Positions 1-64,000 of a stretch of 64,000 nucleotides of DNA are shown here, in pieces. The DNA is from Rhodovarius crocodyli (lineage in GTDB: Bacteria; Pseudomonadota; Alphaproteobacteria; Acetobacterales; Acetobacteraceae). The notes under the pieces were generated by a model. That model saw nothing but the letters and a program-made list of their open reading frames with translations, was not told where the DNA came from and ran no database searches. The number at the start of each line of letters is the position of its first letter. Positions within the stretch are counted from its first letter, which is position 1. The DNA is taken from NCBI GenBank assembly GCA_945901085.1, contig CAMDJV010000018.1, positions 1-64,000 on the forward strand. Direction: 5' to 3'. Position numbers and translations under genes: made by a program.

Positions 1-2
1 CC

Positions 3-194
3 CGCTCCAACCTGGTGGAGCAACTGCAGCGCCCCGATCGCCCGCGGCGAGGTCCCTATGCCCGCGCAGAGGACGACGAGGTCATTGCCGAGATCCGCGC
101 CATCACCGACGCCCGGCCCACCTACGGCTATCGCCGCGTCACCGCATTGGGTGCAGGCTTTCAACTGTGGCAGCGTCTGTACATGCAGTTTTAG
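3..194 (+). pseudogene. IS3-family transposase (OrfB) remnant, truncated at both ends
   Basis: The reading frame that enters from the left edge codes for a stretch with the IS3 OrfB signature around DARPTYGYRRVTAL (about positions 105-150), the region just before the DDE core. Homology stops at about 152, and the frame runs through unrelated residues to a TAG at 192-194. No DDE catalytic residues remain, so this is the inner part of a dead transposase; its 5' part lies outside the window. It may mark an old insertion or rearrangement point next to epmA. Confidence 0.7.
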
Positions 195-428
195 ACTGGG
201 TCTTTTGCAGCGGCAGCGGCGACGGCAGCAGACACTCAACGGAATCCGAGCGGCTCATCGCAAAGGCTTTACGAATTTGATGGGGCCACTCCAGATGGCC
301 GCGCGCGGTTGTTGACGTTAAGCTCAAGTGATATCTGAAGAGAGCGTGCGGTAAAGGAAACTCCACCCTCCCAGAGCCTCCCGCAAACGGCCGAAAGGCC
401 CTTTGATCCCGTTGCTTTGGGCGGCCCT
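195..428. other. Unassigned intergenic DNA
   Basis: Between the IS3 remnant and the 3' end of epmA I see no convincing gene. An open frame exists on the minus strand (139-453), but it matches nothing I recognise and overlaps the end of epmA. A short GGCC-gaaa-GGCC stem lies at 389-400 and might help end epmA transcription, but it has no T-run. The stretch may be further decayed mobile-element sequence. Confidence 0.4.
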
Positions 429-1445
429 CTAGGTGCCCTGCCAGGGCAGCCATTGCACGTCCGCTATTCGTCGCGCGCCAGAGACCAGCATCACCAAGCG
501 GTCCAGGCCTAAAGCTATGCCGGCGCAGGGCGGCATGCCCAGTTCAAGTGCTGCCAGGAAATCCTCATCCACCGGCCAGGCGGCGCCCGGGCCATGCACC
601 CGCACCCGCTCGGCCATATCAGCCTCCAGGCGCAGACGCTGCTCCTGCGGGTCGGTCAGTTCCTCAAAGGCATTGGCCAGTTCCATACCGCCGGCGAAGA
701 GCTCGAAGCGCAGCGCGGCGCGGGGATCGGCTGCATCACGCCTTGCCAGCGCCGCCTGCGGGCTGGGCCAATGGGTGAGGAAGCTGGGCTCGGCGGCCAG
801 GCGGGGCTCCACATGCTCCAGCAGCAGGCGGAAGAAGCCGCTTTCCCAATCCTCATCGGGCCGGACTTCCAGCCCGGCACTGGCCATGGCCGCTTGCAGC
901 GCTGCCGCGTCCCCCTGGCCGTCCGGCCGTACCGTGGCCAGGATATCGAGTCCGTTGCACCAGCGAAAAAACGCCTCCGCCATCGTGATCCGCCGAAATG
1001 GCGCGGCCGGGCAATCGGGCCAGACGGCGCGCAGATAGGCCTCAGCCTCATCCATCAGCCCGGCCATGGAGAGCCCGGGCCGGTACCATTCCAGCATGGT
1101 GAATTCCGGCGCGTGGCGGGCGGATAATTCGCCATTGCGCCAAACCCGGGCGATTTCGAAGACCGGCCCCACACCGCCGGCCAGCAAGCGCTTGATGGCC
1201 AGTTCGGGGCTGGTGCGCAGGAAGAGCCGCTGCTGCGCCCCGGCCCCCAGATGCGGCTCATAGGCGGTTTCGAAGGCCGCCAGATGCACCTCCGCCCCGG
1301 GGCTGGGCACCAAAGCGGGGGTTTCGATCTCGCTATAGCCGCGGGCGGAAAAATGCGCGCGGGTGGCGGCCAGAATACGGCTGCGCGCCGCCAGATAGGG
1401 CAGCCTTGCCGCCAAACGTTCGGGGTGCCATGCGGGAAGGGCCAT
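429..1445 (-). CDS. epmA: EF-P lysine lysyltransferase EpmA (lysyl-tRNA synthetase paralogue)
   Basis: Attaches (R)-beta-lysine to a conserved lysine of elongation factor P, which helps ribosomes through proline stretches. The 338-residue protein is a class II aminoacyl-tRNA synthetase core without the anticodon-binding domain of LysS, the hallmark of EpmA/GenX/PoxA. Motif 2 is visible in RTSPELAIKRLLAGG and FEIARVWRNGE, and motif 3 in GIALGLDRLVML near the C terminus. It is divergent from epmB with only 38 bp between starts, so the two share a promoter region and probably control. No efp or epmC is in the window. Confidence 0.93.
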   Translation of the reverse strand: MALPAWHPERLAARLPYLAARSRILAATRAHFSARGYSEIETPALVPSPGAEVHLAAFETAYEPHLGAGAQQRLFLRTSPELAIKRLLAGGVGPVFEIARVWRNGELSARHAPEFTMLEWYRPGLSMAGLMDEAEAYLRAVWPDCPAAPFRRITMAEAFFRWCNGLDILATVRPDGQGDAAALQAAMASAGLEVRPDEDWESGFFRLLLEHVEPRLAAEPSFLTHWPSPQAALARRDAADPRAALRFELFAGGMELANAFEELTDPQEQRLRLEADMAERVRVHGPGAAWPVDEDFLAALELGMPPCAGIALGLDRLVMLVSGARRIADVQWLPWQGT

Positions 1446-1483
1446 TGCGGCCCCTGCCCTAGCCCAGCTACTGCCAGCCCACC

Positions 1484-2452
1484 ATGGCCCTGCCCCAAAA
1501 AACCCTGCGCGATGCTGCGGCCCTGCTCGATGCCGGGCTGATCACCGCCGCGGCGCTGCCCGCGCTCAGCGCGCTGCAATCGCGCTATGCCATCGCTCTC
1601 ACGCCGGAGGTCCAGGCGCGAATCGCCTCGCCCGATGATCCTGTGGGCCGGCAATACATCCCTCATGCCGATGAGGCGCTCAGCCAGCCGCATGAAATGG
1701 CCGACCCCACCGCCGATGCCCCCTTCACGCCCATCAAGGGCGTGGTGCACCGCTACCCCGACCGCGCGCTGCTCAAGCCGCTGCTGGCCTGCCCGGTCTA
1801 TTGCCGGTTTTGTTTCCGGCGCGAACATGTCGGCCCCGATGGCGGTTTGCTGAACGAGGCGGAGCTTGAGGCTGCGCTGGGCTGGTTTGCAGCGCATCCG
1901 GAGGTGGGGGAGGTCATTCTCACCGGCGGCGACCCGCTGATGCTCTCGCCCCGGCGGCTGGCCCATATTCTGGGCCGGCTGGCAGCGCTGCCGCATATCC
2001 ACACCCTGCGCATCCATAGCCGCGTGCCGGTGGCCGAACCCAGCCGGATCACGCCCGAATTGCTGGCGGCGCTGCGGCTGGAGACGCCGCTTTATCTGTG
2101 CGTGCATGCCAATCACGCCCAGGAATTCGGCCCCGCTGCCGGGCCGGCGCTGCGGGCGCTGCATGGTGCGGGCGTGGTGTTGCTCGGCCAATCCGTGCTG
2201 CTGGCCGGGGTGAATGACAGCCTAGCGGCGTTGGAGGGGCTGTTGCGCACCATGTTGGCGCATCGCATCAAGCCCTATTATCTTCATGCGCTGGACGCCG
2301 CGCCGGGCACTGCGCGCTTTGCCGTGCCGGATGCGCGGGCGCTGGAATTGTTGCGCAGCCTGCGCGGGCGCGTCTCGGGCCTGGCCTGGCCGGTTTTCGT
2401 GCGTGAGACGGCGGGTGGGGCCGGCAAGCGGCCGCTGGGGCCGGCATGGTAG
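1484..2452 (+). CDS. epmB: EF-P beta-lysylation protein EpmB (lysine 2,3-aminomutase type)
   Basis: Radical-SAM, PLP-dependent aminomutase that turns (S)-alpha-lysine into (R)-beta-lysine for EpmA. The 322-residue protein has the radical-SAM cluster motif C103-x3-C107-x2-C110 in CPVYCRFCFRR, followed by GEVILTGGDPLML, typical of the KamA family. It is shorter than catabolic lysine 2,3-aminomutases (about 400 residues or more), as expected for EpmB. The divergent epmA gene supports the assignment. The TauE-like permease begins 25 bp downstream and may be cotranscribed. Confidence 0.93.
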   Translation: MALPQKTLRDAAALLDAGLITAAALPALSALQSRYAIALTPEVQARIASPDDPVGRQYIPHADEALSQPHEMADPTADAPFTPIKGVVHRYPDRALLKPLLACPVYCRFCFRREHVGPDGGLLNEAELEAALGWFAAHPEVGEVILTGGDPLMLSPRRLAHILGRLAALPHIHTLRIHSRVPVAEPSRITPELLAALRLETPLYLCVHANHAQEFGPAAGPALRALHGAGVVLLGQSVLLAGVNDSLAALEGLLRTMLAHRIKPYYLHALDAAPGTARFAVPDARALELLRSLRGRVSGLAWPVFVRETAGGAGKRPLGPAW

Positions 2453-2477
2453 CGGCGCTTACAGCGGGCCGGCGGGC

Positions 2478-3209
2478 GTGACCGAGGGCATCGCCATTGC
2501 CCTGATCTTCACCCTGGCCGGGCTGGTGAAGGGCGTGGTGGGTTTGGGGCTGCCCATCATCGCCATGGGTCTACTGGGGCTATGGCTGCACCCGCTGCAG
2601 GCTGCCTCGCTGCTGCTGGTGCCCAGCATCGTCACCAATATGGTGCAGATGGCGGGGCCGGGATTGCCCGGGCTGCTGCGCCAACTCGGCCCCATGCTGG
2701 CCGCCGTGGTGCTGGGCACATGCGCCGGCTGGTGGGCCTGGGGCGGGCTGGGTGGGCGGCTCGCGGGGCTGGGCCTGGGCTGCATGGTGGTGGCTTATGG
2801 ATTGCTGGGCGTCAGCGCCTTGCGGCTCAGCCTGTCACCGCGCGCCTCGGCCCGGCTGGCCATTCCAACCGGGTTGGTCACCGGAGTGATTACCGCCGGC
2901 ACCGGGATTTTCGTCATTCCGCTGGTGCCATGGCTGCAGGCCAGCGGCCTGCCGCAGGAGCGTTTGGTACAGGCGATGGGTGTCTCGCTGCTGGTCTCGG
3001 CGCTGTCGCTCGCCTTGGTGATCGGCGGTTCTGGGCATTTGGGTCTGGCGGAGCTTGGTGGCTCAGCCCTCGCCTTGCTGCCGGCGCTGCTGGGCCAGGC
3101 GCTGGGCAGCATGCTGCGGCAGCGGCTGAATGAGGCGCTGTTCCGGCGCTGTTTTTTCGCCGCGCTGGTGCTGCTGGGGGTGCATTTGGTCTGGCAGGCC
3201 TGGCCCTGA
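2478..3209 (+). CDS. TauE/SafE-family membrane permease
   Basis: Probable anion exporter or permease of the sulfite/organosulfonate TauE/SafE family in the inner membrane. I use the GTG at 2478 because residues upstream in this frame are only a shadow of epmB. This gives 243 residues with about seven to eight hydrophobic helices. The N-terminal helix GLVKGVVGLGLPIIAMGLLG and the internal repeat TGLVTGVITAGTGIFVIPLV are the two-fold repeated signature of the family. The substrate cannot be read from sequence. A CCCAGCC/GGCTGGG inverted repeat at 3228-3243, just after the stop, may end transcription. Confidence 0.82.
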   Translation: MTEGIAIALIFTLAGLVKGVVGLGLPIIAMGLLGLWLHPLQAASLLLVPSIVTNMVQMAGPGLPGLLRQLGPMLAAVVLGTCAGWWAWGGLGGRLAGLGLGCMVVAYGLLGVSALRLSLSPRASARLAIPTGLVTGVITAGTGIFVIPLVPWLQASGLPQERLVQAMGVSLLVSALSLALVIGGSGHLGLAELGGSALALLPALLGQALGSMLRQRLNEALFRRCFFAALVLLGVHLVWQAWP

Positions 3210-3333
3210 GGCGGGCGAGGCTGGATGCCCAGCCCAGGCTGGGTTCACGCCGCGTGGTCCAGCCATTGTTGAGAGAATAAAGCAGCGTTTATGGCGGTTC
3301 CGCCGCAACGCATCATGCTCCATCCTGCCAGCA

Positions 3334-4782
3334 TTACCCCTGCGCGTCGGGGCTGAGCACTATGCAGGGGCCGCGCACCCGGCCACAGGCCTGTTGCGCG
3401 CCGCCTTGCGTCATGCCCACGACGCGGGCGCGATAAAGGGTGGAGCGGCCAACGCGGACCGGCTGCACCTGCACCCGCCCGCCGCCGACCGCATCCGCGG
3501 CGCTGCGCGCCTGGCGCTCATCGGAGAAGGCCCCCACCTGCACCGCCCAGCTTGAGCTGGTATTCGCCACAACTGGGCGAATCTCCGGCGACAGGCTGGC
3601 GGCCTGGGCCGAACCGATCAGGCCAAAGCGGCGAGGCGATGATGCAGCGGCAAGGTTAGGGCCATTCGCCCGGGCCGGGCTCGGCGTATAGACAGGCCGG
3701 GCGAGCGGGCCGGTGGGAGAATTGGCCATGGCCTGCCGGTTGGCGCTCTCGGCTAGGGCGGCTGCACCCTCGGGCGTGCTGCCATCGGCGATGGGCTCCA
3801 TGGCGGCGGCGATCACCCGCCGCTCCGCCGGCGGCTGGTCGTAGCCAGCCAGAGAGGTGCCAGATTGCCCTGTGCCGACCTGCGCTGTGCCGACCTGCGC
3901 TGTGCCAACCTGCGCTGTGCCGGCGCGCGCCGCGCTCTCTGCCATCGCCTGCTGGCCGCCAGGGGTGGAGCCATCGGCGATGGGCTCCATCGCCACCACC
4001 CCGCCGCTGGCCAAGGCAACCGGGCGGGCCATGGCGGGGGCCGTGGCTCGGGCTGCGGTGAGGATCGGCGTTGCCGGCTCAGGGTCTGGCAGGCGGGCAT
4101 AGCGGGCATTCTGTTCGCGCAGGTCACGCTGCTCCTGCAGGGCCATCATTGTGGCACTGTCCATCCTACGCGGGCCCGGCGGCACGCGCACCGGGAGTTC
4201 AGCAGCGGCATAGACCTCTGGCGGCGCGCGGCGCACTGGGCTGGCCCGCAGCACGCCCGGGCCAATGCGCGCCACATAGTTGCGCGTTTCATTGGGCAGG
4301 CCGGAGCGGTTATAGAGGTAATTCTCAAGCCGGCGCGGGCCAGCATTATAGGCCGCAAGGAAGGCGGGCGAGCCGAAGAGATCATACATCTCACGCAGAT
4401 AGGCTGTGCCAGCCATGATGCTGTCATAGGGATGATAAGGATCATCGCCCAGGGCGTAGCGCGACTGGAGTTCCCGATAGGTGCCGGGCATAACCTGCAT
4501 CAGCCCCATGGCGCCGACAGGGCTGGTGGCGGTGGCCCTTCCGCCGGATTCCTGGCGCATCACTTCCCGGATCCAGCGATCGGGCACATCGAAACGGCGC
4601 GACGCTTCGCGGATATAGGGCCCCCAAGGGTCAGAAGGCGGGCCTGGAGGGTCATAGCTGCGTGCGGCGCTGTTATGGGCCGCCGTGGGCCCCGGCCGCC
4701 CGGCATTGCCACCGCAGGCAGCCAAACCGCACAGCAAAGCGACGGCAAAGGCCGAGCGCATCACGCCGGAAGCAACAAACAT
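3334..4782 (-). CDS. Lytic transglycosylase (SLT) lipoprotein with C-terminal SPOR domain
   Basis: Cleaves peptidoglycan glycan strands; the SPOR domain should direct it to denuded septal peptidoglycan. I chose the ATG at 4782 because a GGGAG site precedes it and it gives a clean lipoprotein signal (lipobox LAAC, Cys23). The SLT domain (about residues 55-165) has catalytic Glu78 in RQESGG, then GAMGLMQVMPGT and AYNAGP. A long low-complexity linker follows, holding two copies of a block starting AMEPIADGSTP and a TAQVG pentapeptide array. The SPOR domain begins at SSWAVQVGAFSDE near the C terminus. An ATG at 4905 would add 41 residues ahead of the signal and is unlikely. Confidence 0.9.
   Translation of the reverse strand: MFVASGVMRSAFAVALLCGLAACGGNAGRPGPTAAHNSAARSYDPPGPPSDPWGPYIREASRRFDVPDRWIREVMRQESGGRATATSPVGAMGLMQVMPGTYRELQSRYALGDDPYHPYDSIMAGTAYLREMYDLFGSPAFLAAYNAGPRRLENYLYNRSGLPNETRNYVARIGPGVLRASPVRRAPPEVYAAAELPVRVPPGPRRMDSATMMALQEQRDLREQNARYARLPDPEPATPILTAARATAPAMARPVALASGGVVAMEPIADGSTPGGQQAMAESAARAGTAQVGTAQVGTAQVGTGQSGTSLAGYDQPPAERRVIAAAMEPIADGSTPEGAAALAESANRQAMANSPTGPLARPVYTPSPARANGPNLAAASSPRRFGLIGSAQAASLSPEIRPVVANTSSSWAVQVGAFSDERQARSAADAVGGGRVQVQPVRVGRSTLYRARVVGMTQGGAQQACGRVRGPCIVLSPDAQG
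3871..3930 (-). repeat. 15-bp tandem repeat inside the transglycosylase linker
   Basis: Four head-to-tail 15-base units; the first three start TGTGCC and end CTGCGC and are nearly identical, the fourth (3916-3930) is degenerate. The unit keeps frame and codes for TAQVG. It lies between two copies of the AMEPIADGSTP block, so copy number could change without breaking the protein. Confidence 0.85.
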
Positions 4783-4918
4783 CCCCACACTCCCCTGGCC
4801 GCTGCCCTGATAGCGCGAACCCACCCCCATGGGAACGCCGGACAGCAGGCACCACTCGGATAAACGCGCAGCAGAGGGCGTTATACAGAATCTCGCCCCT
4901 GGCATGCAACATTTGGAA

Positions 4919-5830
4919 TTAATCTGGACGCTTTTTCTCGGCGGCGAGTTCTAGCGCGCGGGCATAGACAGATTTTCGCGGCAGGCCATGGGCCAGCGCC
5001 ACGCTGGCGGCGGCATCGCGCAGGCTCATGGCGGCCATCGCCACCGCCAGCGCATCATCGAGGCTGGCCTGGCCCATTGCCTCGTTGGGGGCGGGCCCCA
5101 CCAGCAAGACCACCTCCCCGCGCGGCGGGTCGTCCAGCGCCCCTTGGGCGAGCACGGCCAGAGAACCGCGCCGCACTTCCTCGAAACGCTTGGTCAATTC
5201 GCGCGCCAGGGCGGCGGGGCGGGTTTCGCCCAGCGATGCCGCCAGGGCGGCGAGGGTTTCGGCGGCGCGATGCGGCGCCTCATAGAAGACCAGCGTGGCG
5301 GATAGGCCTGCCTGCTCCATGGCCTTGAAACGCGCCAATTCGGCGTCCCTCGCACCCGCTTTCGCCGGCAGAAAGCCCACGAACATGAAGGGATGCGGCG
5401 GTAGGCCGGAGAGAATCAGCGCCAGCACAGCCGCATTGGCGCCTGGAATGCCATGCACCGGAACGCCGGCCGCAATGGCGGCACGCACCAGGCGAAAGCC
5501 GGGGTCGCTCATCAGAGGCGTGCCGGCATCGCTCACCAGCACCAAGGCCGCACCATCACGCAGCCGGGCCAGCAAGCCCGGCAATTGTGCCTCCTCATTG
5601 TGATCATGCAGTGGCCAAAGCGTTATGGAAATGCCATGTCTTGCGAGCAGCTTAGAGGTTACCCTGGTGTCCTCGCACAGCACGGCATCCGCCCCCGCCA
5701 GGGCGGCCAGTGCGCGTGGTGAGATATCGTCAAGGTTGCCAATCGGCGTCGCCACCAGGGTCAGCCCCGGTTGGGGGCCTGGTGGGGGCGAAATGCCGGC
5801 GGCAGGGAGATTGGTGGATGCGTCTTGCAT
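4919..5830 (-). CDS. rsmI: 16S rRNA (cytidine-1402-2'-O)-methyltransferase RsmI
   Basis: Methylates the ribose of C1402 in the 16S rRNA P site. The protein belongs to the tetrapyrrole-methylase-fold SAM family: the signature LTLVATPIGNLDDIS opens the domain, followed by CEDTRVTSKLL, LVSDAGTPLMSDPG and VHGIPGANAAVLAL. With ATG 5830 it has 303 residues; an upstream ATG at 5902 would add 24 residues lying across the neighbour. The gene is head-to-head with the LpoA-like gene, and the two predicted starts overlap by 13 bp. The same pairing (yraL divergent from yraM/lpoA) is known in E. coli. Confidence 0.93.
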   Translation of the reverse strand: MQDASTNLPAAGISPPPGPQPGLTLVATPIGNLDDISPRALAALAGADAVLCEDTRVTSKLLARHGISITLWPLHDHNEEAQLPGLLARLRDGAALVLVSDAGTPLMSDPGFRLVRAAIAAGVPVHGIPGANAAVLALILSGLPPHPFMFVGFLPAKAGARDAELARFKAMEQAGLSATLVFYEAPHRAAETLAALAASLGETRPAALARELTKRFEEVRRGSLAVLAQGALDDPPRGEVVLLVGPAPNEAMGQASLDDALAVAMAAMSLRDAAASVALAHGLPRKSVYARALELAAEKKRPD

Positions 5831-6975
5831 GGGTGATGGCAGTGTTGGCCCTGATCGGCTGTGCACCGCAAGTGCGACAGCAGGCCGCGAGGCCGCGGGC
5901 ACCCGCAGCCCAGGCCTGGCAGGCGCCGGTGATGGCGCCGCCGGCCGCGGCTGCGGCGGTGGCGCGCCAGCGCGTGGGCCTGCTGCTGCCGCTCTCCGGG
6001 CCCAATGCGGCGCTGGGGCATTCCATGCTCAATGCCGCGCAATTGGCGCTGTTCGACCAAAGCGACACGATGATTGAATTCCTGCCGCGTGACACCCGCA
6101 GCTCCGCCGCGGGGGCCTTGGAGGCCGCGCGGGCAGCGATTGGCGATGGCGCGGGCGTGCTGATCGGCCCTCTCACCCTGGGAGAGACCGCAGCCGCCGC
6201 GGGCCCGGCCCAGGCCGCCTCGGTACCCATGCTCTCCTTCACCAGCGATGAAAGCCAGGCAGGCAATGGCGTGTGGGTGCTGGGCGTGACCCCGGCGCAG
6301 GTCGCGCGTCGCCTGGCCAGTGTCGCGGTCTCGGGCGGGCAGCGCCGCATCGGCCTGCTCGGCGCCGATGATGAATTTGGCCGCCGGCTGGTGGCGGCGC
6401 TGCGCAGCATTCTGGCCGAGGCGGGGCTGCCGGCACCGGTGGTGATGCTCACCCGGCCCGGCTCAGATGCAGGCCAAAATGGCCGGGATTTCACCGCCCG
6501 CCTAGCCGCGGAGGGCGGGGTGGATGCGCTGATCCTGTCCCAGGCCGGCACGGCGGCGCGGCAGGCCGTCCAGGGGCTGGTGGCGGCGGGGCTCGCACCC
6601 ATGCCGCGGCTGTTTGGCACCCATCTCTGGGCAGGCGATGGCCAGATTGCGCAGGAGAGCGTGCTGGCGGGCGCTGGCTTCACCGGGCCCGATCCCGCTG
6701 CGCGCAACAGCTTTGACAACCGCTTCTTGGAGAATTTTGGCGAAAGGCCCGCCCGCCTTGCCGGCACAGCCTATGATGCGGCGGCCCTTGCAGCCCGTGC
6801 TGCGCGCGAGGGGGGCCGCGCCTTGCCCATTGGCATGGCGTTTCAGGGTGCCGATGGGCCGATCCGATTGATGGCAGATGGCGTGCTGGGGCGCGGCTTG
6901 GCCATTCTCGAATTCCAGAACGGGCAGGCCGTGCTGCGAGACGCAGCGCCGATTCCCGGCGGGCCGGGCAGCTGA
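5818..6975 (+). CDS. LpoA/LppC-like penicillin-binding protein activator (lipoprotein)
   Basis: Predicted periplasmic lipoprotein with a type I periplasmic-binding fold, as in the C-terminal part of LpoA (YraM), which activates a peptidoglycan synthase. ATG 5818 gives a lipoprotein signal, MRLAWVMAVLALIGCAPQ, with Cys15. The fold starts with RQRVGLLLPLSGPNAALG and continues with GVLIGPLTLGETAAAA and MLSFTSDES. At 385 residues it lacks the N-terminal helical domain of E. coli LpoA, as is usual in Alphaproteobacteria. yraN, which often follows, is absent. The stop overlaps the start of the kinase gene by one base, so the two are probably translationally coupled. Confidence 0.82.
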   Translation: MRLAWVMAVLALIGCAPQVRQQAARPRAPAAQAWQAPVMAPPAAAAAVARQRVGLLLPLSGPNAALGHSMLNAAQLALFDQSDTMIEFLPRDTRSSAAGALEAARAAIGDGAGVLIGPLTLGETAAAAGPAQAASVPMLSFTSDESQAGNGVWVLGVTPAQVARRLASVAVSGGQRRIGLLGADDEFGRRLVAALRSILAEAGLPAPVVMLTRPGSDAGQNGRDFTARLAAEGGVDALILSQAGTAARQAVQGLVAAGLAPMPRLFGTHLWAGDGQIAQESVLAGAGFTGPDPAARNSFDNRFLENFGERPARLAGTAYDAAALAARAAREGGRALPIGMAFQGADGPIRLMADGVLGRGLAILEFQNGQAVLRDAAPIPGGPGS

Positions 6976-8348
6976 TGCCCCCGCTGGGCCGCCTGCTGCG
7001 CACCGCCCTTATTCTCGGTGCGGTGCCCCTGCTGGTGCAGCTGGTGCTGTTGCTGACCGAGGAGGTTTCCACCCGCAGCGCCATTTTGGCCATGCTGGCC
7101 GTCTCCCTGATGGCTTTGGGCCTGGCCTGGTTCTGGCTGGTGAATATGGCCCGGCTCTCCGCGGCGCTGCAGGCGGCGGCGGCGGATGATGATGCATTCT
7201 CCCGCCCCTTCCGCACCCCCCGCCTGCCGGCGGTGGCGGATATCGAGGAGGCGCTGACACGCCTCGCCCGCAGCCTGCAGGCCCGCAGCGCCCTGGTTGG
7301 CCGGTTGCGCGCGGCCGATGAGGCCATTGTCGAAAACCTGCCGGACCCGCTGCTGGTGCTGGCGGAGGATCGCTCGGCGCTGCGCGCCAATCGCGCGGCA
7401 CGGCAGCTTTTTGGCCTCAAATCGGGCGCGGGGGGGGATCTGGCGGCGCTGCTGCGCCACCCGGCCCTGTCAGGGGCGGTGGAGCGGGCCTTGGCCGAGC
7501 AAACGGCACAGGGGACGGATTTGCACCTGCCCGTGCCCGTCGCCCGCGAGTTGCACGCCCAGGCTATCCCGATGAACCCGCCGCTCGCCGATGGCGGCCG
7601 GGTGGTGGTCGTGCTCTCCGACCGCAGCCAGATGCGCGCTGTCGAGCGCATGCGGGCAGATTTTGTCGCCAATGCCAGCCATGAATTGCGCACGCCACTC
7701 GCCAGCCTGATCGGTTTCATTGAGACCCTGCGCGGCCCGGCGCAGGATGATGCGGAGGCGCGCGAGCGCTTTCTGGGCATCATGGCCACGCAGGGTGAGC
7801 GGATGCGCATGCTCATCGATGACCTGCTGAGCCTCTCGCGCATCGAATTGTCGGAACATCAGCCGCCGCAGGGCGAGACCGATGTGGCTGAATTGCTGCG
7901 GGCCGAGGCGGTGGCGCTGGAGCCCCTGGCGAAGGGCACGCGCATCGAGATTGCCGCACCGCCCAGCCTTCTGGCCAGCCCCGCCGATACCGAGCAATTG
8001 GCGCAGGTGCTGCGCAATCTGCTGGAGAACGCCCTGCGCCACGGCAAAACCGAGGGTCTGGTGCGCGCGAGCCTCACGCGGGTGACCGGCGGCGGGCCGC
8101 GCCTTCCCAACCGGCCGGGCATCCTGCTCGCCATCTCCGATGATGGCCCGGGCATTCCGCGCGAGCATATTCCGCGCCTGACCGAACGCTTCTACCGGGT
8201 GGAGCAGGGCCGCGGCCGCGGCACCGGCGGCACGGGCCTCGGCCTTGCCATCGTCAAGCACATCGTCAATCGCCACCGCGGCCAACTCATCATCGAGAGT
8301 GAGCCGGGGCAAGGCGCCACCTTCAAAGTGTGGCTGCCGGGGGATTAG
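6975..8348 (+). CDS. PhoR-type sensor histidine kinase
   Basis: Inner-membrane sensor kinase of 457 residues. Two hydrophobic helices at the N terminus (about residues 9-28 and 36-57) are joined by a very short loop, so little of it faces the periplasm. A PAS-like region (about 110-215) precedes the HisKA domain with phospho-acceptor His236 in ASHELRTPLASL. The HATPase domain shows N (NLLENALRHG), G1 (DDGPGIP) and G2 (GTGLGLAIV) boxes. This layout matches PhoR of phosphate control, but no phoB or pst gene is adjacent, so a phosphate role is inferred from architecture only. Its start overlaps the preceding stop. Confidence 0.85.
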   Translation: MPPLGRLLRTALILGAVPLLVQLVLLLTEEVSTRSAILAMLAVSLMALGLAWFWLVNMARLSAALQAAAADDDAFSRPFRTPRLPAVADIEEALTRLARSLQARSALVGRLRAADEAIVENLPDPLLVLAEDRSALRANRAARQLFGLKSGAGGDLAALLRHPALSGAVERALAEQTAQGTDLHLPVPVARELHAQAIPMNPPLADGGRVVVVLSDRSQMRAVERMRADFVANASHELRTPLASLIGFIETLRGPAQDDAEARERFLGIMATQGERMRMLIDDLLSLSRIELSEHQPPQGETDVAELLRAEAVALEPLAKGTRIEIAAPPSLLASPADTEQLAQVLRNLLENALRHGKTEGLVRASLTRVTGGGPRLPNRPGILLAISDDGPGIPREHIPRLTERFYRVEQGRGRGTGGTGLGLAIVKHIVNRHRGQLIIESEPGQGATFKVWLPGD

Positions 8349-8349
8349 A

Positions 8350-8505
8350 GCATTTTCAAGCCTTGCGGCTTCGCAAGGCGACTGGGAAAATGCGGCAAAA
8401 CAAAGGCTAGAGCCTGCTTCCTTCGCCACGGCTCACTGCACAGGCTCTAAACTTTTGTTTGTCGCGCATGTTTATCCGCTCAAACGATTCCGTTTGAACG
8501 GATAA
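8350..8505. repeat. Intergenic element with three consecutive hairpins
   Basis: The gap after the kinase gene is built from palindromes. First, GCATTTTC (8350-8357) pairs with 8386-8393 around an inner perfect stem GCCTTGCG (8360-8367) / CGCAAGGC (8372-8379) with a 4-base loop. Second, a 9-bp inverted repeat TAGAGCCTG (8408-8416) pairs with 8441-8449. Third, 15-base arms at 8472-8486 and 8491-8505 match at 14 positions around the loop ATTC. There is no T-run, so it looks more like a REP- or MITE-like dispersed element than a plain terminator. Whether it recurs in the genome cannot be tested here. Confidence 0.7.
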
Positions 8506-8557
8506 TGCCCCAAGTCTTTGCTTGTCTATCATCAGCCGGCGCGGGCTGGGCTGATGG

Positions 8558-9748
8558 TCAGCGGCCAAAGAGCGGCAGGGCGTCGGGCGCGATCGACAAT
8601 TCCTGCAGGATTGTCGGGATTTTGTCCTTGAAGGGGAAGAAGCCGGCGCGGGCCAGGGGCCAGCAGGTGCTGTCCCAGGCGCGGCGGGCGCGCAGCAGCG
8701 GAACGCCCGAAGCGGCCACCGCCAGGGCATCCGCCACCCAGCCCACCGGAGCCCAAGGCGTCACTATGGCATCGACATCCTGCGCCATGGCCCATGCCGC
8801 GAGGCTACCCGGTGTCAGCCGTGCCGCCGGGGTACCCAGCCTGGCCTCGGCCATGGCCAGCCCATCCTCAAGCGCGGCTTCGGCGAAATTGGCAGCGCCA
8901 TCGGCGCAGGGCCTGGCCACGGAAAGCCCGGCCAGCGCCACCACCTCGCAGCGTTCGGGCCAGAAGGTCACGTCATCGCTATGCAGCAGCAGCGCGACGC
9001 GGCCGCGCGCCGCATCGGCCGGTGGCAGGCTGCCCGGCGGCGGGGGGGGCGGTTCATTGAGCGGCTCGCAGCAGACATCCAACTCGCCCTCGGGGTTGAA
9101 GCGATCATTGGTGTAGCGCTCGATATTCTCCGGCCGCACCACATAATGCTTGCCCGGGGTCTGAATGCCCGCCACCCAACGCCAGCTGAGGGTATTGGAG
9201 GCCGGATCGGCATCCTTGAGGTGGTGCAGGAAGAAATCCGCCCCCAGCGCCCAGGGCAGCTTCAGGGTGAAGATCCATATGCCGGCGAACCACATCCGCA
9301 CATGATTGTGCAGATAGCCGGTCTCCTTCAATTCATGGACCCAGGCGTTGAAGCATTCGATGCCGGTGAGGCCCATCATCGCCATTTCGTGGCGGCCGCG
9401 CAGCAGGGCATCGGTGGCCAGGCGCGCCTGATCGGCGGCGACCTTGCTTTCGAAATGCCGCCACATGCTGGGGCGCAGTTCTAAAAAGCCCTTCCAATAG
9501 CTGCGCCAGAACACCTCCTGGATGAATTTTTCCGCCGCCTCTGCGCCGTGATGGGCCAGGGCCAGACGCACCACCTCCTCCTCGGTGATGAGGCGATGGC
9601 GGATATGGGCGGAAAGTTCGCTCACATCCTGCCGCTGGCCTGGGCCGGGGTCGGTATTGCGCCCGGCGGCATAGAGCCGGCCCATGCGCGGGGCGAAGGC
9701 CTCAAGATGCGCCAGTGCCGCGGCACGGGTTGGGGGGATATTGCTCAT
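8558..9748 (-). CDS. Photolyase/cryptochrome-type FAD-binding protein with unusual domain order
   Basis: A flavoprotein of the DNA photolyase/cryptochrome superfamily. Residues about 40-225 match the helical FAD-binding domain that is normally C-terminal: FIQEVFWRSYWKGF, TGYLHNHVRMWFAGIWIF, DPASNTLSWRWVAGIQT. No antenna (alpha/beta) domain precedes it. Instead, a proline stretch (about 233-238) is followed by about 150 residues of alpha/beta character starting GRVALLLHSDDV and ending near FPFKDKIPTIL. It may be a repair enzyme, a light sensor or a photolyase relative with rearranged domains; function is not settled by sequence. It lies 29 bp after rdgB on the same strand. Confidence 0.75.
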   Translation of the reverse strand: MSNIPPTRAAALAHLEAFAPRMGRLYAAGRNTDPGPGQRQDVSELSAHIRHRLITEEEVVRLALAHHGAEAAEKFIQEVFWRSYWKGFLELRPSMWRHFESKVAADQARLATDALLRGRHEMAMMGLTGIECFNAWVHELKETGYLHNHVRMWFAGIWIFTLKLPWALGADFFLHHLKDADPASNTLSWRWVAGIQTPGKHYVVRPENIERYTNDRFNPEGELDVCCEPLNEPPPPPPGSLPPADAARGRVALLLHSDDVTFWPERCEVVALAGLSVARPCADGAANFAEAALEDGLAMAEARLGTPAARLTPGSLAAWAMAQDVDAIVTPWAPVGWVADALAVAASGVPLLRARRAWDSTCWPLARAGFFPFKDKIPTILQELSIAPDALPLFGR

Positions 9749-9777
9749 GCGCCGTCGGTGTGGCGGAAGGCAGCGCG

Positions 9778-10392
9778 TCAGTCCAGACAGGCGCTGGCAA
9801 AAGCCTGGAAAGCCCGGGCGCGATGATTGGTGCGGGCTTTCTCTTCCGGGGTCATCTCGCCATAGGTTCGGGTCTCGTCTTCGGGGATGAACATCGGATC
9901 ATAGCCAAAGCCGCCGCTGCCGCGTGGCGGGTGAACGAAATGGCCCTCCACCCGGCCCTCGTGAAACTGCACATGCCCATCCGGCCAGGCGAGGGCGAGG
10001 GTGGAGACGAAGGCGCAGCGGCGATTGGGGTTGTCGCCCACCTCGCGCGCCACCCGGGCCATGGCAACGGCATAATCGCGGCCACCATCATCGGCCATCG
10101 CCCAATCGGCGGTATAAACTCCCGGGGCACCGCGGAGGGCTGCGACCATCAGCCCGCTATCATCGGCCAGCGCCGGCAGGCCCGTGGCGCGGGCCGAGGC
10201 CAGCGCCTTGATCGCGGCATTCTCCTCGAAGCTGGTGCCCGTCTCGGCCGGTTCGGCCAAGGCGAGTTCGCCAGCACTCACCACCGCAAAGCCGCGCGGC
10301 GCGAGCAAGGCACGCAGCTCACGCAGCTTGCCTGCATTATGGCTGGCCAGAACCAGCCGGCCGGGCGGCAGCAGCCGCCGGACCTCAGGCAA
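9778..10392 (-). CDS. rdgB: RdgB/HAM1-type XTP/dITP pyrophosphatase
   Basis: Hydrolyses non-canonical purine nucleoside triphosphates (XTP, dITP, ITP) to keep them out of nucleic acids. The family signature [15 protein letters not shown] starts the protein, and [15 protein letters not shown] lies near the C terminus. No ATG lies at the expected place: the best start is TTG at 10,392, overlapping the end of rph by 8 bp, which gives 204 residues, the usual size. The in-frame extension further upstream is antisense-like sequence within rph. The rph-rdgB order is common in Alphaproteobacteria; hemW, which often follows, is missing here. Confidence 0.9.
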
Positions 10393-11119
10393 GGCCGACA
10401 GCCCGCTTCTGGGCGGCGAAGATCTCCGCCGTGCCGAGCCTCGCCAGGCCCAGCAATTCGAGCAACTGGCCCTCCGAGAAGGGCGCGCCCTCGGCAGTGC
10501 CCTGCACTTCGACCAGACCGCCGGCGCCGGTGAGGACGAAATTGGCATCCGCCTCGGCATTGCTGTCTTCGGCATAATCAAGGTCGAGCACGCAGACGCC
10601 GCCGAAAATGCCACAGCTCACCGCTGCCACCTGATCCATCAGCGGGATGGCGCTGAGGATATTATTGGCCACGCAATGCTTCAGCGCCAGGTGCAGCGCG
10701 ACCCATGCGCCGGAGATAGAGGCGCAGCGTGTGCCGCCATCGGCGTTCAGCACGTCGCAATCGACGGTGATGCTCATCTCGCCCATGGCCTTGCGGTCCA
10801 CCACGGCGCGCAGCGAGCGGCCGATCAGGCGCTGGATTTCCTGGGTGCGACCGGATTGCTTGCCGCGCGCCGCTTCACGATCACCGCGGGTATGGGTGGC
10901 GCGGGGGAGCATGCCGTATTCGGCGGTGACCCAGCCCTCGCCCTTGCCGCGGAGGAAGGGCGGCACCCGGGCCTCGACCGAGGCGGTGCAGAGCACTTCG
11001 GTATTGCCCATGCGAATGAGGCAGGAGCCCTCGGCGTGCTTCGAAAAGCCCGTGTCCATCGAAAGCCCGCGCAAGGCGGCGGGGATACGGCCGGAGGGGC
11101 GCGTGGAGGATGTGTTCAT
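10385..11119 (-). CDS. rph: Ribonuclease PH
   Basis: Phosphorolytic 3'-5' exoribonuclease that trims tRNA 3' ends. ATG 11,119 gives 244 residues, starting [13 protein letters not shown], which fits the usual RPSGR N terminus; earlier ATGs in frame add non-conserved residues. Family features are [21 protein letters not shown], the phosphate-site region [21 protein letters not shown] and [12 protein letters not shown]. The gene is upstream of rdgB on the same strand, and their coding regions overlap slightly, indicating an operon. Confidence 0.95.
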
Positions 11120-11198
11120 GCCCCAGCGCATACGCCGCTTCGCCATGGGCCGGTAGGGGGTGGGGGCATCTGGCGAAGGCCCCCTGCCCGCTTTCTCC

Positions 11199-12116
11199 CT
11201 AACGCGTCGGCCGGGCCGGGGTGACCGTGTAGTCGTAAAAGCCGCGGCCGGTTTTCTTGCCCAGCCAATTCGCATCGACATATTTCGCCAGGAGCGGGCA
11301 AGGGCGATACTTGCTGTCGCCCAGCTCCTCATGCAGCACCCGCATCACCGCCAGGCAGGTATCGAGGCCGATATAATCGGCCAGTTCGAAGGGGCCCATC
11401 GGGTGGTTGGCGCCGAGTTTCATGGCGCTATCGATCGCCAGAATATCGCCCACACCCTCATACAGCGCATAGACCGCCTCATTGATCATCGGGATCAGAA
11501 TGCGGTTGACGATGAAGGCGGGGGTATCGGCGGAGGAGACGAGGCGCTTGCCGATGCGCTCCGCGAGCGCCGCCACGGCCTGGAAAGTGGGCTCATCGGT
11601 CGGCAGGCCGCGAGTCACCTCCACCAGCTTCATGACCGGGGCGGGGTTCATGAAGTGGATGCCGATGAAACGCTCGGGCCGATCCGTCGCTGCGGCAAGC
11701 CGGGTGACGCTGATGCTGCTCGTATTGGTCGCCAGAATGGTGCTGGGTTTGATATGGGCCTGGAGGTTCTTGAAGATGGTGTTCTTCAGGCCCTCATTCT
11801 CGGTGACCGCCTCGATCACCAGATCACTCTCGGCGAAGGCCGCGTAATCGGTGGTGGTGGTGAGGTTGAGGCGGGCATTTTCCCGATCCTCCGCGGTCAT
11901 GCTGCCGCGATCGACGCGGCGCTGCATGTCGCGTTCGACCATTTTCAGGGCGTGATTCAGGGCTTCCTGGCTGATATCAGCCAGGACCACCGGAAAGCCG
12001 GAGGCGGCGAAGACCTGGGCGATGCCGCGGCCCATCTGCCCACCGCCGACCACGCCCACGCTGCGGATTTCCGGCGCAGGCGCGGCCGGCGCCGCCGTGA
12101 GAACCAGTTCCGTCAC
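11199..12116 (-). CDS. 3-hydroxybutyryl-CoA dehydrogenase (3-hydroxyacyl-CoA dehydrogenase family)
   Basis: NAD(P)-dependent oxidation of 3-hydroxyacyl-CoA, as in butyrate or beta-oxidation metabolism. The Rossmann motif is [14 protein letters not shown] (about residues 20-33); TNTSSISVT and the active-site region [17 protein letters not shown] follow, and the C-terminal dimerisation domain has [16 protein letters not shown]. The 305-residue length fits the short monofunctional Hbd/PaaH-type enzymes. It overlaps etfA by 4 bp, so dehydrogenase and electron-transfer flavoprotein are coexpressed; this points to fatty-acid or butanoate oxidation. Confidence 0.9.
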
Positions 12117-13048
12117 TTTGTTTGCAATGCCGCTGTGAGTTCGGGCACCACGGCGAAGAGGTCACCCACTAGGCCGTAATCGGCGACCTGGAAGATCGGC
12201 GCTTCCTCATCCTTGTTGATGGCCACGATGAACTTGCTGTCCTTCATGCCGGCCAGATGCTGAATGGCACCCGAAATGCCCACCGCGATATAGAGGTCTG
12301 GGGCCACGATCTTGCCGGTCTGCCCCACCTGATGGTCATTGGGAGCGTAGCCGCTATCGACCGCCGCGCGCGAGGCGCCGACGGCCGCACCCAGCGTATC
12401 GGCCAGGCTGTCGATCAGGTGGAAATTCTCCGAGGAGCCGAGCGCGCGGCCGCCCGAGACCACGATTCTGGCCGAGGTCAGATCCGGCCGCTCGCTCTTC
12501 ACGCCCTCGGCACCGAGGAAGGTGGAGAGGGGAGAGCCGGCCTGGGCGGCGATGGTTTCAATCCGGGCCGCACCGCCAGTGGCGGGGGCGGCATCGAAGC
12601 TGGCGGCGCGGATGGTCAGCACCTTTTTCGCATCGGCGCTCTTCACCGTGGCCAGGGCATTGCCGGCATAGATCGGGCGGATGAAGGTATCGGCATCCAC
12701 CACGCCGGCCACTTCGGAAATCTGCTGCACATCGAGCAGGGCGGCGACTCGCGGCATCAGGTTCTTGCCGGTGGCCGAGGCGGGGGCGGCGATGTGGCTA
12801 TAGCCACCGGCCATGCCCACGACCATGGCGGCGAGGCCCTCCACGGCGGGCACGGCATGGGCGCCATCCTCGGCCACCAGCACGGCTTCCACACCGGCCA
12901 CGGCGGCGGCGGCGGGGGCGGCGGCGGCGGCATTGGCGCCGGTCAGCAGCAGATGCACCGGGCCGAGGGCGGCGAGCGCTGCCACAGCGCTGCGGCTGGG
13001 CTGGGAGATGGCGGCGCCGTCATGATCGGCAAGAATGAGAATGGCCAT
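12113..13048 (-). CDS. etfA: Electron transfer flavoprotein alpha subunit
   Basis: FAD-binding large subunit of the ETF that carries electrons from acyl-CoA dehydrogenases to ETF-ubiquinone oxidoreductase. The C-terminal FAD-binding domain shows the family signature around [20 protein letters not shown], preceded by [15 protein letters not shown], and [16 protein letters not shown] follows. The N-terminal domain has an alanine-rich loop (about residues 38-50) that is low-complexity at the DNA level. It lies 2 bp after etfB and overlaps hbd. Length (311) is typical. Confidence 0.95.
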
Positions 13049-13050
13049 GG

Positions 13051-13800
13051 TCAGATCACCTTCGCTTCGCCACGCAGTTTTTCCACAAGCTCCTGCACGG
13101 AGCCCACCTTCACGCCTGCCTTGCGGGTAGGCGGTTCCTCCACCTTGAGCACCGTCAGGCGCGGCGTGGGGTCCACGCCGAGATCAGCGGGGGTGAGGGT
13201 ATCGATCGTCTTCTTACGCGCCTTCATGATATTGGGCAGCGAGGCATAGCGCGGCTCATTGAGGCGCAGATCGGTGGTGATGATGGCGGGCAGCTTGACC
13301 TCGACCGTCTCCAGACCGCCATCGACCTCGCGGGTGACCACGGCGGTCTCGCCCTTGACCTCCAGCTTGGAGGCGAAGGTGCCCTGGGCCCAGCCCAGCA
13401 GCCCGGCCAGCATCTGGCCGGTGGCATTCATGTCGTCATCAATCGCCTGCTTGCCCAGAATGACCAGGCCGGGCTGCTCCTTGGCGATGATGGCGGCCAG
13501 CAGCTTGGCCACGACCAGCGGCTCCAGCACGCCATCATGCTGCACCAGCACGCCGCGATCAGCGCCCATGGCGAGGCCGGTGCGAATTTGTTCCGAAGCG
13601 GCAGCGGGGCCGGCGGAGACCACGATGATCTCGCTGGCGACACCCTTCTCCTTGAGGCGGACGGCCTCTTCGATGGCGATCTCATCGAAGGGGTTGACCG
13701 ACATCTTGACGTTGGCTGTCTCAACCCCGGAGTGGTCCGCCTTGACGCGGATTTTGACGTTGTAGTCCACAACGCGCTTGGCGGTGACCAAAACCTTCAT
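13051..13800 (-). CDS. etfB: Electron transfer flavoprotein beta subunit
   Basis: Small ETF subunit, AMP-binding partner of EtfA. The 249-residue protein starts [18 protein letters not shown] and contains [19 protein letters not shown] and [19 protein letters not shown], both family signatures. It is first in the etfB-etfA-hbd operon. A GGGACAGG stretch before the ATG can serve as ribosome-binding site. Confidence 0.96.
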
Positions 13801-13839
13801 GAAAACGCCTGTCCCTTTTAATTCCGTGTGGCTGGGGGA

Positions 13840-13867
13840 AACATAGCGCTTTGGTGCAGTGCCGCAA
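13840..13867 (-). promoter_or_regulatory. Possible sigma-70-like promoter of etfB-etfA-hbd
   Basis: On the minus strand TTGCGG (13,862-13,867) and TATGTT (13,840-13,845) are 16 bp apart, about 40 bp upstream of the etfB start. Neither box is a perfect match, so this is tentative. Confidence 0.35.
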
Positions 13868-13936
13868 GTTTGCGGGGGATGGAAAGCGCGGCGGGCGAGC
13901 GGCGGCGCGGCAGTTTATTCCGCCGACTATGCGGTT

Positions 13937-14728
13937 TCAGCCGCCGGGTTTTGCTGCCGGCTTGGGCGGCGTGCGGCCCAGCAGGGCGGCCCGCCATAGC
14001 GGCGGCAGCGCCCCCACCAGGCGGGCGATAGCGTAAAGCCGGCGCGGATAGGCAATTCTCAGTTTGCCCGCAGCAATACCCTCGAGGGTGCGCCGGGCCG
14101 CATCTTCAGGCGTCATCAGCCAGGGCATGGGGAATGGGTTATCCGCGGTCATCGGCGTGCGGACAAAGCCGGGGCAGATGGCATGCATGCGAATGCCGCG
14201 CTTGCGCTCGCTATGGTCGCGCGCCTCGGCCCAGCGCTGCACCGCGGATTTGCTGGCGCAATAGGCCGGCGCGCTGGGGCCGGCGACAAAGGCGGCGATG
14301 GAGGCAATCACCGCGATATGGCCACGCCAGCCATCCTCGGCCGGTGCCTGCCCCGCCATCACATCCATTGCCGGCAGGGCGGTGTTGAGCACGCCATTGA
14401 TATTGGTCTCGAAGACATGGCGGGCGGCGGGGGCATCCTCCGTGCCCTCACCGGTGCCGGTGCCGATCCCGGCATTGGCAATGGCGAGATCAAGCCGGCC
14501 AGCATGGGTGATCCAATCGGCCATGGAATTGGTGTCACGCACATCGATGATCTGGGGCAGCACGGTGGCACCCAGTTCACGGCAAGCCTGGGCGGTGGCC
14601 TCCAGCCGCGCGGCATTGCGGGCGGAGAGATGCAGCGTCACCCCAGGGGCCGCACAGGCCCGGGCCAGCGCATCACCCAAGCCGGATGACGCGCCGGTGA
14701 TCAACACATTATTCGGCCGCCGCGCCAT
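13937..14728 (-). CDS. Short-chain dehydrogenase/reductase
   Basis: Classical SDR of 263 residues. The cofactor motif TGASSGLG is at about residues 14-21, NAG at about 86-88 and the catalytic YCASKSA (Tyr-x3-Lys) near residue 158. I use the ATG at 14,728; a GTG one codon earlier is possible. The C terminus extends past the usual SDR core with a basic, proline-rich tail. The start lies inside the end of the thioesterase gene (about 20 bp overlap), so it belongs to a three-gene operon with the thioesterase and the serine hydrolase. Substrate unknown. Confidence 0.85.
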   Translation of the reverse strand: MARRPNNVLITGASSGLGDALARACAAPGVTLHLSARNAARLEATAQACRELGATVLPQIIDVRDTNSMADWITHAGRLDLAIANAGIGTGTGEGTEDAPAARHVFETNINGVLNTALPAMDVMAGQAPAEDGWRGHIAVIASIAAFVAGPSAPAYCASKSAVQRWAEARDHSERKRGIRMHAICPGFVRTPMTADNPFPMPWLMTPEDAARRTLEGIAAGKLRIAYPRRLYAIARLVGALPPLWRAALLGRTPPKPAAKPGG

Positions 14729-15119
14729 CACGTTCGATCATCAGGCGCCGGGCCTCGGGCGGGATGGGAATGCGCGCGCCGGTGGCATTATCGACGCAAA
14801 CCAGCACCGCGAGGCATTCGAAAACCGGCTGGCCATCCTTGAGCACCTTGTACTCATGGATGAAGGAGGTGCGCCGCAGGCTCAGCACCCTCAGGCTCAG
14901 GCTCACCTCATCGCCAAAGGCCAGCGGTGCCAGATAGCGGATGGTGAGTTGGGCAACGACGGGGCCCACCGAGTTGGGCTTAAAACTCTGGCCCAGGCTC
15001 TCCCAATGGGCGACCCGCATATCCTCGAACATCACCAGATAGGCGGTGTGGTTGACATGGCCATGCAGGTCGCATTCGGCCCAGCGCACGCGATGCGACC
15101 AATCGGCAGACCAACTCAT
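14709..15119 (-). CDS. Acyl-CoA thioesterase, 4HBT hotdog family
   Basis: Hotdog-fold thioesterase of 136 residues. The 4-hydroxybenzoyl-CoA thioesterase/YbgC-type motif is present in VRWAECDLHGHVNHTAYLV, where the Asp and His residues are in the usual places, followed by a Phe-Glu active-site helix. It probably hydrolyses a short or aromatic acyl-CoA. It overlaps the upstream serine hydrolase gene by 4 bp and the downstream SDR gene by about 20 bp. Confidence 0.87.
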   Translation of the reverse strand: MSWSADWSHRVRWAECDLHGHVNHTAYLVMFEDMRVAHWESLGQSFKPNSVGPVVAQLTIRYLAPLAFGDEVSLSLRVLSLRRTSFIHEYKVLKDGQPVFECLAVLVCVDNATGARIPIPPEARRLMIERDGAAAE

Positions 15120-16147
15120 GCCAGGGCGGCCCGCACCAGCCCCATGGCTTCATTGAGATGTGCAGGGTCGAGCCAACGGAAGACCGCCACGATACCCTGC
15201 TCAGGCTCGATCCAGGTTGTATTGCCGCCCGCGCCGGAGAAGCAGTAGGCGCGCTCGCTCGCCGCTGGCCATTTCGCCCGTGACGTGTTGAGCCAGAAGA
15301 GGAAGCCATAGGCCGGGTTGAGCGCGCAGGGCGTGGTGCAGGTGGCGAGCCATTCTGCCGGTACAAGCTGCCGCCCCGCCCAGGCCCCCCCTTGGGCGAC
15401 GAGCATGCCCACCTTGGCCATATCCTGGGCATGAATGGAAATACCACCACCCCAATGCGAGCCGCCCGGCACCGCCTGCATCGGCAGGCCGCCCACCTCG
15501 ACCCAGCCATTGGAATAACCCTCCCAACGCCAGTCATCGGAGGCGCCAATGGGGATCATGATTCGGTTGGCGAAGATATCGGGCAGCGGCTTGCCGAAGA
15601 CGCGCATCAGGGAAAGGGAGAGGCGGTTCACCCGCACATCATTGTATTCCCAATGCGTGCCGGCAGCCTGCAGGCTGCGATTGCCCTTGGTGGCGCCGCC
15701 TTCGGTGGCGAGTTGGCGGCCACGATCGATGCTGTCGGCCTTGTCGAACAGCGTGCCCTCCCATTCGGAGGTATTGGTGAGCAAATGCCGCCAGGTGATG
15801 GGGGCATTCTGCCCGCTGTCAAAGCCACCATCATCGACGAGTTCGCGCACCGGCCGGTCGATATCGGCAATAAGCCCATCGGCCACGGCGATGCCGGCCA
15901 GGATGGCGAGATAGCTTTTGGCCACCGAGAAGGTCTGGTCGATCTGCAGGCTATTGCCGATCTGCCCGACGCATTGGCCATGCTGGTAGATCACCGCATT
16001 GGTCGGCCCGCGCGGCGACATGGGGCCAAGCAGCGTGTTGAAGGGCGGCGGCTCGAAGAAGCCACCTTCCAGATGGGCGCGCAGGTCGCGGGGCCAGGGG
16101 GTCTCATGCGCGGCGATGAAGGCCAGCGCGTCTTGCAGATTCGGCAT
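15116..16147 (-). CDS. Serine hydrolase, beta-lactamase class C/esterase family
   Basis: Penicillin-binding-protein-fold hydrolase of 343 residues without a signal peptide, so probably cytoplasmic. The SxxK motif is S74-V-A-K77, the YxN-type motif is Y168-N-D, and HWGGGISIHAQDMAKVG lies where class C enzymes have the third region. The family covers beta-lactamases, esterases and peptidases; the missing signal argues against a resistance beta-lactamase. It is the first gene of the operon with the thioesterase and SDR. The true substrate is unknown. Confidence 0.82.
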   Translation of the reverse strand: MPNLQDALAFIAAHETPWPRDLRAHLEGGFFEPPPFNTLLGPMSPRGPTNAVIYQHGQCVGQIGNSLQIDQTFSVAKSYLAILAGIAVADGLIADIDRPVRELVDDGGFDSGQNAPITWRHLLTNTSEWEGTLFDKADSIDRGRQLATEGGATKGNRSLQAAGTHWEYNDVRVNRLSLSLMRVFGKPLPDIFANRIMIPIGASDDWRWEGYSNGWVEVGGLPMQAVPGGSHWGGGISIHAQDMAKVGMLVAQGGAWAGRQLVPAEWLATCTTPCALNPAYGFLFWLNTSRAKWPAASERAYCFSGAGGNTTWIEPEQGIVAVFRWLDPAHLNEAMGLVRAALA

Positions 16148-16263
16148 GCGGGCAGGCTAGAACAGCTTGCCTCGCGGTGAAATCACCAAGGCGGTTAATA
16201 ATGCCGCCCTCGCTGCCAGATTGCGGCGGCACGGGCGGCATGGCCGCCAGGGGCTTGGGGGCT

Positions 16264-16551
16264 TTATGCCGCAGCGGAACGCCCCGCCGTGCCATTGCCC
16301 GGCAATTCGATATTGATCTCAAGGGCGCTCATGCCCTGGCCACGCTCCAGGTTGACCTTAACCTTCTCGGGGTCAACGGTGACATAGCGTGCCACGACGG
16401 CGATCAACTCCTGTTGCAGCTTCGGCAGGAAATCCTCCCTGCCCCGGCCAACACGCTCATGCGCCAGGATGATTTGCAGCCGATCCTTGGCAAGCGATGC
16501 CGTGACGGGTTTTGGTTTTTCGCGCGCGCGGAAAATATCCAACCAGGACAT
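16264..16551 (-). CDS. minE: Cell-division topological specificity factor MinE
   Basis: Stimulates the MinD ATPase and drives Min oscillation, keeping division at midcell. The 95-residue protein begins MSWLDIFRAREKPKP (membrane-targeting segment), then has SLAKDRLQIILAHER, the MinD-contact region, and a C-terminal topological domain ending INIELPG. Its start overlaps the minD stop by one base (TGATG). Last gene of minC-minD-minE. Confidence 0.95.
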   Translation of the reverse strand: MSWLDIFRAREKPKPVTASLAKDRLQIILAHERVGRGREDFLPKLQQELIAVVARYVTVDPEKVKVNLERGQGMSALEINIELPGNGTAGRSAAA

Positions 16552-17375
16552 CAGGCAGCCCTCCCACCGAACAGCCGGCCGAACAGGCCGGTCTTCTTCT
16601 TTTCGACCTCCAGGAAGCGGTGCGGCCGGTCATCGCCCAGGAAGCGGCCCACGGCGTCGGTATAGGCCTGCCCGGCCGGGCTTTCGACGTCCATAATCAC
16701 CGGATTGCCGGTATTGGAGGCCTTGAGCACGCTCTCGCTCTCCGGGATCACGCCCAGAAGCGGGATGGCCAGGATTTCGCGGATGTCTTCCAGCTTGAGC
16801 ATTTCGCCACGCTCGACCCGCACCGGGTCGTAGCGGGTGACGAGGAGATGCTCCTTCACCGGTTCGCGCTTCTCCTCGGCGCGCTTGGAGCGGCTTTGGA
16901 TCACGCCCAGGATGCGGTCACTATCGCGCACCGAACTCACCTCGGGGTTGGTCACCACAATCGCCTGATCGGCATAATAGAGCGCCATCAGCGCGCCCTT
17001 CTCGATGCCGGCGGGGCTATCGCAAAGGACGTAGTCGAACTCCTTCATGAGTTCTTCGATAATGATGCCCACACCCTCCTTGCTCAGCGCGTCCTTGTCA
17101 CGCGTCTGGCTGGCGGGGAGGATGAAGAGGCCATCGATCCGCTTATCCTTGATGAGCGCCTGGCTGAGCTTGGCCTCGCCATTGATCACATTGACGATAT
17201 CAAACACCACGCGGCGCTCGACCCCCATGATAAGGTCGAGATTGCGCAGCCCCACGTCAAAATCGATCACAACGGTTCTCTTGCCGCGCTGGGCAAGGCC
17301 GGTGGCGATGGCGGCGGAGGAGGTGGTCTTGCCCACGCCCCCCTTGCCGGATGTAACGGTGATGACCTGTGCCAT
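16551..17375 (-). CDS. minD: Septum-site-determining ATPase MinD
   Basis: Membrane-binding ATPase of the Min system. The deviant Walker A motif KGGVGKT is at about residues 11-17, followed by FDVGLRNLDLIMG. The C-terminal amphipathic membrane-targeting helix is present in KKKTGLFGRLFGG. Length is 274 residues, as usual. It lies 14 bp after minC. Many well-studied Alphaproteobacteria (for example Caulobacter) lack Min and use MipZ, so a complete minCDE is a useful lineage mark. Confidence 0.97.
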   Translation of the reverse strand: MAQVITVTSGKGGVGKTTSSAAIATGLAQRGKRTVVIDFDVGLRNLDLIMGVERRVVFDIVNVINGEAKLSQALIKDKRIDGLFILPASQTRDKDALSKEGVGIIIEELMKEFDYVLCDSPAGIEKGALMALYYADQAIVVTNPEVSSVRDSDRILGVIQSRSKRAEEKREPVKEHLLVTRYDPVRVERGEMLKLEDIREILAIPLLGVIPESESVLKASNTGNPVIMDVESPAGQAYTDAVGRFLGDDRPHRFLEVEKKKTGLFGRLFGGRAA

Positions 17376-17389
17376 GTTCGGGGGGGCTC

Positions 17390-18154
17390 CTAAAGTTTCT
17401 CGAAATGCAGCGCTTCGCCATCGAGACGTGCCTGCACGGCGCGGCCAATGGGCGCACCGCTCAGGCCTTCCCGCACCGCATAGAAACCTGCGATGGCGAT
17501 CAGCTCCGGGTCGAAATTCAGCGCGAAGATGCGCGCATCGGGGTTTTCATTGGCGCCGGCCACGGCCCGGCCGCGCAGGGCGCCATAGATGTGGATATTG
17601 CCGTCGGCGATGACCTCTGCACCGGGATTGACGGTGCCGATGATGATGAGATCGGCCCCTTCGGCGTAAATGCGGCTGCCGGAGCGCACCGGTTGGGTCA
17701 CCAGCATGGCATTGCTGCCGCTGCCGCGAAAATCCGGGGCCACCGCCGGTGGGGCGGGTTCGGCGGCGGGCGCTGGGGCCTCTTCCGGGGCGGGAGCGGG
17801 GGTGCCGCCGGCGGGGCGCAATGTGGAGAGGCCCGCAGCCGTGGCGGCCTGGCGCATCGCCGGCGTGCCGCCGACCACGCCAATGGGCATGATCTCCAAA
17901 CCGCGCAGGCCAGCGATCAGCCCGGCAAAATCCACCTCCCCCGGCGAGACCTGCAGATCATCGAGGCTGATGGCAATGGGTGCGAAGCGCAGAAAGCCAG
18001 GGGCGCGGCGGAATTGATCGCCCAGCGCGGGCAGCACAACCTCAGGCCGACCATCGAGCAGGCGCAGCACCAGAAGATTGAAATTCCCTGCGCGCAGCCG
18101 GAAGGCATCGGCCCCAGGCAGCGTATGCGCATTCGGTTGGGCGGCGGCTGACAT
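17390..18154 (-). CDS. minC: Septum-site-determining protein MinC
   Basis: Inhibitor of FtsZ assembly recruited by MinD. The 254-residue protein has an N-terminal FtsZ-binding domain (about 1-110), a proline/alanine-rich linker (about 118-140) and a C-terminal beta-helical domain with the typical GSRIYAEGADLIIIGTVNPG and DGNIHIYGALRGRAVAG. First gene of the operon; the divergent 2-hydroxyacid dehydrogenase begins about 165 bp away. Confidence 0.93.
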   Translation of the reverse strand: MSAAAQPNAHTLPGADAFRLRAGNFNLLVLRLLDGRPEVVLPALGDQFRRAPGFLRFAPIAISLDDLQVSPGEVDFAGLIAGLRGLEIMPIGVVGGTPAMRQAATAAGLSTLRPAGGTPAPAPEEAPAPAAEPAPPAVAPDFRGSGSNAMLVTQPVRSGSRIYAEGADLIIIGTVNPGAEVIADGNIHIYGALRGRAVAGANENPDARIFALNFDPELIAIAGFYAVREGLSGAPIGRAVQARLDGEALHFEKL

Positions 18155-18321
18155 GGGGCGCTGGTGGTCCTTCAGGGAATCCGACTCTCAATTCATCATC
18201 TTAACCGTGTGGTTTGTCGTGATGATAGGTTCTTTCGCAGTGGATAACGGGGATCATACGGCCTGACCATTGACTGAGCGAAGAAATTCCCGCCAATCGG
18301 CATCAGACACAGGATATGCCC

Positions 18322-19293
18322 ATGCCAAGCCTCACCCGCCTTGCCATCCTCGATGATTACCAGGGCGCAGTGCTGCAGCGAGGACCATGGGAGCGGCTGG
18401 CGGGCCTGGAAAAGACCGTGTTTCGCGACACGATCACCGATCAAGACGCGCTCGTCGCGCGGCTGATGCCCTTCGATGCGATCCTGGCAATGCGCGAGCG
18501 CACCCCCTTCAACCGCGCCCTGATAGAGCGGCTGCCCAATCTCAAGCTCCTCATCACGACCGGCGAGCGCAATCGCGGCATCGACGCCGCCGCCTGCGCC
18601 GAGCGCGGCATCACCTTCTGCGGCACCTCGAGCTTTGGTGCGCCCACGGTGGATGTCACCTGGGGGTTGATTTTGAACACCATGCGCGGGCTGGCGGAGC
18701 AGCAGGCCAATCTGCGCGCCGGGCGCTGGCAGCAAATGCTGGGCGCTGGGCATCTGGGCCACACGGTGGAGGGCAAGGTGCTGGGCATTGTCGGCTTGGG
18801 CAAGCTCGGCTCCCGGGTCGCCCGGGTTGGCGCGGCTTTTGGCATGAGCGTGGTGGCATGGTCACAGAACCTCACCGATGAGGCCGCCGCCGCGGCCGGT
18901 GCCACCCGGGTCTCCAAGGCGGAATTGTTCCGCATGGCGGATGTGGTCTCGCTGCATCTCATTTTGTCCGATCGCTCACGCGGGATTGTCGGCGCGGCGG
19001 AACTGGCGGCGATGAAGCCCAGCGCGGTGATCGTGAACACCAGCCGCGGGCCATTGATCGATCAGCCGGCCCTGCTCGCCGCCCTGCATGAGGGCCGCAT
19101 CGCCGGGGCAGGGCTCGATGTCTTCGATGCGGAGCCGCTGCCGCCCCATCATCCGATCCTATCCGCCCCGCGCACCGTGCTGCTGCCGCATCTGGGCTAT
19201 GTGTCGGAGGAGAATTACCGGGCCTATTTCGAGACTGCTGTCGAGGTGATCGAAGCCTTCCAGGCCGGCAGCCCCATCCGCGTGATCAGCTGA
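18322..19293 (+). CDS. D-isomer-specific 2-hydroxyacid dehydrogenase family protein
   Basis: NAD(P)-dependent dehydrogenase of 2-hydroxy or 2-keto acids. The Rossmann motif GIVGLGKLG is at about residues 155-163; the catalytic Arg lies in LILSDRSRG, the Glu in LDVFDAEPL and the His in LLPHLGYV. ATG 18,322 has AGG at a suitable distance; ATG 18,316 is two codons upstream. The length (323) is normal. It is 12 bp before the alpha/beta hydrolase gene, so it probably starts an operon that reaches the allophanate hydrolase. The physiological substrate is unknown. Confidence 0.85.
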   Translation: MPSLTRLAILDDYQGAVLQRGPWERLAGLEKTVFRDTITDQDALVARLMPFDAILAMRERTPFNRALIERLPNLKLLITTGERNRGIDAAACAERGITFCGTSSFGAPTVDVTWGLILNTMRGLAEQQANLRAGRWQQMLGAGHLGHTVEGKVLGIVGLGKLGSRVARVGAAFGMSVVAWSQNLTDEAAAAAGATRVSKAELFRMADVVSLHLILSDRSRGIVGAAELAAMKPSAVIVNTSRGPLIDQPALLAALHEGRIAGAGLDVFDAEPLPPHHPILSAPRTVLLPHLGYVSEENYRAYFETAVEVIEAFQAGSPIRVIS

Positions 19294-19305
19294 GGGGATA
19301 GCGCC

Positions 19306-20112
19306 ATGGATTGGGCCACCGCATCGCAGAAACAGCGCGACCTAGCCTATAATAACAACACCGCGGTGCCCGATGCGGCGGCGCTGATCGCCGAGCGCGC
19401 CGCCGCCTCGGCCCTCATGGCACCGCCCCTGGCCGCCATGGCCTTTGGCGAGACTGAGCGCGAGGCCTGGGATCTGTGGCCAGCTTCGGACCCGGCGGCG
19501 CCGATTTTGGCCTTCATCCATGGCGGATACTGGCAGCGCAACCGGCGGCAGGATTTTTGGACCATGGCCGAGGGCGCGCTGGCCATGGGCTGGGGCTTTG
19601 CGGTGCATGGCTATTCACTCGCCCCTGAGGCCAGCCTCACGCAGATCACCTGGCAGGTGCATGCAGCGCTCGATTGGCTGAGCGCGCATGGCGGGCAGCA
19701 TGGCATGGGCGGGCCCATCGTGCTGAGCGGCTGGTCGGCCGGGGGCCATCTCACCGCCATGGGGGCCGAGCATCCGGCCGTGGCCGCGGGGCTCGCCATT
19801 TCGGGCATTTTCGAGCTGGGGCCAATCCGCGACACCTATCTCAATGAGAAGCTCGGCCTGACGGATGAGGAGATTCTGAGCCTCTCGCCCATTCGCCGCC
19901 CGGTGGTGCAGAAACCCATCGCCATTGCCTATGGCAGCGCGGAACTGCCGGAGCTTTGCCGGCAATCGCGCGATTTTCATGCCATGCGTGCGGCGGCGCA
20001 TGCGCCGGGGCCGCTGCTGCCGGTGGCCGCCGCCAATCACTTCACCATCCTCGAGGCGCTGCGCCGCCCCGGTGGCGCGCTGATGCGGGCAGCGGCCGAA
20101 TTGCTGCGATGA
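19306..20112 (+). CDS. Alpha/beta hydrolase, arylformamidase-like
   Basis: Serine hydrolase of 268 residues. The oxyanion motif HGGYW (72-76) is the variant typical of kynurenine formamidase-type enzymes; the nucleophile elbow is GWSAGG (Ser144) and a C-terminal His lies in AANHFTILEAL. An N-formyl or other amide substrate is therefore more likely than a simple ester, but this is inference. AGGGG precedes the ATG. Its last bases overlap the start of the allophanate hydrolase gene by 4 bp, which ties it to nitrogen-compound degradation. Confidence 0.82.
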   Translation: MDWATASQKQRDLAYNNNTAVPDAAALIAERAAASALMAPPLAAMAFGETEREAWDLWPASDPAAPILAFIHGGYWQRNRRQDFWTMAEGALAMGWGFAVHGYSLAPEASLTQITWQVHAALDWLSAHGGQHGMGGPIVLSGWSAGGHLTAMGAEHPAVAAGLAISGIFELGPIRDTYLNEKLGLTDEEILSLSPIRRPVVQKPIAIAYGSAELPELCRQSRDFHAMRAAAHAPGPLLPVAAANHFTILEALRRPGGALMRAAAELLR

Positions 20113-21845
20113 GCTGGCGGGATTTTGCCGGGCTGCGGGCGCATTACGCGGCCGGGGCTTCGCCGATGAAGGTGGCCGAGGAGGTGCTGGAGCGCATCGC
20201 CGCCTTTGCCGACCCTGCACTCTTCATCACCCAGGTGGCGCCCGATGCGCTGCGCGCCCGGGCCGGAGCCCTGACGGCGGAGGGGCCCTGCGGCCGGCCG
20301 CTCTGGGGCATTCCCTTCGTGGTGAAGGACAATATCGACTGTGCCGGCCTGCCCACCACCGCCGGCTGCCCCGATGCCGCTGTCATGCCAGCCGAGGATG
20401 CACCGGTGGTGCAGCGGCTTCTCGCCGCGGGGGCGCTGCTGGTTGGCAAGGTCAATCTCGACCAATTCGCCACCGGCCTGGTGGGGGTGCGCAGCCCGCA
20501 TGGCACGCCGCGCAATGCGATTATGCCTGATTATGTTCCGGGTGGCTCCTCCAGCGGCTCGGCCACCGCTGTGGCCGCCGGCATCGCCGCCTTCTCCCTG
20601 GGCACCGATACTGCGGGCAGTGGCCGCATTCCGGCCGCGGCGCAGGAGCTGGTGGGGCTCAAGCCCAGCCTGGGCCTGCTGCCCACACGCGGCGTGGTGC
20701 CGGCCTGCCGCAGCCTCGATTGCGTGAGCATATTTGCCCATGGCGTGGCGGATGCGACCGAGGTGCTGCAACTCGCCGCCGGCCCGGACGCGGCAGACCC
20801 CTATTCCCGCCCAGCACCGGCGCATTGGCGGGCATTGGGCGCCCCTGCCCCTTCCTGCCGAATCGCGGTGCCGCTGGCCGAACAGCTCAGCTTCGACACC
20901 GCCGATGACGCGGCCCGCTTTGCAGCAGCGATCGACACCTGCGCCGCGGCGGGTGCCACGATCATCCGGGTGGATATCGCACCGCTTTTGGCCGTGGCCC
21001 GCCGGCTTTACGAGGGCGCCTGGGTGGCCGAGCGCACTGAGGCCATCCGCGCGCGGGTGGAGCATGCACCCCAGACGCTGCACCCCATCACCCGCAGCAT
21101 TCTGCAAGGCGGTCTCAACAAGCTGACCGTGGATGCCTTTGCCGATTTCCATGCCGCAGCCCAGGCGCGGCTGCATGCGGGGGGGATTTTCACCCAGGCT
21201 GATGCCCTGCTGCTGCCCACCCATCCGGGCCTGCCCAGCCTGGCCGATTTGCAGGCTGAGCCCATCGCCGCCAATTCGCGCCTGGGCACCTATACGAATT
21301 TCGTCAATCTCTGCGACCTCGCCGCTCTGGCGCTGCCCAATGGCCGGCGCGGCGATGGCGTGCCCTGCGGCATCACCCTGGTGGGAGCGGCCTTTTCCGA
21401 GGCCCGCCTGGCCGCGCTGGGTGCGGCTTTCATGGGCGAGGCGCTGCCGCAGCCCGTGATCGGCGCCGAGGAGATCGCGCTGTTCTGCATTGGTGCGCAT
21501 ATGTCGGGGCTGGGGCTGAACCACCAGGTGCTGCGCCATGGCGGGCGCTTCATCGCCGAGGGGCGGACCACCGAGGAATATCGCCTATTCGATATGGGGC
21601 CACGGCCGGGCATGCTGCGGGTGGCCGAGGGGGGTGTGGCCATTCTGGGTGAGGTCTGGGCCATTCCAGCGGCCTCGCTCGGCCCCTTCCTGGCGGAGAT
21701 TCCACCGCCACTGGGCTTTACCCGGGTGCGGCTGGCGGATGGCTCCGCGCCGCTCGGCTTCATCGCCGAACCCGCAGGGCTGGCAGGCTTGCCTGACATT
21801 TCGGCACGCGGCGGCTGGCGGGCACATTTGGCGGCCAAAACCTAG
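20109..21845 (+). CDS. atzF: Allophanate hydrolase, AtzF type
   Basis: Hydrolyses allophanate to ammonia and CO2. Residues 1 to about 440 form an amidase-signature domain with Lys73 (VVKDNID), cis-Ser in GGSSSG (145-150) and nucleophile Ser171 in TDTAGSGRIPA. A C-terminal domain of about 130 residues (GAHMSGLGLNHQVLRHGG onward) matches the extra domain of AtzF/DUR1,2-type allophanate hydrolases. ATG 20,109 overlaps the upstream stop; the longer frame upstream is a shadow. No urea carboxylase is adjacent, so allophanate may come from another route, for instance biuret-type compounds handled by the nearby AtzG/AtzE-like genes. Confidence 0.9.
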   Translation: MSWRDFAGLRAHYAAGASPMKVAEEVLERIAAFADPALFITQVAPDALRARAGALTAEGPCGRPLWGIPFVVKDNIDCAGLPTTAGCPDAAVMPAEDAPVVQRLLAAGALLVGKVNLDQFATGLVGVRSPHGTPRNAIMPDYVPGGSSSGSATAVAAGIAAFSLGTDTAGSGRIPAAAQELVGLKPSLGLLPTRGVVPACRSLDCVSIFAHGVADATEVLQLAAGPDAADPYSRPAPAHWRALGAPAPSCRIAVPLAEQLSFDTADDAARFAAAIDTCAAAGATIIRVDIAPLLAVARRLYEGAWVAERTEAIRARVEHAPQTLHPITRSILQGGLNKLTVDAFADFHAAAQARLHAGGIFTQADALLLPTHPGLPSLADLQAEPIAANSRLGTYTNFVNLCDLAALALPNGRRGDGVPCGITLVGAAFSEARLAALGAAFMGEALPQPVIGAEEIALFCIGAHMSGLGLNHQVLRHGGRFIAEGRTTEEYRLFDMGPRPGMLRVAEGGVAILGEVWAIPAASLGPFLAEIPPPLGFTRVRLADGSAPLGFIAEPAGLAGLPDISARGGWRAHLAAKT

Positions 21846-21884
21846 GGCTAACCATCCAACAGGCTGCGGAAGAACGAAAAGCGC

Positions 21885-21968
21885 GGGGAAACAAGATCGA
21901 GGGGCTTTGCCCCTTGAGCACCCCAGCAGGAAACTTAGTTTATACACCTTCGTTTTATTATTGATTTT
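21885..21968 (+). repeat. 84-bp inverted repeat, left copy
   Basis: This block matches, as reverse complement, 26,110-26,194 with only a handful of differences. It has a hairpin CGAGGGGC (21,898-21,905) / GCCCCTTG (21,909-21,916) with loop TTT, then GAGCACCCCAGCAGGAAAC, and ends in AT-rich sequence. It lies between the allophanate hydrolase stop and the AtzH-like gene. Confidence 0.85.
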
Positions 21969-22051
21969 GTTCATTTTTCTGGTGGGAGGGGTTAGCCTGC
22001 TAAAGCCCCGAGGTTTGGTCGGACCAGATGCCGCGCATAAGGAGATTGCTG

Positions 22052-22426
22052 ATGGAAGTGAACAACCCCGAAGCCCTGGCCGGGCTGACTGACGCCTTCA
22101 ACCGCTATGAGGTGGCACTCAACACCAATGACGTCGCGGTGCTGGACGAGATTTTTAAGGTGGCGCCGGAGACGGTGCGTTATGGGATCAACGAGCATCT
22201 CTATGGCCATGCCGAGATCGCGGCTTTCCGTGCCGCCCGTCCAGCCCAGGCTGAGCGGGCGCTGACCCGCACCATCATCACCACCTATGGGCCGGACCAT
22301 GGCATTGCCTGGACCGAATTCACCCGCCCGGGCCTGACACGGGTGGGGCGGCAGACCCAGTCCTGGGTGCGCTTCCCCGGCGAAGGCTGGCGGGTGGTTG
22401 CAGCGCATGTGAGCCTCGCGGGCTGA
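22052..22426 (+). CDS. AtzH/HpxZ-like protein (DUF3225, SnoaL/NTF2 fold)
   Basis: The 124-residue protein belongs to the family of AtzH (decarboxylating hydrolase acting on 1,3-dicarboxyurea in cyanuric acid breakdown) and HpxZ (oxalurate pathway). Family features are VNNPEALAGLTDAFNRYE, TVRYGINEHLYGHAEIAAF and the C-terminal RVGRQTQSWVRF and GWRVVAAHVSL. AAGGAG at 22,039-22,044 fixes ATG 22,052. The neighbouring allophanate hydrolase and the AtzG/AtzE-like pair beyond the IS strengthen a ureide or carboxyurea role. The exact substrate is not proven. Confidence 0.85.
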   Translation: MEVNNPEALAGLTDAFNRYEVALNTNDVAVLDEIFKVAPETVRYGINEHLYGHAEIAAFRAARPAQAERALTRTIITTYGPDHGIAWTEFTRPGLTRVGRQTQSWVRFPGEGWRVVAAHVSLAG

Positions 22427-22489
22427 GTTTCGCCCTCTGAGGGGCCGGGCTGGCAAGCGCCTGCCGGGCGTGACACCCTCTTTGCCATT

Positions 22490-23854
22490 ATGATGAATGA
22501 CCTGATGCAGGCGGTGGGCCTGCCGACCAGCTTGGCCGCCATGGCTCGCCTGACGGGGGAGGCGCCGGTGTTGCGCTCCTCCTTCAGGGTGGATGCGGCG
22601 GCCCAGGCCTCCATCGCCGCCAGCGGGCTGGCCGCGGCGGCACTGCATGCTGCCCGGGGGGCAGGGCTGCAGACCGTGGCCGTGGATATGCGCCATGCCG
22701 CGGTGGAATTCCGCAGCGAGCGGCATCTTCGCCTGAACGGCGGTGAGGCTCATGAATCATGGGACTCCATCGCCGGCCTCTACCCCACGGCTGATGGCTT
22801 TGTGCGGCTGCATACCAATTTTCCCCATCATCGGGCGGGTATTCTGGCGCTTCTGGCCTGCGCGCCAACGCGCGAGGCGGTGGCGGGCGAATTGCTCACC
22901 CGCCGCAGCCTGGCATTTGAAACCGAGGCCACAGCGGCAGGGCTTTGCGTCTCCGCCCTGCGCAGCCATGCGCAATGGCTGGCGCATCCGCAAAGCGATG
23001 CCCTGGCGGCCCAGCCGCTTGTCACCATCGAGCGCATTGGCGAGGCGCCGAAAACCCCGCTGCCCGCCGCCGCCGCACGCCCGCTGCAGGGCTTGCGGGT
23101 GCTCGATCTCACCCGGGTGATTGCCGGCCCGGTGGCCGGGCGCACCCTGGCGGCGCATGGTGCCGATGTGCTGCATATCACCGCGCCGCATCTGCCCAGC
23201 ATTCCAGCACTGGTGATGGATACCGGGCGCGGCAAGCGCAATGCGGCCCTGGATTTGCGGCAGGATGGGGCGCGCTTCGCCGAATTGCTCACCGGCGCCG
23301 ATGCCATGCTGCGCAGCTATCGCGAGGGCGCGCTGGCCTCCCTCGGCTTCTCGGATGAGCGCATGGCGGAACTGCGCCCGGGCATCATCATTGGCCATCT
23401 CTCGGCCTATGGCGTGATGGGGCCATGGGGCGGCAAGCGTGGCTTTGACAGCCTGACCCAGACCGCAACGGGCATGAATGCCGATGAGGCCGCCGCCGCT
23501 GGCGATGCCCTGCCACGGGTTCTGCCCTGCCAGGCGCTGGACCATGCGAGCGGCTATCTTCTGGCCACCGGGGTGATGGCGGCGATGATCCGTCGGGCGG
23601 AGGAGGGCGGCTCCTGGCGGGTGAGGGTCTCACTGGCGCGCACGGGGATTTGGATTCGCAGCCTGGGCCGGATGGCGGATGGGTTTTCCGTTATTGAGCC
23701 CAGCCAGGAGAATATTGCCGATCTTCTGGAAACCCATGCCAGCGACTTTGGCGAAATGACCGCCGTGCGCCATGCCGCCTTGCTGCAGGAGACGCCCGCG
23801 ATGGAGGGCCCGGCCATGAAACTGGGCAGCAGCCCGGCGACGTGGCTGGGCTGA
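22490..23854 (+). CDS. CaiB/BaiF family (class III) CoA-transferase
   Basis: Formyl-CoA-transferase-type protein of 454 residues. The family core LQGLRVLDLTRVIAGPVAGRTLAAHGADV begins only at about residue 200; before it is a region of about 190 residues typical of one CaiB subgroup that carries a second, degenerate transferase-like part. GFDSLTQTATGM and QALDHASGYLLATG follow. The usual catalytic Asp region is not clearly identified. It ends just before AT-rich DNA and the IS1595 element. Its link with the urea-type genes is positional only. Confidence 0.78.
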   Translation: MMNDLMQAVGLPTSLAAMARLTGEAPVLRSSFRVDAAAQASIAASGLAAAALHAARGAGLQTVAVDMRHAAVEFRSERHLRLNGGEAHESWDSIAGLYPTADGFVRLHTNFPHHRAGILALLACAPTREAVAGELLTRRSLAFETEATAAGLCVSALRSHAQWLAHPQSDALAAQPLVTIERIGEAPKTPLPAAAARPLQGLRVLDLTRVIAGPVAGRTLAAHGADVLHITAPHLPSIPALVMDTGRGKRNAALDLRQDGARFAELLTGADAMLRSYREGALASLGFSDERMAELRPGIIIGHLSAYGVMGPWGGKRGFDSLTQTATGMNADEAAAAGDALPRVLPCQALDHASGYLLATGVMAAMIRRAEEGGSWRVRVSLARTGIWIRSLGRMADGFSVIEPSQENIADLLETHASDFGEMTAVRHAALLQETPAMEGPAMKLGSSPATWLG

Positions 23855-23861
23855 TGGCAGA

Positions 23862-23886
23862 GGAAACAGCGAAAGGGCTTCGCCCC
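23862..23886 (+). repeat. Short partial copy of the 84-bp repeat family
   Basis: The stretch GGAAACAGCG...GGGCTTCGCCCC, right after the CoA-transferase stop, resembles the hairpin part of the repeats at 21,885 and 26,110 (same orientation as the left copy). It is too short to be sure of common origin. Confidence 0.35.
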
Positions 23887-24033
23887 ATAGGCGCTATCCC
23901 ACCAGGGTCGACATATATATCGGATCACTTGCCGGATCTCTGACATTTTTGAAACCCTGCTCCGTTGGCAAGGGCGCACCACACAGGCCTTAATATTATA
24001 ATCACACAATAAAATGATCTAATTAAAAAATAA

Positions 24034-24057
24034 TGCGCTGTTCCACTTGGGTGTGGA
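24034..24057 (+). repeat. IS1595 left terminal inverted repeat
   Basis: TGCGCTGTTC, a variable base, ACTT, two variable bases, GTGTGGA. Preceded by the target repeat AAAAATAA at 24,026-24,033. Confidence 0.9.
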
Positions 24058-24116
24058 AACAGCAAAACCGGGCATAATTCGGTTGACGGAATAGAACTCC
24101 ATGAGACACTATACTC

Positions 24117-25127
24117 ATGGAACTTCAACAACTTAACGCCATTAAAAGCGAGATTAGGACGCTCGGTCCCGAACAGGTTCTCGATCTCGAAGCCATCATC
24201 CAGACCGTAATCTCCGAACAGATCGCCGCAATCTCACTGGTGCGCCGCACCCAATCGGTCATTCAGTCAAAAACTTGCCCGCATTGCCGCGGCACCGATG
24301 TCGTTCTGCACGGCAAAGACAAGAACCTCCGTCAACGGTTCCGGTGCCGGGCGCAAGAGTGCCGTCGCACCTTCAACATCCTGACCGGCACGCCAATGGC
24401 GCGAGCGCGTAAGCCCGAAAAATGGGGCCGATATCTCCAATATATGACGGACCACCTCTCGGTGCGCCGAATCATCGAGGCGGGTATCGGGGTAAACCAC
24501 ACGACTGTCTGGCGTTGGCGTCACAGGTTTCTCAAGGCCGCTGCGAACGACAACACGCCCCTCCTCTCGGGCGTCATTGAGGCCGACGAGACATTCTTCG
24601 TCAGGTCGTTCAAGGGAAGCCGGGGATGGGTGAAGGGTAAGGCACCCGAGCATCGCGCGGCTCGTCCTTTGGGATGGGGCGCGACGAAGCGTGGACTGTC
24701 CAACGAACAGGTTCCCGTGTTGACGGCGCTCGACAACGCGGGAGGCATCTACGAGGCGATCCTGCCTTCCCTGACCGCCATTGAGGCGGCTCTGGAAGGC
24801 AGAATTGCGGGTGGCTCAGTGGTCTGTTCTGACGGTGCAAAGGCATATGTGAAGGCCGCTGTAGCGGCTGGCGCCGAGCACCGTCGCATCGTAGTGCCGA
24901 CCATCATCTCTCATGCGGTGAAGGCGAACCCGGTGCCGACTAAGCGGCGCCAGAAGGGCCGTCTCGGCCTTGGACGGGTCAATGCCCATCACGGCCAGAT
25001 CAAAGTGCTGGTGAATGGCCGTTGCCGTGGCGTCTCGACGCGATATCTCGGGAACTACCTTGGGTGGCATCGGGCGATGGTGAAGGGCACAGCGGGGAAG
25101 GCGTTGCTCGACTGCGCGCTTAGATAG
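24117..25127 (+). CDS. IS1595-family transposase
   Basis: The 336-residue DDE transposase has an N-terminal zinc ribbon (Cys54, Cys57, Cys77, Cys82), a helix-turn-helix-like region around residues 112-138, and catalytic motifs in VIEADETFF (Asp157), VCSDGAKAY (Asp239) and RVNAHHGQIK (about residues 288-296). Length and zinc ribbon fit the ISNwi1-like branch of the IS1595 family, though the subgroup is inferred. All motifs are intact, so the protein is probably active. Its end overlaps, by 8 bp, the convergent unknown gene. Confidence 0.93.
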   Translation: MELQQLNAIKSEIRTLGPEQVLDLEAIIQTVISEQIAAISLVRRTQSVIQSKTCPHCRGTDVVLHGKDKNLRQRFRCRAQECRRTFNILTGTPMARARKPEKWGRYLQYMTDHLSVRRIIEAGIGVNHTTVWRWRHRFLKAAANDNTPLLSGVIEADETFFVRSFKGSRGWVKGKAPEHRAARPLGWGATKRGLSNEQVPVLTALDNAGGIYEAILPSLTAIEAALEGRIAGGSVVCSDGAKAYVKAAVAAGAEHRRIVVPTIISHAVKANPVPTKRRQKGRLGLGRVNAHHGQIKVLVNGRCRGVSTRYLGNYLGWHRAMVKGTAGKALLDCALR

Positions 25128-25653
25128 ACGTAAAACTCTGCCAATTTTTGAAGAACACTGTCCCGTCAATCAGATATTCCAGCTTCGGATTCGGCGTCGT
25201 CCTACCAAGCCAGTATCGGTAGGCAGCAGACCTCAGTGTGCCGTAAGCTCCTGCATTAGTATAAAAATCGGCATCACCCTGAAAGACGTTAGAATCCTCT
25301 TGGATGATAATTGGCTCTGGCTCCTGTCCTTGGAAGCTGCCCCAAGACTTCTGAGCCGCCAAAGCCTCTTCGTGTGAACAAAATGCGAAAAAGCAAGAAT
25401 TTCGGGAAGGCGCGTCGGGTTTTACTTCCTTTCTGATGGCTTCGAAAATATCAATTTTATCAGCGTGACTCATCCAGCCGACGCCGGTAAATCCGCCATT
25501 ACCATCGCGAATAAGATCGAAGCGATTCCGGCTGCTGATCGTCCAGCAGTTAAGTTGCCCCGGCATCCGCGCCGAAACTGACTTATAAAATCCTCCGTTC
25601 CGGCGCGCTTGGTCGAGAACGCACGCGTCTGCAAAATGCCACGCTTCGATCAT
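25120..25653 (-). CDS. Unknown protein, IS1595 passenger gene 1
   Basis: A 177-residue protein I do not recognise. It has no signal peptide or membrane helix and is rich in aromatic residues (for example GAYGTLRSAAYRYWLG and DGTVFFKNWQSF near the C terminus). GC is well below the host average. It lies wholly inside the IS1595 terminal repeats, on the strand opposite the transposase, so it moves with the element. It might be an accessory, regulatory or toxin-like protein, but nothing in the sequence decides this. Confidence 0.65.
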   Translation of the reverse strand: MIEAWHFADACVLDQARRNGGFYKSVSARMPGQLNCWTISSRNRFDLIRDGNGGFTGVGWMSHADKIDIFEAIRKEVKPDAPSRNSCFFAFCSHEEALAAQKSWGSFQGQEPEPIIIQEDSNVFQGDADFYTNAGAYGTLRSAAYRYWLGRTTPNPKLEYLIDGTVFFKNWQSFTSI

Positions 25654-25686
25654 ATGACCACCAAATCGTAGATACTAAATACGTTC

Positions 25687-25845
25687 ATGATGACACCGGA
25701 AGAAGTTGAGAGTTATCTCTCAGCAGATCGCGCGAAACTCCGGAAGGCTTTCTATGAGTCAATCGCTAGGGCTTGGGTAACATTGCGCGAATCTGCTCAA
25801 GATGAGTGCGCAAGGCTTCCCCCACGCGCTTCCGAAAGTCCTTAG
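25687..25845 (+). CDS. Possible small protein (52 residues) inside the IS
   Basis: An open frame beginning MMTPEEVESYLSADRAKLRK and ending at TAG 25,843-25,845. The first 35 residues look protein-like (helical, charged), but the last part overlaps the opposite-strand gene at 25,766-26,053. It could be a truncated remnant or chance. There is no clear ribosome-binding site. Confidence 0.25.
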   Translation: MMTPEEVESYLSADRAKLRKAFYESIARAWVTLRESAQDECARLPPRASESP

Positions 25846-26053
25846 CATCCTCATGTTCGGCATCGACTTCCGCTAAAACAGATAGCTGCTGAACGAGGTT
25901 CTCAAACGCGGTTAACTGCTGCGGCGTAACAATGCTGGAAGCGATGGCCACGTCTATCAGCACCCTAAGAGCCCCGAGTTCGGCCTCCATATCTATGACG
26001 GCTTTTACGAATCGAGGATCGGTTGGTGCCATGGTGCTAGGGTCGCGATTCAT
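25766..26053 (-). CDS. Unknown small helical protein, IS1595 passenger gene 2
   Basis: A 95-residue protein with heptad-like spacing (MEAELGALRVLIDVAIAS, LVQQLSVLAEVD), probably all-helical or coiled coil and soluble. It matches no family I know. It begins about 20 bp inside the right terminal repeat and reads toward passenger gene 1, so the two may form one transcript with 112 bp between them. Confidence 0.55.
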   Translation of the reverse strand: MNRDPSTMAPTDPRFVKAVIDMEAELGALRVLIDVAIASSIVTPQQLTAFENLVQQLSVLAEVDAEHEDAKDFRKRVGEALRTHLEQIRAMLPKP

Positions 26054-26071
26054 TCCGATGACGTCAAGCTA

Positions 26072-26095
26072 TCCACACTTAAGTCGAACAGCGCA
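26072..26095 (-). repeat. IS1595 right terminal inverted repeat
   Basis: Reverse complement begins TGCGCTGTTCGACTT and matches the left end at 21 of 24 positions. Followed by the target repeat AAAAATAA at 26,096-26,103. Confidence 0.9.
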
Positions 26096-26109
26096 AAAAA
26101 TAATATCCA

Positions 26110-26194
26110 AAAATCAATTATTAAACGAAGGTGCAGGAAACTAAGTTTCCTGCTGGGGTGCTCGAGGGGCAAAGCCCCTCGATCTTGCTTCCCC
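26110..26194 (-). repeat. 84-bp inverted repeat, right copy, with two strong hairpins
   Basis: Reverse-complement copy of 21,885-21,968. It holds a 21-base palindrome (arms GCAGGAAACT 26,133-26,142 and AGTTTCCTGC 26,144-26,153) and a 9-bp stem (26,162-26,170 / 26,174-26,182, loop AAA). It lies downstream of the psiF-like gene and could end its transcript, though no T-run follows. Confidence 0.85.
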
Positions 26195-26213
26195 TAGCCT
26201 TTTTTCAGATGTT

Positions 26214-26543
26214 CTATTGCCGAGCAACCGGTGCGGCGGCGTTGCCCGTGGCTGCGGGCATATTGCCGCGCAGGCAGGGCCGCATGAATTCCTTGCGCGA
26301 TGTGCCAGTCAGGCTCCGCCGCCGTGCCTCGGCATTGCAGTCACGCATGCGCTGGTGCTGCGCCGCCTGGGCTGGGGTGGGGGTTCGGGCGGGGCGGGGC
26401 GGGGTCTGTGCCGCGGCGCGTGTCGCGGCGGGGCGTGCCCCGGTGGTGCGGGTGGTGGTGGTGGTGGCAGCGACGCTTTGGGCCATGGCCGCGGCCGGCA
26501 GGCTCAGGGCCAGGATCAAGATCAGGATAGAAAGAACGTGCAT
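26214..26543 (-). CDS. PsiF-repeat secreted protein
   Basis: Small exported protein of 109 residues. The N terminus is a Sec signal peptide (hydrophobic core SILILILALSLPAAAM, cleavage after AMA). A Thr/Ala/Pro-rich stretch (about 25-60) leads to one PsiF repeat, HQRMRDCNAEARRRSLTG and KEFMRPCL, with two cysteines (69 and 90). PsiF was named for phosphate-starvation induction in E. coli; its function is unknown. Here it sits between the IS and the AtzG-like gene, on the opposite strand, probably unrelated to the amidase operon. Confidence 0.8.
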   Translation of the reverse strand: MHVLSILILILALSLPAAAMAQSVAATTTTTRTTGARPAATRAAAQTPPRPARTPTPAQAAQHQRMRDCNAEARRRSLTGTSRKEFMRPCLRGNMPAATGNAAAPVARQ

Positions 26544-26736
26544 CGATTCACCTCTGGGTTGCAGAAGAGTATTAACATGCAGTCCAAGGCAATCAATCCG
26601 CCTGGATATTGGCGCTGCTCATTATCTGGGCATTGCCTGGCGAGAGGGTGGTGGCCGTGTCGCGCAGCGGGTTCCATCCGGGCCTTTCCCAGGGCAGGCT
26701 GCTTACCTGCAGCAGATCGGCAAGGAGCATGTGGCT

Positions 26737-26946
26737 ATGAGCGAACCCAGGATGGTCATCCCCACCATGGAGGCCATCAGCCTCTGGCAAGGCGTTGCCG
26801 TTCCCAACGAAGCGGCCCGGCATGGGCTGGCGGAAATGGCGGCGCTGATTGCGGCCCTTGAGGCGCTGCGCGGCACGATGGTGTTTGAGGATGAACCCAG
26901 CAGCTTCGATGCGGCGCTGCGCGCCTGCATGGAGCCCCAGCCATGA
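26737..26946 (+). CDS. Small AtzG/GatC-like protein (candidate amidase partner)
   Basis: A 69-residue protein just before the amidase gene, overlapping it by 4 bp (ATGA). AAGGAG at 26,722-26,727 supports ATG 26,737. Size, helical character and position match AtzG/HpxX (DUF4089), the GatC-like partner that stabilises AtzE/HpxY-type amidases. Direct sequence similarity is weak by eye: the central helices LAEMAALIAALEALRGT and the acidic FEDEPSSFDAALRA fit such a role but are not diagnostic. Confidence 0.6.
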   Translation: MSEPRMVIPTMEAISLWQGVAVPNEAARHGLAEMAALIAALEALRGTMVFEDEPSSFDAALRACMEPQP

Positions 26947-28349
26947 GCCTGACCGACCTCTCCATGACCGAGGCCGCCGATGCGGTGGTCCGCGGTGAAA
27001 CCACCTCGGCCGCCCTGGTGGAAGCCTGCCTGGCGCGCATCGCCCAGCATGATGGTCAGGTGAACAGCGTTATTCGCCTCGATGCGGAGAGCGCCCGCGC
27101 GCAGGCGCATGGCGTGGACCGCGCCCGGGCGAGCGGCGCCACCCTGCCCCCGCTCGCCGGCGTGCCGATGATGCATAAGGATATGTATTATCGCCAAGGC
27201 CGCGTCAGCACCTGTGGCAGCCATATTCGCCGCAACTTCGTGGCAGAGCGCACCGCCACGGTGCTCCAACGCCTCGACGCTGCCGGTGCGGTGGATATGG
27301 GCACGCTGAACATGGCCGAATTCGCCCAAAACCCGACCGGCCATAACCGCCATTTCGGCCATTGCCACAATCCGTTTGGCCTGGATTACTGCACCGGTGG
27401 GTCTTCCTCCGGCTCGGGTGCTGGGGTGGCGGCGCGGTTTTTCTTTGCGGCGCTGGGCTCTGATACCGGCGGCTCGATTCGCCTGCCCGCCAGCCTCTGC
27501 GGTGTGACCGGCCTGAAGGCGACGCAAACCCGCGTGCCACGCAGCGGGGTGATGCCGCTCAGCTTCTCGGCCGATAATGTGGGGCCCTTGACCCGCACGG
27601 CGCGTGACGCTGCGCGCTTTCTCACCATCACCGCAGGGCGCTGCCCCGATGACCCGACCAGCGCGCCCGAGGCAGTGCCCGATTACGAGGCGGCACTGAC
27701 CGGTAGCCTCGCGGGCACCCGCATCGCCGTGGTGGAGGACTGGTTCTTCGATGGGATCGACGCCGAAGTGGCCGCCGCCTTCGAGACCGCGATGGGTGCA
27801 CTGCGCGCCCTGGGTGCGACGGTGACGCGCATCGCGGTGCCGGAAATGGCGGCGGTGGGCGCTTATACTGCCGTGGTCTCCCGCGCCGAGGGGGCGGCCA
27901 TTCATGCCAATTGGATGCGCGAATACCCGGCCGATTACGCGCCGCATCTCTCCGCCCGGCTGTATGGCGGCTATTCCCTGCCGGCGACGCTGTATATCGA
28001 GGCGCTGTCACGCCGTGGGCCGTTGCTGCGCGCCTTTTGCGAGCGGGCGCTGGGCCAATATGATCTGGTGGCGACCCCCACGCTGCGGACCATTGTGCCT
28101 AGCCTGGCCGAGACTGATATCGACGTTGATCCGCAAAACTGGGCGCGGTTCATGGCCGTCTCGGCCAATACGCGGCCGTTCAATTATCTCGGCCTGCCCA
28201 CCATCAGCATTCCCTGCGGTGCGGATCGGCGGGGCCTGCCCATTGGCCTGCAACTCGCTGCTCGGCCCTTTGCCGAGGGGCGGGTGCTCAATGCTGCCGA
28301 TGCCTATCAACGGGTGACAGAATGGCATCAGCGCGTGCCCAGCCTATAG
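26943..28349 (+). CDS. Amidase-signature hydrolase, AtzE/HpxY-like by context
   Basis: Cytoplasmic amidase of 468 residues with the complete Ser-cisSer-Lys triad: Lys79 (PMMHKDMYY), GGSSSGSG (about 152-159) and Ser178 in GSDTGGSIRLPAS. It is close in form to GatA/AtzE enzymes, which act on amide or carboxyurea substrates and often need a small GatC-like subunit, here the overlapping upstream gene. The nearby AtzF and AtzH homologues suggest a carbamoyl- or carboxyurea-type substrate. Assignment to AtzE itself is inference; the KDMYY loop differs from the usual KDxxD. Confidence 0.85.
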   Translation: MSLTDLSMTEAADAVVRGETTSAALVEACLARIAQHDGQVNSVIRLDAESARAQAHGVDRARASGATLPPLAGVPMMHKDMYYRQGRVSTCGSHIRRNFVAERTATVLQRLDAAGAVDMGTLNMAEFAQNPTGHNRHFGHCHNPFGLDYCTGGSSSGSGAGVAARFFFAALGSDTGGSIRLPASLCGVTGLKATQTRVPRSGVMPLSFSADNVGPLTRTARDAARFLTITAGRCPDDPTSAPEAVPDYEAALTGSLAGTRIAVVEDWFFDGIDAEVAAAFETAMGALRALGATVTRIAVPEMAAVGAYTAVVSRAEGAAIHANWMREYPADYAPHLSARLYGGYSLPATLYIEALSRRGPLLRAFCERALGQYDLVATPTLRTIVPSLAETDIDVDPQNWARFMAVSANTRPFNYLGLPTISIPCGADRRGLPIGLQLAARPFAEGRVLNAADAYQRVTEWHQRVPSL

Positions 28350-28371
28350 GGGCGTGACAGCAAGCAAAGCA

Positions 28372-28398
28372 GCCTGCCCAGGGAAAACCCGGGCAGGC
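28372..28398. terminator. Hairpin between convergent genes
   Basis: Stem GCCTGCCC (28,372-28,379) / GGGCAGGC (28,391-28,398) with an inner GGG/CCC and loop AAAA, one bulged A. It sits between the amidase and aminotransferase stops and may serve both strands. Confidence 0.7.
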
Positions 28399-28418
28399 AG
28401 GCAGCCTATAGGCCGGCC

Positions 28419-29615
28419 CTAACCCTGCGGCCCGGCATTGCCGGCCAGATAGGCCATGGCAACCTGCACACCGCCGGGCTTATGCGGCACGCCAGCGGCG
28501 GCGAGGCCCATCTCCACCCCGCCCAGCGTCGCCACCAGGTCAAGATTGCCGAAATCGCCCAGATGGCCGATGCGGAAGACCCGGTCATTGAGCTGCCCCA
28601 GGCCATTGCCCAGGCTCATATTGTGCTGCTCCAGAATGGTGGCGCGCAGCGCATTGGCCGAATGCCCCTCAGGCAGGCGCACCGCCGTCAGCACCGAGGA
28701 GTAATGCCGCGGGTCCTCGCATTGCACCTCCAGCCCCCAGGCGCGCACGGCGCGGCGGGTGGCCTCCGCATGGCGGTCATGCCGGGCGAAGACATTCTCC
28801 AGCCCCTCCTCCGCCATCATGTCCAGCGCAGTATCAAGGCCATAAAGCATGGTGGTGGCGGGGGTGGAGGGAAAATAGCCGGTGGCGTTGGATTTCAGCA
28901 TCGGCCCCCAATCCCAATAGCTGCGCCCGATCTTGGCCTCGGCGCTGGCGCGGATGGCCTTGGCCGAGATCGCATTGAAGGAAATGCCCGGCGGTAGCAT
29001 GAGCCCCTTCTGGCTGCCCGAGATGGTGACATCCACGCCCCATTCATCATGCCGGTAATCCATGCTGCCCAGGCCCGAAATGGTATCCACCAGCAGCAGC
29101 GCGGGGTGGCCGGCGGCGTCGATGGCAGCGCGAACCTCGGCAATGCGGGAGGTGGAGCCGGTGCTGGTCTCATTATGGACCACGGCCACCGCCTTGATCT
29201 CATGGCCCTTATCCTCGCGCAGCCGGGCCTCGATGCCCGCCACATCGGCACCGCGGCGCCAATCGGTCTTGATGAATTCGGGGCGAATGCCCAGGCGCTC
29301 GGCCAATTCACGCCACAGATGGGCGAACCAGCCGGTCTCGCACATTAGCACCCGGTCACCGGGGCTGAGCGTATTGGCCAGGGCGGCCTCCCAGGCGCCG
29401 GTGCCCGAGGCCGGGTAGATCACCACCGGGGCGGTGGTCTTGAAGACGAATTTCACCTTCTCGAGCAGCTGCGCGGTGAATTTGCCGAAATCGGGGCCGC
29501 GATGGTCCATGGTGGCATTGTCCATGGCGCGCAGGATCCGGTCAGGCACCGTCGAGGGGCCGGGGATTTGCAGGTAATGCCGGCCGGCAATGCGCTTGGA
29601 TTCGAAATAGGCCAT
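28419..29615 (-). CDS. Serine-glyoxylate aminotransferase-type class V aminotransferase
   Basis: PLP enzyme of 398 residues of the serine/alanine-glyoxylate aminotransferase family (SgaA/AGXT). PLP-binding Lys203 lies in SGSQKGLMLPPG; IPGPSTVPDRILRAMDNATMDHRG is the usual substrate-binding N terminus; YPASGTGAWEAAL, MCETGWFAHLW and LLVDTISGLGSMDY are family blocks. It links glyoxylate and amino acids, consistent with the divergent FAD 2-hydroxyacid dehydrogenase gene next to it. A short palindrome lies between the two starts. Confidence 0.9.
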   Translation of the reverse strand: MAYFESKRIAGRHYLQIPGPSTVPDRILRAMDNATMDHRGPDFGKFTAQLLEKVKFVFKTTAPVVIYPASGTGAWEAALANTLSPGDRVLMCETGWFAHLWRELAERLGIRPEFIKTDWRRGADVAGIEARLREDKGHEIKAVAVVHNETSTGSTSRIAEVRAAIDAAGHPALLLVDTISGLGSMDYRHDEWGVDVTISGSQKGLMLPPGISFNAISAKAIRASAEAKIGRSYWDWGPMLKSNATGYFPSTPATTMLYGLDTALDMMAEEGLENVFARHDRHAEATRRAVRAWGLEVQCEDPRHYSSVLTAVRLPEGHSANALRATILEQHNMSLGNGLGQLNDRVFRIGHLGDFGNLDLVATLGGVEMGLAAAGVPHKPGGVQVAMAYLAGNAGPQG

Positions 29616-29662
29616 CGGTCTGTCTCCTGTGCTGCGCGCTTGTGCCGCGATTGTTGGGTGCC

Positions 29663-29679
29663 TGCCAATGCGTTTGGCA
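29663..29679. promoter_or_regulatory. Palindrome in divergent promoter region, possible operator
   Basis: TGCCAA (29,663-29,668) and TTGGCA (29,674-29,679) with a 5-bp spacer lie midway between the divergent aminotransferase and FAD dehydrogenase starts. Its place and symmetry fit a GntR- or IclR-type operator, but no regulator gene is near. Confidence 0.4.
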
Positions 29680-29739
29680 TGCGAAAATCATCGGACTTAT
29701 CCATGCCCCAAATCGCCCGGGTCAGGCTAGAAGGCTGGA

Positions 29740-32616
29740 ATGAACGCCCTGACCAAGCCCAGCATGGCCCATAGCCGCCTCGCCACCCGCCTGCGGGAGA
29801 ACCTCGCCGGCGAGGTGCTATTCCACCCGGCCGATCGCGGCCGCTACGCCACCGATGCCTCGATCTATCAGGTCATGCCGGTGGGCGTGGTGGTGCCGAA
29901 ATCCATCGAGGATGTGCAGGCGGCGATGAGCCTGGCGCGGGAGGAGGGCGTCTCCATCCTCGCCCGCGGCGGTGGCACCAGCCAATGCGGCCAGACGGTC
30001 AATGACAGCCTGGTGCTGGATTGCAGCCGGTATTTGCGCCAACTCGTCAGCGTGGAGGGCGATGTGGCCCGGGTGCAGCCCGGCATCACCCTGGGCGCGC
30101 TGAACGAGGCGCTGAAACCGCATGGCAAATTCTTTCCCGTCGATCCCTCGACCTGGCAGCGCTGCACCCTGGGCGGCATGGCTGGGAATAATTCCTGCGG
30201 CAGCAAATCCATCCGCTATGGGCTGATGGCCGATAATACGCTGGGCATTGATGCGCTGCTGGCCGATGGCAGCCGGCATTTTTTTGGCGAGGGCGAGCCC
30301 AATACGGATTTGGTCGCCCGCCTGCTGGCCCTGGGCGAAAGGGAAGCGGCTGAGATCGCCGCCGGCTTCCCCGAACAGCTGCGCCGGGTGGGCGGCTATA
30401 ATCTCGATGCGCTGACGCCCGCCGGCCGCGCCGCCGGGCGGGGCAATCTGGCGCGGCTGCTGGTGGGCTCCGAGGGCACGCTGGCGTTTTCGGCGACGCT
30501 GGACCTCAAGCTCTGGCCAATCAAACCGCGAAAAGTGGTCGGCATCTGCCAATTCCCCAGCTTCCGCAGCGCCATGCAGGCCAGCCAACACCTGGTGACG
30601 CTGAACCCGGAGGCGGTCGAACTGGTGGACCGCACCATGATCGATCTGGGCCGCTCCATCCCGATCTACCGCGCCACCATCGACCAGATGGTAAAAAACG
30701 CCGCGGGCGGCAGCGGCGAGCCGGATAGCCTGCTGATCGTGGAATTCCACGGCTATGAGGATGCGCCCCTGCTGGAATCCCTCGCCCGGCTGGAGGAGAT
30801 GATGGCCGATCTCGGCCTGCCCGGCGCCGTGGTGCCCGCGGTGGATGGCGGCTTTCAGGCCCGCATCGCCGAGGTGCGCGAGGCGGGGCTGAACATCATG
30901 ATGTCGATGAAGGGCGACGCCAAACCGGTCTCCTTCATCGAGGATTGCGCCGTCGCCCTGCCCGATCTGGCCGATTACACTGAGCGGCTGACCCAGGTCT
31001 TTGACCAATATGGCGTGAAGGGCACCTGGTATGCCCATGCCAGCGTGGGCTGCCTGCATGTCCGGCCGGTGCTGAACATGAAGGATGGCGGCGATGTCCG
31101 CAAAATGCGCGAGATCGCGGAAAAATGCTTCGAACTGGTGCGCGAATACAAGGGCAGCCATTCCGGCGAGCATGGCGATGGCATCGTCCGTTCGGAATTC
31201 AACGAGCCGATGTTCGGCAGCCGCATCGCCCGCGCTTTCGAGGCGGTGAAGGACGCCTTCGACCCTCATGCCATGCTCAATCCCGGCCGCGTGGTGCGGG
31301 CGCCGAAAATGGATGACCGCAGCCTGTTCCGCTATTTCCCGGATTATGCCGCGACGCCGATGACCCCGGCGCTCGATTGGTCGGCGCATCCCAATGGTTT
31401 CCTCGGCGCCGTCGAGATGTGCAACAACAATGGGACCTGCCGAAAATTCGACGCCGGCACGATGTGCCCAAGCTATCGGGTGACGCGGGAGGAGCAGCAC
31501 CTCACACGCGGCCGGGCCAATACGCTGCGCCTGGCGCTGACCGGCCAACTCGGGCCCGAGGCTCTGGCCAGCGATGCCATGGGGGAGGCCATGTCGCTCT
31601 GCGTCTCCTGCAAGGGCTGCAAGCGCGAATGCCCGACGGGCGTGGACATGGCCCGGATGAAGATCGAGGTGCAGCATGCCCGCGGCCAGAAGCACGGGTT
31701 TTCGTTGCGCGAGCGGCTGGTGGCGGCGCTGCCGCGCTATGCCCCCATTGCCGCGCGGCTGCCCTGGCTGGCCAATCTGCGCAACCGCGTGCCGGCGCTG
31801 GCGCGGCTGATGGAAACCGCCACCGGCTTCGCCGCCAGCCGCGCTTTGCCCGAATTCGTCGGTAATCCCTTCCAGGACAGCGAGGCACAAACCCCGAGCG
31901 GGCGGGAGGTCATTCTCTTTGGCGATACCTTCAACCGCTATTTTGAGCCGGAGAATTTGCGGGCCGCGGTGCGGGTGCTTGGCGCCGCCGGCTATCGGGT
32001 GCGCCCGGCCAGTGATGGCGGCCGGCCCTTGTGCTGCGGCCGCACCTATCTGGCGGCCGGCATGGTGGATAAGGCGCGGGCCGAGGCGCAGCGCACCCTG
32101 GCTGCCCTGGCCGGCTCCGACGCGCCGGTGGTGGGGCTTGAGCCCTCCTGCCTGACCACGCTACGCGATGAATTTCTGGCCCTGCTGCCGGGGGCGCAGA
32201 GCGAGGCCCTGGCCGCCCGCGCCATGCTGATCGGTGAATTGCTCGACCGCGACAAGCCCGAACTGCCCTGGCGCGAGACAGCCACGACCGCCCATGTGCA
32301 TGGCCATTGCCACCAAAAGGCCTTTGCCGCCTTCCCGCCGGCGCTGGCCGCGCTGGGGCGGATGCCGGGGCTGAAGGTGGCGCCCATCACCTCTTCCTGC
32401 TGCGGCATGGCCGGCAGCTTCGGCTATATGGCGGCGAACCAGACGGCATCGCGCGCCATGGCCGAGGCCTCGCTGCTGCCGGCGGTGCGCGCCGCCGCGG
32501 CCGAGGACGTGATTGTGGCCGATGGCACCTCCTGCCGGCACCAGATTGAGGGGCTTTCCGGCCGCCGGGCAGTGCATTCGGTCATTCTGATGGATAGGGC
32601 GCTGCGTGACACCTGA
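29740..32616 (+). CDS. FAD-binding D-2-hydroxyacid (D-lactate) dehydrogenase with Fe-S domain
   Basis: Large fused oxidoreductase of 958 residues (YdiJ/Dld-like). The N-terminal PCMH-type FAD domain (ILARGGGTSQCGQ, GGMAGNNSCGSKSIRYG, LVGSEGTLA) is followed by a GlcD-type cap ending NPGRVV. From about residue 555 a GlpC-like Fe-S part carries cysteines in CNNNGTC (from Cys561) and CVSCKGCKRECP (Cys621, 624, 627, 631), then CCG-type domains (GRPLCCGR and SSCCGMAG). It probably oxidises D-lactate or another 2-hydroxyacid and passes electrons to quinone. It overlaps the DUF924 gene by 11 bp. Confidence 0.9.
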   Translation: MNALTKPSMAHSRLATRLRENLAGEVLFHPADRGRYATDASIYQVMPVGVVVPKSIEDVQAAMSLAREEGVSILARGGGTSQCGQTVNDSLVLDCSRYLRQLVSVEGDVARVQPGITLGALNEALKPHGKFFPVDPSTWQRCTLGGMAGNNSCGSKSIRYGLMADNTLGIDALLADGSRHFFGEGEPNTDLVARLLALGEREAAEIAAGFPEQLRRVGGYNLDALTPAGRAAGRGNLARLLVGSEGTLAFSATLDLKLWPIKPRKVVGICQFPSFRSAMQASQHLVTLNPEAVELVDRTMIDLGRSIPIYRATIDQMVKNAAGGSGEPDSLLIVEFHGYEDAPLLESLARLEEMMADLGLPGAVVPAVDGGFQARIAEVREAGLNIMMSMKGDAKPVSFIEDCAVALPDLADYTERLTQVFDQYGVKGTWYAHASVGCLHVRPVLNMKDGGDVRKMREIAEKCFELVREYKGSHSGEHGDGIVRSEFNEPMFGSRIARAFEAVKDAFDPHAMLNPGRVVRAPKMDDRSLFRYFPDYAATPMTPALDWSAHPNGFLGAVEMCNNNGTCRKFDAGTMCPSYRVTREEQHLTRGRANTLRLALTGQLGPEALASDAMGEAMSLCVSCKGCKRECPTGVDMARMKIEVQHARGQKHGFSLRERLVAALPRYAPIAARLPWLANLRNRVPALARLMETATGFAASRALPEFVGNPFQDSEAQTPSGREVILFGDTFNRYFEPENLRAAVRVLGAAGYRVRPASDGGRPLCCGRTYLAAGMVDKARAEAQRTLAALAGSDAPVVGLEPSCLTTLRDEFLALLPGAQSEALAARAMLIGELLDRDKPELPWRETATTAHVHGHCHQKAFAAFPPALAALGRMPGLKVAPITSSCCGMAGSFGYMAANQTASRAMAEASLLPAVRAAAAEDVIVADGTSCRHQIEGLSGRRAVHSVILMDRALRDT

Positions 32617-33175
32617 GAGCATTCTGCAATTTTGGTTCGCCGAGGGGCCAGACACCCCGCGCGAGGTCTGGTTTCGCAAGAACCCGACCTTTGATGCGAG
32701 CATCCGCGATGCCTTCGCGCCCCTGCTCGCCCCGGCCCGCGAGGGGGCCTTGGATGATTGGGCCACAACCCCGCATGGCGCCCTGGCCCTGCTGGTGGTG
32801 CTGGACCAGTTTCCCCGCAACCTGCATCGCGGCGAGGCGGCAGCCTTTACCAGCGATGGCCATGCCCGCGCCATCGCGGCGCGGCTGCTGGCTGGCCAGC
32901 AGGACCTGCTTCTCACCCCCACCGAGCGCATCTTCGCCTATCTGCCCTTCGAACACAGCGAGGCCATGGCGGATCAGAACCTCTCAGTGGCGCTGTTCGG
33001 CGGGCTGCGCGATAGGCCCGCGATGGCAAGACCGGGTGGCGCCATCGCCTATGCCTGGGCGCATCGCGCCGTGATCGTGCAATTTGGCCGCTTTCCCCAT
33101 CGCAACCCGGCCCTGGGGCGGGCCAGCACGCCGGCCGAACTGGTCTATCTGGCGCAGCCCGGGGCGGGTTTTTGA
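32606..33175 (+). CDS. DUF924 family protein
   Basis: A 189-residue all-helical protein of the DUF924 family: ILQFWFAEG near the start, LALLVVLDQFPRNLHRG, RIFAYLPFEHSE and a C-terminal VIVQFGRFPHRNPALGR. GTG 32,606 lies within the end of the dehydrogenase gene, so translation is probably coupled. The family is widespread, has a TPR-like fold and has no assigned role. Confidence 0.88.
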   Translation: MTPESILQFWFAEGPDTPREVWFRKNPTFDASIRDAFAPLLAPAREGALDDWATTPHGALALLVVLDQFPRNLHRGEAAAFTSDGHARAIAARLLAGQQDLLLTPTERIFAYLPFEHSEAMADQNLSVALFGGLRDRPAMARPGGAIAYAWAHRAVIVQFGRFPHRNPALGRASTPAELVYLAQPGAGF

Positions 33176-33181
33176 TCCGCC

Positions 33182-33206
33182 GCGCCGCGTTGACATCACG
33201 CGGCGC
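33182..33206. terminator. Perfect 8-bp inverted repeat after the DUF924 gene
   Basis: GCGCCGCG (33,182-33,189) pairs with CGCGGCGC (33,199-33,206) around TTGACATCA. It may end the upstream operon; since the loop contains TTGACA and a gene starts at 33,225, a regulatory site is also possible. Confidence 0.5.
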
Positions 33207-33224
33207 TGAGGCCAGGACGGGGGC

Positions 33225-34202
33225 ATGAAAGCAGCAATCGTCACCGAGCAAGGCCTTGCCCTGCGCGATATCCCCATCCCCACCCCGGGGCCCGAGCAAA
33301 TCCTGGTCAAGCTCCGCGCCATCGGCCTCAATCGCGCCGATCTGGGCGTGGCTGCGGGCCATGCGCATGGCGCGGTGGGCGGCATTGGCGCCATACCAGG
33401 GCTAGAGGCCGCGGGCGAGGTGGTGGAATGCGGCCCCGGCGTGCCCGACCATATCAAGCCCGGCATGCGGGTGATGGGGGGTATGAATTCCAGCTATGCC
33501 GAATACACCGTGACCGATTGGGGCCGGGTCAATCTGGTGCCCGACACCAATATGAGCTGGGAAGTGGCGGCCACCCTGCCGGTGGCGCTGCAAACCATGC
33601 ACAATGCCGTGGTGACCCATGGGCTGGCCGGGCCGGGCAGCGCCGTGATGATTCAGGGCGCCAGTTCGGGCGTGGGGCTGATGGGCCTGCAGATCGCCAA
33701 ATTCATGGGCGCCTCGGTCGTGGTGGGCAGTTCCACCAATCCTGAAAAGCGGGCGCGGCTGGCCGAATTCGGCGCAACCCTGGCGGTGGATACCAACAAT
33801 CCAGGCTGGGTGAAGCAGGTGCTGGAGGCCACGGGCGGCAAGGGCGTCGATTCCGTGGTGGATATGATCAGCGGGCCTTTGGTCAGCCAGACCCTCTCCG
33901 CCACCCGCATTCTGGGCCGCATCATCAATGTCGGCCGCTTGGGTGGCGCCAAGGCCGAGTTTGATTTCGACCTGCATGCCGCGCGACGGATTTCCTATAT
34001 CGGCGTGACCTTCCGCACCCGCAGCACCGAGGAGGTGCGCGAGATTGTCCGCCTCATGCGCGCCGATCTCTGGGCGGCGATGGAGGCTGGAAGCCTGGCA
34101 TTGCCGATCGACCGCACCTTCCACCTCGATGACGTGGTCGAGGCGCTGGCACATATGAAGGCCAATGCGCATTTCGGCAAAATCGTGATGGTGACGGGCT
34201 GA
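33225..34202 (+). CDS. Zinc-independent MDR quinone oxidoreductase-like protein
   Basis: Medium-chain dehydrogenase/reductase of 325 residues, NADPH:quinone reductase type. The GroES-like half has GLNRADLGVAAG and PGLEAAGEVVECG; the nucleotide-binding motif is VMIQGASSGVGLMGLQIAK, and the zinc ligands of alcohol dehydrogenases are absent. The C terminus HFGKIVMVTG is typical. Substrate unknown. It stands alone, followed by a strong hairpin. Confidence 0.87.
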   Translation: MKAAIVTEQGLALRDIPIPTPGPEQILVKLRAIGLNRADLGVAAGHAHGAVGGIGAIPGLEAAGEVVECGPGVPDHIKPGMRVMGGMNSSYAEYTVTDWGRVNLVPDTNMSWEVAATLPVALQTMHNAVVTHGLAGPGSAVMIQGASSGVGLMGLQIAKFMGASVVVGSSTNPEKRARLAEFGATLAVDTNNPGWVKQVLEATGGKGVDSVVDMISGPLVSQTLSATRILGRIINVGRLGGAKAEFDFDLHAARRISYIGVTFRTRSTEEVREIVRLMRADLWAAMEAGSLALPIDRTFHLDDVVEALAHMKANAHFGKIVMVTG

Positions 34203-34211
34203 AATTCGAAG

Positions 34212-34232
34212 GCCCGCCCGAAAAGGGCGGGC
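34212..34232. terminator. Hairpin after the quinone oxidoreductase gene
   Basis: GCCCGCCC (34,212-34,219) / GGGCGGGC (34,225-34,232), loop GAAAA, 9 bp after the stop. A second stem, CGGCGGG (34,240-34,246) / CCCGCCG (34,254-34,260), follows before the convergent racemase-like gene. Confidence 0.75.
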
Positions 34233-34289
34233 TGTGAAGCGGCGGGGTAAATGCCCGCCGGCGGAGCCGTTACTGTTTTAGGGCGGGCC

Positions 34290-34922
34290 TCAGGCCCCCA
34301 GCAGCCGCCGCATTTTGCGCACCGCACTGTCTGGGGTGGTATAGACTGGCTTTCCCGTCAGCGCCGCCACCGCCTCCGCGCAATGCGCCAGGCTGAACTG
34401 GGCGAGGCAGATCGCCTCGCAATCACCAAGCTCCGCCGCGGCGGCGACCACCAGGCGGTCATGCTCGGCCACATCGCCGCCATCGAGCGCCGCCAGCGCG
34501 CCGCGCGCCAGTGACAGCTTCAGCGTCACGCTTTCGGGGAATTCCGCCGGCATGGAATCGAGCGTCGGCTGAAAGCTGGAGAGCAGTCCCAGGCGGCGAT
34601 GGCCCGCCACCGCCTCCTCGATCATCGCCTCATTGGGCTTGAGCACCGGCATGGGCGCCAGTGCTGCCGCCACCGCCTCGATGCAGGGCCCAAAGGCCGA
34701 GCAGGTGAAGAGAATGCCATCCGCCCCGGTGCCGGCGGCATAGCGCGAGAGGGTGAGAAAACGCTCGGTCATGGCCGGCGTCAGGGCGCCGGCCTCGGCC
34801 AGATCAGCGGCGAGGCTGGTGTCGAGCAGGCTCATCAGCCGCGCTTCCGGCCAGAGCCGGGCAAAGGCGGCCTCAACCGGTGGCGGGCTGTGCCGCAGGG
34901 CATGGATCAGGGCGATACGCAT
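34290..34922 (-). CDS. Aspartate/glutamate racemase family protein
   Basis: Cofactor-independent racemase/hydantoin-racemase-like protein of 210 residues, starting MRIALIHAL. The two catalytic-type cysteines lie in ILFTCSAFGPC and in the later AICLAQFSLAHC; the PVLKPNEAM segment separates them. It might act on an amino acid, hydantoin or malonate-like acid. The start overlaps the upstream stop by one base (TGATG), so it is coupled to the secreted-protein gene and perhaps to anmK. Confidence 0.78.
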   Translation of the reverse strand: MRIALIHALRHSPPPVEAAFARLWPEARLMSLLDTSLAADLAEAGALTPAMTERFLTLSRYAAGTGADGILFTCSAFGPCIEAVAAALAPMPVLKPNEAMIEEAVAGHRRLGLLSSFQPTLDSMPAEFPESVTLKLSLARGALAALDGGDVAEHDRLVVAAAAELGDCEAICLAQFSLAHCAEAVAALTGKPVYTTPDSAVRKMRRLLGA

Positions 34923-35368
34923 CAGGCGGGCCTGCAACGACGAAGGGGTGAGGGAAATTCATTGCAGTCGGGGAAGATGATCTCATCGGCCGTGCGCCGG
35001 CGCACCCGCAGCAGGTTGGGGTCACCACCGCAGCCAAAGCCGGCATCCGGCGGTGGCCGATTGCCGAAGGCCCCACCCATGGGGGCGGCCGGCACGAAGC
35101 GGAACTCCAACCCATCGGGAATGGGCGCCACCGTTTCGATCAGCCGCTGGCGATAGGCCACATCGAGTGCGGTGGCGCGCAACACCACATCGCGCAGGAA
35201 GATGACCGTGGCGCCGCCCAGGCATTCCTGCCCGCCGATCTCGCCTGGCGGGAATTGGCCGCCGATCCAACTGCCAAACACCCATTCATGCGGAAGCGCC
35301 TGGCGTGGCTGGGCCAGCGCGGGGGCGGCCAGGACAAGACCGGTGGAGAGGAAGAAACGGCGTCGCAT
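34922..35368 (-). CDS. Unknown secreted protein
   Basis: A 148-residue protein with an N-terminal signal peptide (MRRRFFLSTGLVLAAPALAQ, cleavage near residue 19). The mature part has WVFGSWIGGQFPP, ECLGGATVIFLRDVVLRAT and a C-terminal region with three cysteines. I recognise no domain; such short exported proteins are common in Acetobacteraceae. It lies between anmK (49 bp) and the racemase-like gene, with which it overlaps. Confidence 0.72.
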   Translation of the reverse strand: MRRRFFLSTGLVLAAPALAQPRQALPHEWVFGSWIGGQFPPGEIGGQECLGGATVIFLRDVVLRATALDVAYRQRLIETVAPIPDGLEFRFVPAAPMGGAFGNRPPPDAGFGCGGDPNLLRVRRRTADEIIFPDCNEFPSPLRRCRPA

Positions 35369-35417
35369 ATGGCGGCCCTCGGAGAAACGGATGCGCTTTG
35401 GTATGCCTCAGCCGCTT

Positions 35418-36536
35418 CTACAGCAAGGCCCCCAGCACCCGGCCGCCGCGCATGGGCTCGGGCACCCCCGTGGTGGAGGGGTAGGAGAGCGCCAACCCGC
35501 GGGTGACGCGCGCGGCCAGCACGGCGAAGCATTGCGCCTCCAGCGCATCGCCATTCCAGCCCGCGACCTCCACGCCGCGCACCGGTTCGGCCAGCACGGC
35601 CGAGAGCGCCTTCATGATGGCCGGGTTGCGCCGGCCGCCGCCGGTGACCAGCCATTGCAGGGGGGGCTCGGGGAAATGTCGTGCAGCGATGGCGCAGCAC
35701 ACCGCGGCGAAGGCCACCAGCGTGGCCGCGCCATCCTGCGGAGAGAGCTGGTCCGCCCCGGCATCGCGAAACGCCTCGCTGAAATCCAGCCGGTCGAGCG
35801 ATTTGGGCGGCGGGGCGGCGAGGTAGGGGTGCTGCATGAGCCGGCCCAGCACCGCGCCATCGGCGGTGCCGGCGCTGGCCAGATGGCCATCCTTATCATA
35901 GCCCATATTGAGGGATTTGCGCGCCCAGTCATCCAGCGGCCCATTGGCGGGGCCGGTGTCAAAGGCCAGCAGCGCGCCATCGGCACCGATATAGGTGACA
36001 TTGCCCACGCCCCCGAGATTGAGCACCGCCAATGGCTTGGGCAGGCTCGCGGCCAGCGCGGCATGGGCGATGGGCACCAGCGGCGCCCCCTGCCCGCCTG
36101 CGGCCACATCGGCCGAGCGGAAATCATAGGCCACGGAAATACCGGTCATCTGCGCCAGCAGCCTGGGGTCGCCCACCTGCCAGGTGCGCCGCTCGGCCGG
36201 GCGATGGAGGATGGTCTGGCCGTGGAAGCCCAGCAATTCCGTTCCCTCGCCCAATTGCCTTTGGGTTTCGTCGCGGATTTTGATCGCCGCTTCGCCATGG
36301 CGCTCCGTCAGGCGGCGAACCACATCGGCCAGCCAGGGGTCATCGGCGCTCAGGCCCGGCGCGGCGTCGAGCAGCAGGCGCAGGTCGCGGCGGAGTTCGG
36401 GCGCATAGGGCAGGGTAATGGCGGGGCCGAGACGCGAAACCGTCTCGCCATCGGTTTCCACCCAGGCGGCATCAACGCCATCGAGGCTGGTTCCGCTCAT
36501 CAGGCCGATCGTCTTCAAACTTCGGATTGCCTGCAT
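35418..36536 (-). CDS. anmK: Anhydro-N-acetylmuramic acid kinase
   Basis: Phosphorylates and opens 1,6-anhydro-MurNAc during peptidoglycan recycling. The 372-residue sugar-kinase-fold protein has the family N terminus IGLMSGTSLDGVDAAWVETDG, LLGFHGQTILHRP, LAVLNLGGVGNVTYIG, AFDTGPANGPLDDWA and WLVTGGGRRN. The cell-wall-cutting lytic transglycosylase earlier in the window produces its substrate type, though the genes are not linked. Confidence 0.96.
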   Translation of the reverse strand: MQAIRSLKTIGLMSGTSLDGVDAAWVETDGETVSRLGPAITLPYAPELRRDLRLLLDAAPGLSADDPWLADVVRRLTERHGEAAIKIRDETQRQLGEGTELLGFHGQTILHRPAERRTWQVGDPRLLAQMTGISVAYDFRSADVAAGGQGAPLVPIAHAALAASLPKPLAVLNLGGVGNVTYIGADGALLAFDTGPANGPLDDWARKSLNMGYDKDGHLASAGTADGAVLGRLMQHPYLAAPPPKSLDRLDFSEAFRDAGADQLSPQDGAATLVAFAAVCCAIAARHFPEPPLQWLVTGGGRRNPAIMKALSAVLAEPVRGVEVAGWNGDALEAQCFAVLAARVTRGLALSYPSTTGVPEPMRGGRVLGALL

Positions 36537-36646
36537 GATGGGTGTTCCCTGTGTCGGATTGGAAGCCCGCCGGTTCCAGATAGCGGGTCATGGCAGGAGT
36601 CGAAAGACCGGGACGTGACGCCGCCCATTGGTCGGGCCATGCTGGC

Positions 36647-37390
36647 ATGATGACAGATCTCCAAGGGCGCGTGGCGCTGATCACAGGGGCCCAGCAGGGC
36701 ATTGGCGCGGCATGCGCCTGGGCGATGGCAGAGGCCGGGGCGGATATCGCGCTCAATTGGCTGGACCAGGAGCCGCTGGAACTGGCGGCGAATATCCGCA
36801 GCCTGGGCCGGCGCTGCGCGCTGCTCCAGGGCGATGTCGCCACCGTGGCCGGCGGCAGGGCGCTGCATGAAGCGGCCGTGGCCGCGCTGGGGCTGCCTGA
36901 TATTCTGGTCAATAATGCCGGAATATTCCCCCGCTGCAATTTTCTGGAGATGGAGGAGGCGGAATGGGATGCGGTGCTCGGCCTCAACCTCAAGGCCGGC
37001 GCCTTTCTCACCCAGGCCTTTGCCCGCGCCCTGGCGGGCAAGCCGGGTTCGGTGGTCAATCTCTCCTCCTCCGCCGTGCGCGGCGATGCGCGGGGGGTGC
37101 ATTACTCCTCCAGCAAGAACGGCATTATCGGGCTGACCCGGGCCACCGCCCTGGCGCTGGCACCGCTGGGCATCCGGGTGAACGCCATCGCCCCTGGCAT
37201 GACCGACACCGCCCAGCCGCGCTACGGCAATAGCGAGGCGGAGATTCTCGAAAGGGCCAAGACCTTCCCGCTCGGCCGCATCGGCCAGCCGGCCGAAATC
37301 GCCGATCTGGCGGTCTTCCTCGCTTCCAACAAGACCAGCTTCGTCACTGGGCAGGTCTGGCACATCAATGGCGGTATGTATCTTGCGTAA
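36647..37390 (+). CDS. Short-chain dehydrogenase/reductase (FabG-like)
   Basis: Classical SDR of 247 residues. The cofactor motif TGAQQGIG is near residue 14, NNAG at about 88-91, catalytic Ser in NLSSSAV and YSSSKNG (Tyr-x3-Lys) near residue 151. The C terminus [15 protein letters not shown] is typical of FabG-like enzymes. ATG 36,647 is the first start after the divergent anmK. It overlaps the aldolase gene by 23 bp, suggesting that the two act on the same sugar-acid or keto-acid pathway. Confidence 0.87.
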
Positions 37391-38282
37391 ATTCGCTGGC
37401 GTCTTCCCCTATCTCGTCTCGCCGATCGGCGCCGATGGCGCGGTGCTGGAGGCGCCGTTGCGGGCGCTGGTGGAGCATCTCATCGCCTCGGGCGTGCATG
37501 GGCTGACGCCGCTGGGCTCCACCGGCGAATTCGCCTATCTCAACGCCCTGCAGCGGCGTGAGATTGTGCGCATCGTGGTGGAGCAAACCGGCGGCCGGGT
37601 GCCGGTTATCGCCGGTGTTGCCGCCACCACCACCGCCGATGCCATGGCCCAGGCGCGCGATTACGCGGGGCTGGGGGTGGATGGTATTCTGGCGCTGATG
37701 GAAGCCTATTTTCCCATCGCCGAGGCTGGCGTCGTGGCCTATTTCACCGCCATTGCCGACGCCACCGACCTGCCTGTGGTGCTCTACACCAACCCGAATT
37801 TCCAGCGCAGCGACCTCTCCTTGGGCGCGATCGAAAAGCTCAGCCACCATCCGCGCATCATCGCCATCAAGGATGCCTCGACCAATACCGGGCGGCTGCT
37901 CTCCATCCTGAACCGGGTGGAAGGGCGGATGGATGTCTTCTCGGCCTCGGCGCATATCCCGGCTGCGGTGATGCTGATCGGCGGCGTGGGCTGGATGGCG
38001 GGGCCAGCCTGCGTCATCCCCCGGCAATCGGTGCGGCTCTACGAGTTGTGCCGGGCGGGCGATTGGGCGGCGGCGCTGCCGCTGCAGCGCCAACTCTGGC
38101 GGATCAATGAGCTTTTCGCGCAATACGCGCTGGCCGCCTGCATCAAGGGCGCCCTGCAATGGCAGGGATTCGCGGTGGGCGACCCGCTGCCGCCGCAGGC
38201 GCCGCTTTCGGCCGAGGGGCGCGCGGTGGTGGCAGAGGCCCTGGCCGCGCTCGGCGAGCCGCAGGCCAATGGGCATGGATGA
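37368..38282 (+). CDS. Dihydrodipicolinate synthase/N-acetylneuraminate lyase family aldolase
   Basis: Class I aldolase of 304 residues. Schiff-base Lys168 lies in IIAIKDAST and the partner Tyr140 in VVLYTNP; the GSTGEF motif (about 50-55) binds the pyruvate carboxylate. It could cleave or make 2-keto-3-deoxy sugar acids; a lysine-biosynthesis role is less likely because of the linked SDR. The gene overlaps the SDR upstream by 23 bp and greB downstream by 8 bp. Confidence 0.87.
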
Positions 38283-38790
38283 TGATGACGAGGAGGAAGG
38301 TGCTGCCATCCCGGCAGGCACACCCTTCTACATGACGCCGGCGGGCTATGCCGCCATCCAGGAGGAACTGCGGGCTCTGTGGTATGACGAGAGGACCAAG
38401 GTGGTGGAGATCGTCTCCTGGGCGGCGGCGCTCGGCGACCGGTCGGAAAACGCCGATTACCAGTATGGCAAGCGCCGGCTGCGCGAGATTGACCGCCGGG
38501 TGCGTTTTCTCCGCAAGCGGGTGGATAATGCGCAGGTGGTGGACCCCGCGGCGCAGACCAAGCGGGACCGTATTTTTTTCGGTGCCACCGTCACCTATGC
38601 TCGCGCCGATGATTCCGAAACGACGGTGATGATCGTGGGCTCCGAGGAGGGGGATGCCGACCACGGAAAGATCTCCTGGCTCGCCCCCATCGCCCGCGCG
38701 CTGTTGGGCAAGGGCGTGGGGGATATGGCCCGTGTGCAACTCCCAACCGGGCCGGAGGAGTTGGAAATCCTGGCGATCCACTACCCGTGA
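38275..38790 (+). CDS. greB: Transcription elongation factor GreB
   Basis: Rescues backtracked RNA polymerase by stimulating transcript cleavage. An acidic start (MDDDDEEEG) is followed by [18 protein letters not shown], the coiled coil with the tip acidic pair in [18 protein letters not shown] (about 52-69), and the C-terminal FKBP-like domain ([26 protein letters not shown]). 171 residues. It is GreB rather than GreA by the [17 protein letters not shown] pattern. ATG 38,269 is an alternative start two codons upstream. Confidence 0.92.
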
Positions 38791-39953
38791 GCCCGAAGGC
38801 GCGCGCCGTATTGGCACTCGGCCTAGCCCAGACCATGGCCTGGGGCGGCAGCTATTACATTCCCGCCATCCTAGCCGCGCCCATGGCGCGGGATTTGGGG
38901 CTGGCCACGCCCACGGTGTTTGCGATTTTCTCGGCGGCGCTGTTGCTTTCGGCCTTTATCGGCCCGGCGGCCGGCCGCGCCATTGACCGCCATGGCGGGC
39001 ATTGGGTGCTGATGGCCTCGAACCTGATCATGAGCGCGGGGCTTTTCACCCTGGGGCTGGCGCAGGGTTTCTTTGGGCTGTGCCTGGCCTGGGCGCTGCT
39101 GGGGCTGGCCATGGGCATGGGGCTTTACGAGGCCGGCTTCGCCACCCTGGCAAAACTCTTCGGCGCGGGGGCGCGGGGGCCGATCAGCGGCATCACCCTC
39201 TTTGCCGGCTTCGCCAGCACCGTGGCCTGGCCGTTTTCCACCTGGCTGGAGGCGCATTATGGCTGGCGCGGCGCCTGCATGGTCTGGGCCGTCATCATGC
39301 CCTTGCTGGGGCTGCCGCTGAATGGCTGGCTGCTGCCGCGCCGGGCCGAGGCTGCGGTGGCCGCCGCCGTGGCCGCTGCCCCCGCCGGGCGCCCGCCCGG
39401 GCTGCTGGCGCTGGCGCTGCTGGCCTATGTCTTCGCGGTGGCCGGCTTCACCTCGGCGGCGATGGCGGCGCATTTGCCGGGCATGCTCACCCTGGCCGGG
39501 GCCAGTGCCGCCACGGTGGTGCTGGCCGGCGCGCTGCTCGGGCCGGCGCAGGTGGGTGCTCGGCTGCTGGAAATTGGCGTGCTGCGGCGCTGGAGCCCGC
39601 TGGTCTCTGCCACCCTGGCCAATGCGACGCATCCGCTGGGGGTGCTGCTGCTGATGCTCTGGGGGGCGCCGGCGGCCATTGCCTTCGTGCTGCTGCATGG
39701 CGGGGGCAATGGTATTCTCACCATCGCCCGCGGCACGCTGCCGCTCGCGCTATTCGGCCCCGCCGGCTATGGCGGGCGCACCGGTTGGCTGGCGGTGCCG
39801 GCGCGCTTTGCCGCGGCCGCCGCCCCCGTGCTGTTTGGGCTGCTGCTGGAGCGGTTTGGCGTGGCGGCCATGTGGTTCACCGCTGCCCTCTCCTTGGCGG
39901 CGATTGCATCCCTCGCCATCCTGGCCCGCATCACGCGTGAGGAAACCCGATGA
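38787..39953 (+). CDS. MFS transporter
   Basis: Major facilitator superfamily permease of 388 residues with about 12 hydrophobic helices. The loop 2-3 motif appears as GPAAGRAIDRHGGHWVL. A short central loop (RRAEAAVAAAVAAAP) divides the two halves. GTG 38,787 overlaps the greB stop (GTGA). Helix 1 starts AVLALGLAQTMAWGGSYY, as in a group of MFS proteins from soil proteobacteria with unknown substrates. It ends 4 bp into the PEP mutase-like gene. Confidence 0.83.
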   Translation: MSPKARAVLALGLAQTMAWGGSYYIPAILAAPMARDLGLATPTVFAIFSAALLLSAFIGPAAGRAIDRHGGHWVLMASNLIMSAGLFTLGLAQGFFGLCLAWALLGLAMGMGLYEAGFATLAKLFGAGARGPISGITLFAGFASTVAWPFSTWLEAHYGWRGACMVWAVIMPLLGLPLNGWLLPRRAEAAVAAAVAAAPAGRPPGLLALALLAYVFAVAGFTSAAMAAHLPGMLTLAGASAATVVLAGALLGPAQVGARLLEIGVLRRWSPLVSATLANATHPLGVLLLMLWGAPAAIAFVLLHGGGNGILTIARGTLPLALFGPAGYGGRTGWLAVPARFAAAAAPVLFGLLLERFGVAAMWFTAALSLAAIASLAILARITREETR

Positions 39954-40816
39954 ACAAAGCCGCCGCACTGCGCGCCCTATTAGCCCGTGAGAGCATCACC
40001 ACCCTGCCCGGCTGCTGGGATGCGCTGAGTGCGCGCATGATCGAGCGCGCCGGCTTCCCCGCCGCTTTCATGAGCGGCTATGCGGTGAGTGCTGCGCGCA
40101 TCGGCCTGCCCGATGCCGGGCTGATCTCCTATGGCGAGATGCTCTCCGCCGGGCGCGACATCTGCGCCGCCACCGCCATTCCCATCATCGGCGATGCCGA
40201 TACCGGCTTTGGCAACCCCGCCAATGTGCGCCGCGCGGTGCAGGGCTATGCCCAGGCCGGCTTCGCCTGCGTGATGATCGAGGATCAAGTCTTTCCCAAG
40301 CGCTGCGGCTATGCCCAAGGGCTGGCGGTGGCGCCGCGGGACGAGGTGCGCCTCCGCCTCCAGGCCGCGCTTGACATGCGCGATGAGATCCGTGCCGCCG
40401 GCGGTGATCTGCTGGTGATCGGCCGCACCGATGCCCGCCCGGCGGAGGGACTGGAAGAGGCGTTGTGGCGGGCGGAAGCCTTCGCCGGTATGGGCGCCGA
40501 TATCGTCTATTTCGAAGGCCCGCAGAGTGAGGCGGAAATGGCCGAGTTGAACCGCCGCGTGGCCACGCCCACCATGCTGGCGCAAATCGAAAAGCCCGGC
40601 CGGCCCTGGCTGAACGCCCCCCAGGCCGAGGCGCTGGGCTATAAGCTGTTGCTGCTGGGCGTCACCCTGCTCAACGCCACCATCCGCGCCCAGCAGGATG
40701 CGCTGGCCGAAATGGCGGCCCAAGGCAGGGCCGAGCGGCTGGTGAGCTTTGACACGCTTTACGAGACCGTGGGCTTCGAGGATTACTACGCGATCGAACG
40801 CCGCTATTTGGCCTGA
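39950..40816 (+). CDS. Isocitrate lyase/PEP mutase superfamily enzyme
   Basis: TIM-barrel lyase of 288 residues. IIGDADTGFGNPANVRRAV carries the Mg-binding acids, IEDQVFPKRCGYAQG is the flexible gating loop with the active Cys (KRCG), and VIGRTDARPAEGLEEAL follows. The sequence fits 2-methylisocitrate lyase-like, oxaloacetate decarboxylase or carboxyphosphonoenolpyruvate mutase branches; I favour a C-C lyase/decarboxylase role. A second, more distant member is at 52,297-53,154. The end overlaps the convergent hydrolase gene by 13 bp. Confidence 0.85.
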   Translation: MNKAAALRALLARESITTLPGCWDALSARMIERAGFPAAFMSGYAVSAARIGLPDAGLISYGEMLSAGRDICAATAIPIIGDADTGFGNPANVRRAVQGYAQAGFACVMIEDQVFPKRCGYAQGLAVAPRDEVRLRLQAALDMRDEIRAAGGDLLVIGRTDARPAEGLEEALWRAEAFAGMGADIVYFEGPQSEAEMAELNRRVATPTMLAQIEKPGRPWLNAPQAEALGYKLLLLGVTLLNATIRAQQDALAEMAAQGRAERLVSFDTLYETVGFEDYYAIERRYLA

Positions 40817-41634
40817 AGCATCCGCAGCAGCGCGGCGTTGAAGGCATCGGGCGCCTCATACATCACCCAATGCCCAGCACCGGGGATGATGTGCGAGATC
40901 AGTTCCGGCCGTGCCTCATGCAGCATGGCCAGGCGCTGTGGGATATGCGGCCAGGCCACCTGGTCGAACTCGCCCCAGATCGCCCGCATGGGCGCGGCCA
41001 CATGCGGCAATTGGTCCTTGAGTGATGAGCCGGAGGCGAAGCCGCGGCTGCGTAGCCGGGCATTCACCGTATTCCATTCCTGGATTCGCACCGCCTCGTC
41101 ATCAATATTCGCCGGGTTTTTCAGCATCAGCGCATTGAGGTTGAGGCGGTGGGTGGCCATCCGCTCCTCGCCCTGCTTGTCGCGGATTTTCAGCAATTCC
41201 ACCGGCTGGCGCTGAAAGCCCAGCGAGGCGGCGCCGATGATGGTGTGGCTGCGCACATGCGCGCCCTCAATGGCCGCGAGATGGGTGCCGATATTGGAGC
41301 CGAAGGAAAATCCTGCCAGGTCATAGAGCCGCTCAGGGCCGAGCAATTCCGCGAGGCTGGCCGCGAGGGCGGCGGCCACGCTATGCGGTTCGGCCGGGCC
41401 GGGGGCCATGGCGCTCTCGCCCAGGCCGGGCATATCCGCCGCCAGCACGGTGTAGCTTTCGGCCAGGAAGCGGATATTGCGCACCCAATGCCGCCAGGAG
41501 CCGGTGCCGCCATGCAGCAGCACTAGCACCGGGCCGGAACCCCAGCGATACCAGACGATTTCCCCCTCGCCACCCAGGGGGGCGAGGCTGGTGGTCAGGC
41601 GTTGGGCTTGGGCTTGCAGGGTCTCAAAAAGCAT
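40804..41634 (-). CDS. Alpha/beta hydrolase
   Basis: Hydrolase of 276 residues. Oxyanion motif LVLLHGGTGSWRHW, nucleophile Ser in AGFSFGSNIG and the C-terminal His in GAGHWVMYEAPDAF form the expected triad. It resembles C-C or ester hydrolases such as MhpC-like enzymes. ATG 41,634 overlaps the EamA transporter stop by one base, so the two are cotranscribed; the transporter may carry its substrate or product. Confidence 0.84.
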   Translation of the reverse strand: MLFETLQAQAQRLTTSLAPLGGEGEIVWYRWGSGPVLVLLHGGTGSWRHWVRNIRFLAESYTVLAADMPGLGESAMAPGPAEPHSVAAALAASLAELLGPERLYDLAGFSFGSNIGTHLAAIEGAHVRSHTIIGAASLGFQRQPVELLKIRDKQGEERMATHRLNLNALMLKNPANIDDEAVRIQEWNTVNARLRSRGFASGSSLKDQLPHVAAPMRAIWGEFDQVAWPHIPQRLAMLHEARPELISHIIPGAGHWVMYEAPDAFNAALLRMLQAK

Positions 41635-42524
41635 CACGAGTCCTTGGTGTTGCGGGCACGGCGCGCCTCGCTGCGGGCTATCCAGGTGGTGGCGGTGAAG
41701 ATGATCAGCGCGCCGAGCAATGTGGTTTGGCTCGGCGCTTCGGAAAAGACCAGCAAGCCCCAGCCCGCGGCCCAAATCAGGTCGAGGAATTTCAATGGCT
41801 GGGCGGCCGAGATATCGGCCAGCGAAAAGGAGCGGGTCATGCAGAAATGCCCCAGGCTGCCCATCAGCCCGCAGACCAGCACCATCCCCCATTGCATCGC
41901 ATCCGGCCAAACCCAGCCGGGCAGCGCGAGCGGCAGGCTGAAGACCGAGACGGTGATGGATTGCCAGACCACGATCACCTGCGGGCTGTCGCGCTTGGTC
42001 AGCGCCTTGGTGATGAGGAAGGAAGCGGCGAAGAGCGGCGCCGAGCCCAGCATGATGAAATTATAGATGCCACCCTCGCCCGACATGCGCGGCGCCACCA
42101 CCACGATCACCCCGGCAAAGCCGATGGCCGCTGCCACCCAGCGCTGCCACACCGCCTTTTCCTTGAGGAACACCACGGCACCCAGCATGATGAAGATCGG
42201 CGTGGTGAAGCTGAGTGCGGTGAGATCAGCCATGGGGATATGCGGCAGTGAGGTGAACCACAGGCTCAACCCCGCCGTATGCACCAGCCCGCGCCAGGCC
42301 TGGCCCGCCATGCCATGCGGCCGATAGGCGACAATGCCATCGCGCAGGATCAGCGGCAGCATTACCACCAGCCCCATGAAATAGCGCAAAAACTGCGCCT
42401 GATAGACATCCATGCTGTGGGTGAGCACCCGCATCACCGCATTCATCGAGGTCAGGATCAGCCCGGCAAGGATGGCATAGGCCAGCCCCTGGGCCGCGCG
42501 CGGCAATCGGGCGAGCGGGTTCAT
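41634..42524 (-). CDS. EamA-family (DMT) transporter
   Basis: Drug/metabolite transporter of 296 residues with ten helices in two EamA repeats: the first around AYAILAGLILTSMNAVMRVL, the second around FIMLGSAPLFAASFLITKAL. ATG 42,524 is chosen because the frame further upstream is antisense to the molybdenum enzyme gene. DMT proteins of this type export amino acids or other metabolites; the substrate is unknown. A basic tail (ARSEARRARNTKDS) ends it. Confidence 0.86.
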   Translation of the reverse strand: MNPLARLPRAAQGLAYAILAGLILTSMNAVMRVLTHSMDVYQAQFLRYFMGLVVMLPLILRDGIVAYRPHGMAGQAWRGLVHTAGLSLWFTSLPHIPMADLTALSFTTPIFIMLGAVVFLKEKAVWQRWVAAAIGFAGVIVVVAPRMSGEGGIYNFIMLGSAPLFAASFLITKALTKRDSPQVIVVWQSITVSVFSLPLALPGWVWPDAMQWGMVLVCGLMGSLGHFCMTRSFSLADISAAQPLKFLDLIWAAGWGLLVFSEAPSQTTLLGALIIFTATTWIARSEARRARNTKDS

Positions 42525-42605
42525 ATCCGCCAAACTGCGCCCCCCCGCGCCCTTGCGGAAGCCCCGTTCGGCACTAGGCTTAGGAAAACCTACGGAGATC
42601 CCCCC

Positions 42606-44891
<2,286 letters not shown>

Positions 44892-44900
44892 TAAAGGGCG

Positions 44901-44932
44901 CTTGGGGAGGGCGCGGCCGCCTTCCCCAAGCC
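44901..44932. terminator. Strong bidirectional hairpin
   Basis: A 14-base stem (44,901-44,914 / 44,919-44,932; one G-T pair) with loop CGGC lies between the convergent molybdenum-subunit and lactate permease genes. Confidence 0.8.
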
Positions 44933-44938
44933 TGCATG

Positions 44939-46318
44939 TTACCGCAGCACCACCAGCGCCAGGGTGCCGCAAAACAGCACGGCGAGGATACTGGGCAGCA
45001 ATAGACGCCAGATCGCCGCCGGCCTCGTTCCATCGGCCAGCAAGCCGCAGAGCATGGCCAGGCCCGAGGCCCCCATGCCCGCCCCGGCGCCTCCGCCGAA
45101 ATTGTGCAAACCCGCCACCAGCGCGGGCGCCAACCCGGCCTCCTGGCCCAAAGCGGCCTGCACCGGCATCAGCGCGGCATTGCTGCCCACATTGGTGCCG
45201 GTGATGACGCCCGAGACCACCGCCATCGGCAAAATGGCGTAAGGTGCTGCGGGGCCGAGCGCATGGGCCAGATCCTCGGCCAGACCGGCCGCGATGCCGC
45301 TGCCCGCCAGCCATCGCCCCAGCAGCACATAGAGCAACATCGCCAGCGCCGGCCGCGCGGCGCGGCGCAGGGCCGCCGGCGCCTCGCCAAGCCGCCCGCG
45401 CGCCAGCATCACCCCCAGCGCCACCAGCAGCAGCACCACCGCCACATGGGTGATGGGAAAAACCGGAAACGCCGCAAAGGGCTTCCAGCCCGGCGGCTGC
45501 GGCCAGAGCCGGGCCGCCAGCAGGGCGGCCACCAGCAGCAGATAGGGCGAAGCAGCCCGCAGCGCCCGACGCAGATCATCCGGCGGGTCGGCCCGCCATA
45601 GCGCCAGCACGGCCACAATGCCTGAGGCGATCACGCCCGCCACCTCGAAAGGCCCAAGCGCATTGGCCAGCAGCAGCAGCGCGCCCAGCAGCGCCAGCAG
45701 GCCGAACTGGATCCATTTCTCCCGCCCATCGGCGGCGGCCCCGGCCATGGCCATGAAGCGCCAAAGCAGCGGGGCCAGCAGCAGCAGCCACAGCATGGTG
45801 GGCCAGGCGGCGATGCGTGCCACCTCCTGCGGCGGCACCCCGGCAATGGCGCTGCCGAGCGAGGTGCCCGGCCCCAGCCCGCCCCAGGGCACCATGGTCA
45901 ATGCCTGCACCGCCAGGGCCGCCGCCAGGGCGCCGCGCACGCCCATGCTGCGCAGCGCGCTCAACGCAAACACCGCGCCGACCGAAAAGCCGGTCACCGA
46001 TTCAAGAAAAACCCCAAGCGGCAGGCTGACGGCAAATATCCGCGCCGGGCTGATCGGCCGCGCCTCGGCCGGGCCTGGGGCGGAAACCGCGGCATGAAAC
46101 AGCAGCCCACCTGCCACCACCGCCACCGGCTGCCCGGCCAGGAAGCCCGCCAGCAGGCTCTCGCGCAGCAAAAATCCGCCCAGCTCCGCACCTTGCAGCG
46201 CCAGCAGCGCCGGCAGCGCGGCCAGCAGCGCCCCGCAGCAGGCGATGATCGGGCTCACCCGGCCACTGGCCAGCAGCCCGAGCAGCACCAGCAGCGGCGC
46301 AACCTCCAGCAGGATCAA
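44939..46318 (-). CDS. L-lactate permease family (LctP/GlcA) transporter
   Basis: Inner-membrane 2-hydroxyacid permease of 459 residues with about 12-14 hydrophobic helices. LctP signatures are PLGVFLESVTGFSVGAVFAL and, near the C terminus, ITGTNVGSNAALMPVQAALG. It is somewhat shorter than E. coli LldP (551 residues). It probably imports lactate or glycolate by proton symport; the L-lactate dehydrogenase-type gene at 53,225 and the D-lactate type at 29,740 are possible partners. It overlaps the EamA gene by 4 bp. Confidence 0.85.
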   Translation of the reverse strand: MILLEVAPLLVLLGLLASGRVSPIIACCGALLAALPALLALQGAELGGFLLRESLLAGFLAGQPVAVVAGGLLFHAAVSAPGPAEARPISPARIFAVSLPLGVFLESVTGFSVGAVFALSALRSMGVRGALAAALAVQALTMVPWGGLGPGTSLGSAIAGVPPQEVARIAAWPTMLWLLLLAPLLWRFMAMAGAAADGREKWIQFGLLALLGALLLLANALGPFEVAGVIASGIVAVLALWRADPPDDLRRALRAASPYLLLVAALLAARLWPQPPGWKPFAAFPVFPITHVAVVLLLVALGVMLARGRLGEAPAALRRAARPALAMLLYVLLGRWLAGSGIAAGLAEDLAHALGPAAPYAILPMAVVSGVITGTNVGSNAALMPVQAALGQEAGLAPALVAGLHNFGGGAGAGMGASGLAMLCGLLADGTRPAAIWRLLLPSILAVLFCGTLALVVLR

Positions 46319-47172
46319 GCCCGCGCCTCCGCCACCGTGATGATGAGGGCGCCGATCAGGATGAAGCCAGCGCCCAGAAAGGCCCAGCCATCGGGCACCT
46401 CGGCATGGATAAACCAGCCCAGCGCGCCGATGATGATGAGCCGCAGATACTGAAACGGCGTCACGGCACTGGCCTCACCCGCCCGCAGCGCCTCGGTCAC
46501 CAGCACGATAATGGCGGGGCAGATGGTGGTGAAGCCCAGCAGCCAAAGCACATCCAGCCAATCCAGCGGCTGCCAGGCCCGTATCGCGAAGGGCGCCACC
46601 AGCAGCACCGTCACCACCGCCAGCCAGGCCAGGATGGTGGGGGTGCTGTCGGTGCTGGTCAGCCGCCTGGTGGTGAGGGTGATGCCGCACCAGGCCAGCG
46701 CCGCGGCAATGGCAATCACCGCCCCGGGCAGCGAGACCTCAGCCCCCGGCCGCAGCATCACCGCCACACCGGCAAAGCCCGCCAGCGTGCCGGCCCAGCG
46801 GGCAAACCCCACCCGCTCGCCCAGCAGCGGCTGCGCGAGGAGGGTGGTGAACATCACATTGGTGAAGGAAAGGACGGTGGCGGTGGCGAGATCCAGATAG
46901 GCGAAGGACCAGTAATAGAGCCCCCAGGTCGCCGCCGAGCAGAGCCCGCGCAGCACATGCAGGGGTGCGCGTTCGGTGGAGAAGATCGCCATCCCGCGCG
47001 TCGCCAGGAAAGGCAATGTCCATAAAGCCTGGCCGAGGGCGCGGGCCATCACCTGGATTTCGATGGGAATGCCACGGGCGATCATCGCGCGCACCAGCAT
47101 GGCCTCGAAGGCGAAGACGCAGGCGGCGGCAGCCATGAAGGCGGCGCCACGAAGATTGCCGGAGCGTTTCAT
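46315..47172 (-). CDS. EamA-family (DMT) transporter
   Basis: Drug/metabolite transporter of 285 residues, ten helices in two EamA repeats (AAFMAAAACVFAFEAMLVRA; LPGAVIAIAAALAWCGITLT). It is a paralogue of the transporter at 41,634-42,524 but clearly diverged. It is upstream of the lactate permease gene with 4-bp overlap. Divergent from the SDR gene, with 104 bp between. Confidence 0.86.
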   Translation of the reverse strand: MKRSGNLRGAAFMAAAACVFAFEAMLVRAMIARGIPIEIQVMARALGQALWTLPFLATRGMAIFSTERAPLHVLRGLCSAATWGLYYWSFAYLDLATATVLSFTNVMFTTLLAQPLLGERVGFARWAGTLAGFAGVAVMLRPGAEVSLPGAVIAIAAALAWCGITLTTRRLTSTDSTPTILAWLAVVTVLLVAPFAIRAWQPLDWLDVLWLLGFTTICPAIIVLVTEALRAGEASAVTPFQYLRLIIIGALGWFIHAEVPDGWAFLGAGFILIGALIITVAEARA

Positions 47173-47276
47173 TCCGCCACTGTGCCTGCCTCAGGGGCGT
47201 TTCGCCCACCCCTTGCGTGCATGGCGGGGATGCATTGCACTGCAGGCCTCACACCCGTCCCGCTGGAGTTGGCCCG

Positions 47277-47999
47277 ATGAATCTGCGCTTTGATGATAAG
47301 ATTGTGGCCGTCACCGGCGCCGGGCATGGCTTTGGCCGCGCCACGGCCGAGTTGTTTCTCAGCCTGGGTGCGACAGTGCACAGCACCGATCTCAGCGGTG
47401 CCGACCTGCCCGGGCATGGCCATGGCGCCGATCTGACGGCCCCGGGCGAGGCGGCGCGCTGGATCGCCAGCATCCCCCGGCCGGTGGATATCCTGGTCAG
47501 CAATGCCGGCGGCGTGCGCGGGCAGGTGCATCGGCCGCTGGAGGAGGTGCCGGATGAGGATTGGCACGCCGTCATCGACATCAACCTGCATGCGCATTTC
47601 CTGCTGGCCAAGGCGGTGGCGCCGGGGATGAAGGCGGCGAAGTCGGGGCGCATCGTCACCATTTCCAGCGGTGCCGGGCTGCAGCCCAGCCGGACCGGCA
47701 TCCAGGCCTATACCAGCGCCAAGCACGGGCTGATCGGCCTGACCCGGCAATTGGCGCATGAGCTGGGGCCGCATGGCATCACTGCCAATTCGGTGGCGCC
47801 GGGGCTGATGCTGACCAACGCGGCCTCCATCGCGCAATGGGAGGCCTATGGCGCCGAGGGTCAGGCGCGGGTGATGAGCAGCATCGCCGCGCGCCGGCTG
47901 GGCCAGGCGGCCGATATCGCCAATGCGGTGATGTTCCTGGCCAGCCCGCTGGCGAGCTATATCAATGGCCAGGTGCTGGTGGTCGATGGCGGGAAGTAG
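47277..47999 (+). CDS. Short-chain dehydrogenase/reductase
   Basis: SDR of 240 residues. The cofactor motif is TGAGHGFG (about 14-21), NAG lies in ILVSNAGGVRGQ, catalytic Ser in IVTISSGAG and YTSAKHG (Tyr-x3-Lys) near residue 148. The C terminus YINGQVLVVDGGK is FabG-like. ATG 47,277 follows a plausible purine-rich site; the frame upstream lacks conservation. Substrate unknown. Confidence 0.87.
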   Translation: MNLRFDDKIVAVTGAGHGFGRATAELFLSLGATVHSTDLSGADLPGHGHGADLTAPGEAARWIASIPRPVDILVSNAGGVRGQVHRPLEEVPDEDWHAVIDINLHAHFLLAKAVAPGMKAAKSGRIVTISSGAGLQPSRTGIQAYTSAKHGLIGLTRQLAHELGPHGITANSVAPGLMLTNAASIAQWEAYGAEGQARVMSSIAARRLGQAADIANAVMFLASPLASYINGQVLVVDGGK

Positions 48000-48014
48000 C
48001 GCCACCTGACCGCC

Positions 48015-49712
48015 ATGCGCGCCCTGCCGGCGGCCAGCCTCGCCCTTTTATGCGTGGCCGTAGCGGCGATGCATCTGCTGCGCGGCATGCCGCTGCCGGG
48101 CTGGAATAGCGGCTATGATGGCGGTTTCCACATCGTCATGCTGACGAATTTGGCGCAGGAGCCCTGGCGGGGGGTCTTGCCGCCGCTGTGGTTCTTCGAG
48201 GCCACCGCCGGGCTGGGCAGCCCTGCGCCCATCTTTTATGGCCCCGGCGCCTATCTGCCGGCGTTGGCGCTGCTGTGGCTGGGCATGGCGCCGGATACGG
48301 CGCTTTCGGCGGTGCTGGCCCTGGCGCGGGTGCTCGGCGGGGTGGGCGTGACATTATGGGTGGCGCGGCGTGGCGCATCGGCCTCCGGCGCGGCGGTTGC
48401 AGGCGCAATCTGGCTGCTCTTCCCCGCCAGCCTGCTGCATGGGCCGCTGATGGGGTTTCGCTATGCCGAGACGGTGGCGATAGGCCTGCTGCCATGGCTC
48501 TTGCTGGCTGCCGACCGTGCGATGCTGCCGGGCCAGCGCCGCATCCCCTTGCTGCTGATCGCGCTGGGCTATGGCCTGCTGGCCATCACCCATCTGCAAC
48601 AAACCCTACTGGCGGCGCTGATCATTCCCGCCTGGGTTGCGGCCACAAGGGGGAGACGCGCGGGTTTCATGGTGATGCTGGGCGGGGTGGCGGGGGCGGC
48701 GCTGGCCGGCTGGTTTCTGCTGCCCGCCGCCCTGTTGCGGCCGCTGATCAATGAGGAGGGATGGAACGCAGCAGCGCGGATGGCACAGATGGCGCTGTTC
48801 AGCGGCGCGGAGGCCGGGCCGGTCGCGGCCTCATGGGCGATGCTCTACCTCTCCTGGGCGCTGGGGCTGGGCTTGGCACTGGCCGGGATGGCACGCCCCG
48901 GCGGTGGGGCCGCCTGCGCCCGCTGCGCCGCCCTGCTCTGCCTGAGCATGGTGCCACCACTCACCTGGCTTTGGCCGCATCTGCCCATCATCGTCTATGT
49001 GCAATTTCCCTGGCGGCACATGCCCTGGCTCTCCTTGATGGCGGGGGGCGTTGCCGCCGGGCTATGGATGGCAGGCGGGCGGGCCAGGCGGGTGGTGATG
49101 CTGGTGCTGGCTTGCATGGCGCTGCTGCTGCTCTACCCCTGGGCCGAGAGGTTGCCGCTGCCGCCGGGGGCGGCGATGGCCTATCGCGATGCGCTGCTGC
49201 AATACCCCGCCGAGCGCGACCCGGCGCGCTTCCGCCAGCCCTTTTATGCCGAGTTCATGCCGCCTGAGTATCTGCCGGCCGCCGCCATCCAATCCGGGCT
49301 GGGCTGGCAGGAGCAGGATGCGCGCCGGGCCATTCTGGCGCGCATCTGCGCGGCCCAGCCATGCGTCGTGCTGGATCGCAGCCGCCCGGGGCAGCCGCGC
49401 GCGATGCTGCCGCAGGGTGAAGCGGTGTTGCTGCCGCTCTTCCACTGGCCTGGGCTGCGCTGCACGGGTTGTGAACTGAGCCTGGACATCGCAACTGGGC
49501 TGGCCCGCGCGCGGCTCTTGCCGGGCCGCGGGCCATTGGTGGTGATCAGCGCCGCCGCCCTGCCGGTGCAGCGGCTGGGGCTGGCCATCTCGGCCGCGGC
49601 GCTGCTGGCATGGCTGGTCGCCCTGGCGCTCTCAGCCCTCAGCGCGGCCCGGGATAGGGGCAGCCCTGGGCGTGGGTATAGACGGCATAAAGCCCCTGCG
49701 CCGCCGCCATGA
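48015..49712 (+). CDS. Polytopic membrane protein, PTPS-related/glycosyltransferase-like
   Basis: A 565-residue inner-membrane protein with about 11-13 hydrophobic helices. Near the N terminus GYDGGFHIVMLTNLAQ and LGSPAPIFYGPGAYL match the family called 6-pyruvoyl-tetrahydropterin synthase-related membrane proteins, which resemble GT-C glycosyltransferases. A periplasmic part (about residues 390-510) has two cysteine pairs. It may transfer a sugar or lipid-linked group. The end overlaps the convergent lactonase gene by 74 bp. Confidence 0.75.
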   Translation: MRALPAASLALLCVAVAAMHLLRGMPLPGWNSGYDGGFHIVMLTNLAQEPWRGVLPPLWFFEATAGLGSPAPIFYGPGAYLPALALLWLGMAPDTALSAVLALARVLGGVGVTLWVARRGASASGAAVAGAIWLLFPASLLHGPLMGFRYAETVAIGLLPWLLLAADRAMLPGQRRIPLLLIALGYGLLAITHLQQTLLAALIIPAWVAATRGRRAGFMVMLGGVAGAALAGWFLLPAALLRPLINEEGWNAAARMAQMALFSGAEAGPVAASWAMLYLSWALGLGLALAGMARPGGGAACARCAALLCLSMVPPLTWLWPHLPIIVYVQFPWRHMPWLSLMAGGVAAGLWMAGGRARRVVMLVLACMALLLLYPWAERLPLPPGAAMAYRDALLQYPAERDPARFRQPFYAEFMPPEYLPAAAIQSGLGWQEQDARRAILARICAAQPCVVLDRSRPGQPRAMLPQGEAVLLPLFHWPGLRCTGCELSLDIATGLARARLLPGRGPLVVISAAALPVQRLGLAISAAALLAWLVALALSALSAARDRGSPGRGYRRHKAPAPPP

Positions 49713-50586
49713 AGAGACGGTTGCGGTGCCGCCCGCCAAAGGCGACATTGGCGCAGCGCTCGGGTAGGCTGATATGGCCAATGGCGGCGCCGGCCTTGTT
49801 GAAGACCCGCACGCCATCCCATTCATCGGTGCCCATGCCCCAGCCGCACCAGAGATTGCCATCGATATCGACGCGGAAACCATCCGGCGTCTCCCCCGGC
49901 GCGCAGCGAATGAAGACGCGCGGCGCCGACAGCGTCGCCCCCCGCACGTCACAGACCAGGAATTCCCGCGGCTCGGCCCGCGAGGCGACGATATAGAGCT
50001 TTGATTCATCGGGGCTGAAGGCCAGGCCATTGGGGCCGGGAATGCCCTCCGCCACCAGCGTGACCTCGCCGCTCTGGCCATCAATGCGATAGACATTGCC
50101 CGGCAATTCGGCCTCGGCCTTGTCGCCCTCGTAATAGCCGGCAATGCCGAAGGGCGGGTCGGTGAACCAAATGCTGCCATCGGTCTTCACCACGACGTCA
50201 TTGGGCGAATTCAGCCGCTTGCCGCGGAAATGCGTGGCGAGTTCGGTGATGCTGCCATCATGCTCGGTGCGGCTGATGCAGCGCCCGCCATGCTCGGCCG
50301 AAATCAGCCGCCCCTCACGGTCGCGCGTATGGCCATTGGCCTGTCGGGAGGGTTTGCGGAAATGGCTCACCGCCCCGGTCTCCTCATCCCAGCGCAGGAT
50401 GCGATTATTGGGGATGTCGCTCCACAGCAGGCAGCGCTGATCGCCGAACCACACCGGCCCCTCACCCCAGCGTGTGCCGGTGTAAAGCCGCTCCACCGCG
50501 GAAAGCACGATATGATAGGCGCGAAAGCTCGGGTCGAGCACACGGATCGCAGGGTCGGGATAGCGTGCGCTGGGTTGCCAGGTCAT
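49639..50586 (-). CDS. SMP-30/gluconolactonase family protein
   Basis: Six-bladed beta-propeller lactonase of 315 residues. Metal-ligand regions include RWGEGPVWF (Glu), RLNSPNDVVVKTDGSIWFTD (Asn) and PNGLAFSPDESKLYI (Asn/Asp). GYRVD-type sequence is present as GFRVDIDGNLWCGWG. It probably opens an aldonolactone to a sugar acid. Divergent from the acyl-CoA dehydrogenase; it may serve the SDR/aldolase sugar-acid genes in this region. Confidence 0.87.
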   Translation of the reverse strand: MTWQPSARYPDPAIRVLDPSFRAYHIVLSAVERLYTGTRWGEGPVWFGDQRCLLWSDIPNNRILRWDEETGAVSHFRKPSRQANGHTRDREGRLISAEHGGRCISRTEHDGSITELATHFRGKRLNSPNDVVVKTDGSIWFTDPPFGIAGYYEGDKAEAELPGNVYRIDGQSGEVTLVAEGIPGPNGLAFSPDESKLYIVASRAEPREFLVCDVRGATLSAPRVFIRCAPGETPDGFRVDIDGNLWCGWGMGTDEWDGVRVFNKAGAAIGHISLPERCANVAFGGRHRNRLFMAAAQGLYAVYTHAQGCPYPGPR

Positions 50587-50627
50587 TGATCTTTCCTTGG
50601 GACGCTGTTCTGGCCCATGCTTGCGCC

Positions 50628-52286
50628 ATGCATATCGCTCCGCAAGGCGCTGCCGCCGTTCCAGACAGCCAAGATGTCAATTTCTTTACGGTCGACCCCT
50701 GGGGGGCGGCCATGGCGCGGCTTTATCTGCCGCCGCCGCTCTACGCCCATCTGATGCCGCATTTCGAAACCCTAGGCGGCCTGGTCGGCGGCGCTTTGGA
50801 TGGCGAGGCCGCGGCAGCGGACCGCAACCCGCCGCAATTGCACCACCGCAACCGCCGTGGCGAGGATGTGCAGCATATCGAGTACCACCCCGCCTATCTG
50901 AGCATGACGCGGCGTGCCTTCTCCGATTATGGCTTCGCCGCCATGAGCCATCGGCCGGGGGTGCTGGGCTGGCCTTCCGCCATGCCAGCGGCAGCGAAAT
51001 ACGCCCTGACCTATTTGTTTGTGCAAAGCGAATTCGGCCTGATGTGCCCGGTCAATATGACCGATAGCCTGGCCCGCACGCTGCGCCGCTATGGCTCGGC
51101 CGAATTGGTGGCGCGCTACCTGCCGGCGCTGACAAGCACCGATATGGACAGCCTGCGCCAGGGCGCGATGTTCATGACCGAGCAGGGCGCGGGCAGCGAT
51201 ATCGCCAATACCGCGGTGATCGCCGAACCGGCGGAGGATGGCAGTTGGCGGCTGCGCGGCGAGAAATGGTTCTGCTCCAACCCCGATGCCGGCATGGCGC
51301 TGGTGCTGGCTCGGCGCGGTGACAGCCCGGGGCTGAAAGGCGTCTCGCTCTTTCTGCTGCCGCGCGAATTGCCCGATGGCACGCTGAACAGCTACCGGAT
51401 CGTGCGGCTGAAGGACAAGCTGGGCACCCGCTCGATGGCCTCGGGCGAGATCTCGCTGGCCGGGGCCACGGCCTATCTGGTGGGCGAGCCGGATGCCGGC
51501 TTCAAGCAGATGGCGGATATGGTGAATTCCTCCCGGCTGTCCAATGGCGTGCGGGCGGCGGGGATGATGCGCCGGGCCTGTGCCGAGGCGATTTTCGTGG
51601 CCCAGCGCCGGGTGGCCTTTGGCAAAAGACTGATCGAGATGCCGCTGATGCGCCGGCAATTGACCAAAATGATCCTGCCCGCCGAACAGGCCCGCAGCAT
51701 GCTGTTCCAGACCGCCGATGCCATGACCCGCGCCGATGCCGGCGACGAGGCGGCGCGGAAATTGCTGCGGATTCTGACGCCGCTGATCAAGTTCCGCGCC
51801 TGCCGCGATGCCAGAAAGGTGGCCGGCGATGCGATGGAGGTGCGCGGCGGCTGCGGCTATATTGAGGACTTCCCTGATGCGAGGCTGCTGCGCGACAGCC
51901 ATCTGGGCAGTATCTGGGAGGGCACGTCCAATATCGTGGCCCTCGATGTGCTGCGCGCGGCCGAGCGTGAGGGCGCCTTGCCGGTGCTGGCAGCCCATGT
52001 GGCCGGGTTGCTGGGCAATGCACGGCCTGATCTGCATGACGCCCTGGCCCGGGCGCAGGCCCTGACCCAGGCGGCGCTGGGCAATCCCGCTTTGGCGCGG
52101 CAGGCCGCCAGCGCACTGTATCACACCACCACCGCGGCCGCCCTGCATTGGGAGGGCGAGCGCCTGCCCTGCCCCGCCCGCGCCGCGCTCTCGGCGCTGG
52201 TGCTCCACCACCGCCTCGCCCCGCGGGACCCGCTGGCCCAGCGCGACGATACCGCGCTGGAAGACGCCGTGCTGGCGATGTTCTGA
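50628..52286 (+). CDS. Acyl-CoA dehydrogenase, AidB-like
   Basis: Flavin-dependent acyl-CoA dehydrogenase of 552 residues, longer than the usual 380-400, with the extended N and C termini of the AidB/isovaleryl type. GAMFMTEQGAGSDI is the FAD/substrate loop, WFCSNPDAGMALVLAR follows, and GGCGYIEDFPDARLLRDSH with IWEGTSNI is the AidB-type C-terminal signature. AidB itself is linked to the alkylation response; here a catabolic or protective role are both possible. ATG 50,628 was chosen 41 bp from the divergent lactonase start. Confidence 0.86.
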   Translation: MHIAPQGAAAVPDSQDVNFFTVDPWGAAMARLYLPPPLYAHLMPHFETLGGLVGGALDGEAAAADRNPPQLHHRNRRGEDVQHIEYHPAYLSMTRRAFSDYGFAAMSHRPGVLGWPSAMPAAAKYALTYLFVQSEFGLMCPVNMTDSLARTLRRYGSAELVARYLPALTSTDMDSLRQGAMFMTEQGAGSDIANTAVIAEPAEDGSWRLRGEKWFCSNPDAGMALVLARRGDSPGLKGVSLFLLPRELPDGTLNSYRIVRLKDKLGTRSMASGEISLAGATAYLVGEPDAGFKQMADMVNSSRLSNGVRAAGMMRRACAEAIFVAQRRVAFGKRLIEMPLMRRQLTKMILPAEQARSMLFQTADAMTRADAGDEAARKLLRILTPLIKFRACRDARKVAGDAMEVRGGCGYIEDFPDARLLRDSHLGSIWEGTSNIVALDVLRAAEREGALPVLAAHVAGLLGNARPDLHDALARAQALTQAALGNPALARQAASALYHTTTAAALHWEGERLPCPARAALSALVLHHRLAPRDPLAQRDDTALEDAVLAMF

Positions 52287-52296
52287 GGCCTATCGC

Positions 52297-53154
52297 CTAG
52301 CCCAGAAAAGCCTTGGTCCAGGCCGCGTGCTCGGCCTCACGCCCTGCCATCTTGGCCAGGGCGGGCGGCGCGGTGCCGGTGATATCGGCCGGTTTGGTGC
52401 CCTCGCGCAGCGCCTTGAGCGTGGCATGCACCGCCTGGATCGCCGCCTGGATCGGCAAATGCCCCTGCAGCGCCACCCGCACCCCCCGGCTGGCCAGATA
52501 ATCGCGATCGGCAATGGCGGGGGTGAGCGTGCCCAGGATGAGCGGCAGGGTTGCCACCTCGGCCAGGGCATCGAGTTCGGCCCGGGTGGTCACGCCGGTC
52601 AGGAACAGGCCATCGGCCCCGGTGGCGCAATAGGCCCGCGCCCGCAGCAGCGCGTCATCAAGGCCATTGATCGAGGTGGCGCCGGTGCGGGCGAGGATGG
52701 CCAGGCTGGGATCCACCCGCGCGGCCAGGGCAGCGCGGACCTTGCCCACACCCTCATCGAGGCTGATCAGCCGGGGCTTTTCCACGCCATAGGGCCGCGG
52801 CAATTCGGTATCCTCGATCGACATGGCCGAAACGCCGGCGACCTCCAACTCCTCCACCGTGCGCATCACATTCAGCGCATTGCCGTAGCCATGATCGGCA
52901 TCGACCACCAGCGGCAGCGTGCAGGTGCGGTTGATGCGAAGCGCCTGTTCGGCGAATTCGGTGAGGGTGAGGGTGATGAGGTCGGGTGCGGCCAGCACCG
53001 TCAGGGAGGCGATGGAACCGGCGAACATGCCCAGTTCAAAGCCCAGGCTTTCGGCGATGCGCCCGGTCAACGGGTCATGCACCGAGGCGGGATGGATGCA
53101 CGCACTCCCCGCCAATACCGCCCGTGCCGCCTCGCGCCGCTTTTGCCACTTCAT
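52297..53154 (-). CDS. Oxaloacetate decarboxylase-like member of the isocitrate lyase/PEP mutase superfamily
   Basis: TIM-barrel enzyme of 285 residues. CIHPASVHDPLTGRIAESLGFE, VVDADHGYGNALNVMRTVEELE and SIEDTELPRPYG are the same blocks as in the characterised Pseudomonas oxaloacetate decarboxylase (PA4872 type), and the loop lacks the lyase Cys motif KKCGH. I therefore favour decarboxylation of oxaloacetate to pyruvate. ATG 53,154; an upstream frame start at 53,226 lies across the divergent gene. The next gene is a lactate dehydrogenase, which would also yield pyruvate. Confidence 0.85.
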   Translation of the reverse strand: MKWQKRREAARAVLAGSACIHPASVHDPLTGRIAESLGFELGMFAGSIASLTVLAAPDLITLTLTEFAEQALRINRTCTLPLVVDADHGYGNALNVMRTVEELEVAGVSAMSIEDTELPRPYGVEKPRLISLDEGVGKVRAALAARVDPSLAILARTGATSINGLDDALLRARAYCATGADGLFLTGVTTRAELDALAEVATLPLILGTLTPAIADRDYLASRGVRVALQGHLPIQAAIQAVHATLKALREGTKPADITGTAPPALAKMAGREAEHAAWTKAFLG

Positions 53155-53224
53155 CGCAGGACCTCCCCATATTGCGGCCCCATGATGGCGCGCATAGCGT
53201 GTGGGGGAAACACGGAGGGGCGCC

Positions 53225-54328
53225 ATGAGCGACAGATTTCATCGCAACGAGGCCGGTGACGAGAAGTATCTGGTTCTGCATGAGTTCATCAAGGAAGCGC
53301 GCAAGAAGCTGAACCACAACACCTGGGACTACCTGGTGGGCGCGACCGAGAGCGAAACCACCCTGGCGCGCAACCGCATGGCGCTGGACACGGTGGCGCT
53401 GCGGCCGCGGGTGCTGGGCGATGTGAGCCATGTTGACGCGAGTGTGGATTTCTATGGCCACCGGATCCGGCTGCCGGTGCTGCTGGCGCCGGTGGGCTCG
53501 CTGGAATCCTTCGAGGCCGGCGGCGGCGCCTCGGTCGCCAAGGGCGCGGGCGCCTTTGGCGTGCCCTTCATCCTCAGCAGCGTGAGCCAGCCGGGCATCG
53601 AGGAGACCGCGGCAGCGGCGACCGGCCCCAAGGTCTTCCAGCTTTATGTCCGCGGCGACCATGACTGGCAGGATGCCATTGCCAAACGGGTGATCGCGGC
53701 GGGCTATGACGCCTTCGCCATTACCGTGGACACGGCGCATTATTCGCGGCGTGAACGCGATATCTCCAAGCGCTTCGTCAAGACCTGGCGGGCGGCCAAT
53801 ACCGGCATGGACGTCCAGGCCGCGCTCTCCTGGGACGACATCAAGCGCTTCCATGACAAGCACCGGATTCCCCTGATCATCAAGGGCATCGGAACGGGCG
53901 AGGATGCCGAGATCGCGGTGCGCCATGGGGTGGAGGTGATCTACGTCTCCAATCATGGCGGGCGGCAATTGGACCATGGCCGCGGCAGCCTCGATGTGCT
54001 GCCCGAGGTGGTGCAGGCTGTGGCGGGGCGGGCCAAGATCATGGTCGATGGCAGCGTCAGCCGTGGCACGGATATCGTGAAGGCGATTGCGCTGGGCGCC
54101 GATTGGGTCGGCATTGGCCGGCTCTACCTCTATGCACTGGCGGCGGATGGCGCGGCTGGCGTCACCCGCATGCTGGAAATCCTGGAGGATGAGGTGGTGA
54201 AGGCGCTGGGGCTGACGGGGGTGAATTCCTTCGCCGAGCTGACGCGCGGCCATGTCCATGCCGGCGCGCCGCCGGTGGTCTTCCCCCATGTGCACAGCGC
54301 CTTCCCGCTATTGAAGGAAGGCTATTGA
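53225..54328 (+). CDS. FMN-dependent alpha-hydroxyacid (L-lactate) dehydrogenase
   Basis: FMN-binding TIM-barrel oxidoreductase of 367 residues (LldD/glycolate oxidase/mandelate dehydrogenase family). Active-site His244 and Arg247 lie in SNHGGRQLDHG; PVLLAPVG, FQLYVRGD and IMVDGSVSRGTDIVKAIALG are flavin-site blocks. Substrate may be L-lactate, glycolate or another 2-hydroxyacid. Its TGA directly abuts the fliP stop on the other strand, making TGATCA with no spacer. Confidence 0.88.
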   Translation: MSDRFHRNEAGDEKYLVLHEFIKEARKKLNHNTWDYLVGATESETTLARNRMALDTVALRPRVLGDVSHVDASVDFYGHRIRLPVLLAPVGSLESFEAGGGASVAKGAGAFGVPFILSSVSQPGIEETAAAATGPKVFQLYVRGDHDWQDAIAKRVIAAGYDAFAITVDTAHYSRRERDISKRFVKTWRAANTGMDVQAALSWDDIKRFHDKHRIPLIIKGIGTGEDAEIAVRHGVEVIYVSNHGGRQLDHGRGSLDVLPEVVQAVAGRAKIMVDGSVSRGTDIVKAIALGADWVGIGRLYLYALAADGAAGVTRMLEILEDEVVKALGLTGVNSFAELTRGHVHAGAPPVVFPHVHSAFPLLKEGY

Positions 54329-55051
54329 TCAGATTGGTGTGAAACCCTGGACGAGGCTGCCTGACAGCAGCCTCCATCCATCGACCAGCACGAAAAAGAT
54401 CAGCTTGAAGGGCAGCGCCACCACCGAGGGCGGCAGCATCATCATCCCCAGCGACATGAGCAGCGAGGCCACCACCATGTCGATCACCAGAAAGGGGAGG
54501 AAGATGATGAAGCCGATCTCGAAGGCGCGCCTGAGTTCGCTCACCAAAAAGGCCGGCATCAGCGCGCGATAAGGTGCCTCGGCAGGGCTGGCGGCGGGCA
54601 ATTGCGCCATATTGAGGAAGAGGTTGAGATCAGCCTCGCGCAGCTGGGCCGCCATGAACCGGCGGAAGGGCTCGGCCGCGGCCGAGATCGCCTCCATCGG
54701 TTCCATCCGGCCTTCATTCATTGGCACGATGCCGGCGATCCATGCGGCATCGAAAACCGGCTGCATGACGAAATAGGTCAGGAACAATGCCAGGCCTATG
54801 AGCACCGGATTGGGGGGTACGCCCTGCGCGCCAAGGGCGCTGCGCAGCAAGGCCAACACAATGACGATGCGGGTGAAGGCGGTGGCCATCACCAATAGCG
54901 AGGGGGCGAGGGAGAGCAGCCCCACCAGCGCTGCCAATTGCAGCAGGCGGCCACTGGCGCCGGCCTGTTGGCCGCCCAGATCAATCGAGACGGATTGCGC
55001 CGCCGCAGGGCCGGCCATGGCCAGCGCCAGCGCAACCAGCGCGCGCATCAT
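54329..55051 (-). CDS. fliP: Flagellar biosynthesis protein FliP
   Basis: Core of the flagellar type III export gate, five copies with FliQ and FliR. The 240-residue protein has an N-terminal signal sequence, then LVMATAFTRIVIVLALLRSALG, GLALFLTYFVMQPVF and the C-terminal FEIGFIIFLPFLVIDMVVAS and MMMLPPSVVALPFKLIFFV signatures. It overlaps fliO (ATGA) and is the last gene of a short minus-strand operon, separated from fliQ-fliR which are on the plus strand nearby. Confidence 0.96.
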   Translation of the reverse strand: MMRALVALALAMAGPAAAQSVSIDLGGQQAGASGRLLQLAALVGLLSLAPSLLVMATAFTRIVIVLALLRSALGAQGVPPNPVLIGLALFLTYFVMQPVFDAAWIAGIVPMNEGRMEPMEAISAAAEPFRRFMAAQLREADLNLFLNMAQLPAASPAEAPYRALMPAFLVSELRRAFEIGFIIFLPFLVIDMVVASLLMSLGMMMLPPSVVALPFKLIFFVLVDGWRLLSGSLVQGFTPI

Positions 55052-55311
55052 GGTGTAGGCAGCCAGCCCAGCAGCGTCTCACCCTGCGGGCCGACCAGCA
55101 GCAGAACCTCGCGCCCATCCACCCGCAGCAGCAGCAGCCGGCGCTTGGCGTCGAGCGGCAGCCTCGCCTCCAGCCCCAGCCGCGCCTGGGGATTGGCGGG
55201 AGCGGCGATTCCAACCTGCCGCGCCCCGCGGGCCAGTAACCAGACCAGGCCGAGCACAGCCAGCAAGGCCCCGAGGGCCTGCGCCAGCGAGAGGAGGAAT
55301 TCGGCGCTCAT
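55048..55311 (-). CDS. fliO: Flagellar biosynthesis protein FliO
   Basis: Small single-pass membrane protein (87 residues) that helps FliP assemble. One N-terminal helix (FLLSLAQALGALLAVLGLVWLLA) is followed by a soluble beta-rich part, LPLDAKRRLLLLRVDGREVLLLVG, typical of FliO. It overlaps the unknown upstream gene and fliP by 4 bp each. Confidence 0.88.
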   Translation of the reverse strand: MSAEFLLSLAQALGALLAVLGLVWLLARGARQVGIAAPANPQARLGLEARLPLDAKRRLLLLRVDGREVLLLVGPQGETLLGWLPTP

Positions 55312-55607
55312 CGCTCGGGCATGAGGAGGGCCAGCGCCTCCACCTCCTGCATCAGCGTCAACATCGCCGGGCGCAGGGCGCGGGCGGCATGCTGGGGCAG
55401 ACCACCCAGCGCCTGGCAGATGCCGGCGGCTTCCACTTCGAGGCCCGCGAGTTCAACCACGCGCCCCCCCTCAAGCAGCGCGCGCGCCATGGCCAGGGTG
55501 CCGCGCATGGCCTCGATACTGGCCAGGGCGGTGAGGCTGGGCATAATCAGGCTGGTATCGGGCGGCATATCCGGCTCAGGGCTGATCGGGTGCGGGTGTT
55601 TCGGCAT
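55308..55607 (-). CDS. Unknown small protein at the head of the fliO-fliP operon
   Basis: A 99-residue protein (or 86 from ATG 55,568). It is helical, with SLTALASIEAMRGTLAMARALL and a leucine-rich C terminus, and has no signal peptide. Size and helicity recall flagellar chaperones such as FliT or FlgN, but no motif confirms this. It overlaps fliO by 4 bp, which strongly suggests a flagellar role. No clear ribosome-binding site supports either start. Confidence 0.6.
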   Translation of the reverse strand: MPKHPHPISPEPDMPPDTSLIMPSLTALASIEAMRGTLAMARALLEGGRVVELAGLEVEAAGICQALGGLPQHAARALRPAMLTLMQEVEALALLMPER

Positions 55608-55639
55608 GGGCAGATTTTGCCCAGCAAGCTCTTTCCATC

Positions 55640-55701
55640 CGGTTAACGCAGCATCGGGCCGGGGCGAGAAAACGCGGAGGGCGGCTTCACCTTCGGTTAA
55701 C
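55640..55701. promoter_or_regulatory. Repeated CGGTTAAC sites before flgB, possible CtrA half-sites
   Basis: CGGTTAAC occurs at 55,640-55,647 and again at 55,694-55,701 in the divergent region between flgB and the fliO operon. TTAA-containing half-sites are typical of CtrA, which controls flagellar genes in many Alphaproteobacteria, and a CckA-like kinase gene ends the operon. The full TTAA-N7-TTAA motif is not present, so the call is weak. Confidence 0.3.
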
Positions 55702-55708
55702 CTCGCAT

Positions 55709-56113
55709 ATGCATCATGGTGCCATGGTCGCTGCCTTATCCAATCCTGTCACCTTGGCTGAACGCCGCCTTTCCTGGCTGGATGGGCGCCAACGCGTGCT
55801 GGCGGAGAATGTCGCCAATGCGGATACCCCGCGTTACCGGGCGCGGGATGTGGCGCCCTTCGCGCGGCTGCTGGCCAATGCGGCGGGGCCTGACCTGGCC
55901 CGCACCAATGCCGCGCATATCGCACCACAGGGCGGCGGCCTTCGCCCCCGGGCCGACCGTATGGCGATGGAACGCACGCCCGATGGCAATGGCGTCTCGC
56001 TCGATGAACAGGCGCTGCGCATTGCCGAGACTGACAGCCAGCACAGCCTGGCCATGAGCCTGCATCGCAAATACTTGGCGCTGTTCCGCACCGCGCTGGG
56101 CCGCAACAGCTAG
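55709..56113 (+). CDS. flgB: Flagellar basal-body rod protein FlgB
   Basis: Proximal rod subunit, 134 residues. The family N-terminal motif LAENVANADTPRYRARDV is at about residues 31-48; C-terminal helix SQHSLAMSLHRKYLALFRTAL. ATG 55,709 is used; ATG 55,724 is possible and lacks a better ribosome site. First gene of flgB-flgC-fliE-fliQ-fliR-flhB-kinase. Confidence 0.93.
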   Translation: MHHGAMVAALSNPVTLAERRLSWLDGRQRVLAENVANADTPRYRARDVAPFARLLANAAGPDLARTNAAHIAPQGGGLRPRADRMAMERTPDGNGVSLDEQALRIAETDSQHSLAMSLHRKYLALFRTALGRNS

Positions 56114-56124
56114 GAGCATTGCCT

Positions 56125-56532
56125 ATGGATCTCGATCGCGCCCTGAGCATTTCCGCCGCCGGCATGGCCGCACAATCCGCCCGGCTGCGTGTCGTGGCCG
56201 AAAATATCGCCAATCGCGACAGCACCGGCCAAACGCCGGGCGCCGAACCCTATCGGCGCAAGACCATCACCTTCGATAATAGGCTGGACCGTGCGGTGGG
56301 TGCGCGCATGGTGCAGGTGGCACGCGTGGCCGAAGCGCCGGGCGAATTCCCCGAGGAATACGACCCCGGCCACCCCGCTGCCGATGCCCGCGGCTATGTG
56401 CGCCGCCCCAATGTCGACAGCCTGATCGAGAGCATGGACATGCGTGAGGCGCAGCGCAGCTATAGCGCGAATCTGGCCGTGCTGGAGACCACGCGCGGCA
56501 TGCTCAGCCGCGCGATCGAGGCGCTGCGCTGA
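56125..56532 (+). CDS. flgC: Flagellar basal-body rod protein FlgC
   Basis: Rod subunit, 135 residues. ISAAGMAAQSARLRVVAENIANRDS is the rod-protein signature, and the C terminus (SYSANLAVLETTRGMLSRAI) forms the coiled segment. AGGAG at 56,112-56,116, overlapping the flgB stop, fixes ATG 56,125. The stop overlaps the fliE start by one base. Confidence 0.95.
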   Translation: MDLDRALSISAAGMAAQSARLRVVAENIANRDSTGQTPGAEPYRRKTITFDNRLDRAVGARMVQVARVAEAPGEFPEEYDPGHPAADARGYVRRPNVDSLIESMDMREAQRSYSANLAVLETTRGMLSRAIEALR

Positions 56533-56825
56533 TGCCCGCACCGATTCTCGCCGCAACCGGTGTGGCAGCGGCCTATCGCGCCACGCAGAGCCTGGCTGGC
56601 GATGCGGGGGGGGATTTCGCTGCCACCCTACAACGCGCCGTAGAAGGTGTGGTGGAGGTGCAACGCGGCGCTGATACCGCCGCCACACAGGCGCTCCAGG
56701 GCCAGGGCAGCGTGACCGATGTGGTTCTGGCGGTCTCCCGCGCTGAACTCGCTCTGCAAACCGCCACCACCCTGCGCGACCGGGTGGTCTCCGCCTATCA
56801 GGATGTGATGCGCATGCCGATCTGA
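56532..56825 (+). CDS. fliE: Flagellar hook-basal body protein FliE
   Basis: MS-ring to rod adaptor, 97 residues. The conserved C-terminal half SVTDVVLAVSRAELALQTATTLRDRVVSAYQDVMRMPI is split by me into two blocks: SVTDVVLAVSRAELALQ and TTLRDRVVSAYQDVMRM, both diagnostic. It starts one base into the flgC stop (TGATG). Confidence 0.92.
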   Translation: MPAPILAATGVAAAYRATQSLAGDAGGDFAATLQRAVEGVVEVQRGADTAATQALQGQGSVTDVVLAVSRAELALQTATTLRDRVVSAYQDVMRMPI

Positions 56826-56872
56826 CGCCGCCCTGGGCAAAGCTCACCACTCAAGCCGCAGGAGGCGGAATA

Positions 56873-57148
56873 GTGTTGGAGGAACCGGCCGCACAGGCCA
56901 TGCGCCACGCCATATGGGTCTGCCTGCAGCTCGGCGGGCCGCCGCTTTTGGCCATGCTGCTGGTGGGCGTGGTCATTTCGCTCATTCAAACGGTGACGCA
57001 AATCCAGGAATCCACCCTGGCCTTCCTGCCGAAGATCGCGGTGATGGGGGGGGTGCTGATGTGGCTGGGGCCCTTCATGGGCCAGGTGCTGCAGGCCTGG
57101 GGCCTGCAATTATTCGATCAGATGGTCGCCATCGGTGGCCTGCCGTGA
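56873..57148 (+). CDS. fliQ: Flagellar biosynthesis protein FliQ
   Basis: Export-gate membrane protein, 91 residues, two helices (PPLLAMLLVGVVISLIQTVT and KIAVMGGVLMWLGPFMGQVL) joined by TQIQESTLAFLPK, the family signature. GTG 56,873 follows GGAGG (56,861-56,865) at a 7-bp distance; a TTG one codon later is less likely. Overlaps fliR by 4 bp. Confidence 0.94.
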   Translation: MLEEPAAQAMRHAIWVCLQLGGPPLLAMLLVGVVISLIQTVTQIQESTLAFLPKIAVMGGVLMWLGPFMGQVLQAWGLQLFDQMVAIGGLP

Positions 57149-57924
57149 CAGCGGATGATGCCGCCCTGCTCGCCAGCCTGCCAGCCCTGGCCTACCAGGC
57201 CTGTCTGGTGTTCTGCCGCATGGCTGCGGCCAGCATGCTGCTGCCGGGCCTGGGCGAGCAGGAGGTGCCGGCCAATATCCGCCTCGGCCTGGGGCTGCTG
57301 GTCACCCTGTTGCTGTTGCCGCTGCTGGCCCCCCTGCTGCCAGCCGCGCCAGAGGCGCCTTTTGCGCTGTTGGGCCTCATCCTCGGCGAGGTGGCGATCG
57401 GCCTTTGGCTGGGCAGCCTGGCGCGGTTGCTGGCCAGCGCCATGGCCCAGGCCGGCCAAATCATCGGCACCATGATGGGCCTGAGCAGCCCCTTGCAGGG
57501 CGATCTGATGCTGGGGGCGCAAGGCACGCCGCTCGGCCGGCTGTTTGGTTTTGTCGCCACCGCGCTGATCCTGAGCACGGGGCTCTACGCATTGCCGCTG
57601 GCAGCCTTGCTGCACAGCTACACCATCCTGCCCGCCGGCACCCTGCCCGCCGCCACGGCGGCCGAGGCCATGGCCGCGATGGTGGCGCAGAGCTTCGCAT
57701 TGGCGCTACGCCTCGCCGCGCCCTTCATTCTGGCGGGGGTCTTGTTCAATCTGGGCCTTGGGCTGGTGGCGCGGGTTGCCCCCCAGGTGCAGATCTTCGT
57801 CGTGGCCGCGCCGGCGCAGATTCTGGCTGGCTTTGGGCTGCTGATGCTGCTGCTGCCGGCCATCCTCACGCTGTGGCGCGGCGCGATGGAGGGCGGCTTC
57901 AACGCCCTTCCCGGCGCGCCCTGA
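57145..57924 (+). CDS. fliR: Flagellar biosynthesis protein FliR
   Basis: Export-gate membrane protein of 259 residues with about six helices. GLGEQEVPANIRLGLGLLVTL is the typical early segment, and GEVAIGLWLGSLARLLASAM and MMGLSSPLQGD follow. GTG 57,145 overlaps the fliQ stop (GTGA); the frame extending further upstream is within fliQ. flhB starts 3 bp after it. Confidence 0.93.
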   Translation: MTADDAALLASLPALAYQACLVFCRMAAASMLLPGLGEQEVPANIRLGLGLLVTLLLLPLLAPLLPAAPEAPFALLGLILGEVAIGLWLGSLARLLASAMAQAGQIIGTMMGLSSPLQGDLMLGAQGTPLGRLFGFVATALILSTGLYALPLAALLHSYTILPAGTLPAATAAEAMAAMVAQSFALALRLAAPFILAGVLFNLGLGLVARVAPQVQIFVVAAPAQILAGFGLLMLLLPAILTLWRGAMEGGFNALPGAP

Positions 57925-57927
57925 GCC

Positions 57928-58980
57928 ATGGCGGAGCAGGACAAATCCCAACAAACCGAAGCGCCATCCAGCCGCCGCCTGCGTCGGGCGCGCGAACAGG
58001 GCCAGGCCCCGCTCAGCAAGGAGGCGGTGGCCTTCGGCACGCTTGGCGCCGCGGGCATTGGCATGGTGACGCTGCTGCCCGCAGCGTTGCAGGAGGGGTT
58101 GCTCGCGCTGCGTGGTGTGCTGGCGCGCAGCCATGCCCTCGCGGCGCAAGAGGTGGCCGGGGGCCTGCTCTCGCTGTTTCTATGGACCTGCCTGCCGGTC
58201 ATCGGCTGCGCAGCACTGGGCGCGGTGGTCGCGACCATGCTGCAAACCCGCGGCCTGGTGGTGCTGAACCTGCTGATTCCGCGATTCAGCCGGCTCAATC
58301 CCATGGCCGCGGCCAAGCGGCTGTTTGGTGGCGAACAATTGGCCGAAACCGGGCGCAATATACTGAAATTGCTTATCGTGGCTGCCGCCATCGGCTTCAT
58401 CGCGGGGGATATTGCCGGCCTTAACGCCAGCCTGCAGATGGATGGCGCGAGGCTGCTGGGCGGCATTGGCAGCGCCTCGCGCAGCCTGCTGCTGGTGGCG
58501 CTCGGCGCTTTCGCGCTGCTGGCTGCGGCCGATGTGCTGCTCACCCGTCGGCGTTATCTGAGGCAATTGCGGATGTCGCGCCAGGATGTGAAGGACGAGA
58601 TGAAGGAAAGCGAAGGTGACCCCATGGTGCGGGCCCGCCTGCGGCAATTGCGCGAAACCATGGGCCGCCAAAGGATGATGGCGGCGGTCCCCACCGCCAC
58701 GGTGGTGATCACCAACCCCACCCACTACGCTGTGGCGCTGCGCTATGTGCCCAAGGAATCGGCGGCACCGCGGGTGGTGGCCAAAGGGGTCGACCGGGTG
58801 GCCGAACGCATCCGCGAGGCGGCGCGGGAGGCCGGCGTTCCGCTGCTGCCCAATCCCCCTCTTGCACGCGCGCTGTGGAAATTGGACGTGGACACGGAAA
58901 TCCCGCCGGAGCATTGGGAAGCCGTGGCCGAAATCATCGCCTTCGTCATGCGCCCACGCGGCGCCCAAGCCCCGCCATGA
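57928..58980 (+). CDS. flhB: Flagellar export switch protein FlhB
   Basis: Controls substrate switching in flagellar export. The 350-residue protein has four N-terminal membrane helices, the linker SRQDVKDEMKESEGDPMVR and the self-cleaving NPTH motif at residues 263-266 (TNPTHYAVALRY). The C-terminal cytoplasmic part ends with PPEHWEAVAEIIAFVMR. It overlaps the kinase gene by 4 bp (ATGA). Confidence 0.96.
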   Translation: MAEQDKSQQTEAPSSRRLRRAREQGQAPLSKEAVAFGTLGAAGIGMVTLLPAALQEGLLALRGVLARSHALAAQEVAGGLLSLFLWTCLPVIGCAALGAVVATMLQTRGLVVLNLLIPRFSRLNPMAAAKRLFGGEQLAETGRNILKLLIVAAAIGFIAGDIAGLNASLQMDGARLLGGIGSASRSLLLVALGAFALLAAADVLLTRRRYLRQLRMSRQDVKDEMKESEGDPMVRARLRQLRETMGRQRMMAAVPTATVVITNPTHYAVALRYVPKESAAPRVVAKGVDRVAERIREAAREAGVPLLPNPPLARALWKLDVDTEIPPEHWEAVAEIIAFVMRPRGAQAPP

Positions 58981-60443
58981 GGCGGCGCGCCGAGCAGGAT
59001 TGGCAGGCTGGCGCGGCCGCAATGCTGGCGGCATGGCCCGAACCCGCCGCCCTGCTTGACCGGCAGGGGCGGCTTTTGGCGATCAATGAGGCCGGACGGG
59101 CGCTCTTGGCCGTGGCCCTGCCCACCCGGCCGGGCGATGATATCCGCGCTTGGTTCCCTCTTGCCGAACAGCCGGGCTTTTTGGCTGCCATCGCCCATGG
59201 CAGCGGCCGGATGCCGCTCACAATGAGCCCCCCCCTCGCCGCGCCGCGTGTGACCGAGGTGGTGCTGCAACCGCTGGAGCAGAATGCGCTGCTGCTGCGC
59301 CTGGGCGCCGAAGCACCCCAGGGCCGGGAGGAAAGGCTCGCCCTGCTGGGTCGTATGGCCGGGGGTGTAGCGCATGATTTCAATAATCTACTGGCCATTG
59401 TTATGGGTGCCAGCGCCGCAGCTGCCGCCGCTGCCGATGCCATGGAGCGCGGGCGCGAACTCACGGCCATTGATGCCGCGGCGGAACGCGGCGCGGCGCT
59501 GGTGCGGCAATTGCTCGCCTTCTCACGCCAACAGGTCCTTGCACCGCGTATCCTACCGCTGAATGACGCGGTGGCCGCCATCGGCACCCTGCTGCCCCGG
59601 CTTTTGGGCACAGCCATCACGCTTGAGCTTGCGCTGGAGGAGCCTGGACGGTTGGTGCTGGCAGACCCCACGCAACTCGACCAGGTGATCATCAATCTGG
59701 TGGCCAATGCGCGCGACGCCATTCAGGGCTCAGGCAAGGGCGGCCTGATCCGGCTCGCCACGGGGCGGCGGGTGGTGCTGGGAGCGGACAGCGAAGATGG
59801 GCTGCCACCCGGCCGCTATGCCAGTATCATCGTGGAAGATGACGGGCCGGGCATCCCGCCCGCCCTTATGGCGAAAATATTCGAACCCTTTTTCACCACC
59901 CGGATAGACCAAGGCGGCACAGGGCTGGGTCTGGCCACGGTGCAGGGCATTATCGCCCAAAGCGGCGGGCATATTCTGGCCGAGTCGCCACCAGGCGGCG
60001 GCACCCGCTTCACCATCCTCTTGCCCCGGCAGGAGATGCAGGCCGCTGAAGCGCCGCAAGCCCGCCCACCCGCCGCCCCTGCCACCATTTTGCTGGCCGA
60101 GGATGAACCGGCGCTGCTGCGCCTGGCCAGCCAGGCCCTGGGGCTGGGTGGCCACACCGTGCTGTCGGCGGCGGATGGCTATACCGCAATCGAGATGATC
60201 GAGGCCGGCGCCCGGCCGGAACTCCTGGTATCTGATGTGTCAATGCCGGGCATGGATGGCGTGGCGCTGGCCCGCGCCGCCCGGGCAATCTGCCCAGGGC
60301 TGCCGGTGCTGCTGCTCTCCGGCTATGCTGCGGCCACGCTCGGCGTTGATATGGCGGCGGAGGGTTGGCATTTCCTGGCCAAACCATGCCATGGCGAGGC
60401 GCTGCGCGAGGCCGTGGCCGCCGCTCTTGCCAAACCGGGCTGA
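58977..60443 (+). CDS. CckA-like soluble hybrid histidine kinase
   Basis: Hybrid kinase of 488 residues: one PAS-like domain (about 20-110), HisKA with His133 in GGVAHDFNNLLAIV, HATPase (ANARDAI, DDGPGIP, GTGLGLATVQG) and a receiver with Asp420 in LLVSDVSMPGMDG. The HDFNN box and the receiver match CckA, the kinase/phosphatase above CtrA. Unlike Caulobacter CckA (two membrane helices, about 690 residues) no membrane helix is present. The start overlaps flhB, so it is in the flagellar operon, an order I associate with Rhodospirillales cckA; orthology is likely but not certain. Confidence 0.84.
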   Translation: MRRRAEQDWQAGAAAMLAAWPEPAALLDRQGRLLAINEAGRALLAVALPTRPGDDIRAWFPLAEQPGFLAAIAHGSGRMPLTMSPPLAAPRVTEVVLQPLEQNALLLRLGAEAPQGREERLALLGRMAGGVAHDFNNLLAIVMGASAAAAAAADAMERGRELTAIDAAAERGAALVRQLLAFSRQQVLAPRILPLNDAVAAIGTLLPRLLGTAITLELALEEPGRLVLADPTQLDQVIINLVANARDAIQGSGKGGLIRLATGRRVVLGADSEDGLPPGRYASIIVEDDGPGIPPALMAKIFEPFFTTRIDQGGTGLGLATVQGIIAQSGGHILAESPPGGGTRFTILLPRQEMQAAEAPQARPPAAPATILLAEDEPALLRLASQALGLGGHTVLSAADGYTAIEMIEAGARPELLVSDVSMPGMDGVALARAARAICPGLPVLLLSGYAAATLGVDMAAEGWHFLAKPCHGEALREAVAAALAKPG

Positions 60444-60446
60444 AGA

Positions 60447-60461
60447 GAACATTATCAGAAC
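60447..60461. promoter_or_regulatory. SOS (LexA) box upstream of recA
   Basis: GAAC-N7-GAAC (GAACATTATCAGAAC), the direct-repeat LexA site of Alphaproteobacteria, lies 4 bp after the kinase stop and 117 bp before the recA start. It predicts damage-induced recA expression. Confidence 0.85.
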
Positions 60462-60578
60462 AACGGCGCTCAAGGCTTTATTCACTTGGCTGTGAGCCAC
60501 CCATGGCTTTAGGGTGGAATAGGCGAGTGATTGAGCCAAATTGCGCGCAAAAGTTGCGACCAAAAAGGGGTTTCAAGC

Positions 60579-61616
60579 ATGGATAAGGGTAAAGCGCTGG
60601 AAGCGGCGCTCAGCCAGATCGAGCGGTCCTTCGGCAAGGGCTCGATCATGCGCATGGGCTCGAAGAGCCTGATTGAGGATATCGAGGTGATCTCCACCGG
60701 CTCGCTGGGCCTGGATATCGGCCTGGGGATCGGTGGGCTGCCCAAGGGCCGCATTGTTGAGATCTACGGCCCGGAAAGCTCAGGCAAGACGACGCTGGCG
60801 CTGCATGTCATTGCAGAAGCACAAAAAGCCGGTGGCACCTGCGCCTTCATCGATGCCGAGCATGCGCTCGACCCGGGCTATGCCCGCAAGCTGGGCGTGA
60901 ATGTGGATGACCTGCTGATCAGCCAGCCTGACGCCGGCGAGCAGGCGCTGGAAATCGCCGATACGCTGGTCCGCTCCGGCGCGATTGATGTGCTGGTGGT
61001 CGATTCGGTCGCCGCCCTGGTGCCCAAGGCCGAGCTTGAGGGCGAAATGGGTGATACCCATGTCGGCCTGCATGCCAGGCTGATGAGCCAGGCGCTGCGC
61101 AAACTCACCGGCAATATCAGCCGTTCAGGCTGCCTGCTGATCTTCCTCAACAAGATTCGCCTAAAAATCGGCGTGATGTTCGGCAACCCCGAAACCACCA
61201 CCGGCGGCAATGCGCTGAAGTTCTATGCCTCCGTCCGCATGGAAATTCGTCGCACCGGCGCAATCAAGGAGCGTGAGGAGGTGGTTGGCAATGCCACCCG
61301 GGTGAAGGTGGTGAAGAACAAGATGGCCCCGCCGTTCCGCCAGGTTGAGTTCGACATCATGTATGGCGAGGGCATTTCCAAGGTTGGCGAGTTGATCGAC
61401 CTGGGCGTGAAGGCCGGCGTGGTGGAGAAATCCGGCGCCTGGTTCAGCGCCGAAGGCCAGCGCATCGGCCAAGGCCGGGAGAATGCCAAGCAATTCATGC
61501 GCGACAATCCAGCACTGGCCAATGCCATCGAGAAAAAAGTGCGCGATCAGTCGGGCGTGGTGGCCAATGCGATGATGACCACCCCCGATGCAGAGGAAGC
61601 GGCGGCCGCCGAATAG
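60579..61616 (+). CDS. recA: Recombinase RecA
   Basis: DNA strand-exchange ATPase, also co-protease for LexA. 345 residues from ATG 60,579, preceded by AAGGGG. Walker A is GPESSGKT, Walker B lies in [15 protein letters not shown], and the L2 region reads [21 protein letters not shown]. One notable change: in the block just before L2, [10 protein letters not shown], Lys192 (codon AAG, 61,152-61,154) replaces the Gln that is nearly invariant in RecA (Gln194 of E. coli). All else looks normal. It is convergent with motA, 6 bp apart. Confidence 0.97.
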
Positions 61617-61622
61617 CCGCCA

Positions 61623-62489
61623 TCAGGCAATCGACAGGTCCTGGAGCGAGGCTTCTAGTTCCTGAAAACTTGGCATGATCGAGGTGGGGGCGATTTTGCG
61701 CCCCGCCTCCACGCTGATCTGCGGCGCATTGCCGTGCAAATGGGCCACCAGCACAGCGCGGATCACCTCGTAGTAGAGCGCCTCCTCATCGACCACGCCC
61801 TTTAGCCGCGTGGCCATAGGCCCCATCAGCCCATAGGCCAGGAGCACGCCCAGAAAGGTGCCCACGAGTGCGCCACCGATCATGCTGCCCAAGACGGCCG
61901 GTGGCTGGTCAATCGCGGCCATGGTCTTGATCACGCCCAGCACCGCCGCCACGATGCCCAGCGCTGGCAGGGCATCGGCCAGGGATTGCATGGCATGGGA
62001 GGGGTGCATCTCCTCCTCCTTCATTTTCTTCAACTCGCGCGCCATGATGTCCTCGATCTGGTGCGGATCATCGGCGTTCATTCCCACCATGCGCAGGTAG
62101 TCGCAGATCATCACCACCGCATGATGATCTTTTGCGATCTTGGGGAATTTATTGAAAGCAGCGCTTTCCTCAGGCCTTTCGAGATGCGGCTCAAGCGCCA
62201 TGGCGCCCTTACTTTTCGCCAGACGTACAAAATAATATAACAAAGAAAGCAATTCAGTGTAGTCATTTTTGTGGAAGCGGCTGCCTTTAAGTATTTTACT
62301 AAAGCCACCGAGCGTGTGTTTAATGCCATCCATCGAATTTGACATCACGAATGTGCCAATCGCCGCCCCGCCAATCATCATCATTTCATAGGGAAGCGAA
62401 TGTAAAATGATACCAAATTTGCCGCCAGCCATGGTGTAACCACCAAACACTGTCACCAGCAGAAATACCAACCCGCCAATAATGTTCAT
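61623..62489 (-). CDS. motA: Flagellar motor stator protein MotA
   Basis: Proton channel stator subunit, 288 residues. Four membrane helices: two at the N terminus (IIGGLVFLLVTVFGGYTMAG; MMMIGGAAIGTFVM) and two in the C-terminal half (LADALPALGIVAAVLGVIKT; LVGTFLGVLLAYGLMGP), with the large cytoplasmic loop between them. The first third of the gene (62,221-62,490) has only about 43% GC by my count, against roughly two thirds around it, while the protein stays intact and typical. Overlaps motB by 4 bp. Confidence 0.96.
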   Translation of the reverse strand: MNIIGGLVFLLVTVFGGYTMAGGKFGIILHSLPYEMMMIGGAAIGTFVMSNSMDGIKHTLGGFSKILKGSRFHKNDYTELLSLLYYFVRLAKSKGAMALEPHLERPEESAAFNKFPKIAKDHHAVVMICDYLRMVGMNADDPHQIEDIMARELKKMKEEEMHPSHAMQSLADALPALGIVAAVLGVIKTMAAIDQPPAVLGSMIGGALVGTFLGVLLAYGLMGPMATRLKGVVDEEALYYEVIRAVLVAHLHGNAPQISVEAGRKIAPTSIMPSFQELEASLQDLSIA

Positions 62490-63556
62490 CGTGGCACGCT
62501 GGTCACGGCCCGTGGAGCCTCCGCCTGCCGCAGCAAGGTGATGGCAACACGGCGATTGCCGGCGGCGCCGGGCTGGTCAGGAAGGTGCGGCTCGCGGTCG
62601 GCCATGCCGGCCACGCTGCGGATTCGCCCCTCCGCCACCCCCGCATCCAGCAACAAACGCCGCGCTGCATTGGCGCGCTCCACCGACAATTCCCAATTGC
62701 TGCGCCCCTCGCCGCGAAAAGGTGTCGAATCGGTGTGGCCGGCGATGTGGATGGGGTTCGGCAGCCGGCCCGCCGCCGCTGAGACGGCGCGGATCAAGGC
62801 ACGGGTGCGCTCATTGGGCTGGGCATTGCCGCTGGCAAACATCGGCCGACCATCGGCATCCAGCAATTGAATGCGAAGACCCTCCGGGGTCACCTCCACG
62901 CTCAACTGGCGGGCCAGTTCCGCTGTCGCAGGATCGGCGCTGACGGCCTGGCGCAGCATATCGGCCACCTGTTCCATGGCCCGCTGCTCGCGCCGGGCGA
63001 GTTCGAGGCGGAGCGAGGCATCGGTCATTCTCGCCGTGGTATCGGCCAGCAAATGGCCTCCCCAGCGCTCATATTCGCCCTGTCGGGCATCATCCCTCGC
63101 CGCAAGGCTGGGCTCATGGCGCAGGACGAGCGGCCTGTTCTCTTCATCCGGTCCTGGCGGCCCCTGCCGACGTGTGACGGGCTGCACATCAGGCTCTGGT
63201 TCCTCCACATCATTCTCGACATCGCTGCGAACCGGCCGCTGCCCGCGCTCGACGCGGATCGAACCCGTGTCGCGCATCAAATTCCCCTCACTGTTGATGG
63301 TCGTACCCCCGAAAGGCAGGCCCATGCCGGTGGTGCTCGTCGAGATCGGCGTGGTCGGATTGAAATAATCGGCAAGCCCCCGCCGCTGTTCCGCTGTGGT
63401 GGCATTGAGCAGCCACATGAGCAAAAAAAATGCCATCATCGCCGTCACGAAATCGGCATAAGCCACCTTCCAGGCGCCGCCATGATGCCCTTGCCGGCCC
63501 TCCTCAATGCGCTTGATGACAATGGTGCCACCCTCGCCCTTCTTGCCTTTGGCCAT
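62486..63556 (-). CDS. motB: Flagellar motor stator protein MotB
   Basis: Peptidoglycan-anchored stator subunit of 356 residues. A single membrane helix contains the proton-binding Asp35 in AYADFVTAMMAFFLLMWLL. A long linker (about 60-200, charged and Pro-rich) leads to the OmpA-like domain with IHIAGHTDSTPF and WELSVERANAARRLLLDAGV, which binds the cell wall. Divergent from atpH, with a 244-bp gap. Confidence 0.95.
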   Translation of the reverse strand: MAKGKKGEGGTIVIKRIEEGRQGHHGGAWKVAYADFVTAMMAFFLLMWLLNATTAEQRRGLADYFNPTTPISTSTTGMGLPFGGTTINSEGNLMRDTGSIRVERGQRPVRSDVENDVEEPEPDVQPVTRRQGPPGPDEENRPLVLRHEPSLAARDDARQGEYERWGGHLLADTTARMTDASLRLELARREQRAMEQVADMLRQAVSADPATAELARQLSVEVTPEGLRIQLLDADGRPMFASGNAQPNERTRALIRAVSAAAGRLPNPIHIAGHTDSTPFRGEGRSNWELSVERANAARRLLLDAGVAEGRIRSVAGMADREPHLPDQPGAAGNRRVAITLLRQAEAPRAVTSVPR

Positions 63557-63800
63557 TTATCATCCCGCCCGATTACCAGCACAGCCTCGCCCATCTCCGG
63601 GCGCAAAACCGCGCCCGGGGATACGCCCTCGCCACCCTCAGACTGAACCCGAAAGGTAAACGGCCACCTAACCGCGCAGTTTGTTGCAGCGCAGCCGCCT
63701 TCCCTCGGTTGCGGGGCTGGTAACAGCATGGTAAGGCCCCGCCGCCGCCACGGGAGACAAACCCGCAGCGCTTCAACGCCTCAGAGGTCGGGAATTCCCA

Positions 63801-64000
63801 GTGGTTGACAGTACTTCCGCCCAGATAGCGCCTAACCCCACTGGCTTGGCCGATCGTTACGCCTTGGCCCTGCTCGGCCTGGCCGATGATATGCGTCAGG
63901 CTGAACCGGGCGCGCTTGACCGGATCGCGACCGACCTTGAGGCCGTGCTTGATCTTTGGCGCCATGACGAGGCTTTTCGTTTCTTCGTGGCTGACCCGCG
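63801..64000 (+). CDS. atpH: ATP synthase F1 delta subunit (5' part; runs off the window)
   Basis: The frame from GTG 63,801 reads to the right edge with 66 codons: after a short variable start comes GLADRYALALLGLADDM and later VLDLWRHDEAFRFFVADPR, matching the N-terminal domain of AtpH/OSCP, which usually has about 180 residues. GGGA lies about 7 bp before the GTG; no ATG is in frame between the upstream TAA (63,732) and this start. The rest of atpHAGDC probably follows outside the window. Confidence 0.85.
   Translation, partial: MVDSTSAQIAPNPTGLADRYALALLGLADDMRQAEPGALDRIATDLEAVLDLWRHDEAFRFFVADP

Follow-up and report, generated by a model that had tools for sequence, protein, structure and literature searches.

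The 64,000-nucleotide stretch of Rhodovarius crocodyli DNA analysed here (the window) encodes a photolyase-like protein of 396 residues, which is very probably a NewPHL enzyme that repairs cyclobutane pyrimidine dimers (CPDs) in single-stranded DNA and whose C-terminal Z-domain, a displaced domain of antenna fold, closes the flavin site. By its sequence features the protein fits the NewPHL/short photolyase-like family. The inverted domain arrangement itself is not new; it was published in 2020-2021 as NewPHL and, in an overlapping description, as SPL. The assignment to NewPHL rests on features as other papers, available in excerpt, describe them. What is possibly new is the evidence for a displaced antenna-type back half, and thereby a link between NewPHL, split-gene and canonical forms.

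Gene and domain layout

The NewPHL-type photolyase gene occupies 8558..9748 on the minus strand as a complete ORF of 396 codons from ATG to stop, with a PF03441 match, relatives of near-full length, and a full-length AlphaFold2 model of high confidence (mean pLDDT 95.4, pTM 0.92, from a 53-row alignment). PF03441 (FAD_binding_7), found at residues 75-209 (E 9.5e-19), was the only Pfam family detected at E values up to 1, so the PF00875 antenna domain goes unrecognised; the Z part was left unmatched. The PF03441 match spans profile positions 1-132 of 203 only, which leaves the final third of a canonical FAD domain unrecognised in this NewPHL-type protein. With phmmer against the PDB, residues 8-222 aligned to residues 204-413 of E. 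coli photolyase (E 2.6e-13). NCBIfam models of photolyases, DASH proteins and plant cryptochromes matched the protein, all of them far below their cut-offs, and Cry-DASH was rejected at 52 bits against the TIGR02765 cut-off of 317.05.

On the minus strand, an N-terminal helical FAD-binding and putative catalytic domain (residues 1-231, 9056..9748), delimited by PF03441, a structural match to 1iqr and conserved residues, is followed by a Pro-rich linker (residues 229-247, 9008..9064), seen in the sequence and modelled without regular secondary structure, and by an alpha/beta "Z-domain" of antenna-like fold (residues 249-391, 8576..9004), delimited by its separate AlphaFold2 prediction, PDB fold matches and a profile match. 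The full-length model has helices at 8-212, no regular structure at 213-249, and strands and helices at 250-383. VIA-align of this model gave 1iqr at Z 15.9 (rmsd 2.5, 212 aligned) over model residues 1-231. Such a comparison is dominated by the FAD domain and is uninformative on the C-terminal domain, which was hence searched alone. A sequence-only reading of this DNA had placed the FAD domain first with no antenna domain before it, followed by a Pro-rich linker and an alpha/beta region. The first point holds, with PF03441 at 75-209, PF00875 absent and the model aligning from residue 1, and AlphaFold2 agrees on the second, the proposed boundaries being right within about ten residues.

Relatives and conserved residues

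A search of genome contigs found relatives encoded by 241 of 276 candidate stretches, so the domain arrangement is not a matter of chance. The best 80 of the 241 were kept, and these matched over nearly their whole length. By record name, most are from Acetobacteraceae genera, Rhodobacterales or further Alphaproteobacteria, and some others carry names of gammaproteobacterial genera or of Burkholderiaceae. The nearest named relatives within this best 80 were Falsiroseomonas, Roseomonas and Roseococcus, at up to 60%, with the Rhodobacterales members Roseivivax, Roseobacter and Ruegeria at 43-51%. Scanning 289 genomes of the class gave 15 that match from profile positions 3-6 to 399-403 (E 4e-136 or better) and six more with a divergent form (E 1e-106 to 1e-116) that reaches profile positions 333-356. 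These six divergent forms likewise have a C-terminal part with a GFF-FK-type tail, which reads GYFKFK in L105. Within the bacterial family to which the window belongs, the match extended to profile position 394 or beyond in 17 of 120 genomes and to 312 in one other, with fragments seen in G660 and G693.

Conservation was read from an alignment (A1) of the window protein and 52 of the 80 loci (53 rows), thinned by hand; left out among others were L070, whose frame contains a stop, L041, which is cut by the contig end, and L063, whose start is uncertain. In L070, from Wenzhouxiangella limi, the NewPHL frame stops after 85 codons (5986-6240) and similarity goes on beyond, which reflects either a pseudogene or a sequencing error.

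The partial coverage of the Pfam profile (positions 1-132 of 203 only) might also be expected of a class I photolyase that has been truncated or has decayed and precedes an unrelated frame. This is hardly credible, however, as nearly the whole two-domain protein was matched in the 80 loci that were fetched (best of 241), and six residues of the C-terminal half (D259, G336, D359, W363, F371 and P378) are invariant in 53/53 aligned rows.

In the phmmer alignment to E. coli photolyase 1dnp, E78, W81, M152, N185, W189, W191 and W166 stand opposite residues 274, 277, 345, 378, 382, 384 and 359, respectively, and L110 stands opposite W306. M152 is kept in 52 of the 53 rows; E78, W81, W166, N185, W189 and W191 are invariant. 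The E. coli residues aligned here (E274, W277, M345, W359, N378, W382, W384 and W306) I take to have the roles commonly given to them. E. coli photolyase has a Trp triad. In the window protein the third Trp is replaced by L110, leaving a Trp dyad, W189 and W166, present in 53/53 rows. No conserved set of four Fe-S cysteines was found in the alignment, in which the six Cys positions of the window protein hold Cys in 41, 1, 2, 1, 6 and 19 of 53 rows. Conservation of the flavin-site Asn in NewPHL (PMC12083526) and a Trp dyad in the D. shibae NewPHL (PMC8948257) are described in the available parts of these reports.

The catalytic mechanism proposed for the FAD domain is drawn from its homology to photolyases. 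The N-terminal helical domain would bind FAD and a flipped-out CPD. Once excited by blue light, the reduced FAD would donate an electron that splits the dimer, while the Trp dyad (W189, W166) would photoreduce the flavin. FAD content, CPD repair and single-strand preference would be expected from reports on relatives, since NewPHLs/SPLs of inverted topology are described, in the excerpts at hand, as repairing CPDs in single-stranded DNA (PMC13274461; PMC9426592). The likely role would thus be CPD repair in single-stranded DNA, alongside the genome's class I and PhrB-like enzymes. The earlier suggestion that the substrate may differ is, by this analogy, probably right, as the substrate reported for NewPHL/SPL is unlike that of ordinary photolyases. 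An FAD domain is common to photolyases and cryptochromes, and repair is known only from relatives, so that the protein could also be read as a cryptochrome-like photoreceptor without repair activity. I regard this as improbable: the residues opposite E274, W277, M345 and W384 are invariant or nearly so across the 53 rows, and the characterised members of the family are reported as CPD photolyases in the accessible text of two papers (PMC9426592; PMC13274461). Two such characterised proteins are those of D. shibae (A8LJA9) and M. mesophilicum (M7YZC8), with accessions as given in PMC13274461.

Comparison with known photolyase classes

NewPHL (Emmerich 2020, NAR 48:12845) and Prochlorococcus Phr7, as far as the available descriptions go, have the same traits as the window protein, namely the FAD domain first, a C-terminal Z-domain, the flavin Asn, a Trp dyad, no Fe-S cysteines, and occurrence in Alphaproteobacteria. 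No difference from them was found, and by the sequence features tested the window protein would be an ordinary member. The available text of one report terms the Z-domain "an atypical, short photolyase domain" and gives Phr4/Phr5 and Phr6 as the closest relatives of Phr7 (PMC9426592). These proteins of marine Synechococcus/Cyanobium are alike in having the FAD domain first and an antenna-type domain second; in Phr4/5, however, the antenna domain is an ORF of its own and Fe-S cysteines are present, whereas in the window protein the domain is fused and the cysteines are absent (PMC9426592, same excerpt).

The class I CPD photolyase encoded on contig C8 of the same genome has an FAD domain and active-site residues homologous to those of the window protein, but its antenna domain is N-terminal and its FAD domain is longer, and its E. 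coli counterpart has the triad mentioned above. The SPLs of Xu 2021 (MBE 38:4505) reportedly have an FAD domain close to that of CPD photolyases and lack the N-terminal alpha/beta domain. Some SPLs are said to bear four Fe-S cysteines, unlike the window protein, which has none. The FAD-only short genes found in the class scan adjoin a separate antenna-like ORF. Class I CPD photolyase was rejected as an assignment, the window protein having no N-terminal PF00875, and so was FeS-BCP/PhrB-like, the protein having neither PF04244 nor the conserved four-Cys set.

Genomic context

The class I photolyase on contig C8 (PF03441 + PF00875) is the only PF00875 match of the genome, and one PhrB-like protein on contig C6 is its only PF04244 match; the C6 frame has 52% identity over 500 residues to the PhrB-like protein of L060. 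NewPHL has been regarded as a DASH substitute. Neither the window's own genome nor the class genomes (0/289; control 1/14) gave a DASH protein above the cut-off.

Upstream of the photolyase gene, across a gap of 29 bp, lies rdgB (Ham1/ITPase; 9778..10614, minus strand; PF01725, E 4.3e-58), and this spacing suggests that the two may form an operon. None of rdgB, rph and phoR was found by tblastn in the fetched loci of the 80 best relatives, so the local gene order of the window has no general meaning. A second photolyase lay inside the fetched flanks, which vary in length, in 9/80 loci (L053, L060, L063, L064, L065, L072, L075, L076 and L080), which suggests that photoreactivation genes cluster in certain lineages. 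Six of the 80 loci have a match to an oxidoreductase gene of FAD/NAD(P) type, which lies immediately behind the NewPHL gene in L056 (7215-8156), L059 and L077; the others are L074, L011 and L081.

Between the convergent phoR-like and photolyase genes, a 26-base imperfect palindrome was seen at 8476-8501. It has 37 genome copies at up to 2 mismatches, 9 of them exact, against 0 for the reversed pattern, and the intergenic strand that carries it folds much more stably than its shuffled versions (z -6.17). The element resembles a dispersed repeat whose hairpins are terminator-like. Rfam gave 0 matches within 7000-11500.

Split-gene photolyases in the class

The scan of 289 class genomes also returned eight FAD-type genes (L106-L113; E 1e-41 to 1e-52) with the C-terminal part unmatched. 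Counted from the first start codon, six have open frames 244-303 codons long, and the frames of L106 and L111 continue upstream. In the seven loci read, an ORF of 131-179 codons lies directly downstream of the FAD-only gene on the same strand, and in L111 a small ORF recognised by profile match lies ~100 bp downstream, again on the same strand, so that a small ORF adjoins the FAD-only gene in 8/8 cases of the class scan. Towards its end, the FAD gene of L106, L108 and L111 encodes a CxxCP cysteine motif.

A profile of the small ORFs (A2, 7 rows) gave 11 weak matches elsewhere, eight from the class scan (E 1.5e-5 to 7.6e-4) and three from a phylum scan, and every one of the 11 fell where a canonical photolyase gene encodes its N terminus. 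The phylum scan with this profile, over 398 genomes, gave one strong match only, to a pair already known. In profile-profile comparison the small ORFs matched the class I antenna domain with E 2.4e-8 (prob 95, 136 columns); PF00875 itself was matched below the cut-off by 3/7, with a best E of 0.013. Judged by sequence, L106-L113 are probably split-gene photolyases of Alphaproteobacteria, each made up of an FAD-only gene and an antenna-like ORF. Their layout is the phr4/phr5 arrangement that the available part of one paper reports for marine Synechococcus (PMC9426592). In a tree of FAD domains (44 rows, with 14/27 class I rows), a clade of NewPHL and phr4-like proteins had a p-AU of 0.36 and was neither rejected nor shown; two PhrB-like rows sat on a branch 5.86 long, joining the phr4-like proteins at weak support (80/59).

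Fold of the Z-domain

AlphaFold2 prediction of residues 240-396 alone gave a pLDDT of 90.1 and a strand-helix topology. With VIA-align, the best match of the C-terminal domain was photolyase 8ijy (Z 9.4, rmsd 2.5, 107 aligned), tied with the universal stress protein (USP) 7ji4 (Z 9.4, rmsd 2.9, 103 aligned); PhrB-type enzymes followed at Z 7.7-8.8 and class II photolyases at Z 7.3-8.1. Foldseek ranked class II photolyases at the top (4cdn_B, E 5.7e-3, prob 1.00, TMq 0.61) and a USP fifth, with no PDB match at E <= 0.001. These top matches of both programs point to a fold common to photolyase antenna domains and USPs, that is, to the HUP group. The structural comparison proposed in the sequence-only reading thus led to photolyase N-terminal domains and universal stress proteins. 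A Rossmann-like fold was found, and the region was not placed in a well-described non-photolyase family. The fold matches, together with the profile match at E 2.7e-5 described below, support the proposal of a domain-permuted protein in which a displaced Rossmann-type domain makes up the final 150 residues.

A side result of the PDB comparison was a subunit of trypanosome mitoribosomal small-subunit assembly intermediates (7pub_Ff/7pua_Ff), which matched the FAD domain at Z 14.9 and the C-terminal domain at Z 7.5, a photolyase-like fold in an unexpected place.

Canonical antenna domains have a helix between their first two strands. The model of the C-terminal domain has no such helix, and an antenna pigment in the Z-domain is for this reason unlikely, as far as the model can tell. 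The Z-domain, with its antenna HUP/Rossmann-like fold, would have been relocated from the N to the C terminus, where it most likely packs on the catalytic domain and takes the position of the absent final third of a canonical FAD domain, and it would close the flavin site rather than hold an antenna pigment. This sealing role is suggested by the unrecognised part of the FAD domain and by the abstract of Emmerich 2020, according to which the C-terminal domain reportedly seals the FAD site.

Profile evidence on a proposed antenna origin of the Z-domain

The Z-domain was then compared, profile to profile, with the antenna domains of class I photolyases and with the split-gene ORFs. The narrow Z profile (A3, 53 rows) reached E 0.0083 against the split-gene ORFs and 0.0036 against the class I antenna domains, which is too weak alone. 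A widened profile of 73 rows (Z2), to which 20 of 21 further proteins were added (L085-L105 minus L088, which is the window itself), gave E 7.1e-4 and 1.3e-3, respectively. Against a merged antenna profile of 34 rows, made up of the split-gene ORFs and 27/30 class I antenna domains (A4; L120, L123 and L133 dropped), the widened profile matched with E 2.7e-5 (prob 74, score 36.8, 120 columns). In this alignment the GFF-FK tail stands opposite the vFtpFwk motif that closes the canonical domain.

Several controls were set against this match. FAD-domain windows of the same rows gave E 0.34-0.39, and reversed profiles gave 0.10 and 0.096. Among 200 column shuffles the lowest E was 3.3e-4 (one shuffle) and the top score 29.5, compared with the 36.8 observed. 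A further 63 decoy windows were taken from gene families beside NewPHL genes, and four of these windows belong to a photolyase family; the best of the 59 non-photolyase windows reached E 0.0066, with decoy alignments narrower than the Z profile. In the photolyase decoy family, the antenna window served effectively as a positive control (E 3.6e-26 against the merged profile), and two remaining windows gave 0.0052 and 0.079. The FAD window of this family, a stretch that contains EPW, reached E 3.5e-5 over 57 columns, close to the value for Z, and against class I antenna domains alone its E of 5.1e-4 was better than that of Z (0.0036 narrow, 0.0013 widened).

The Z-domain could instead stem from a different HUP-fold family, for example the USPs, through independent recruitment, its antenna likeness then being a matter of shared fold only. 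The tie between USP 7ji4 and the best photolyase 8ijy (both Z 9.4) speaks for such a recruitment, as does the finding that the photolyase antenna profile matches USP (E 6.9e-6) about as well as it matches Z (2.7e-5), which puts the score at superfamily level. Yet Z matches photolyase N-domains better and over a greater length (2.7e-5, 120 columns) than USP (0.0046, 35 columns) or ETF (0.19 and 0.64), the photolyase alignment includes the C-terminal tail of the Z-domain, and a split form exists in which an antenna-like ORF lies right behind an FAD-only photolyase gene. I therefore consider independent recruitment unlikely, although it has to be taken seriously. Since the Z-domain comes closest to the antenna domains of photolyases, it is best explained as displaced, and direct descent from an antenna domain is favoured.

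Implications for the photolyase family

NewPHL may thus carry an antenna domain that is displaced rather than missing. An argument with evidence for homology between the Z-domain and antenna domains was not found in the available text of the citing literature searched, and the primary NewPHL/SPL papers may discuss it. This bears on an existing view of family history: in the excerpts available, short photolyases are put forward as a possible starting point for photolyases and cryptochromes (PMC9498864), and NewPHL is called "ancestral" (PMC8948257). The fuller scenario, to which I give an even chance, is that the Z-domain is the antenna domain itself, displaced by way of a split-gene stage and re-fused, with the pigment role lost and closure of the flavin site gained, in which case NewPHL and short photolyases would be rearranged two-domain descendants, not single-domain ancestors. 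Should the Z-domain and the small ORFs that adjoin FAD-only genes both prove to be the antenna domain, the enzyme with two domains would be the older form and the short ones would be rearrangements.
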